Virus record (IMG/VR): IMGVR_UViG_3300044695_004891
Coordinates: 1-27,782 of that record
Reading direction: 5' to 3' (one strand)
Origin: a virus
Length of the DNA stretch: 27,782 bases
Shown here: positions 1-27,782 of the stretch, piece by piece
Layout of the letters: each line of letters starts with the position of its first letter
Numbering within the stretch: position 1 is the stretch's first letter
Notes under the pieces: generated by a model
Database searches by the model: none
What the model saw: the letters and a program-made list of their open reading frames with translations, nothing else
Told to the model about the DNA's origin: nothing
Position numbers and translations under genes: made by a program

Positions 1-30
1 GACGATGATGTTGTAGAGATCTTGCGACAT
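1..30 (-). CDS. N-terminus of a truncated small phage protein (possibly lysis/holin-region)
   Basis: The window cuts this gene after about ten codons. Two overlapping starts are possible. ATG at 30 reads MSQDLYNIIV and looks protein-like. ATG at 37 lies in another frame, reads MSDVARSLQHH, and has the better-spaced ribosome site (AAGGA, 5 nt). I prefer 30 because its residues resemble the start of small membrane-proximal phage proteins encoded after tail fibres, but that is recall from family pattern, not proof. It lies directly downstream of the 51-284 gene, as a last gene of the virion operon. Function cannot be assigned from this fragment. Confidence 0.35.
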   Translation of the reverse strand, partial: MSQDLYNIIV

Positions 31-50
31 CGCTCATAAGGATCCTTCTA

Positions 51-284
51 TTACAAACCCAAGGCGGCCTTCAGCTCTTCTGTCGAAGAAGCCGCGTCGA
101 TGACGTTTTGCATGACCGCATACTTGTCACGGATCGCCTGGCGCGCAGCTTCCGCCTCTGCTTCCGCAACGCCGGGGATGCGCTTGGCGATCACCTCGTC
201 GTGCGGAGCAAACTCTGTAGCTCGGGCCTGACGACGCATGTCGTGCGCAATGGATTTGGCCTTATCAATGTTCACCGTAATCAT
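51..284 (-). CDS. small conserved phage protein after the tail fibre (tail-assembly-chaperone-like)
   Basis: A 77-residue, mostly helical, charged protein starting MITVNIDKAK. Residues 13-35 are rich in Arg, Glu and Ala, and it ends in an Ala/Leu-rich helix (AALGL). Short proteins of this pattern commonly follow tail fibre genes in tailed phages and are often labelled putative tail assembly chaperones; that label is by resemblance only. I chose ATG at 284 because it overlaps the upstream stop as ATGA and has GGGAG eight bases ahead. A start at 299 would add five unlikely residues. It is probably translationally coupled to the 281-472 gene. Confidence 0.7.
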   Translation of the reverse strand: MITVNIDKAKSIAHDMRRQARATEFAPHDEVIAKRIPGVAEAEAEAARQAIRDKYAVMQNVIDAASSTEELKAALGL

Positions 285-472
285 TCGCTGTACTCCCAAG
301 CACCACGGAAAGTGCGGTCTGCTGGAATGTCATCGACATCCACGATCTTGAATGGCTTACCCTCAGGCACATCCTTGGCGGCGATTTCTTCAATCGTCAG
401 CCCGCACTCGGGCGCAGGGATGATGACGGCGACACCGCCTTCGTCTGTGGGATAAATGATGCGTTGGTTCAT
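281..472 (-). CDS. small acidic hypothetical protein next to the tail fibre
   Basis: A 63-residue acidic protein containing a short segment IIYPTDEGGVAVIIPAPECG, then a helix-like stretch and a C-terminal WEYSE. I recognise no domain. Short proteins opening with a YPTDEGGVAV-like motif recur beside tail fibres in tailed phages, which suggests a tail-associated or assembly role. It starts ten bases after the fibre stop and its own TGA overlaps the next ATG (ATGA), so the three genes are probably translated as a coupled set. Confidence 0.7.
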   Translation of the reverse strand: MNQRIIYPTDEGGVAVIIPAPECGLTIEEIAAKDVPEGKPFKIVDVDDIPADRTFRGAWEYSE

Positions 473-481
473 TTTGCGCTC

Positions 482-1945
482 CTAGCGAACGATCGCGACA
501 ATCACGGTCGATGAATCGCCCCTGCCCGTCCCATAGCTTTGACTGGGGTCTTCGTTGGAGACTTGCACGCTCCCGGTTGCCAGACTTGTATTGTTGATAG
601 CAGTGATTCTGTTATTGCTGGACTGAGCATTGTTCATCGCAAGAACGGCGTAATTTACGTCTGGCATGCTCGCTGTAAAGTTGACCGTATATAGGCCCAC
701 TCCGTTATCAGTAATCGAGCTAACGTTTCCGCTGGCCCTAATCGCTACAGTCCCTGTGCCATTGAAATTGACCCACGCCCGGCAACCATAGGCCACTGCG
801 ACGGAACCGTAACCGGAATTGAACTTTAGATTGCCCGACGTATCGAGCTCCATCGCAAGCGTGGCGCCATTGATACCCCACACATGGGAACGCGCCTGAT
901 AGGCAGCATTAGCAAAGTTGGACGCACCGGAATCGGTAGCCTTCATGGCTACGACATCAACAGCAGCACCTGAAGACGAAGAGCGCGCCACAAAAGCACC
1001 GTAACCATTGGCGACAATATCGACACGGCCTGCGGGCGCATTAGTCCCGACACCTAAATTGCCGCTGCTGTCGATGCGCATGCGTTCGGCATTGTTTGTG
1101 CCAAATAACATGGGGTGATTGGTAAATGTATTTAGGTACGAATAGCCGTTATTGGCGTCGAGATAAACACTCGTCGTCCCATTGCGTGTTTGAATAATTG
1201 TGGATGTCGTTCCAGCGGAAGCAACATCCAATTTCCCAGCCGGCGAACTCGTCCCAATCCCGACGTTGCCGCTAACGTCGATGCGCATACGTTCGGCTGG
1301 AGAAAACGTGCCAGTGCCAAACGTCATATCCCCGCCAGCAGAGGAGGAAACGTAGTTGTGGTTGGTGGCACTGACGTAATACGGATAAAACTTGGCGCCC
1401 GTATTTACAAGGGAGAAGTTTCCAACAACGGCCAATTTTGAGTCGTAAGTGCCAGGCGAACTCGTCCCAATCCCCACGTTGCCGCTGGCGTCCTTGTAGA
1501 TCTGCCCACTACCGACATTGATTACCGACGTGTCGCCGGTAAAGCCATTGATCGCCGGATTGGTCAGAGTTTTGTTTGTCAGCGTCTGCGTTGTGCCTGT
1601 GCCGACGAGCGTCGTGTCCGCATCCGGGAGCGTAAAGGTGCGGGTCGTCCCTGTTGTGATTGAAGCCGCGCTGAACTTGGCGATTTTTGTCGCGTCGGTC
1701 CCGTCCTTGAATGACGTATTACCCGCGCCGAGATTGACGGTAGCGGCCGTGGCGGTAAGCGTTCCTGCCACCGAAAGCGTCTTACCGGACCCGACATTCA
1801 AACCGACAGACGTACCAGAACCGGCGGCCGCGAAGACCGCGTCGACTTTGTCCCAGTCTTCGTTGGTCTTGGTCCCCCAGGTGTCGCGCGACGCGCCGAC
1901 CTCGGGCTTGGTCAGATTAAGGTTCGTCGTGTAGGTATCGGCCAT
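482..1945 (-). CDS. tail fibre protein with NVGIGTSSP repeats and C-terminal receptor-binding-type module
   Basis: 487 residues. The first 40 or so residues (YTTNLNLTKPEVGASRDTWG) are a common virion-attachment start in aquatic phage fibres. Next comes a Thr/Gly-rich beta region including TLTNKTLTNP. A middle section repeats AERMRID-(V/S)SGN(V/L)G(I/V)GT(S/N)(S/A)P at least three times, typical of triple-stranded fibre shafts. From about residue 385 the segment GCRAWVNFNGTGTVAIRASG begins a C-terminal module, common in phage fibres, that I expect to form the host-contacting tip. I see no S74 intramolecular chaperone catalytic region. An ideal AGGAGG sits six bases before ATG at 1945. It probably determines host range. 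Confidence 0.88.
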   Translation of the reverse strand: MADTYTTNLNLTKPEVGASRDTWGTKTNEDWDKVDAVFAAAGSGTSVGLNVGSGKTLSVAGTLTATAATVNLGAGNTSFKDGTDATKIAKFSAASITTGTTRTFTLPDADTTLVGTGTTQTLTNKTLTNPAINGFTGDTSVINVGSGQIYKDASGNVGIGTSSPGTYDSKLAVVGNFSLVNTGAKFYPYYVSATNHNYVSSSAGGDMTFGTGTFSPAERMRIDVSGNVGIGTSSPAGKLDVASAGTTSTIIQTRNGTTSVYLDANNGYSYLNTFTNHPMLFGTNNAERMRIDSSGNLGVGTNAPAGRVDIVANGYGAFVARSSSSGAAVDVVAMKATDSGASNFANAAYQARSHVWGINGATLAMELDTSGNLKFNSGYGSVAVAYGCRAWVNFNGTGTVAIRASGNVSSITDNGVGLYTVNFTASMPDVNYAVLAMNNAQSSNNRITAINNTSLATGSVQVSNEDPSQSYGTGRGDSSTVIVAIVR

Positions 1946-1955
1946 CAGGTGCCTC

Positions 1956-2840
1956 CTAATTCAGTACGTTCCACGTCGGTGACGACGTGGGCTTTGGTGT
2001 CCAGGTCTCCGAGGCAGGGCTCGTCGGCGTCCAGGTCTCGGGGGAGACTGGATTGAGCGTCCAGACCTCAGAAAGGGGGCTCGTCGGTGACCAGGTTTCA
2101 GGAGAAACCGGCTCCGGCTCCCACAAGTACCTCGCATTGGCTGTCATCGCGGAGGTAATCACAATCGTCTCTGCCCCTGCTCTCACCCGCAGCACAGCTG
2201 CCGTCATGTCTGAGGAAGCCGGGATAGTTTCTAGGGCAGAAAAGACCGCATTGCCAAGGAAAATCGCATTCGACTGAGCGGCGATCGTCTCGGCGGCGAG
2301 CCTCACGCGCTGCGCATCTGCCGTCATGCCGGAGGTCGCGGAGAACGTCGCGCTGTCGAGGAAGACGACGTATCCGTCAGCCGTGGCGTCCGAGGTCGAG
2401 GCCCCGGTGCCGCTGACCTGCCTCACGGCCTGGCCGTTGAAAGAGGCCGCAGACTGCACCGCGATCGTCTCGGAGACCTCGCGCACCCTCTGCCCGGCCG
2501 CGGTCAGGTTTGCCGCCGCCGCAATGGTCATGGCCGCCAGCTCGGTATTCGACGCGGCCGCCATCATCGAAGACGTCGCCGCATCCAGCCAGGAAGCCGT
2601 TATGACGCGTGTGACGCTGGCTGTAGCGCCAGATGAGCAGGCGATCGTTTCACTTGCCACCGCAATCTTGATCGCGGTGGCTGCTAAATTAGACGAGACG
2701 GCGCAAGTAGCAGAGACCGTCTTAATCTTTGCCGCTGCGGCGGTGAGATTAGACGTCGCGGCGATGGTCTCCGAGACCTCCAGCACATAGCCGGAGCCAT
2801 AGAGACCTTCGCCGTAATCTGCGACGCCGTAGTCAGCCAT
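1956..2840 (-). CDS. highly repetitive tail-associated protein (ETIA.S.MTA repeats)
   Basis: 294 residues, almost wholly repeats. After YGVADYGEGLYGSGYV, units of roughly 20-25 residues with core (S/A)ETIA-x2-S-x-(M/L)TA-x4-(V/I) recur about nine to ten times. The last 50 or so residues switch to a Pro/Trp/Thr repeat of type SPETW(S/T)PTSP-x-SE. Low-complexity Ala/Thr/Ser repeats fit an elongated beta-rich virion decoration or fibre-like protein. Trp/Pro repeat tails like this occur in phage tail proteins, but I know no function. It lies between a Gp80-like tail protein and the tail fibre, so it is probably in the virion. Confidence 0.8.
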   Translation of the reverse strand: MADYGVADYGEGLYGSGYVLEVSETIAATSNLTAAAAKIKTVSATCAVSSNLAATAIKIAVASETIACSSGATASVTRVITASWLDAATSSMMAAASNTELAAMTIAAAANLTAAGQRVREVSETIAVQSAASFNGQAVRQVSGTGASTSDATADGYVVFLDSATFSATSGMTADAQRVRLAAETIAAQSNAIFLGNAVFSALETIPASSDMTAAVLRVRAGAETIVITSAMTANARYLWEPEPVSPETWSPTSPLSEVWTLNPVSPETWTPTSPASETWTPKPTSSPTWNVLN

Positions 2841-2846
2841 GGGCTA

Positions 2847-3239
2847 TCAGTCCAGCGTCAGGTCGAGAGCGCCGGCGTTGAAGCGCAGCACGTCGCCGCT
2901 GTCGATCGTCTTGGACGTGTCGAGGTTGGCGAAGGCCAGCATGTTGCCGGAGGTCGAAGCGTCGTAAATCGCGGCCGCAACGACCGTCCCCCAGGACGCT
3001 GTCGCCGTCGGGAACTCGATCGCGGCGCTGTTCGTTGCCTCGGTGGGCGCAGTGCCGGAGACCGTGAAGGTCGCCGCCTGGCGCGCGTAGGATCCGCCAG
3101 ACACCTCAGTGCCTCCACCGCCTTCGCCAGGCGCCACGGTGTAGAGGGCGATGTACCACGACGTCGGGCGCGTTGCGCTTCCGGTCGTCAGCAGCCATGT
3201 CAGAACAAGGTTTTCACCGTAGTTTGAAAAGCCAGCCAT
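2847..3239 (-). CDS. small tail/fibre-associated protein (Gp80-like)
   Basis: 130 residues, beta-rich, opening MAGFSNYGENLVLTWLLT, with WYIALYT near residue 30, a Gly-rich loop, SYARQAATF, and DSGDVLRFNAGAL near the C-terminus. This layout matches a well-known family of small tailed-phage proteins annotated as tail fibre or Gp80-like. The pattern of residues suggests a compact beta-sandwich. The start overlaps the adaptor stop as TAATG. It is probably part of the tail or baseplate, made from the late operon. Confidence 0.75.
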   Translation of the reverse strand: MAGFSNYGENLVLTWLLTTGSATRPTSWYIALYTVAPGEGGGGTEVSGGSYARQAATFTVSGTAPTEATNSAAIEFPTATASWGTVVAAAIYDASTSGNMLAFANLDTSKTIDSGDVLRFNAGALDLTLD

Positions 3240-3856
3240 TAGTAGAACCTCCTGGTGCGAGCCACCAACGGAGAGCCGCTGGTGAGCGATTTCTGGGCTT
3301 CATCATTGAGGGCCTGCACGCGCCCGCTGTAGAACGACCCAAACACAGCAATGCGCTGATCGTCCACAAGAAACGGCGCGGCATGCGTCAGCGCGCCATA
3401 GAGGTAAACATCCGGCGCCTTGGTCAGCAGCCAGTTGGTCGTATTGCTGTCGGAGAGGGCCGGGATCTTCCCGTAGTAAATCATCTCGATGTCGACGTCG
3501 TCAGACGGTGCCGGCACGAGCTCGATCGCGCCATTCATGAGCGAGTAGGCCGCGACACGCTCATAGCGCCGCTCCTTCACGATGATGTCCGCCTCGTCCA
3601 GCGTCACAAAACGCAGGGGGCTCGTACCGTCGACGATCTGCAGGTTGATGGCTTCAAGCCAATCGCTGGGCAGCTGCACGAACTCGTTGTCGCTCGTCGC
3701 CTCGGCGCGGACGATCTGCTCTCGGCAGCGCAGCCGCGTGTTCAGATCTGCCTCGCAGAACTGAATAAACATCGGGATCTGCGCCGTCAGATCTTGACGG
3801 TTCAGATAGTCCGCGATCGAGCTCTGGAGCGTCGCGTAATTCGTGATCGTCGCCAT
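3239..3856 (-). CDS. head-tail adaptor protein (SU10-type)
   Basis: 205 residues, opening MATITNYATLQSSIADYLNR. This N-terminal helix, followed by FIQFCEADLNTRLR and a central LPSDWLEAINLQI segment, is characteristic of podovirus adaptor proteins that sit under the portal and join the head to the tail. Its position after the capsid gene agrees. I chose ATG at 3856 because it overlaps the upstream TGA as ATGA. An 18-residue extension to 3910 would run into the neighbouring gene and does not look like this family. Confidence 0.82.
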   Translation of the reverse strand: MATITNYATLQSSIADYLNRQDLTAQIPMFIQFCEADLNTRLRCREQIVRAEATSDNEFVQLPSDWLEAINLQIVDGTSPLRFVTLDEADIIVKERRYERVAAYSLMNGAIELVPAPSDDVDIEMIYYGKIPALSDSNTTNWLLTKAPDVYLYGALTHAAPFLVDDQRIAVFGSFYSGRVQALNDEAQKSLTSGSPLVARTRRFY

Positions 3857-4182
3857 CAGCTTTTCATCCAATGCGTGCGATAGGGTTGAGCCTCTTCGCT
3901 CGAAAGCCACTTACGCATAGCGGGCCGATCGTCGAGGATGCCCCTCTGCTTGAGATCCAGATAGACCATCATCGGAAGGCTCGCGACCTTGACCATGTCG
4001 CCGCTCTTCTGCGTGCGAGAGGTCTCGTTCATCTCGGCCCTGGCGCGCTCTGCAATGGTGTCGATCTCGCAGGTGGTCTCGAACACCAGCTTCTGATCAG
4101 ACGTGATGTGCATCTTCTGCAGCGTTCCGGTCAGGCTGTCGTAAGCCAGGTTGAACGAAGCAGGAGCGTATTCGTCAGCCAT
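3856..4182 (-). CDS. hypothetical protein between capsid and adaptor genes
   Basis: 108 residues, mixed alpha/beta, opening MADEYAPASFNLAYDSLTG and ending AQPYRTHWMKS. I recognise no catalytic motif. Small proteins in this position between the major capsid gene and the adaptor gene are common in SU10-like podoviruses and are presumed virion or assembly components; that role is inferred from context. The stop overlaps the adaptor start (ATGA), implying coupled translation. A strong hairpin (4203-4226) separates it from the capsid gene, so it may be made at a lower level than capsid. Confidence 0.75.
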   Translation of the reverse strand: MADEYAPASFNLAYDSLTGTLQKMHITSDQKLVFETTCEIDTIAERARAEMNETSRTQKSGDMVKVASLPMMVYLDLKQRGILDDRPAMRKWLSSEEAQPYRTHWMKS

Positions 4183-4202
4183 TTGCGTTTCCTACACAAG
4201 CT

Positions 4203-4226
4203 GGAGGGCGCCTCGCGGCGCCCTCC
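4203..4226 (-). terminator. hairpin directly after the major capsid gene
   Basis: GGAGGGCGCC (4203-4212) pairs perfectly with GGCGCCCTCC (4217-4226) around a four-base loop, which in the minus transcript is GCGA, a GNRA tetraloop. It starts eight bases past the capsid stop. No clear U-run follows on the minus strand, so it may be a partial terminator or an mRNA 3'-end stabiliser that raises capsid output relative to downstream genes. Such hairpins after capsid genes are common in phages. Confidence 0.6.
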
Positions 4227-4234
4227 TTCTCTTA

Positions 4235-5215
4235 TCACGACGGGATAAGGTTTGCGATAACCGCGTGAGCCTTTTGGCTCTTAATACGCAGGCCGTATTC
4301 CACGACCATTTCCTTCTTGTCGCTGTCGCCGGTCTTGGCGATGTCGAAAGTGCGGAACGGACGCAGGTAGGCCACGGACGCGTATTCCGGGTCCAGCACG
4401 AAGGCGAAATTGCCCGGCTGGAAGCGGTTCGGCACGATGGCAACCTCACCGAAATCGGAGAGGTACACGTCAGCCGTAGCGACAATCGCAACCGGCTTCA
4501 CCTGGTTGTAGGTGACGCGGTTCGGCGCGATGCCGACGAAGGAAGACGCGACGGTCTTGTTGTAGGCGTTCACCATGAACACCTTCGGATCGCCACCCTC
4601 GGTCCAGACTTGCTGGATCGCGGTCTTCAGCATGGTTTCCGTCAGCGCCACGTCGGTCGAGGTCGAGAGACCCGTCCAGGCGGTGTCGGGATAGCCGTTG
4701 CCATTGGCACCAGACATCGCGGACACAGTCGCCGCATTGGCCTGGTAGTTGTAGAGCAGCCAGGTCGGCAGACCAGCGGTCTTGCGAGCCGTGCTGTTGT
4801 TGCCAGCCACACCAGCTTGGTTGCTGAGGAGGATGGCTTCCATGTCGCGCTTCAGCTCTTTCGCCTTCTTCGCGGTCTCGTAAGCCATTAGGGTGCGCAT
4901 CCCTGCGGTGTTCACCGCATCGGCCGTGCCAGACACAGAGACCACCTTCTTGGAGATCTGCGTGTAGTTGGCAACGCGCACCGTCGCCACGAAATCGGCG
5001 TCGCCGGCGTCAGCGCCTTCAATCACCGCGTTCGTGGTGTCAGCCGCGGACAGCTCGTCCGTCTGCCACTCGAAGTAGGTGTTCTCGGCCGTGTCACGCC
5101 CGACGTTGGACATGAAGGGCGTGTCGACGGGGCTGATGTCGTAGATGATGTTCGACAGGTCTTCGCGGATCGCGTTGACGTTGTCGTAGGTTGTCGCTTT
5201 TGTAACCGCGGTCAT
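4235..5215 (-). CDS. major capsid protein (HK97-fold, SU10/DUF5309-like)
   Basis: 326 residues. The N-terminus includes DLSNIIYDISPVDTPFMSNV, a hallmark of the DUF5309/SU10-type major capsid proteins, followed by a YFEWQTDEL segment and a long helix (YETAKKAKELKRDMEAILLS) that fits the HK97 spine helix. The C-terminal region contains VYLSDFGEVAIVPNRF and ASVAYLRPF, also typical. It lies between a scaffold-like gene and small head-tail genes. AGGAG lies ten bases before the ATG. A strong hairpin follows the stop. Confidence 0.93.
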   Translation of the reverse strand: MTAVTKATTYDNVNAIREDLSNIIYDISPVDTPFMSNVGRDTAENTYFEWQTDELSAADTTNAVIEGADAGDADFVATVRVANYTQISKKVVSVSGTADAVNTAGMRTLMAYETAKKAKELKRDMEAILLSNQAGVAGNNSTARKTAGLPTWLLYNYQANAATVSAMSGANGNGYPDTAWTGLSTSTDVALTETMLKTAIQQVWTEGGDPKVFMVNAYNKTVASSFVGIAPNRVTYNQVKPVAIVATADVYLSDFGEVAIVPNRFQPGNFAFVLDPEYASVAYLRPFRTFDIAKTGDSDKKEMVVEYGLRIKSQKAHAVIANLIPS

Positions 5216-5221
5216 AGCGGG

Positions 5222-6244
5222 TTATCTCCTGTTATCGAGTAGACCGAATAGCCGCGCCGCATCTTCGGCGCGACCGCTTGCTTTGAGACGCTGTCTCATT
5301 CGCTGGACATCGGTCGCCTGTTTCGGAGAGGAAGCATTCGACCCGGCCCTCATTGGCTTCGGTCCTTGGCCCTGCGTGGGCTTTGGCCGGTTAGCCATAA
5401 GAGCGTCGTATCGACGCGCCTTTTCAAGCACTAGAACCGCTCGTGGGTCATACGCCTGCGCCAATTCTTCTTCTGAATAGCCGATCGTCTGGCCATACTC
5501 GCGAAGGTTATTGCGCGCCGCGTTCCACTTAGCCTGGTCCTTCCACTCCGGCATCTTCTCGAGCAGGAACTGACGTCCCTCCTCGACCTGCTGCCGTAGC
5601 GCGGCTTGCTCCTGATGAGAGGCAATTGCGGCCAGACGTTCCTGCTCGGCTCTCGTCGCGGCCAGGCGCTCCCTATAGTCGCGCCACTGCTTCTCAACAA
5701 TCGGGAAATTGAGAGGATCCTCTCGGTGCAGCTGTTCCCAGTTAGGCTCCTGCGGCTGCATCTGCTCGAGCTGCTGCCTTAAAGCCCCCAGGAGTTGGCC
5801 GTACTGAGCCCGCTCCACTTCCACTTGCTGGCGATCCGCTTGAAATGCCACAGCCTCATCACGAAGCCGCTGCATCTTCCGCGAATAATCGGACTGCCTC
5901 TGGTAGCCGTCTAAAGCTTCCTTCAGCGTGACCTGCTGGGTCTTGCCGTCGATCTTGACGGTGACCAGCGTGTCAGGCTTCAGGCCGCCCTCGGCCTCCC
6001 CTTCAGTGTCCTCGACTTCCCCAGAACCCTCACCCTCAGATGACGCGGATTGATCCGCTGCCTCGTCACCCTCGGGCATAGTCTCATCGCCCAGGTCCGC
6101 CGACGCCTCAGTCTGCTCGACTGCGGCAGAAGCCCCCTTAGTCCTTCCGGCGCTGGGTTCGGGGTCTCCCCCTCCCAGGATGCTGGAAATACGGTCAGCT
6201 GCTTCTGTCAAACCGATTTCGCTTGGCTGCGATTGCTCGGCCAT
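5222..6244 (-). CDS. capsid scaffolding-like protein
   Basis: 340 residues, very rich in Glu, Gln, Asp and Ala. Residues 1-95 are acidic and disordered-looking (GDEAADQSASSEGEGSGEVE). A short basic/beta segment follows (VTVKIDGKTQQVTLKEALDG), then a long coiled-coil-like region rich in Gln/Arg (about 120-220) and a basic C-terminus. This composition and the position directly upstream of the capsid gene match phage scaffolding proteins, which line the procapsid and leave before packaging. AAAGGAG precedes the ATG by nine bases. I see no protease motif. Confidence 0.82.
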   Translation of the reverse strand: MAEQSQPSEIGLTEAADRISSILGGGDPEPSAGRTKGASAAVEQTEASADLGDETMPEGDEAADQSASSEGEGSGEVEDTEGEAEGGLKPDTLVTVKIDGKTQQVTLKEALDGYQRQSDYSRKMQRLRDEAVAFQADRQQVEVERAQYGQLLGALRQQLEQMQPQEPNWEQLHREDPLNFPIVEKQWRDYRERLAATRAEQERLAAIASHQEQAALRQQVEEGRQFLLEKMPEWKDQAKWNAARNNLREYGQTIGYSEEELAQAYDPRAVLVLEKARRYDALMANRPKPTQGQGPKPMRAGSNASSPKQATDVQRMRQRLKASGRAEDAARLFGLLDNRR

Positions 6245-6250
6245 GAATTA

Positions 6251-6517
6251 TTACTCCTTTCGGGACGCCGTTTTCAAGCGTCGATTGAACTGCGTCACGC
6301 TTGGCTCCAAGGCCAAAACCTCGAGCTGCTGTCTGAACGCAATTACGGCGCGCACCATGTGATACGCATCGTCTCTTTTGCCCGCCTCATCGGGGGCCGA
6401 AAGCATCCACTCGGCCACATAGCGCGCCTCGAGGCGCTTAAGCACCTCCTGCGCCGCTCCGTCGCGGTGGAGAGCCCCAGCTGCGCGCCAGAGCTCCTCT
6501 TGCTCGTATGTAGACAT
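6251..6517 (-). CDS. small helical protein between portal and scaffold
   Basis: 88 residues, predicted mainly helical (EQEELWRAAGALHRDGAAQEVLKR and AYHMVRAVIAFRQQLEVL). I recognise no catalytic motif. Small proteins in this slot occur in related podoviruses, probably as assembly factors. Two starts are possible: GTG at 6520, overlapping the portal stop as GTGA, or ATG at 6517 forming TGATG. I use 6517 because the AGGGG ribosome site is then seven bases away. The stop lies seven bases before the scaffold gene's ATG. Confidence 0.72.
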   Translation of the reverse strand: MSTYEQEELWRAAGALHRDGAAQEVLKRLEARYVAEWMLSAPDEAGKRDDAYHMVRAVIAFRQQLEVLALEPSVTQFNRRLKTASRKE

Positions 6518-8742
6518 CACATCACCCCTGGAGGCATCGGCATGCCAGGCATCGCCAAGGGCGGCGCCGGCTGCACTGGCAGCTGATCAGGCAACGGCCC
6601 CTGGGCCGTGCCAAACATGGTCTTAAGCTCGTTGCGCTGCCGATCGACCTCGGCCTTGATCACGGCCATGTCGACCTGCGCGCCATACTTGGCTTGGATC
6701 TCGGCCGCCTTGAGCAGCGCGTCGACGTAAAGCTTGTCGCGCTCGAGATCCGCGTCGGCCGCGGCCTTCTGGCGCTCGAGCTCCTGCTTGGCCGCGTTAA
6801 TCAGGATGTCCGCCTTGACCTTCTCGGCCTCGACCTGGGCCAGCAGCGTCGCCGGATCAGGCTTGTTCGCCCCCTGCGACATCTGCTGCATGAAGGCCTG
6901 CACCTCCTCGGGCTGGATCTCCTTCCAAAATGCACTTGGGTCTTGGAAGCCAGCCAATTGCGTTACCTGCGCAAGCGCACCGCGCAATTGAACCAGGTCG
7001 ACGAGGGGGTTGTACGGCCCGTAGGTCTGGATGACCTCCTTCTGCTGGCCAATGATCTGCGTCAGGAAGGCCATGCGCTGCTCGTCTGAGCCACGGCCCA
7101 GCGCGATGTTCACGATCATGTCCATGCCGGCGTCCCAGCCCCGCGGGTCGATCGGCACGAACTTATTACGCAGGCGGATGATCTTGGCCTTGTCCTGGTG
7201 CCGCACGACCAGGCCCAGGAGGCCCTGGAAGCACCGCTTCAGCCCATCGGCAAAGAGGCGCGCGATCATCTCTATGCGCTCCTGGGAGCTCGACAGCTGG
7301 GCTTGGACGGCCGCGCGGGTAGTGGACTGCAGCACGTCGGCATCAAGGCCCTGGGAGGCCCTAGAAATGCCCGTGCGCTGGGTCTTAACCTCGTCCAGAT
7401 AGGCCATGACGCCGAGGGCCTGCTGGCCCACGAAAGGCTCGGCCAGCGGCTGCACCATGCCAGGCGCGCGGGCGCGGATGATCGCCCCGGTCTCGACGTT
7501 CATCACGTCGGCCATGTTCACCTGGTTCTCGACCACCACCGTGCGGGGGTGGATGGACTGCGCCAGGCTGTCCAGCGTGTTCCGCATGATCGAAGATTTG
7601 ATCATCTGCAGATCCATTGTCTGGTCTGCGATCGACTGCCCAAAGATCGTGTGCGGCGTCGGATCCGGCGCCAGGATGGCAAAAGGCACCTTCTGCACCA
7701 CCTCGCTGTGCAGGATGTAGGAGCCATTGCCCACGCTGCAGACCTTGTGCAGCTCGGCAATGCCGTCCCCATCGCGGTCGGCGCGGATGTAGCTCTCGAC
7801 GTAGAAGACCTTGTCGGTCGTCTCGTCAGTGGTCTGCGTGATGCCAAAGAAGCTCTGGTCCGCCGGGTTGCGGATCAGCACCTCGTTGTTCATGTCGAAG
7901 CCGCCTGTGCCGGCGTTCTGCTCGATCACGTCGCGCGGGTAGCCCATGGCCACCAGCTCGGAGATCGTCGCCAGCTTGCGCCGGCCGACATAGATCGCGT
8001 CGTCGAGGCTGGTCGCCTCGTTATCGATGAGGAACTGCTCGGGCGGGATGCACTCAACCACATAGCGCGGATTGCGCTTCACGCGGCGGATGCGCAGATC
8101 AGTCTTGGCCTCGCCGGTGGTCATGTCGACCACCTCGGTCAGGCTCTCGACCTCGACCTCGGGATCCGACGTCAGAAGGGCGATTTCCTCCGGCAGAAGG
8201 CCTGAGTAGTCGTAATACTCGACCGCCTCCTCGTCGACCTTGTACCAGGTGAGCACGCCGGTCTTGCAGATCAGCGCGTCTTTCATCGCGTCGTGCAGGA
8301 TGCGGAAGCCGGGGTTCTCCTGCATGAAGACGTAATTGATCAGGTCGGTGGCCTGCTCCGCGGCCGCAATATCCTCGGCCCCCTTCGGCACAAACTCGAT
8401 CACCTTGTCGCCGCCGGTGAAGATCCGCAACAGCGAAGGCAGCATGGCCAGGACAGTGTCCCGCACCTCGGTCAGGATGACCTGGCTGCGCCCCTCTTCC
8501 TCGTTCCCCAGAGGGTCGCCCAGGTAGTAGGCCATCGCAGCTTCGCGCTCAGGCGCGAGATAGCTGTCGATGTAGGTCTGGCTGTCGGTAATCGCCTGGA
8601 AGACGATGTAGCGGAACTCCTCGTCATCCATCGGCTCGTTCTGCGGCAGCATGTAGCCGGTGGCGTCGTTGTAGACGTCACTGCCCACGGGCAGATTTAC
8701 GACATCGGGGTCATACCGGCCTGGTGTAATGCCTTGAGCCAT
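6517..8742 (-). CDS. portal protein (SU10-like podovirus type)
   Basis: 741 residues. The dodecameric portal is the DNA channel at the capsid vertex and docks the terminase. Residues include YIVFQAITDSQTYIDSYLAP near the start, FVPKGAEDIAAAEQATDLIN, GVLTWYKVDEE, and PDPTPHTIFGQSIADQTMDLQ in the middle, all characteristic of SU10/podoviral portals. The C-terminus (about 640-741) is a long Gln/Ala/Lys coiled coil ending in a Pro/Met-rich tail, as in portal barrels. I chose ATG at 8742 because AGAAGG lies nine bases ahead. Starting at 8766 would add eight basic residues and overlap the methyltransferase gene further. Confidence 0.93.
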   Translation of the reverse strand: MAQGITPGRYDPDVVNLPVGSDVYNDATGYMLPQNEPMDDEEFRYIVFQAITDSQTYIDSYLAPEREAAMAYYLGDPLGNEEEGRSQVILTEVRDTVLAMLPSLLRIFTGGDKVIEFVPKGAEDIAAAEQATDLINYVFMQENPGFRILHDAMKDALICKTGVLTWYKVDEEAVEYYDYSGLLPEEIALLTSDPEVEVESLTEVVDMTTGEAKTDLRIRRVKRNPRYVVECIPPEQFLIDNEATSLDDAIYVGRRKLATISELVAMGYPRDVIEQNAGTGGFDMNNEVLIRNPADQSFFGITQTTDETTDKVFYVESYIRADRDGDGIAELHKVCSVGNGSYILHSEVVQKVPFAILAPDPTPHTIFGQSIADQTMDLQMIKSSIMRNTLDSLAQSIHPRTVVVENQVNMADVMNVETGAIIRARAPGMVQPLAEPFVGQQALGVMAYLDEVKTQRTGISRASQGLDADVLQSTTRAAVQAQLSSSQERIEMIARLFADGLKRCFQGLLGLVVRHQDKAKIIRLRNKFVPIDPRGWDAGMDMIVNIALGRGSDEQRMAFLTQIIGQQKEVIQTYGPYNPLVDLVQLRGALAQVTQLAGFQDPSAFWKEIQPEEVQAFMQQMSQGANKPDPATLLAQVEAEKVKADILINAAKQELERQKAAADADLERDKLYVDALLKAAEIQAKYGAQVDMAVIKAEVDRQRNELKTMFGTAQGPLPDQLPVQPAPPLAMPGMPMPPGVM

Positions 8743-8746
8743 CGTC

Positions 8747-9304
8747 TTAGACCTTCTTCCTAACACGCCACCACTGCCAGCCCGCCTCGGACCCGACCTC
8801 GTGGCTTGGGAAAAACTCGTTCACAGCCTGCTTTACACCTTCCATGGGCAGATCGTCACCACCAATTACGCCCCCAGGCTTCAAGCGCGGCCACCAGGCC
8901 TGCAAATCGGCTATGACGTCCTCGTAACCATGGCCGGCGTCGACCCAAATGAAATCGACGCTCTCCTCTGGGAATAAACCAGCCGCCGGCACGGTCGGCA
9001 TGCGCAAAACATTGGCCTTGGGATACCCGGCGCGGCCGATATTGGCCAGGAAGAGCTCGTAGACCTTCTCGAGCTCGGGATCCTGCTGATGCTCAGGCTC
9101 GCAAGAACCGCCCCAATGGTCGACAAAATAAATCGCAGGCGTTTTTCCTGCGTTAAGGGCCTCGACCAGTAAAAAGCACGCCGATCGGCCCTTCCAGCAC
9201 CCCAATTCCACGAAGACAGACCCGTCAGACGCCTCACGAAGGGCGTCCTTGTAGGGCTTGGTGAAGTTAAACCAGCCCTGGATCTCTTCGTAGTAGTGCT
9301 TCAA
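8747..9304 (-). CDS. class I SAM-dependent methyltransferase (Methyltransf_24-like)
   Basis: 185 residues. Motif I is VFVELGCWKGRSA (about residues 31-43), the S-adenosylmethionine site; IYFVDHWGG follows as the acidic second strand. FIWVDAGHGYEDVIADLQAW, then LKPGGVIGGDD, are the later class I motifs. The D-x-x-H-x-Y-E pattern resembles small-molecule or sugar methyltransferases rather than DNA methylases, as no DPPY or PC motif is present. The start is TTG at 9304, overlapping the upstream TGA as TTGA. It sits between portal and glycosyltransferase-like genes, so a joint glycan or virion modification is possible. Confidence 0.85.
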   Translation of the reverse strand: MKHYYEEIQGWFNFTKPYKDALREASDGSVFVELGCWKGRSACFLLVEALNAGKTPAIYFVDHWGGSCEPEHQQDPELEKVYELFLANIGRAGYPKANVLRMPTVPAAGLFPEESVDFIWVDAGHGYEDVIADLQAWWPRLKPGGVIGGDDLPMEGVKQAVNEFFPSHEVGSEAGWQWWRVRKKV

Positions 9305-9462
9305 CGCTTCTTCGCCTTGCCGGCCTCGCTCATGGCGATCGCCAGGGCCTGCTTCTGGCTCTTCACCACCGGCCCCTTCTTAGAGCCGGAATGCAGCATG
9401 CCGCCCTTCCACTCTTTCATGACCTGGCCCACCTTCTTATCGGCCTTCGACATCTTCTTCAT
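9301..9462 (-). CDS. small Lys-rich protein, DUF6496-like
   Basis: 53 residues, highly basic, with core KKVGQVMKEWKGGMLHSGS followed by KSQKQALAIAMSEAGKAKKR. This pattern matches the DUF6496 type of small phage proteins (K.V..e.K.g.LhSGs....rKQAiAIAlSEA.K). It is probably DNA- or RNA-binding or virion-packaged, but the role is unknown. Both ends overlap neighbours: ATGA with the glycosyltransferase-like gene stop upstream and TTGA with the methyltransferase start downstream. The exact fit of both junctions supports it as real. Confidence 0.8.
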   Translation of the reverse strand: MKKMSKADKKVGQVMKEWKGGMLHSGSKKGPVVKSQKQALAIAMSEAGKAKKR

Positions 9463-10139
9463 GCTGCGCTCTCCATGATCTTGGCCGCGGCCTCGTCCAC
9501 ATCGCTCGGAATATCAGCCCGACACGCCTCTGCGTGGTCGTGCGTGAACTCCATCTTGCCGATGTGCTTCACATCCTTCGACAGGTCGTGATCCACCCAC
9601 ACCTTGAAGCCGTGCGCCTGGGCAAGCTTGCAGAAATAGATGTCCTCGCCCACATACATGCCACCGCTCGGCAGGTAGGACACGTTGAACCAGGGCTGAG
9701 GCAGCTTGCGCAAGACCTCAGTCTTCACCAGCATCGCTCCCATGCCGATCGCATCCACCTCCTCGAGGCCCGTGCGGTCGTGCGAGTAGATGCACTTTAG
9801 CGTCGCGAAATCAGAAAAGGCCACCGTCTTCACCGGCAGGCGCCTGGTCGCGTAATTGCACGCCACGATGTCCTTGCCGTGCGCCACGAGCTTCTCGAGC
9901 AGGTAGGGCGGGAAGCGCATGTCGCTGTCCAGGTACAGCACATATTCCGCGCCCGACGTCAGCGCCATGCGCGCCAGCTTCGCGCGCTGATCCGCGATCA
10001 GCGTCCCGTTGACAATATGGACGTCAAAGCGCGCCCCAACAGGCGCGGCCGCATACCAACGCGCCGACATGATCGCCAGATCGTGCGCAAAACCAGTGGC
10101 AACCTCATCGCGCGCGGGAATGCAGATCGAGACATTCAT
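9459..10139 (-). CDS. GT-A-type glycosyltransferase-like protein
   Basis: 226 residues. It opens MNVSICIPARDEV, the first GT-A strand and loop for nucleotide-sugar binding. A DxD motif appears in YVLYLDSDMRF (about residues 65-75). GAMLVKTEVL and the GEDIYFCKLAQAHGFKVWVD segment (about 170-190) resemble the acceptor-side and catalytic acidic motifs of family 2-like glycosyltransferases. Substrates cannot be read from sequence. It is coupled to its upstream gene by ATGA at 10139. With the adjacent methyltransferase it might modify virion proteins, phage DNA bases or host surface glycans. Confidence 0.78.
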   Translation of the reverse strand: MNVSICIPARDEVATGFAHDLAIMSARWYAAAPVGARFDVHIVNGTLIADQRAKLARMALTSGAEYVLYLDSDMRFPPYLLEKLVAHGKDIVACNYATRRLPVKTVAFSDFATLKCIYSHDRTGLEEVDAIGMGAMLVKTEVLRKLPQPWFNVSYLPSGGMYVGEDIYFCKLAQAHGFKVWVDHDLSKDVKHIGKMEFTHDHAEACRADIPSDVDEAAAKIMESAA

Positions 10140-11815
10140 CAGTACCGATCCTCCTGGCCGCCGAGAAGGCCGCCGACGCCTAGGCCGCCGCCGGCAAGGC
10201 CAAGCAGTGGCCGCTCGCCGCGGATCATCATTCGCAGCGTGTCCTGAGGATCCTCGCCGCGCATGCGCGCCGTGTACTCAACGCGCTCATTGAACAGCTG
10301 AGGGAAGGTCCGCGTGGGCGGAGACGCCAGGCCTGTCAGCTGGCCAGCGCCAGCCCAGGCCGCGGCCTGCGTATCGGCCGGCGGAAGGCTAAAGCCCTGG
10401 CCCAGGCGGGCATAGAGCTGCTCGGCGGCCGCATATTCGTTATCGCGCGGCTTGCTCGCCCAGAAGGACGGGATCCCGACCGCCTCGTCCATCGTGAGGC
10501 GCCCCTCGCGGAACAGCTGCTGAGGGCGGAAGGTGATCTTCTTGCCGTCAGGCGAGACCTCGCCGTAACGCTGCGCCATGGTCAGGAGCTCGCGCTCTTC
10601 ATCAGCCAGGTTTGCCACGGCCTTGCCGGTCTTATTCGGCACTGAGATCGACGTCTCGAGGAACTCAGGGTCGCGCGTCCGCATGCCGATGTTGCGGAAG
10701 GCATGCGTGTCGACCGTTACCGGCGTCAGGTTGCCCTGCAGGTTCTCCGAGAACGACGCCGGCTTCGGGTTCTGCAATACATTGAAGCCGCCATTCTGGA
10801 TCGTCGCCGCGTTCTGCAGATGCAGGTTCTGCGCCACATGGCCGTATGGGTAAATCAGATCCTCCTTTGCAAGAGGCTGGCCGTCGCGCGTGTAGTAGAA
10901 GCTCGCATTGCGGATATTCGTCGACACGTCAGACCGCGGCGACGTCGCCGCGACATAGTCCATGTACCGGCGGAAACGCTGGGGTCCAACCTCCGGCCCC
11001 AGCTCCGCGATGAAGGCCTGGAGGATCGGATCTGTGTGATACCAGCGATCGGCGCCCATATCGACGCCCGACTGAATGCTGCCGCGCACGCCCTCCGTCA
11101 CGTCGGGGTTCTCAAGCGCACGCTGCATGCGAGGCGACACGCCACGCGGCGGCACCACACGCTCAAGAGGCGCCTGAGGCGTAGATCCAACACCGGCAGC
11201 CCGAGAAAGATCAATCGGCCCCACGCCCGGCGCCTCTGAGGCGAGCTCACGCAGAACAGACTGCTGCGCCCGCGTGTACTCCGGCCCCTTCACCGCATAC
11301 CCCTCGGGGGTCACAGGCGCGCGCGCAGTACGGCCACCACCGCCGGTCACCGCATCGACAGCACGCTGCATGACATTCCGCGCCCCACGCGCCACCGCAT
11401 CGCCGCGCCCAGCCTCAGCCTCGCTTGGCTCCATGCCCAACAGGCCACCGCCAAGCGCCAAAGCCGCACGACCAGCTGCCGGCGCCATACGACCCAAAGG
11501 ACCAGCCGCCATCAGCGCGACATCGCCGGCCGTCTGAGGCATCAAGAACTCAACCGCACCCGTCGTGCGGCCCGCCCGGCTTGCCACACGATCGGCAGCA
11601 GAAGCCGCCATAGCCGGATCAACACCCCGGCTCACCGCATAGTCATAGGTCTGCTGCCGGATCCGGTCAGGCATCGACAGGAAATAGTCGTAAGCATCGC
11701 CAACAGCCTGCCCAGCACGATTGAGATACCCAGCGACACCAGGCTGCGCAGCCGCTCGCTCACGACGGCGGCCCCTGACCTCTTCATCGTCCTCGCGATC
11801 GAGCAGACCAGCCAT
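10139..11815 (-). CDS. 558-residue phage protein with HhH-GPD DNA glycosylase-like core
   Basis: Residues 1-30 are charged; 90-130 are Ala/Gly-rich and hydrophobic, as in ejected virion proteins. A conserved-looking core runs from about 255 to 530. Within it, YMDYVAATSPRSDVSTNIRNA (from about 284) resembles the LLSAQATDVSVNKA segment of endonuclease III. K351 and D369 in TPVTVDTHAFR are 18 residues apart, the same spacing as catalytic K120 and D138 (AVDTHIFR) of E. coli endonuclease III. A canonical LPGVG hairpin is not present. A DNA glycosylase/lyase fold is therefore an inference. It is coupled to neighbours by TAATG upstream and ATGA downstream. Confidence 0.6.
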   Translation of the reverse strand: MAGLLDREDDEEVRGRRRERAAAQPGVAGYLNRAGQAVGDAYDYFLSMPDRIRQQTYDYAVSRGVDPAMAASAADRVASRAGRTTGAVEFLMPQTAGDVALMAAGPLGRMAPAAGRAALALGGGLLGMEPSEAEAGRGDAVARGARNVMQRAVDAVTGGGGRTARAPVTPEGYAVKGPEYTRAQQSVLRELASEAPGVGPIDLSRAAGVGSTPQAPLERVVPPRGVSPRMQRALENPDVTEGVRGSIQSGVDMGADRWYHTDPILQAFIAELGPEVGPQRFRRYMDYVAATSPRSDVSTNIRNASFYYTRDGQPLAKEDLIYPYGHVAQNLHLQNAATIQNGGFNVLQNPKPASFSENLQGNLTPVTVDTHAFRNIGMRTRDPEFLETSISVPNKTGKAVANLADEERELLTMAQRYGEVSPDGKKITFRPQQLFREGRLTMDEAVGIPSFWASKPRDNEYAAAEQLYARLGQGFSLPPADTQAAAWAGAGQLTGLASPPTRTFPQLFNERVEYTARMRGEDPQDTLRMMIRGERPLLGLAGGGLGVGGLLGGQEDRY

Positions 11816-12333
11816 TACTCTTCCTCCTCGGCACTCATATCCTCAGAAGAACCGCCCTCAGCCTCGCCGTACTCTTCGCCGCCCTCTTCCTCGTACTCTT
11901 CCTCGTACTCTTCCTCGCCCTCCTCGTCGCCCTCGTCCTTAATCGGACCGCCGACAATCCAGGCAGAGCACGTCCGCGCAGCCGCGCACTTGAAATCAAA
12001 GATCTCGCAGAAACCAAGATCACCCGCCTCGACGACCTCCATCGCATCTTCATTCCGGTCGTCAGACAAGCCATTCTCAATGCACGCCAGCATGCGAGAG
12101 GTCTGATTAAACGCGCCGCAATTGCCGCAACGCATCGTCTTGGCCTCGTCGGCCGGCACGTCCCAACGCGCCGCCATACGCTGCCAATACTGATCATTGG
12201 GCTCGTTAGGGTTCATCGGACCATAGTCCGCCTTGTCAATCGCACGACCCCGATTGCGAAGGTTCAACGTCAGATCACCCGTCGCCGCCGGGCAAGCCTC
12301 GCCACCCTCAACGTCGTCCATCATCTCGGCCAT
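11815..12333 (-). CDS. Cys-containing protein with Glu-rich tail (phage conserved)
   Basis: 172 residues. CGNCGAFNQTSRMLAC gives a C-x2-C pair plus a later Cys; LGFCEIFDFKCAAARTCSAW supplies three more. This six-Cys pattern could hold a metal or iron-sulfur centre; similar Cys-rich proteins occur near terminase genes in related podoviruses. The last 45 or so residues are nearly all Glu, Gly, Tyr and Asp, encoded by short tandem repeats of GAGTACGAGGAA type. I chose ATG at 12333 (AAGAAGG, nine bases), not the Arg-rich upstream extension. Function is unknown. Confidence 0.75.
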   Translation of the reverse strand: MAEMMDDVEGGEACPAATGDLTLNLRNRGRAIDKADYGPMNPNEPNDQYWQRMAARWDVPADEAKTMRCGNCGAFNQTSRMLACIENGLSDDRNEDAMEVVEAGDLGFCEIFDFKCAAARTCSAWIVGGPIKDEGDEEGEEEYEEEYEEEGGEEYGEAEGGSSEDMSAEEEE

Positions 12334-12334
12334 C

Positions 12335-12493
12335 TCACTTACCCTTCTTGCGCGCAGCACGAATATTGTCGACAGCGTTCGGATAAGGCCGACCCGCCTT
12401 CGCCGCCATCGCCTTCGCCGCTGCCTTCCGGCCAGGCGAAAGCTTCTTGTCACCCTTCGTCGGATCAGGCGTCCGCCACACAGGCTTCTTCAT
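12335..12493 (-). CDS. tiny basic protein in the packaging operon
   Basis: 52 residues, very Lys/Arg/Ala-rich: it opens MKKPVWRTPDPTKGDKKLSP, continues GRKAAAKAMAAKAGRPYPN, and ends in RAARKKGK. I recognise no named domain. Its ATG overlaps the TGA of the 12490-12789 gene (ATGA), and its own stop is one base before the next ATG, so it fits the operon exactly. Its composition suggests nucleic-acid binding or packaging with DNA. It shares the MK-x-P-x-W opening with its upstream neighbour. Confidence 0.75.
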   Translation of the reverse strand: MKKPVWRTPDPTKGDKKLSPGRKAAAKAMAAKAGRPYPNAVDNIRAARKKGK

Positions 12494-12789
12494 TTCACCT
12501 TGCCCTTGTTCCGCGCCGAAATAGCCTTAGCCTTCGACCGCGCATCTGCCTTACTCGACGCACCCCAAGCCCGCAAAGACAAAAGGAGCCGCGTCGGCTC
12601 CCCATCCTTAAACTCAGGCCCCGGCATGTTCCCCATACGCGCCAAAAACGACGCACGACGCGGGTTGTCGCCGCTCTTCACAGGGGGCTTCAAATCCATG
12701 CCCTGAGCACGCGCAGAAGCACGCCCCTTCGCATTCAAGCCACCACTCGGGCTCTTACCCTCAGCACGCTGCCAAGCCGGCGTCTTCAT
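12490..12789 (-). CDS. small basic protein, DUF6321-like
   Basis: 99 residues, basic. The segment AWQRAEGKSPSGGLNAKGRA near the N-terminus, and later FLARMGNMPGPEFKDGEPTR with LLSLRAWGASSKADA, match the DUF6321 type of phage/bacterial small proteins. No catalytic residues are obvious. It is the first gene of the operon that runs through the packaging and virion genes. Upstream lies a 59-bp gap holding one of the CTTGCG-N7-CGCAAG palindromes. It probably binds DNA or joins the virion; that is inference. Confidence 0.78.
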   Translation of the reverse strand: MKTPAWQRAEGKSPSGGLNAKGRASARAQGMDLKPPVKSGDNPRRASFLARMGNMPGPEFKDGEPTRLLLSLRAWGASSKADARSKAKAISARNKGKVK

Positions 12790-12816
12790 CCAAGAAAACC
12801 CCCGAAATCCACACAG

Positions 12817-12846
12817 AACCTAATCACCTTGCGCACAGAACGCAAG
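12817..12846 (-). promoter_or_regulatory. palindromic operator and putative promoter of the 12789 operon (site D)
   Basis: CTTGCG (12828-12833) and CGCAAG (12841-12846) form a perfect 6-bp inverted repeat with a 7-bp spacer. On the minus strand TTGCGT (12845-12840) can act as -35, with TAGGTT (12822-12817) 17 bp on as a weak -10. The same palindrome stands before three other transcription units. It occupies the only sizeable gap between terminase and the gene at 12789. Confidence 0.6.
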
Positions 12847-12848
12847 AA

Positions 12849-14246
12849 TTAAACCACACCCCTAATCCCACGCTTCAAAGGCTTACCCGCCACCCAGGCC
12901 GTCCCACGACCACCCACCAGCGCCGCCTGGCCGGCAAAGGTTAGGCAAAGAGCGTCTGATAAATCCGGCGACCGAAAACCCCGTTTCTTAAGGCTGTCCT
13001 TACTCTCAACGACGATCTTCCCCGTCGACGTGAACGAATACCTTGGGGTAACCAGCTCGTGCCGCAGCACTTCATCCTTCGGTAGCTTCACCGCGCGGGT
13101 AGCCAGCCAATCCTTGGCGGCCAACCACAGCTCGTCCCTCAGCCGGTGGGCATTGGGGTTCATGGCAGAACTCTCCGCCACATTCACGTCCCGCACATTC
13201 AAACCCATCTCACGCAGCCGGTCCGCCACCCCAGACCCCAGCCCAATCGTGTCCACACAGATCTCCGCCGGCGCATCTTTCTTCGCCTCATTAACCACCG
13301 CACCCACGGTCTGCATCAAATCCAAGCCACCCCAGTGCCGGATCTCCAACACCACATTGCCCTTCCTCTTGCACAAGGCCGTGCGGTCAGTACCAAAGCG
13401 CGCAACGTCCAAGCCATACACCAAAGGCTCCGAAACCCCCACCGTCACGTCACGATCCAAGGCCCCATCCACCAGCTCGGCCGGTATCAGCGTGTCGTCG
13501 TCCGCCAGCGCGAACTCACCCAAGACCCGGATCCGAAACGCATTGCTGCTCTCGCCATACGTCGCCGCGATCTGCGAAATAAAATCCTTCGAGACCAACG
13601 GATTGTTCGCGCACGAAACGTGCATCCGATGCCAATCCTGCGCCAGGTCGTGGTGCGTCTTGTAAAACAACCCGCTGTTGCGCGTCGGGTTGCTGATCAA
13701 GATCGTGCTCGCACTATGCCCCGACATCGAACCAGCAGCCGCCTCAAACACCGCCTCCGGCACAGCTGACGCCTCGTCCACCACCAGCAGCACATGCTCT
13801 GAGTGGACACCCGCCAGCGCCTCAGGCCGCTCGCTGCTGCTGGTCCTGACCGAGATAAACGAGCTCTCCGGCGCGCCCTTCAACGCAATCCGATCGCTGA
13901 AGACCTCGAAACTGTCCCGCAACACAGGCGGCAGCTTGTTCACCCAGGTCTTCAGCTCGGCATACAACGCATCGAACAACTGCGCAGCAGTGGGCGCCGT
14001 AACAACACTCTTCTGCGGGTAGCGCGTCGTCATGTGCCAGATCAAAGCCCAGCTGCAGGCCGTCGACTTCCCCACACCATGGCCGGCACGCACACTCAAG
14101 CGCCGCTCGCCCCTGGCGATCGCACGCAGGAAATCCTCCTGCCAAGGCAACGGAACCGCGCCCAACACGTTCCGCACAAAAGCCACCGGGTCGTTCCGAT
14201 AGGCCTCCAGAAAGGTTAGGAATTGGTTCTTGTCGGTCTCGCTCAT
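12849..14246 (-). CDS. terL: terminase large subunit (ATPase-nuclease packaging motor)
   Basis: 465 residues. The N-terminal ATPase has Walker A GHGVGKST (about 55-62), Walker B LLVVDEAS (about 153-160) and motif III ISNPT (about 184-188). The C-terminal RNase H-like nuclease has YGLDVARFG (Asp 280), CVDTIG (Asp 332) and SPDLSDALCL (Asp 428/431) as likely metal ligands. Length and order are typical. It drives DNA into the procapsid through the portal and cuts concatemers. The start overlaps the small-subunit stop as ATGA, so the two subunits are translated together. Confidence 0.96.
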   Translation of the reverse strand: MSETDKNQFLTFLEAYRNDPVAFVRNVLGAVPLPWQEDFLRAIARGERRLSVRAGHGVGKSTACSWALIWHMTTRYPQKSVVTAPTAAQLFDALYAELKTWVNKLPPVLRDSFEVFSDRIALKGAPESSFISVRTSSSERPEALAGVHSEHVLLVVDEASAVPEAVFEAAAGSMSGHSASTILISNPTRNSGLFYKTHHDLAQDWHRMHVSCANNPLVSKDFISQIAATYGESSNAFRIRVLGEFALADDDTLIPAELVDGALDRDVTVGVSEPLVYGLDVARFGTDRTALCKRKGNVVLEIRHWGGLDLMQTVGAVVNEAKKDAPAEICVDTIGLGSGVADRLREMGLNVRDVNVAESSAMNPNAHRLRDELWLAAKDWLATRAVKLPKDEVLRHELVTPRYSFTSTGKIVVESKDSLKKRGFRSPDLSDALCLTFAGQAALVGGRGTAWVAGKPLKRGIRGVV

Positions 14247-14950
14247 GCGCCGTCAGCCTTTTCTATTTTTGGCGCGGCGGCGCGCTTGGCGCGAGACGGG
14301 GGGCGGGGGGGTCGAAGTACCTTTTTTGGTGGGTCTGTAGACGGAGGGGTTGCCGCGCGCACGGGCGCCCCCAGGTGGGGGGCGGGGCCGGGGGGGTTCT
14401 GGCCGGCGGCCGCCGGATCCGGGCCGCCGATCGGCAGGCCGGGCGCGGTCGGGGCTGGGTCGGACGCACCCGCGCTTTCACCGTGAAAGGTTGGAACATC
14501 AATGATCTCAGTAGCTTGCCCCTCGATGTACCCGGCCCTCGTACCCGAGACCCTGTTCGCGAGCTCCTTCAGCGCCTCGAGGTGCAGCGTGTGCGTGTGC
14601 GTGACGGTCGCGTCGACCTGCGTCCGATCGCCGTAGAGCTTGGGAAGTAGCCTCGAGGCCGTCCATTTCTTCGCGTCGATCGCCACGCGGGCGACGTCGG
14701 CCGGGATCTCGCCCCGCACGGCCTGCTCGGCCAGGTCGTCGATCCGCTCGGCGTGCGCCAAGGCCCGCGACTGTATCGCGCGCGTGTAGTCCTCCTGGAA
14801 GGAGGCGTCCTCTGACAGCCATCTCCACGTCGTCGAGTGGTTTGGCATGTCGTCTTCGCGGCAGATGCTGGACAGAGACCGGCCTTCTGAGATGCGGGAG
14901 CAGATTTCCTTTAAGAGCTCCGGCGTCTTTTTGGTGGGCCGTCCGGTCAT
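14243..14950 (-). CDS. terS: terminase small subunit-like protein with long Pro/Ala tail
   Basis: 235 residues. The first 130 or so are helical with an HTH-like start (KKTPELLKEICSRISEGRSL, then ICREDDMPNHSTTWRWL), and KWTASRLLPKLYGDR is a signature of Sf6/P22-type terminase small-subunit-like proteins. It should recognise phage DNA and start packaging. Residues from about 165 to the end form an unusual Pro/Ala/Lys-rich tail that is probably disordered and may contact the large subunit or DNA. The ATG overlaps the preceding stop (ATGA), and its stop overlaps the large-subunit ATG. Confidence 0.9.
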   Translation of the reverse strand: MTGRPTKKTPELLKEICSRISEGRSLSSICREDDMPNHSTTWRWLSEDASFQEDYTRAIQSRALAHAERIDDLAEQAVRGEIPADVARVAIDAKKWTASRLLPKLYGDRTQVDATVTHTHTLHLEALKELANRVSGTRAGYIEGQATEIIDVPTFHGESAGASDPAPTAPGLPIGGPDPAAAGQNPPGPAPHLGAPVRAATPPSTDPPKKVLRPPRPPSRAKRAAAPKIEKADGA

Positions 14951-15216
14951 GGCATTGGATCTCCGTGCATGGCTTGGCGGTATTCGTCCAGGCTGACGAC
15001 GTCTTGTCGTCTGAGGCGCTCGAGGCGATCTTGTCGCAGTGCGTGGACGATCGTGTCGAGCAGCTCTTTTGCCCAGGCGGTCGTATCTTCATCCCACGCC
15101 GTGCCGCTGTTTTCAAGCGCGCTGAGGCTGGCCTGGCATTCCTTGGCTATCTCATCCCACACCTGGGCGCACAAGGCGTCTGCGGCTGCGGGATCGGCGT
15201 CAGAAGGGTATGTCAT
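14947..15216 (-). CDS. hypothetical protein upstream of terminase
   Basis: 89 residues, acidic, helical, opening MTYPSDADPAAADALCAQVW and ending EYRQAMHGDPMP. No family recognised. Its start lies 17 bases inside the end of the 15200-15772 gene, precisely over the codons for that gene's DDDIPF tip, and its stop overlaps the terminase small-subunit start as ATGA. No strong ribosome site is seen, so translation is probably coupled to the upstream gene. It could be a packaging or replication accessory protein. Confidence 0.7.
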   Translation of the reverse strand: MTYPSDADPAAADALCAQVWDEIAKECQASLSALENSGTAWDEDTTAWAKELLDTIVHALRQDRLERLRRQDVVSLDEYRQAMHGDPMP

Positions 15217-15772
15217 CGTCTAGGTCCGCGAATGCTGACTTGGAGGAGCGTTGAACGGTCGCGCCTGGGAACGCGGCTTTGGTTGCCTCGGCGAATGCGG
15301 CGGGTTGCCACTGGGACCAGGCCAGGAGGAGCTCGGGCAGCGTGACGACCGTGTCGGGATGCTTGGAGTGTCGCGCGGCTGCGTCGTGGTCTGCTGGGTC
15401 GAGGACCACTGTGTAGGGTTTGCCTTCCCAGGTTGTGGACCAGGTGTTGGGCGGGTTTGGTTTGTGGCCGGCTTCTGTCGCGGCTTTGTCCAGGGCTTGC
15501 CATCCGCGGTGTAGGACTTGGGCGCGGTGCAGGACTGTGTCCACGTCTCCGTGTCGGATGGCCTCGTCGAGTTTCTGGGCGGCCGATCCGAATTTATGGG
15601 CCAGGTCGAATGGGACGAGGCGCGGCAGTCTGTTGCATCCCCACTTGGCTTCCATGTCTGCTGCCATCTTGTCGAGTGGTGCGAGCGTTGCGGCCATGTC
15701 TCGTCCGCGCGTCCAGGCCTCGTTGTTGAGATGTGCCTGGTCTGAGGTTGAGAGGCGTTTCACCTGGCTCAT
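15200..15772 (-). CDS. hypothetical protein ending in an SSB-type C-terminal tip
   Basis: 190 residues, opening MSQVKRLSTSDQAHLNNEAW; the body has no OB-fold signature that I can see and includes WEGKPYTVVLDPADHDAA near residue 115. It ends FADLDDDIPF. DDDIPF is the exact tip of bacterial single-stranded DNA-binding protein, through which SSB recruits RecO, RecQ, PriA, exonuclease I and others. A phage protein carrying it could compete for, or bring in, those host partners. AGGA lies eight bases before ATG at 15772, which overlaps the stop of the 15769-15960 ORF. Confidence 0.75.
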   Translation of the reverse strand: MSQVKRLSTSDQAHLNNEAWTRGRDMAATLAPLDKMAADMEAKWGCNRLPRLVPFDLAHKFGSAAQKLDEAIRHGDVDTVLHRAQVLHRGWQALDKAATEAGHKPNPPNTWSTTWEGKPYTVVLDPADHDAAARHSKHPDTVVTLPELLLAWSQWQPAAFAEATKAAFPGATVQRSSKSAFADLDDDIPF

Positions 15773-15960
15773 GGTTCAGATCCTGTTTTGTCACGCTCGT
15801 GACCGTGACACCGTGACACCCTTAAGGGTGTTGTCACGTTTGTCACGGTCCTCGCCTGCGTCGCTGTCACGTTTGTCACGCTTGTCACGCCTCTTGTCAC
15901 GCTCAATGTCACGCCCTTTGTCACGGTCAAAACGGCCTTTCTGAGCTGTCTGTCACCCAC
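15769..15960 (-). CDS. small VT-repeat ORF built from CGTGACA repeats
   Basis: 63 residues starting at GTG 15960, overlapping the 3' end of the primase-helicase gene by 34 bp and ending ATGA with the next gene. Residues 9-48 are Val-Thr repeats (VTKGVTLSVTRGVTSVTNVT). The GTGACA units stay in codon phase over about 90 bp, and the stop fits the next start, which favours real translation. The ribosome site is weak. Alternatively the DNA repeats themselves are the functional element (iteron-like sites) and the ORF is incidental. No homologous family is recognised. Confidence 0.45.
   Translation of the reverse strand: MGDRQLRKAVLTVTKGVTLSVTRGVTSVTNVTATQARTVTNVTTPLRVSRCHGHERDKTGSEP
15788..15957. 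repeat. array of about 13 CGTGACA/TGTCACG repeats beside the primase-helicase gene
   Basis: The core GTCAC occurs on the plus strand starting at 15790, 15833, 15842, 15866, 15875, 15884, 15896, 15908, 15920 and 15952, and inverted (GTGAC) at 15799, 15805 and 15813. From 15833 to 15920 spacing is 9, 24, 9, 9, 12, 12 and 12 bp. A perfect palindrome ACACCCTTAAGGGTGT (15816-15831) sits where the orientation flips. Such clustered short repeats next to a replication gene are a classic replication-origin layout, but a coding origin is also possible. Confidence 0.65.
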
Positions 15961-18098
15961 CAGATCTCGCCCTGGTTGGTGGCCAGGTTGCGGTCCTTGA
16001 GGGTCTGCTTGGCGCGCTTGAAGGCTTGTCGCTTGCCGTCACCGTCCGCGGTGGTCTCCTGGTAGAAGTAGGTTCTCCAGGTGCTTTCCTTCACGCACCG
16101 TGCTGCGAATGGGATGTGGTTGGAGCTCACCTGCTCGCCGTGGTTGGCGATTGCCTTGCGCAGGGACGACAGGGCGTCGGCCGTGTTGCCGGTGAGCTTG
16201 GCTGGCTTGGAGGTGGTGGGCATTGGTCCGTTGAGAGGCTCCAGGGCCAGGGATGTGGCGTCTGGATCCAGGCTGGACAGCTGGACCGTGACCATGCGGT
16301 AGCCGATCTCGATGCCGTCCTCGCCGTCCTTCTGCTTAGTCACCTTGAGCTTGCCGATGCGCTCCGGGCTGTCTTCGTCCGAGATCTTGGTGACCTCGAG
16401 CTCGGCGTCGACCGCGCCCAGGAGCGAGCTGTGGCCGCGCTGTCCTTTGGCCTCGTCCTTGCCTGAGTGGTGGACGATGAGGATTGCGCAGCTGAGTGCG
16501 TCTTGTAGCGCCCCGACGATGGAGATGAAGGCGCCCATGTCTTCTGAGCTGTTCTCGTTGCCGCCGGCGAAGGCGCGGGCCAGCGTGTCGACGACCAGGA
16601 GCTTGGGCGTCAGGCCTTTGTCCTTGATGGCTTGGATCAGGGCCTCGGCGTCTTCCATGGTCGATCGCAGGTTCAGCTGCGCCTTCACGAAGGCGATGGG
16701 CGTGCTGTCGGGCAGGTTGTGGTGCTGCCGGCAGGCGTCCCAGCGCCTCTTCAGGCCTGCGCCCCCTTCGCCGGCCAGGTAGACGACGTCTCCCTGGTTG
16801 GTAGAACGGGCGAAGGCGTCTGTGCCGTTGGCGATCGCGCTGGCCAGGTACAGGGCGCAGAAGGACTTGTAGCTGCCTGGCTTGCCGTACAGGGCGCCGA
16901 AACCCTTGGCGGGCAGCAGCTGGTCTATGAGCCAGGTGATGGGCTCGTCCTTGAGCTCCTGGGCCATGATCAGGTGGATGCGCGGCTTTGGTTCTGCCGG
17001 GCTTGTGACGACCTCCGTGCTGGCCCTGGGCGCCGGCTGGTGCTTGGCGTTGATCTGCTCTGCGATCGTGGGCTCGGGCGGCCTGATGGCCCTCAGGGCG
17101 GCCTTGCGGTCTCCGTTGTGGCTGAAGGTGGCGTACAGGTCGAAGGGGTCCGTGAGCTTGCTCGAGAGCGGGTCTTCGATGCCGTGATGGGAAAAGACGC
17201 ACCAGTGGCCGTAGGCGCCCTTGAAGACCACGACGCCGGCCGTGCCTGAGGTCGAGCCTGGCCTGATGTACCGATAGGCCTCGCCACCAGGGCCGTGCGG
17301 GTCGCAGTATACGAACTTGTAGCCCTGCCCTTCCAGGGTGCTGCGTACCCAGGCCAGGTCGTGGGCATTGTTGAAGGCGTCGATCGCGCTGGGCGGATCG
17401 CCCGGCATCAGGGCCGTGGTCGGCGTGGCGGTCGAGATGTGCTGCTCGACGGCCTGGCGCTGCTTGCGCTCCTTGTGCCAGGCGACGGCCTTGGCCACGT
17501 CCATGGCAGGACCGTCGTGCCGGTGGCTCTTGAAGGCGCTGACGGCCTCCTGCGTGCCGACGCGGGGCATGTACCAGGGTTGAGACCAGCGCCTGTTCTC
17601 CGGCACGTCGGTGATGAAGACGCCGCGCGCGTGCAGCTGGTCGACGAGGTAGGTCACGACCGCGTCGAGCTCTGCCGGCGACTTCATGCGTGCCGGGATG
17701 AGGATGCGGTACTTCCAGAGGTTGTTCGTCGGGTCGAAGGAGTGCGTCGTGTGGGCGAAGAAGCCCACGCCGATGTCCTGCATGGCGGCGATCGCGTCGG
17801 GCAGTGGCGGTGCGCCTGGCTGGATCTCGCCTGTCTCGGGGTCGAAGCTGCTGTCCCCGTCGATGATGCACAGGTCGGCTTCTTTGAGGTTCTCGTCGGC
17901 GCGGCGCGGTTCGACCAGGTCGCCGCCTCTGACGTAGTAGCTGCCGTCCTTTTGTCCGACCTTGGGTACGGACAGGCGCCGGCAGAATTGATCCCAGGGA
18001 ATATCTTTGACGGACAGCGAAACGTCGGTGCGTCCGTTGGCTGCCAGAGCGATTTTCAGTCTGGCATTTTCGTCAGTTGTTGTTATATCTTGAGACAT
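15927..18098 (-). CDS. primase-helicase: AEP-like N-terminal domain fused to RepA-type AAA ATPase
   Basis: 723 residues. The N-terminal domain has IIDGDSS (D80, D82), FFAHTTHSF with two His (about 113-121), and WKYRILIP plus RRWSQPWYMPR, fitting an archaeo-eukaryotic primase-like active site. A middle segment with CDPHGPGG and WCVFSHHG (about 265-306) may bind DNA or metal. The C-terminal AAA_25/RepA-like motor has Walker A GKPGSYKS (405-412), Walker B LLVVDT (500-505) and IVHHSGKD (541-548). The last 80 or so residues look like a winged helix. It should prime and unwind phage DNA. Its ribosome site is weak. Confidence 0.87.
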   Translation of the reverse strand: MSQDITTTDENARLKIALAANGRTDVSLSVKDIPWDQFCRRLSVPKVGQKDGSYYVRGGDLVEPRRADENLKEADLCIIDGDSSFDPETGEIQPGAPPLPDAIAAMQDIGVGFFAHTTHSFDPTNNLWKYRILIPARMKSPAELDAVVTYLVDQLHARGVFITDVPENRRWSQPWYMPRVGTQEAVSAFKSHRHDGPAMDVAKAVAWHKERKQRQAVEQHISTATPTTALMPGDPPSAIDAFNNAHDLAWVRSTLEGQGYKFVYCDPHGPGGEAYRYIRPGSTSGTAGVVVFKGAYGHWCVFSHHGIEDPLSSKLTDPFDLYATFSHNGDRKAALRAIRPPEPTIAEQINAKHQPAPRASTEVVTSPAEPKPRIHLIMAQELKDEPITWLIDQLLPAKGFGALYGKPGSYKSFCALYLASAIANGTDAFARSTNQGDVVYLAGEGGAGLKRRWDACRQHHNLPDSTPIAFVKAQLNLRSTMEDAEALIQAIKDKGLTPKLLVVDTLARAFAGGNENSSEDMGAFISIVGALQDALSCAILIVHHSGKDEAKGQRGHSSLLGAVDAELEVTKISDEDSPERIGKLKVTKQKDGEDGIEIGYRMVTVQLSSLDPDATSLALEPLNGPMPTTSKPAKLTGNTADALSSLRKAIANHGEQVSSNHIPFAARCVKESTWRTYFYQETTADGDGKRQAFKRAKQTLKDRNLATNQGEIWWVTDSSERPF

Positions 18099-18135
18099 GC
18101 CGCGTGGGTTCCTGCTTCGCGGTGGTTGCCAGACT

Positions 18136-18168
18136 TGCGGCGCCGGTCTTGCGTGAACCGGCGCCGCA
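18136..18168. other. perfect 12-bp hairpin between primase-helicase and SSB-like genes
   Basis: TGCGGCGCCGGT (18136-18147) pairs with ACCGGCGCCGCA (18157-18168) around a 9-base loop, in the 84-bp gap between the two replication genes. No T-run follows on either strand, so it is not a standard terminator. It may attenuate transcription, stabilise the ssDNA-binding protein message, or mark a replication site. Confidence 0.6.
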
Positions 18169-18182
18169 TATCGTTTGAAGGA

Positions 18183-18803
18183 TCAGAACTCGTCAAGCTC
18201 TTCCTTCGCGGGGGCCTTGGCGGCGGCCTTCGGAGCTGGTTGCGGTGCGGCCGGTGCGGCCTCTTCCTTCATCTCAGACGGCGGTGTCACCCAGCTGGTG
18301 ATGGACCACTTGGGGGCCTTGAAGCGCAGCTCGCCCTCGGGCGTTTTGATCTTCACGACCTCGGTGCCTTCGATCGTCACCACCGGCACCTTGCCTTGGT
18401 TGGCGGGCGCCTGCTCGATGAACTGGTCGTGCAGCGTGTCCACTGCGCGCAGGACGGTCTTGCTGGTGGGCGTGAACTCGCGCAGGCCGTGCTCCTTGAG
18501 GAAGATCTTGATGCGCGCCGCCTGCTTGTAGTCGTTGCCGGGCTTGGCCGGGAAGCGTTCGCCCGCCTTCACCATCACCGCGTGATAGTTGGGCGAGAAG
18601 GTGATCCAGCCCATCTCGATGTCGTCCAGGGCCATGATGACCTTCACGGGGAAGGAGATCTCGACCTCGTTCTTTTCCCATGTGCCATCGCCGGCGGGCT
18701 CGCGGTTTACGGCCAGCATGTCGCCCGACTTCGCGTCGAACTTCACCACCGGCAGGAACTTGCTGCCGCTTGCGTTTGTTTCGGTGTTAAATCCCAATGC
18801 CAT
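18183..18803 (-). CDS. putative phage single-stranded DNA-binding protein
   Basis: 206 residues. The first 150 or so are beta-rich (FLPVVKFDAKSGDMLAVNRE, FPVKVIMALDDIEMGWITF). The tail is Ala/Pro/Lys-rich and ends EELDEF. An acidic tip closed by Phe after a flexible linker is the layout of SSB and T7 gp2.5-like proteins. Position between a resolvase and a primase-helicase supports ssDNA binding or annealing. I chose ATG at 18803 because AAGGA is eight bases ahead. ATG at 18809 is only two bases from it, and the longer ORF overlaps the resolvase gene. Confidence 0.65.
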   Translation of the reverse strand: MALGFNTETNASGSKFLPVVKFDAKSGDMLAVNREPAGDGTWEKNEVEISFPVKVIMALDDIEMGWITFSPNYHAVMVKAGERFPAKPGNDYKQAARIKIFLKEHGLREFTPTSKTVLRAVDTLHDQFIEQAPANQGKVPVVTIEGTEVVKIKTPEGELRFKAPKWSITSWVTPPSEMKEEAAPAAPQPAPKAAAKAPAKEELDEF

Positions 18804-18853
18804 TGTCATAGTCCTTTGTCTTGATGCCGCTGAACCCCGCGGCCGGGATGTCG

Positions 18854-19339
18854 TTAGCGCGAGGCGCCCCAATAGGCCATGAGTGCCGCATCTGCGCGGC
18901 CGTCGTCTTTCTTTCGCGCGAATAGGTGTGCGTATGCCGGGAAGAGCTCGGCCGCGCGTTGGCGGCTCCCGTCTTTCCCGTCGCGCACGTTGAGATCCTT
19001 CTGCCAGCGTTGCGGCGTGACGTACTGCATGGGCATGCGCAGTGCGGACACGACGCCTTCCACCATGCCCACGCCCCGGCCGAATTGGAATGTGCTGCTG
19101 ACCCCCTGGCCAGGCATTGCGCCCACGCGCTCCAGCACGACCAGCGTGATGGGCGGCGTGCTGAGGCTCACTTGGGCGCGGCCGATGGTCGTGGCCAGGA
19201 GGGCCGGCGAGATCTCGCGCTTGGCTTTGCCGCTGCGTTGCACCTCGACGGTCGGCATGTCGATGATCTCGAGCGTGCCGGCCGTCGTGTCGAAGAACGC
19301 AAGAGCGCCTGACGCGCCTGGGTCGATCGCGAGGATCAT
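18854..19339 (-). CDS. RuvC-like Holliday junction resolvase
   Basis: 161 residues. MILAIDPGASGALAFFD carries the first catalytic Asp (D6) in the RuvC D-x-G-x-x-G pattern; VVLERVGAMPGQG has the catalytic Glu (about 70), and DDGRADAALMAYWG has the final acidic pair near the C-terminus. It should cut Holliday or branched junctions in replicating phage DNA before packaging, in the nucleoid. ATG at 19339 overlaps the upstream TGA (ATGA); the longer ORF to 19660 is spurious. It works in a cluster with exonuclease, SSB-like and primase-helicase genes. Confidence 0.88.
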   Translation of the reverse strand: MILAIDPGASGALAFFDTTAGTLEIIDMPTVEVQRSGKAKREISPALLATTIGRAQVSLSTPPITLVVLERVGAMPGQGVSSTFQFGRGVGMVEGVVSALRMPMQYVTPQRWQKDLNVRDGKDGSRQRAAELFPAYAHLFARKKDDGRADAALMAYWGASR

Positions 19340-19560
19340 TGTTCTTCGTACCTCGGCAGCTCGGGCAGCGCGGCCCAGTGTGTCCACCACTTGGCCGACG
19401 TCGTCGGAATGCCAGGCGAGACGATGATCACGTCTCCCTTGCTGTCCAGCTCTGCGTGGCCGATCTTGCAGGAGCGGTCGATCAGATCCGCCACGAAGAT
19501 GCGTTCTTCCAAGGGCGCCGTCTCGATCGGGCGCCAGATGATGGTGCTGGTGAGGATCAC
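19336..19560 (-). CDS. DUF551-like small protein, second copy
   Basis: 74 residues starting at GTG 19560, giving (V)ILTSTIIWRPIETAPLEER. The W-x-PI-x-TAP opening followed by a beta-hairpin and a C-terminal WWTHWAALPELP is the DUF551 pattern, a small domain of unknown role common in phages. GTG overlaps the preceding stop as GTGA, and GGAGG is seven bases ahead. It is a diverged tandem duplicate of the 19557-19730 gene. Its TGA overlaps the resolvase start. Confidence 0.75.
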   Translation of the reverse strand: MILTSTIIWRPIETAPLEERIFVADLIDRSCKIGHAELDSKGDVIIVSPGIPTTSAKWWTHWAALPELPRYEEQ

Positions 19561-19730
19561 TTCGGCGCCTCCGGCAGTGGCATCCAGTGCGTGGGCTTGA
19601 GCGTGTGATCGCCGTTGCTCCAGCTGAGGCTGAGGACGTTCCAGTAGGCGACGTCGGCAAAGCCGGCCTTGTCCCATACGAGCACTTCGGTGCCGTCTAC
19701 GGGCGCGGTTCCGATCGGGCGCCAGGTCAT
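19557..19730 (-). CDS. DUF551 small protein, first copy
   Basis: 57 residues, MTWRPIGTAPVDGTEVLVWD at the start and THWMPLPEAPK at the end, with Trp residues spaced as in DUF551. No catalytic residues stand out; the family is small, beta-rich and of unknown function. ATG at 19730 overlaps the HTH gene's TGA (ATGA). It is followed directly by a second, diverged DUF551 gene, so the pair probably arose by tandem duplication. Confidence 0.8.
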   Translation of the reverse strand: MTWRPIGTAPVDGTEVLVWDKAGFADVAYWNVLSLSWSNGDHTLKPTHWMPLPEAPK

Positions 19731-19948
19731 GCTTTCTTGCCCTTTGCGATCTTGAGCGTCAGCCCGAGGACGTTGCAGTAGCGCAGCGCGGCCCTGAGGC
19801 TCACGTCGGTTCCTCTCGCCGCGGCGTACCAGTAGGTGGAATGAGAAAGGCCTGCCCTTTTGCATAGGTCTCTCTGCGTTATGCCCAAGGCCGTGCGCCG
19901 CTCCTCGAGAGCGGCGAACAGCTGCTGGGGGTTGTCGATGCTTGGCAT
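19727..19948 (-). CDS. Cro/C1-type HTH regulator
   Basis: 73 residues. The HTH spans about 20-60: ALGITQRDLCKRAGLSHSTY, then YAAARGTDVSLRAALRYCNV. It is one DNA-binding domain with a short Lys-rich tail, so it probably acts as a dimer, like Cro. AAGGA is six bases before the ATG. A perfect CTTGCG-N7-CGCAAG palindrome at 19980-19998 covers its putative -35, so autoregulation is likely. The same palindrome precedes the integrase, early and packaging operons, making this protein a good candidate for the shared regulator. Confidence 0.85.
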   Translation of the reverse strand: MPSIDNPQQLFAALEERRTALGITQRDLCKRAGLSHSTYWYAAARGTDVSLRAALRYCNVLGLTLKIAKGKKA

Positions 19949-19968
19949 GGGATGTCCTTCTTTCCCAA

Positions 19969-19998
19969 GACATAACCGCCTTGCGTTTTAGGCGCAAG
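19969..19998 (-). promoter_or_regulatory. palindromic operator and promoter of the HTH/replication operon (site A)
   Basis: CTTGCG (19980-19985) and CGCAAG (19993-19998) form an inverted repeat with 7-bp spacer; one more base pair extends it outward. On the minus strand TTGCGC (19997-19992) is a possible -35 and TATGTC (19974-19969) a possible -10, 17 bp apart. The transcript would begin just ahead of the HTH gene's ribosome site. Confidence 0.65.
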
Positions 19999-20016
19999 GG
20001 GTTCGCGATGGAAATG

Positions 20017-20823
20017 TTACTCGGCGTAGGGCTCGACTTGAGCCCAAGCGGGGACGGAGATCTCGGCGATCGTGTCCGAGTAGAAGGCGGGCGCCGTGTC
20101 GGCTTGCTCCAGGGCGACGCGATAGGCGCGCGCTGCGCGTTCCATCAGCAGGCGCCCAGACTGCAGGCTGCGTGCGTCCAGGGTGTAGACGCCCACCGCG
20201 TAGGGGGCCTCGCTCTCGACCGCGATGAAGACGAAGCGGTCCAGATCCCAGCCCACGATCTCGCGGAAGCCGGCCGCGTAGTGCGCCGCCTGGACGTGAT
20301 ATTGGAAGCTTGCGATCTGCTTGGCGAAACCGTCTGGGCTGGCGTCGCTGCAGGTCTTGATGTCGAAGATCGCGCTGCCGGTCATGTAGTCGCAGCGCGC
20401 TTTGCATGGCAGGCCGTACTGATCCCAGAAGAGGCTGACTTCGGGATTGCCGTCGCGCAGGCCTTCGATCGCCACGGGATGCTTGCGCACTGAGGCGGCG
20501 ATGGACGAGGCTTTCTCGTAGGCTGTCTCGTCGACGATGATCTTGCCGGCGTGTTCCTGTTCGAACTCTTCCGCGGCCTTCTTGCCCACCGTCGTGCGCC
20601 GATCGAACTTCGGCATGACTGCGAACTCGTCCTTGAACGTGTCGGGCTCGAGGATCATCGCGTGCGTGAGCGTACCCAGGCGCATTGCGGCGGTGGGTTC
20701 CCGCGGCGTGCTCTTCGACGAGATGTAGTGCGCCGGCGAACGCAGCAGAAGCTTGGCGCCTGACGCGCTCAGAGCTTCGACCGCGTGATAGTCACTTGCG
20801 GGCATTCCGACGTGGGATGGCAT
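20017..20823 (-). CDS. PD-(D/E)XK exonuclease (DUF3799/RecE-YqaJ-like)
   Basis: 268 residues. SASGAKLLLRSPAHYI near the N-terminus is typical of DUF3799/RecE-type exonucleases. The active site reads NPEVSLFWD, CKARCDYM and IFDIKTC (D-x-K), then YHVQAAHYAAG, the Q-x-x-x-Y helix. It should resect double-stranded DNA ends for recombination or for DNA turnover. No RecT-type annealase is recognised nearby; the SSB-like 18183-18803 protein could be the partner. GAGGA is eight bases before ATG at 20823, which lies inside the end of the 42-codon gene. Confidence 0.9.
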   Translation of the reverse strand: MPSHVGMPASDYHAVEALSASGAKLLLRSPAHYISSKSTPREPTAAMRLGTLTHAMILEPDTFKDEFAVMPKFDRRTTVGKKAAEEFEQEHAGKIIVDETAYEKASSIAASVRKHPVAIEGLRDGNPEVSLFWDQYGLPCKARCDYMTGSAIFDIKTCSDASPDGFAKQIASFQYHVQAAHYAAGFREIVGWDLDRFVFIAVESEAPYAVGVYTLDARSLQSGRLLMERAARAYRVALEQADTAPAFYSDTIAEISVPAWAQVEPYAE

Positions 20824-20920
20824 TTTCTCTTTCCTCTCTAGCCATGTGCAGCAGAGCGGCCAGGAGTATCCCGGCGGCAGTGCCAACAAACATTCCAATC
20901 ACGAAGCAGAGCCAATTCAC
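20792..20920 (-). CDS. 42-residue single-TM peptide
   Basis: Starts at GTG 20920, reading (V)NWLCFVIGMFVGTAAGILL, then AALLHMAREE and a basic C-terminus. Residues 4-24 make one membrane helix with Gly and small residues. It is too short for a search by motif. Support comes from the junctions: GTG overlaps the HTH gene's stop as GTGA, AAGG is six bases ahead, and its 3' end overlaps the exonuclease start by 32 bp, so it probably couples exonuclease translation. Role unknown; possibly an early membrane peptide. Confidence 0.65.
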   Translation of the reverse strand: MNWLCFVIGMFVGTAAGILLAALLHMAREERENAIPRRNARK

Positions 20921-21084
20921 TTCTTGCCTTCCACCATTGCCTGGATGTCGTTCTTACGAATGAGGATCCGGCGACCGATGCGAAGAGCGGGAAAGAGCCC
21001 GGCTTCGATGTAGCTATAGAGGCTTCGCTTACTGATGCCAAGTAGCTTTGACGCTGCTGCGACAGAAATAAAAAGGGTTTCCAT
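20917..21084 (-). CDS. excisionase/AlpA-type HTH protein
   Basis: 55 residues. METLFISVAAASKLLGISKR, then SLYSYIEAGLFPALRIGRRI and LIRKNDIQAMVEGKK, is the MerR/HTH_17 winged-helix layout of excisionases (Xis) and AlpA-like regulators: helix-turn-helix followed by a basic wing with IGRR. It could direct excision by the integrase or repress an early promoter. It starts divergently from the plus-strand repressor-like gene, 119 bp away. No ribosome site precedes the ATG, which suggests leaderless or atypical initiation. Confidence 0.82.
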   Translation of the reverse strand: METLFISVAAASKLLGISKRSLYSYIEAGLFPALRIGRRILIRKNDIQAMVEGKK

Positions 21085-21203
21085 AGTGGGTTTTTGTGCG
21101 CGAATTGGGCATCTTGGGATCTAAGTACTATCCCGTGCAAGGGCGTGCGGTGAAAAGAGGCACATTGCGATAAGATCGCGCGCAAATTGCGCTGGATGCA
21201 CAA
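21085..21203. promoter_or_regulatory. divergent immunity control region
   Basis: This 119-bp gap separates the minus excisionase-like gene from the plus HTH repressor-like gene. GGGAT (21116-21120) and ATCCC (21130-21134) form an inverted repeat with 9-bp spacer, centred on AGTACT. Nearer the plus gene, three half-sites of the phage palindrome cluster with odd spacing: TTGCG at 21165 and 21187 and CGCAA at 21181. TACTAT (21126-21131) could be a plus -10. Promoters here are not certain. Confidence 0.55.
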
Positions 21204-21632
21204 ATGAGCACGACTAGAAAACACGACAAAAACCACTGGGTGCGCGAAGGGCTGACTGCCAAGGGCTACACGCAGCGCGACCTGGCGCGCGCTTGGGGCG
21301 TGGCGGAGCCTTCCGTGTCGCGCTTCATCTCAGGCGAAGAAGGATCGGATCCGCCCCTATCTCGCGCCGTGACCCTAGCGGTAATGCTGGGGATTACTCT
21401 GGAAGAGGTAGCGCGGGGCTTAGGCTTAAGAGGTAGACGGGTCGAGCCTGTGGTGACGCAGGAGGCTGGCGTGCCTCCTGTTGGCACGTTCCGCATGGAC
21501 GTGCTGGGCGAGGGGCGCGTGCGTGTTGTGCTGGTGCAGGACGTCGCGCCCGATGTTGCGTCGCAGCTGATCTCAGTCCTGGGCGGCTCGAGTGACAGTG
21601 GGCGCGTCCGTGACCGTAAGGCGCGCGCGTAG
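21204..21632 (+). CDS. HTH repressor-like protein (candidate lysogeny repressor)
   Basis: 142 residues. The N-terminal HTH runs through LTAKGYTQRDLARAWGVAEP and SVSRFISGEEGSDPPLSRAV (about 17-60). The C-terminus (about 80-142) has VGTFRMDVLGEGRVRVVLVQ, then a basic end. It is too short for, and lacks, a LexA/CI-type Ser-Lys autoprotease domain, so induction would need another route. Plus orientation, opposite to the excisionase-like gene, is the usual repressor position. Its last 60 bp overlap the 3' end of the minus early operon tail to tail, so strong early transcription could interfere with its expression. Confidence 0.8.
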   Translation: MSTTRKHDKNHWVREGLTAKGYTQRDLARAWGVAEPSVSRFISGEEGSDPPLSRAVTLAVMLGITLEEVARGLGLRGRRVEPVVTQEAGVPPVGTFRMDVLGEGRVRVVLVQDVAPDVASQLISVLGGSSDSGRVRDRKARA

Positions 21633-21827
21633 GCCTTTGCCTTTCTCGATCGGCTTGTCTTCGGTGAGCGACTTGTATTCGCCGCACCAGTAGGACACCG
21701 CGACGCGGTGCGGCTGCGGGTAGCGGTGGCAGGTGCGAGATCCGCCCACCTGGCCCGCGGTGTAGCGACAATCGCCGCACGATGGTCCGCGCTTATTCAG
21801 CGCCGGCGCGTCGTTGTTGATGCTCAT
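21573..21827 (-). CDS. small Cys-rich protein (zinc-ribbon-like)
   Basis: 84 residues. GPSCGDCRYT, later RTCHRYPQPH and YWCGEYKS, give four Cys in a C-x2-C...C...C arrangement that could bind zinc. Small phage and bacterial proteins with this CxxCRY...C.RYPP...WCGEY pattern are widespread and uncharacterised. ATG overlaps the upstream TGA (ATGA), at one copy of a duplicated junction sequence. It is the last gene of the early minus operon and overlaps the convergent repressor-like gene by 60 bp. Confidence 0.72.
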   Translation of the reverse strand: MSINNDAPALNKRGPSCGDCRYTAGQVGGSRTCHRYPQPHRVAVSYWCGEYKSLTEDKPIEKGKGLRARLTVTDAPTVTRAAQD

Positions 21828-22042
21828 TCCTTTTCTCCCAGCGCCGCGCGGGCGTAAACGTCGGGCGGATCTTCGTTCTCACCATCCCATGCCTGGGCTT
21901 GCGCGGCCTTATCGCCCCATTCTGCGGCTTTGTCTTGCGTTGGTTCATACCCGATAGTCAGGATCTCGTTGCCGCGCAGGACCGCGGCCATCCAGAGGTC
22001 GCGCGCCGGGTCAAAACCAACGACGATCTGAAGATCGCTCAT
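21824..22042 (-). CDS. hypothetical early protein ending AALGEKE
   Basis: 72 residues, acidic, with DLQIVVGFDPARDLWMAAVL forming a beta-hairpin-like start and a helical C-terminus. No family recognised. Its final AALGEKE codons also contain the ribosome site for the next gene and are identical at DNA level to the end of the HigA-like gene. Start and stop both make ATGA overlaps, so it is translationally coupled on both sides. Confidence 0.7.
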   Translation of the reverse strand: MSDLQIVVGFDPARDLWMAAVLRGNEILTIGYEPTQDKAAEWGDKAAQAQAWDGENEDPPDVYARAALGEKE

Positions 22043-22332
22043 TGCTTTTCTCCTGCTTCGACGCGGTCTCTTTCAGCGTCGAGGATTGAGTTGATGAACT
22101 CTTCGTGCTTGAGCCCTTCCAGGAATAGGACACCTTCGTATCCCCAGATAGAAGCGGCCCACTCGCAAATAGCCGCGCGTAGCTTTTCGATTTCCGCATC
22201 CCGTTCGGCTACGGCCTTCAGCTGCCACGTCCCATCCGGTAATTGCACCACCGGCCATTCTGCCGGCACCACACCACTGCCGCGCGTAACGTGCGCGCTG
22301 CGTTCAGCGGCGGCATTTGACTGGTCAGTCAT
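22039..22332 (-). CDS. hypothetical early phage protein
   Basis: 97 residues. VVQLPDGTWQLKAVAERDAE forms a short beta segment leading into a helix, then CEWAASIWGYEGVLFLEGLK and a charged helical end. No family recognised. ATG at 22332 overlaps the HigA stop (ATGA), with GGGAG seven bases ahead inside HigA's last codons. Its own C-terminus ends AGEKQ, a diverged copy of the same junction cassette. It sits in the early operon just after the toxin-antitoxin pair. Confidence 0.7.
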   Translation of the reverse strand: MTDQSNAAAERSAHVTRGSGVVPAEWPVVQLPDGTWQLKAVAERDAEIEKLRAAICEWAASIWGYEGVLFLEGLKHEEFINSILDAERDRVEAGEKQ

Positions 22333-22592
22333 TCCTTTTCTCCCAGCGCCGCGCGATACTGCGCCTCCCTCCGGAGCCAGAACCCAGTGGTCGAACCGAG
22401 CACAGTAGCCAGACGCTCTGCTGCGTCCGGCGTCATGGTCGAACGGCCCTGGATCAGGTCGTTGACGTGCTTGCGCGTGAAGCCCAGCCGATCTGCCAGC
22501 TCCGCCTGCGTCCAACCGCGCTCGTCGAGGACATCGGCGATGGTCTCACCAGGAGGGGAGACCCAATCTAGGGCGAAGGCGGTCTCAGTCAT
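22329..22592 (-). CDS. higA: HigA-family antitoxin
   Basis: 87 residues. SPPGETIADVLDERGWTQAE is the HigA/VapI signature opening, followed by an XRE-type HTH (LADRLGFTRKHVNDLIQGRS) and LGSTTGFWLRREAQYRAAL, the usual end. HigA binds HigB and represses their promoter. Its gene follows the toxin gene, the usual higBA order, overlapping it by 8 bp. The start at 22592 gives the family N-terminus; longer versions are spurious. The C-terminal AALGEKE is shared with the 21824-22042 gene. Confidence 0.9.
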   Translation of the reverse strand: MTETAFALDWVSPPGETIADVLDERGWTQAELADRLGFTRKHVNDLIQGRSTMTPDAAERLATVLGSTTGFWLRREAQYRAALGEKE

Positions 22593-22905
22593 GGTAATCC
22601 CCAATAAACACGATCTCGATTGCAGTGACCCGTTTCCAATCAGCGCCGGTTGTCGACGCTTCCTGACGTGCCGCCCGGAAGACCAAACGCTGTCCACCAG
22701 CCAGGTCCAGCGCGAACTGACCCGCGCGGGACCCGCTCAGTGGATGCGGCCGGCCCGCGACCAACTCAGCCACCGTATCGGCGGCCTGGAGATCCGCGAG
22801 GCGGGACCGAAGCTTCCGAGCGCTGTCGGCCCCGAGCGCCTTGGTGGCCCCACGGGGGTCCGCGCAGAGCTTAGCAAGCTTCTTCGAGGCGAAAGATATA
22901 TCCAC
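22585..22905 (-). CDS. higB: HigB-family toxin (RelE superfamily mRNA interferase)
   Basis: 106 residues starting at GTG 22905; an in-frame stop two codons upstream excludes a longer form. ISFASKKLAKLCADP at the start, SARKLRSRLADLQAADT in the middle and AGQFALDLAGGQRLVF near residue 65 are the HigB family pattern. HigB cuts mRNA on the ribosome until neutralised by HigA. No clear ribosome site is seen. A 57-bp gap upstream contains TGATG...CATCA inverted repeats that may be the HigA operator, so the pair may have its own promoter inside the early operon. Confidence 0.87.
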   Translation of the reverse strand: MDISFASKKLAKLCADPRGATKALGADSARKLRSRLADLQAADTVAELVAGRPHPLSGSRAGQFALDLAGGQRLVFRAARQEASTTGADWKRVTAIEIVFIGDYHD

Positions 22906-22962
22906 GAATCAGGAAATTCAAGATTGATGAACCCATGGAGTGCATCATTTGATCCAAGTTGG

Positions 22963-23052
22963 TCAAGATGTCGGTTCGCGCGCCGCGCCCCAGTGATCGC
23001 CCTCGCGCTCCGCGATCACCAGGTTCTGCTCGAGCCTTTGCAGGAACGTCAT
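22963..23052 (-). CDS. 29-residue micro-protein
   Basis: Reads MTFLQRLEQNLVIAEREGDH and ends in AAREPTS, a short amphipathic helix. Support: GGGAGG lies about nine bases before the ATG, one of the better ribosome sites in the region, and the ATG overlaps the upstream stop as TGATG. No family can be assigned to such a short chain. It is followed by the gap that precedes the HigB toxin gene. Confidence 0.55.
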   Translation of the reverse strand: MTFLQRLEQNLVIAEREGDHWGAAREPTS

Positions 23053-23282
23053 CACAGCTGACCTCCCAAGGTTTCGCGTGCGATCGTCTTCATCTTCATG
23101 GCCGTGGACCAGACGACGGAAGGCGGCGGCATGTGGCCGACGTCGTCGGTGAGCTCTGCCATCGCGATCGCGTGCAGGCCGGTGCGCAGGCGGCCGTTCT
23201 CCTCGAGGAGAAGCCGCGCTTCGGCTTTCACCTGGACGAGCTCGGCGGTCACGCTGCTGGTGCTGTGGGCGTCGATTTCCAT
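23052..23282 (-). CDS. hypothetical early protein with helical core
   Basis: 76 residues, MEIDAHSTSSVTAELVQVKA, then EARLLLEENGRLRTGLHAIA, a coiled-coil-like helix, then MPPPSVVWSTAMKMKTIARE. No family recognised. ATG at 23282 has AAGGA seven bases ahead. A GTG at 23360 would lengthen it by 26 Ala/Gly/Pro residues across a hairpin-rich stretch, which I think is untranslated. It precedes the 29-residue gene in the early operon. Confidence 0.68.
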   Translation of the reverse strand: MEIDAHSTSSVTAELVQVKAEARLLLEENGRLRTGLHAIAMAELTDDVGHMPPPSVVWSTAMKMKTIARETLGGQL

Positions 23283-23304
23283 CTTGGTTTCCTTGTTCTG
23301 GGGG

Positions 23305-23392
23305 CCTCCGCCGGCCGCTAAGGGGGAGGGACTTGGCGCGCCGGCGGAGGTTTCCGCCACTACGGCGGAAGGCGTGGAGGGCTTCAGCCCTC
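23305..23392 (-). other. cluster of three hairpins between early genes
   Basis: Three perfect inverted repeats lie in a row: 23305-23315 with 23340-23350 (11 bp, CCTCCGCCGGC), 23352-23358 with 23364-23370 (7 bp, TTCCGCC), and 23377-23383 with 23386-23392 (7 bp, GAGGGCT). The last covers the stop of the upstream gene. No T-run follows. They may form a structured leader, a processing site or an attenuator within the early operon. Confidence 0.5.
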
Positions 23393-23641
23393 GAGCTCGT
23401 TGACGACCAATGTGGCGTATCCCGCGATGTCGCGCCAGTGGTCGATCTCGTGCGGATTGCCGTGTAGGGCGCGGCTGATCTTGTGGACAATCATGTCAAG
23501 GGCCTCGCGCTGGTAGGGCGTGAGGTTGTCCCATCCGTCAGGGCAGCGCATGGCGCGCTTCATGTTCTGCGCCCATGTGGCCTGCTCCTTATAGGGGCCA
23601 TGGGTCTTGCCGCGTTCCTCGAGGATGTTCGGGATGCTCAT
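23384..23641 (-). CDS. DUF6378-like (MazG-related helical) protein
   Basis: 85 residues. ILEERGKTHGPYKEQATWAQ, then LTPYQREALDMIVHKISRAL and HEIDHWRDIAGYATLVVNEL, matches the DUF6378 pattern of phage proteins. The conserved E, H and D residues resemble all-alpha NTP pyrophosphohydrolases (MazG-like), which would act on nucleotide pools. That activity is inference. ATG overlaps the upstream TGA (ATGA). It is followed by a hairpin cluster. Confidence 0.8.
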   Translation of the reverse strand: MSIPNILEERGKTHGPYKEQATWAQNMKRAMRCPDGWDNLTPYQREALDMIVHKISRALHGNPHEIDHWRDIAGYATLVVNELEG

Positions 23642-23829
23642 GCGCGTTGCTCCATGGCTTTGGCTTCCAGCGCGGCCAGCTGGCGGCCCAGCTCGCCCAG
23701 CTGCTGGTGCAGTCGGAATGCTTCGTGGCTTTCGGGGTGGGCCTGCTTGAGAAACTGCTCGAGCACGTCGATGCGCGCGCGGATCCGGCCAGGCGTATCG
23801 GGCCTGACGATATGCATCTGCTTCTTCAC
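23638..23829 (-). CDS. small helical hypothetical protein
   Basis: 63 residues from GTG 23829: (V)KKQMHIVRPDTPGRIRARID, then a continuous helix VLEQFLKQAHPESHEAFRLH and QQLGELGRQLAALEAKAMEQ, probably a coiled coil. GTG overlaps the preceding gene's stop as GTGA, with GGGAG about ten bases ahead. No family recognised. It lies in the early operon between a TM peptide and the DUF6378-like gene. Confidence 0.65.
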   Translation of the reverse strand: MKKQMHIVRPDTPGRIRARIDVLEQFLKQAHPESHEAFRLHQQLGELGRQLAALEAKAMEQRA

Positions 23830-23933
23830 AGGACGATCGCTCCCACCACAAGAATGAGCAGGATCACGGCGATAAAGCCGATGGTGCCGAGGATCGCCTC
23901 GACCCAAAATTTTGGCGCGTTGAAATCTCTCAT
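23826..23933 (-). CDS. 35-residue single-TM peptide
   Basis: MRDFNAPKFWVEAILGTIGF leads straight into IAVILLILVVGAIVL, one membrane helix with no cytoplasmic tail. AAGGAGG five bases before the ATG is the best ribosome site in the region, so it should be well expressed. The stop overlaps the next start as GTGA. Role unknown: an early membrane peptide, perhaps superinfection-related, rather than a lysis holin given its early position. Confidence 0.7.
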   Translation of the reverse strand: MRDFNAPKFWVEAILGTIGFIAVILLILVVGAIVL

Positions 23934-23943
23934 GTCTTCCTCC

Positions 23944-24243
23944 TTAAGCTTGAACTTGTGACGCTGCGCCAGAGGCGACGTCGAAACCGGCCCTGGTGAG
24001 CCACACAGCCTCCCCGTCTGATCCGACAAGACCAGCCTGCACGGCCGAGGAGACCAAGCCGGAAAGCGCCTTGCCGGAAGGCAGGTTCACGCGCTCGGAC
24101 GTGCAATCCAGGCAATCGCTCCAGACCTGGAAATTGGACTGAACGAACTCAACACCGCTGGGTGGGCGACCGTTGAAGGCGTTGTAGTCATTGGCGAAGA
24201 TCGCCTTGCAGAGGTTGATCTGGTTGTCGGTCGGCATTTGCAT
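23944..24243 (-). CDS. first gene of the early operon, hypothetical
   Basis: About 99 residues. From MPTDNQINLCKAIFANDYNA it continues with GVEFVQSNFQVWSDCLDC, then ALSGLVSSAVQAGLVGSDGE and AVWLTRAGFDVA. The second half resembles a small winged-helix-like fold, but no family is recognised. Three in-frame ATGs (24249, 24243, 24237) are close. 24243 has AAGGGAG eight bases ahead, and 24237 has GGAG six bases ahead, so both may be used. It lies just downstream of palindrome B and is probably the first product of the early promoter. Confidence 0.68.
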   Translation of the reverse strand: MQMPTDNQINLCKAIFANDYNAFNGRPPSGVEFVQSNFQVWSDCLDCTSERVNLPSGKALSGLVSSAVQAGLVGSDGEAVWLTRAGFDVASGAASQVQA

Positions 24244-24282
24244 CTCCATTGCTCCCTTCGCCCCGATCGGCGTCGGTCTCAT

Positions 24283-24313
24283 CTTGTAGACCGCCTTACG
24301 GGCTAGACGCAAG
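24283..24313 (-). promoter_or_regulatory. palindromic operator and promoter of the early operon (site B)
   Basis: CTTACG (24295-24300) and CGCAAG (24308-24313) form the phage palindrome with one mismatch and a 7-bp spacer GGCTAGA. On the minus strand TTGCGT (24312-24307) could be -35, with TACAAG (24288-24283) 18 bp on as -10. It shares 18 of 20 bases with site C, in the same orientation, across the core 24294-24313. Confidence 0.65.
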
Positions 24314-24371
24314 ACAGAAAATACGCCCTGCGAAAAAAGATTATCGCCCCGACGAAAGGCCAGGAAAGCGC

Positions 24372-24401
24372 CTTGCGCGCTAGACGCAATCCCACTATTG
24401 T
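24372..24401 (+). promoter_or_regulatory. palindromic operator and integrase promoter (site C)
   Basis: CTTGCG (24372-24377) and CGCAAT (24385-24390) give the same palindrome with spacer CGCTAGA. On the plus strand TTGCGC (24373-24378) is a possible -35 and TATTGT (24396-24401) a good -10, exactly 17 bp apart. The integrase ATG at 24429 follows 28 bases later. A repressor bound here would block RNA polymerase at the -35. Confidence 0.7.
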
Positions 24402-24428
24402 GCGGGGTACAAACCAATGGAGATGGCA

Positions 24429-25508
24429 ATGAAGGTGACCAAATTTGAGCGTTCCCCTGGCGTCTGGCGGATCCGCATCGAGACCAAGGACGAGGCCGGG
24501 CAGCGCAAGTTTTCGACCGAAACGCTGAAGGGATCAGAGATCGACGCGGAAGCGCGGCGCATCGAGATCCTCAAGGGCCACCGCGCCGGCGACCTGGTGC
24601 AGGTGACGGACGACACCGTGAAGCAGCACTGGACCCGCTGGCAGGCCAAGCGCGTCGCACTGAAGGCGATCTCGGAGCTCACGGCCCAGGGCCAGGCGGT
24701 GCTGATGGCCCCCTTCCTGCGCGACTACGGCGGCCGCCCTCTTCGCTCCATCACGGGCGACGACATTGAGGCCTTCTACCTGGGCCGCATCCGCCAGGTC
24801 GCGCCCGGCACGATGACCGTCACGCACCACCACCTCAAGGCCCTGTTCAACCAGGCCGTCGAGGCCGGCGTGCTGACCAAGAACCCCATGAAGAAGGTGG
24901 CCGCGCCCAAGGGCGAGAGCGATCCCCGCAAGCCCCTGGAGAAGCGCCACATCAAGGCCCTGCTGGCCTACGCTGCCGACAAGCCCTTCCTGTCGCGCAT
25001 GCTCCGCCTGGCGCTGCACACTGGCATGCGCCGCGGCGAGATGTGCGCCCTTCGCTGGTCCGACGTCGACCTCGAGCTGGGCGTGATCAACGTCTCCCGC
25101 ACGATCGTGCGCATCGGCACGGTCGAGTACGAGAAGAAGCCCAAGACCAAGAAATCCATCCGCTCCATCCGCCTGCCCAAGGTTCTGCTCGAGGAGCTGC
25201 GCGAAGCTGCCCAGGCGCCCAACCGCCCGGTCCTGGTCACCAAGTGGGGCGATCGGCCCACCCTGTCCTACATGACCAGCGCCACCAAGGACGCCCTGCG
25301 CGCCATCGGCCTGGACGAGGGCTATTGCCTGCATTCCACCCGGCACAGTCACGCCACCCACCTGCTGCGCGAGAAACTGCCGCTGAAGGCGATCTCTGAG
25401 CGCCTGGGGCATGCCAACGTGGAGGTCACCCTGGCGGTCTACGCCGGCGTCCTGACCGGCGACGACCAGGCCCTGGCGGACAGCATTGAACGGGTAATGG
25501 CGGCCTGA
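24429..25508 (+). CDS. int: tyrosine-family phage integrase
   Basis: 359 residues. An Arg/Lys-rich N-terminal arm-binding region, then a SAM-like core-binding domain (about 60-160). The catalytic domain has HTGMRRGEMCALRW (Arg about 201), TKKSIRSI (Lys about 241), CLHSTRHSHATHLL (His 302, Arg 305), LGHANV (His 328) and AVYAGV (Tyr 338). All catalytic residues are present, so it should be active. It inserts the phage into, and with Xis removes it from, the chromosome. ATG at 24429 is preferred over 24417 because GGAG is six bases ahead. Repressible promoter at site C. Confidence 0.95.
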   Translation: MKVTKFERSPGVWRIRIETKDEAGQRKFSTETLKGSEIDAEARRIEILKGHRAGDLVQVTDDTVKQHWTRWQAKRVALKAISELTAQGQAVLMAPFLRDYGGRPLRSITGDDIEAFYLGRIRQVAPGTMTVTHHHLKALFNQAVEAGVLTKNPMKKVAAPKGESDPRKPLEKRHIKALLAYAADKPFLSRMLRLALHTGMRRGEMCALRWSDVDLELGVINVSRTIVRIGTVEYEKKPKTKKSIRSIRLPKVLLEELREAAQAPNRPVLVTKWGDRPTLSYMTSATKDALRAIGLDEGYCLHSTRHSHATHLLREKLPLKAISERLGHANVEVTLAVYAGVLTGDDQALADSIERVMAA

Positions 25509-25520
25509 TTACCCGGCTTT
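25491..25520 (+). terminator. possible weak terminator at the integrase stop
   Basis: CGGGTAAT (25491-25498) pairs with ATTACCCG (25508-25515) around a 9-base loop containing most of the stop region, followed by GCTTTT. The stem spans the last integrase codons. It fits a short intrinsic terminator, but the same sequence is also part of the CGGGTAA repeat set and may be an integrase arm site instead. Confidence 0.4.
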
Positions 25521-25814
25521 TACCCGGCCGGGTAACGCGGTCGGGTAAAGCCGCCGCTAACTTTCAAGTAAAACATGATGGTTGGACGCGTATCCCACCA
25601 TCATGTGAGAACCGACCCCGCGTGCTATCTAGTTGATTTTCGTGCAACAGGCGACGCATCTAGTGCGCCGAAAAGCAGGGTTTGCGGCCTGTTCGGGTAA
25701 CGAAAAGAAAATGGTTGACTTGGGGCATGCAGACTTGCCAAGGTGGGCCGTGGCGTTCTTTCTCTGTCCTCCCTAAGCAACCTCCCCGGCCCCTCAAAAG
25801 GCCGGGGTTTTTTC
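25509..25814. other. gene-free region after integrase, candidate attP
   Basis: No credible gene in 306 bp between the convergent integrase and 25815-27782 genes. It holds most of six CGGGTAA-type repeats (25491, 25529, 25542, 25694 direct; 25509 and 25520 inverted), including the 16-bp palindrome TTACCCGGCCGGGTAA (25520-25535). It also has a 10-bp inverted repeat (25573-25582 with 25597-25606) and repeated ATCTAGT. Repeats flanking a core next to int are typical of attP arm sites. The crossover core cannot be identified without the host junction. Confidence 0.5.
25784..25813 (+). terminator. strong intrinsic terminator between convergent integrase and late genes
   Basis: CCCCGGCC (25784-25791) pairs with GGCCGGGG (25800-25807) around CCTCAAAA, followed by six T (25808-25813). 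This is a textbook rho-independent terminator for plus-strand transcription from the integrase side, and ends just before the stop of the minus 25815-27782 gene. It would keep integrase transcripts out of the late region. Confidence 0.9.
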
Positions 25815-27782
25815 TTACTGCGCGTCGGTCGCGCCCATGAGGGCCTGCAGGCCCAGCAGGCCTTGACGCTCCGGTGGGATCGGCCGGCCAAACCAAAGCT
25901 TAGACGAAACGTAGGGCAGGCCCAGGCCCACGGTGCCGGATATCAACGGATCAACCAGCCCCGCGGCGGCCGCACCACCCGCTCCTGCGCCCAAGCCGGC
26001 CGTAGTTGTGCCGCTGGTGCGCGCCCCGGTCAGCAGGTTCTGGGCGAAGCTGCGCTGCGCCGTCCCGCTGTTGGGCGTCGGGTTCGGAATGATCGCTTCC
26101 CCGGCGCGCACAAGGCGCGTGAAGGGGTCTTGCGCCATCCCATAGGCCTCCGGCCCCAGAGATGCCCTCTCGACCTGTGCAAGCGCGGTGGGCGGGATGA
26201 AGCCGGTGTTGAGCTTGTCCTTGCCGGTCGCGCTGCCCATGGCCTCCCTGACGCGGGAAAACAGTGCGTAGTCGCGATTGAGATCCTTCCACGCCTGGGC
26301 CAGGTTTGAGCCGCCAGCCTGCTGGCCGGCATTGCCTGCCATCTGCGTGCTGGGAAGGTTTCCGCCGGTGACCTGCAAGGCACGCCCGTCTGGCCCCGGC
26401 AAACGCGCTTGACCAGGCAGTAGTGGCTGATTGCCGGGCGCAGTGGCTTGAGCGCCACCAGCCGCCTGCGTGGGCGTCTGGGCGGCAGATCGCTCCATGA
26501 GCCCTTGGAAGCTGTCGCGCAGCCGGGCCATCGCCCTGCCGTATTCTTGGATCGCAGGATTGTCGCTGCGCTTGGCGCTGTCGGCCGCGAAGCGCAGCTC
26601 ACCGTCGATCACCCGATAGTTAGCGCCGGGCATCTCGGCGCCTTGAGCTCGAGCAGCGACGAACTCCTCGACGCGGCGCAGCTGACTGTCGAAGGCCCGA
26701 TAGAGCCCTTCATCCAGGCCGCGCGTGTACTGCGACCGCATGCCGCTCACCTGGTTGGCGAAGGTGTCGTCCGGGCGAAGCCTGGTCGCGGCCTCGAGCG
26801 CGTCTGCCTTCTGGCCCCATTGGCGCTGGTAGGCCGTGAGCACCTCCGGCGTGGCGATGTCGCTGTCCAGGCCGAATTGCCGATTAACCGCGCGCGTCCA
26901 GCCGCGCATGGTGTTGTCCTCAGCGCGCGCCACCGTAGGTGCGGACGTCGGAAGGTAACGCATCGCGCTCTCGAAGACCGACGCGCTGGGGTTGCCCAGC
27001 TGCTGCGCCGGCGTGAGAGGCACGTCGGCCTGGCGCAACACGTCGAGGTTCTCGACCCGCGGACCAGGGTTGCGCGCCGGGAAGACGTTCTGAGGGCGCA
27101 GCATCGGCGCCATAGGAACGGCCACACCACCAAGGACAGCAAGCGGCGCCGGGACGCCACCCTCGAGCAGCCCTTGCGTCACACCACCGGCCGTTGTCGC
27201 GGCCGCGGTTTGCGCGCCTGGTCCAGCCGCCAGGGTCTCGGCCACCGGCCGTCCGAATTGCGACGAGATCGGCAGCGCGTCTGCGATCGCGCGAGCCTGG
27301 CGCGCGCCCAGCATGGTCTCCACACCAGCCCGCGCGGCCGTGCTCGTCATGCGCTCCATCGCGCCTTCCGGCTGAGGCACGCCGGCGCGCGTCATGAGCT
27401 CGTCATAGGCCTGCGACGGCGTGCGCTGATTGCCACCCGTTGCTGCGTTCCAGGCGCTTACCGCCAGGTCAGAGACAGGCCGCGCTAGGCCTGCGGCCAC
27501 GCCGCCGGCGATCGCGCCAGGGATTGCGCCCACGCCACCGAAAGGAGCGCCCATGGCGGCCCCGGCAAGCATGCCCGCGCCAATGTCCCCAAAGGTTCGC
27601 AGACCCAACCCAGCGCCGCGCGCAAGGCCTTCCGTGGCGGTGCGCTGAGGCGGAGGCGCTGCAGGAATGGGCTTCCACTGCGTGCCGTCGTTGAAGATCT
27701 CCTCGCCTGTCTGTGGGTTCCTGGCGCGCTGCGCCGGCTTCCACTGACCGTCGTCTCCAACGACCAAGATCTCGCCGGTTTC
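25815..27782 (-). CDS. ejection/internal-virion-like protein, 5' truncated by window end
   Basis: At least 655 residues; the frame is open to the window edge, so the true start lies beyond 27782. The visible N-terminus has a repeated GD(D)GQWKPA/NDGTQWKPI motif. Glycine-zipper hydrophobic stretches follow at about 55-95 (AGMLAGAAMGAPFGGVGAIP) and again near 600-630. Central parts are helical and Gln/Ala/Arg-rich (about 235-420). Amphipathic glycine-zipper proteins of this size are typical podoviral ejection proteins that form a channel in the host membrane for DNA entry. Function is inferred from composition and position at the end of the late operon. Confidence 0.7.
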   Translation of the reverse strand, partial: ETGEILVVGDDGQWKPAQRARNPQTGEEIFNDGTQWKPIPAAPPPQRTATEGLARGAGLGLRTFGDIGAGMLAGAAMGAPFGGVGAIPGAIAGGVAAGLARPVSDLAVSAWNAATGGNQRTPSQAYDELMTRAGVPQPEGAMERMTSTAARAGVETMLGARQARAIADALPISSQFGRPVAETLAAGPGAQTAAATTAGGVTQGLLEGGVPAPLAVLGGVAVPMAPMLRPQNVFPARNPGPRVENLDVLRQADVPLTPAQQLGNPSASVFESAMRYLPTSAPTVARAEDNTMRGWTRAVNRQFGLDSDIATPEVLTAYQRQWGQKADALEAATRLRPDDTFANQVSGMRSQYTRGLDEGLYRAFDSQLRRVEEFVAARAQGAEMPGANYRVIDGELRFAADSAKRSDNPAIQEYGRAMARLRDSFQGLMERSAAQTPTQAAGGAQATAPGNQPLLPGQARLPGPDGRALQVTGGNLPSTQMAGNAGQQAGGSNLAQAWKDLNRDYALFSRVREAMGSATGKDKLNTGFIPPTALAQVERASLGPEAYGMAQDPFTRLVRAGEAIIPNPTPNSGTAQRSFAQNLLTGARTSGTTTAGLGAGAGGAAAAGLVDPLISGTVGLGLPYVSSKLWFGRPIPPERQGLLGLQALMGATDAQ

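Follow-up and report, generated by a model that had tools for sequence, protein, structure and literature searches.

A palindromic operator on the -35 boxes of four phage promoters and the 73-residue HipB/Cro-like protein that probably reads it

The window, by which we mean the whole 27,782-nucleotide stretch of viral DNA analysed (IMG/VR record IMGVR_UViG_3300044695_004891), contains an integrase gene and a leftward early operon that diverge from a shared intergenic region. Both promoters in this region carry a 17-bp palindrome with the half-site TTGCGYNY and a core that is mostly A/T. The palindrome is partly asymmetric, with a CTAG placed off centre. The region is laid out as follows:

24417 to 25508, + strand: tyrosine integrase (int; PHROG 1 integrase, E 1e-63)
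24396 to 24401, + strand: -10 of the int promoter, TATTGT, 17 bp past the -35; TATTGT, TATTCT or TATCCT stands at 17-18 bp in all aligned relatives
24373 to 24389, + strand: operator 1, TTGCGCGCTAGACGCAA, an exact palindrome; its first six bases, 24373-24378, form the -35 for int
24296 to 24312, - strand: operator 2, TTACGGGCTAGACGCAA, read on the - strand as TTGCGTCTAGCCCGTAA; one mismatch; -35 of the leftward early operon
24283 to 24289, - strand: CTACAA or TACAAG at the -10-like position of the early operon; the relatives L013 and L016 have TAGGTA
23944 to 24252, - strand: gene that opens the early operon transcribed from operator 2; it starts at about 24241-24252, by the ORF list and the sequence

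The int promoter reads TTGCGC-N17-TATTGT on the + strand, with operator 1 lying 27 bp ahead of the int ORF. On the - strand, the early promoter consists of TTGCGT followed by CTACAA at 17 bp or TACAAG at 18 bp. An earlier note had described two sites at these divergent promoters, and both sites are present with the promoter elements it assigned to them.

Exact copies of TTGCG-N7-CGCAA occur four times in the window (6958, 12829, 19981 and 24373), where dinucleotide shuffles give 0.08 on average. When one mismatch is allowed, seven copies are found where 1.9 are expected, an enrichment so mild that the one-mismatch copies prove little by themselves. We scored the window with a symmetric weight matrix trained on relatives' sites from outside the window's own subgroup, using 60 shuffles as control. 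The site at 19981 scored 24.4 bits, one training sequence being identical to it; the sites at 24373, 12829 and 24296 scored 23.9, 19.8 and 17.9 bits, and the largest score in the 60 shuffles was 16.9. All four matrix-supported sites lie outside genes, in a window of which only about 4.5% is intergenic. The earlier count of four exact copies is confirmed, but one of them drops out as an operator: the copy at 6958 lies within the portal gene, scores 5.9 bits, within the shuffle range, and is probably due to chance. The one-mismatch copies at 4183 (11.1 bits) and 21187 (8.1 bits) were likewise rejected as falling in the shuffle range. Across 11 phages, the spacing of TTGYG-Nk-CRCAA pairs peaks at k=7 in nearly all. 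In the papers searched, for this sequence and for similar operators of phages, no description turned up.

The two remaining operators extend the regulon beyond the int and early promoters of the earlier note. It also includes the promoter of a small helix-turn-helix (HTH) gene and a promoter behind the terminase gene:

19981 to 19997, - strand: operator 3, TTGCGCCTAAAACGCAA as read on that strand; 32 bp ahead of the 73-residue HTH gene
19727 to 19948, - strand: 73-residue XRE-family HTH protein (Pfam HTH_31/HTH_3), the proposed operator-binding, autoregulated repressor
12829 to 12845, - strand: operator 4, TTGCGTTCTGTGCGCAA as read on that strand; promoter after the terminase large subunit, TTGCGT-N17-TAGGTT
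12490 to 12789, - strand: DUF6321 protein (Pfam PF19846), the first gene past operator 4

All four sites follow a common design, in which the operator sits on a -35 of the form TTGCGY and a -10-like hexamer TANNNN usually follows at 17 bp. At operator 3, TTGCGC is followed by TTATGT/TATGTC at 17-19 bp.

The design is conserved among relatives, which we collected from IMG/VR as integrase homologues with 75-100% identity. A palindrome lies 44-46 bp ahead of the integrase match in 29 of the 29 relatives with upstream DNA. In most of the group with 75-79% Int identity, the operator faces the opposite way to int (TTGCGTCTAGCGCACAA); the -35 is nonetheless still occupied by a TTGCGY half-site. Counterparts of operator 2 are present in relative groups B and C. 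The second group (L007, L026 and L032) retains the int/early pair, its early copy being degenerate; in the third group, the early site is farther off, ahead of an operon of small genes, and in G015 it is an N5 variant. The promoter after the terminase gene recurs as TTGCGT-N17-TAGGTT in G018, as TTGCGT-N17-TATTTT in G020, G010 and G006, and as TTGTGT-N17-TATTAT in MW202496; the first gene downstream of it varies. The operator/-35 design is thus shared by four different promoters. Among 40 distinct promoters of the four kinds, 95% have a TA at a spacing of 16-18, compared with 16% in shuffles, although these figures overstate independence because the promoters are related by descent. Loss of the motif from the same promoters in related phages had been named beforehand as the outcome that would speak against an operator shared by int and the divergent early operon at their -35 boxes. 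The motif is kept, and that proposal is supported.

The gene for the 73-residue protein travels with the sites. Relatives whose sequence takes in this region have its homologue together with the exonuclease gene, and 40 loci were fetched using an alignment of the protein. Of the orthologues with upstream DNA, all but L102 have the palindrome directly ahead of the gene; in L102 a methylase ORF separates the gene from its promoter, and the operator still heads the operon. The copy in L087 carries two mismatches, and those in L104 have diverged. The third group (group C) has two tandem operators ahead of the gene, 21 bp, or two helical turns, apart. A DNA-methylase-like ORF lies between the operator-promoter and the HTH gene in L027 (2874-3734, - strand), and a DnaA-box-like sequence, TTATCCACA, adjoins the tandem operators in several relatives (L025, L027 and L028).

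Overall identity of the 73-residue homologues between groups is about 30%, despite which the segment GLSH[SG][TA]YW is kept; by the HTH match, it falls on the recognition helix. Four HTH look-alikes (L109-L112) have neither the SHxxYW segment nor a good site. Two observations count against assigning the sites to this protein: MW202496 has a homologue with no obvious site ahead of its gene, and no homologue is detectable in the distant Microcystis phage MJing1, discussed below. A tblastn search with the group C homologue at E 1e-5 gave no match in the phage record collection. The AlphaFold model of the 73-residue protein (pLDDT 81) has HipB as its top match in the PDB (TM 0.74-0.80), with HipB-DNA structures matching best.

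HipB dimers bind TATCC-N8-GGATA at four cooperative operators and repress their own promoter (PMC3920265). The HipB proteins of hipBA in E. coli and Shewanella resemble the proposed system in being Cro-like HTH dimers of about 70 residues that recognize a palindrome with two 5-base arms; the several operators on HipB's own promoter and the resulting negative autoregulation offer a further, tentative parallel. In contrast, the arms here are TTGCG-N7-CGCAA and are found on phage promoters. In its model the 73-residue protein has the Cro-like HTH fold; its own promoter carries a palindrome, with no HipA next to the gene, and the HipA kinase domain (HipA_C) had no match in the window or in nine relatives. 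Since no HipA was found, we take the protein to share HipB's fold, and perhaps its working mode, and not to be part of a HipBA system.

Lambdoid Cro is likewise a tiny XRE protein whose gene belongs to the early set, with palindromic operators of 16-17 bp that overlap promoters, and 434 Cro is a weak sequence match to the 73-residue protein. Unlike Cro, the 73-residue protein shares no operator cluster with a CI; its operators are spread over four promoters including that of int, and in six relatives no CI-like partner was found. In phage P1, the C1 protein is a single repressor whose operators are dispersed over the genome; the window similarly has the same operator at four separate promoters. 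Such dispersed operators for a single repressor are also described for mycobacteriophages with L5-type stoperators (PMC9283540). P1 C1 and stoperator sites are asymmetric and the proteins unrelated, whereas the sites here are palindromic and placed on -35 boxes.

From these features we infer that the 73-residue HipB/Cro-like protein probably acts as a dimer that blocks the early, int, late and own promoters through the palindrome. A dimer would bind the 17-bp palindrome and cover about -36 to -20, the classical position of a repressor. Because one half-site, TTGCGY, is the -35 and the other lies in the spacer of about 17 bp, binding should exclude RNA polymerase. The protein would shut its own promoter in a negative feedback loop and would also shut int, the leftward early operon and the post-terminase promoter. 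Lytic transcription running from the exonuclease gene into the 73-residue gene may raise the level of the protein until the early, int and own promoters close, a Cro-like brake. In relatives that have no CI-like gene, the protein could itself be the lysogeny repressor.

Alternatively, the same protein might bind and, like lambda CII, activate, turning on int, early and late genes together. The -35 boxes match the consensus at only three of six positions, so that the promoters might need an activator, and the regulated set (int, the own gene and the late promoter) resembles that of an activator. Lambda CII binds direct repeats, TTGC-N6-TTGC, at the -35 of the int and repressor promoters, and the present system resembles it in carrying TTGC elements on the -35 boxes for int and a regulator gene. 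Here, in contrast, the repeats are inverted and spaced by N7. The second half-site falls inside a near-optimal spacer, and a protein bound there would ordinarily stop polymerase; the closest structure, HipB, is a repressor; and the CTAG asymmetry points one way at some promoters and the other way at others, as the site of a directional activator would not. Activation is therefore unlikely in our assessment.

A second HTH protein is encoded in the window, and the earlier note had named it beside the 73-residue protein as a candidate binder:

21204 to 21632, + strand: 142-residue XRE-family HTH protein (Pfam HTH_3), probably an immunity regulator; dispensable for the operator in relatives
21187 to 21203, + strand: TTGCGCTGGATGCACAA, just ahead of its start; at 8.1 bits a weak match at noise level, possibly this protein's own operator

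As a CI-like main binder, it could act alone or compete with the 73-residue protein for the same operators. Palindromes with TTGCG arms do stand just ahead of its gene in the window, in L007 and in MW202496; TTGCGCNNGATGCRCAA, similar to TTGCGCTGGATGCACAA, is found in L007, L008 and MW202496. These sites differ from the operator in their core, GATGCRCAA, and L025 and L027 have not kept them. In the promoter region of the 142-residue/AlpA/exonuclease switch (21085-21203), the matrix found only a weak, off-consensus match, and a palindrome with the operator's core is not conserved there among relatives; the control of lytic entry put forward in the earlier note thus stays a proposal. Profile searches of eight near-full-length relatives found the 73-residue protein in all eight and the 142-residue protein in only two. 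No 142-residue homologue was found in G006, G010, G015, G018, G020 or G021, all of which keep the sites; in G010, G015 and G021, the 73-residue protein is the only convincing XRE-family match. The 142-residue protein was accordingly rejected as sole binder, and because relatives keeping the sites are without it, the 73-residue protein is the likelier reader of the two candidates. A leading role for the 142-residue protein seems to us improbable.

Several further observations concern this region and its repressors. A TTGCG-N11-CGCAA element lies at 21165-21185, between the AlpA-like gene and the 142-residue HTH gene. In MW202496 (L071), an ORF homologous to the 142-residue protein (27338-27778, + strand) was missed by the deposited annotation, which has an antisense ORF instead; TTGCGCGAGATGCGCAA stands directly ahead of it. 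The S24 peptidase domain (PF00717) of CI/LexA-type repressors had no match in ten related records, and the 73- and 142-residue proteins match HTH families only. An apparent HigB-HigA type toxin-antitoxin pair, seen in near-identical records only, occupies 22329-22905 on the - strand: a 106-residue ORF, assigned by gene order and appearance since it has no Pfam match, followed by an 87-residue HTH_3 protein.

A case for the 142-residue protein comes from MJing1 (L072; GC 71%, Int 33%), which has palindromes and a 142-residue homologue but no 73-residue homologue. It contains eight palindromes with at most one mismatch, five of them intergenic, compared with 0.05 for arm-permuted controls. Copies lie at 1127, 1304, 4007, 12363, 13024, 28308 and 39818, mostly between genes, with SSB, polymerase and other genes following them. 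Its 142-residue homologue has a divergent region with two 15-bp N5 versions of the palindrome. Either a diverged protein binds the MJing1 sites, or the TTGCG arms are common to two XRE families, much as CI and Cro use the same operators.

That the element is read on the host side, by a transcription factor or as a variant type of promoter, might be suggested by its recurrence in MJing1 and in phages of differing GC content, but the constant association of the sites with a phage HTH gene, and the single match in one Limnohabitans genome (4.9 Mb; not known as a host), make this highly improbable. A search for Int homologues in bacterial genomes returned only a 25% relative.

The proposed repression by the 73-residue protein, judged from sequence comparisons and its predicted fold, gives a testable regulatory map for an uncharacterised group of temperate phages: one operator, one candidate protein and four promoters. 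A bolder proposal, which we advance with considerable doubt, is that this freshwater phage group runs its life cycle on a single 73-residue HipB-like protein without a CI-type partner, its operator fused to the int, early, late and own -35 boxes, and that the protein reading the palindrome in MJing1 is unrelated or much diverged, so that operator identity would have outlived the regulator. If the 73-residue protein alone sets lysogeny in relatives that have no CI-like gene, it would rank among the smallest master regulators of phages and could be used, with its operator, as a compact repressor-operator pair.
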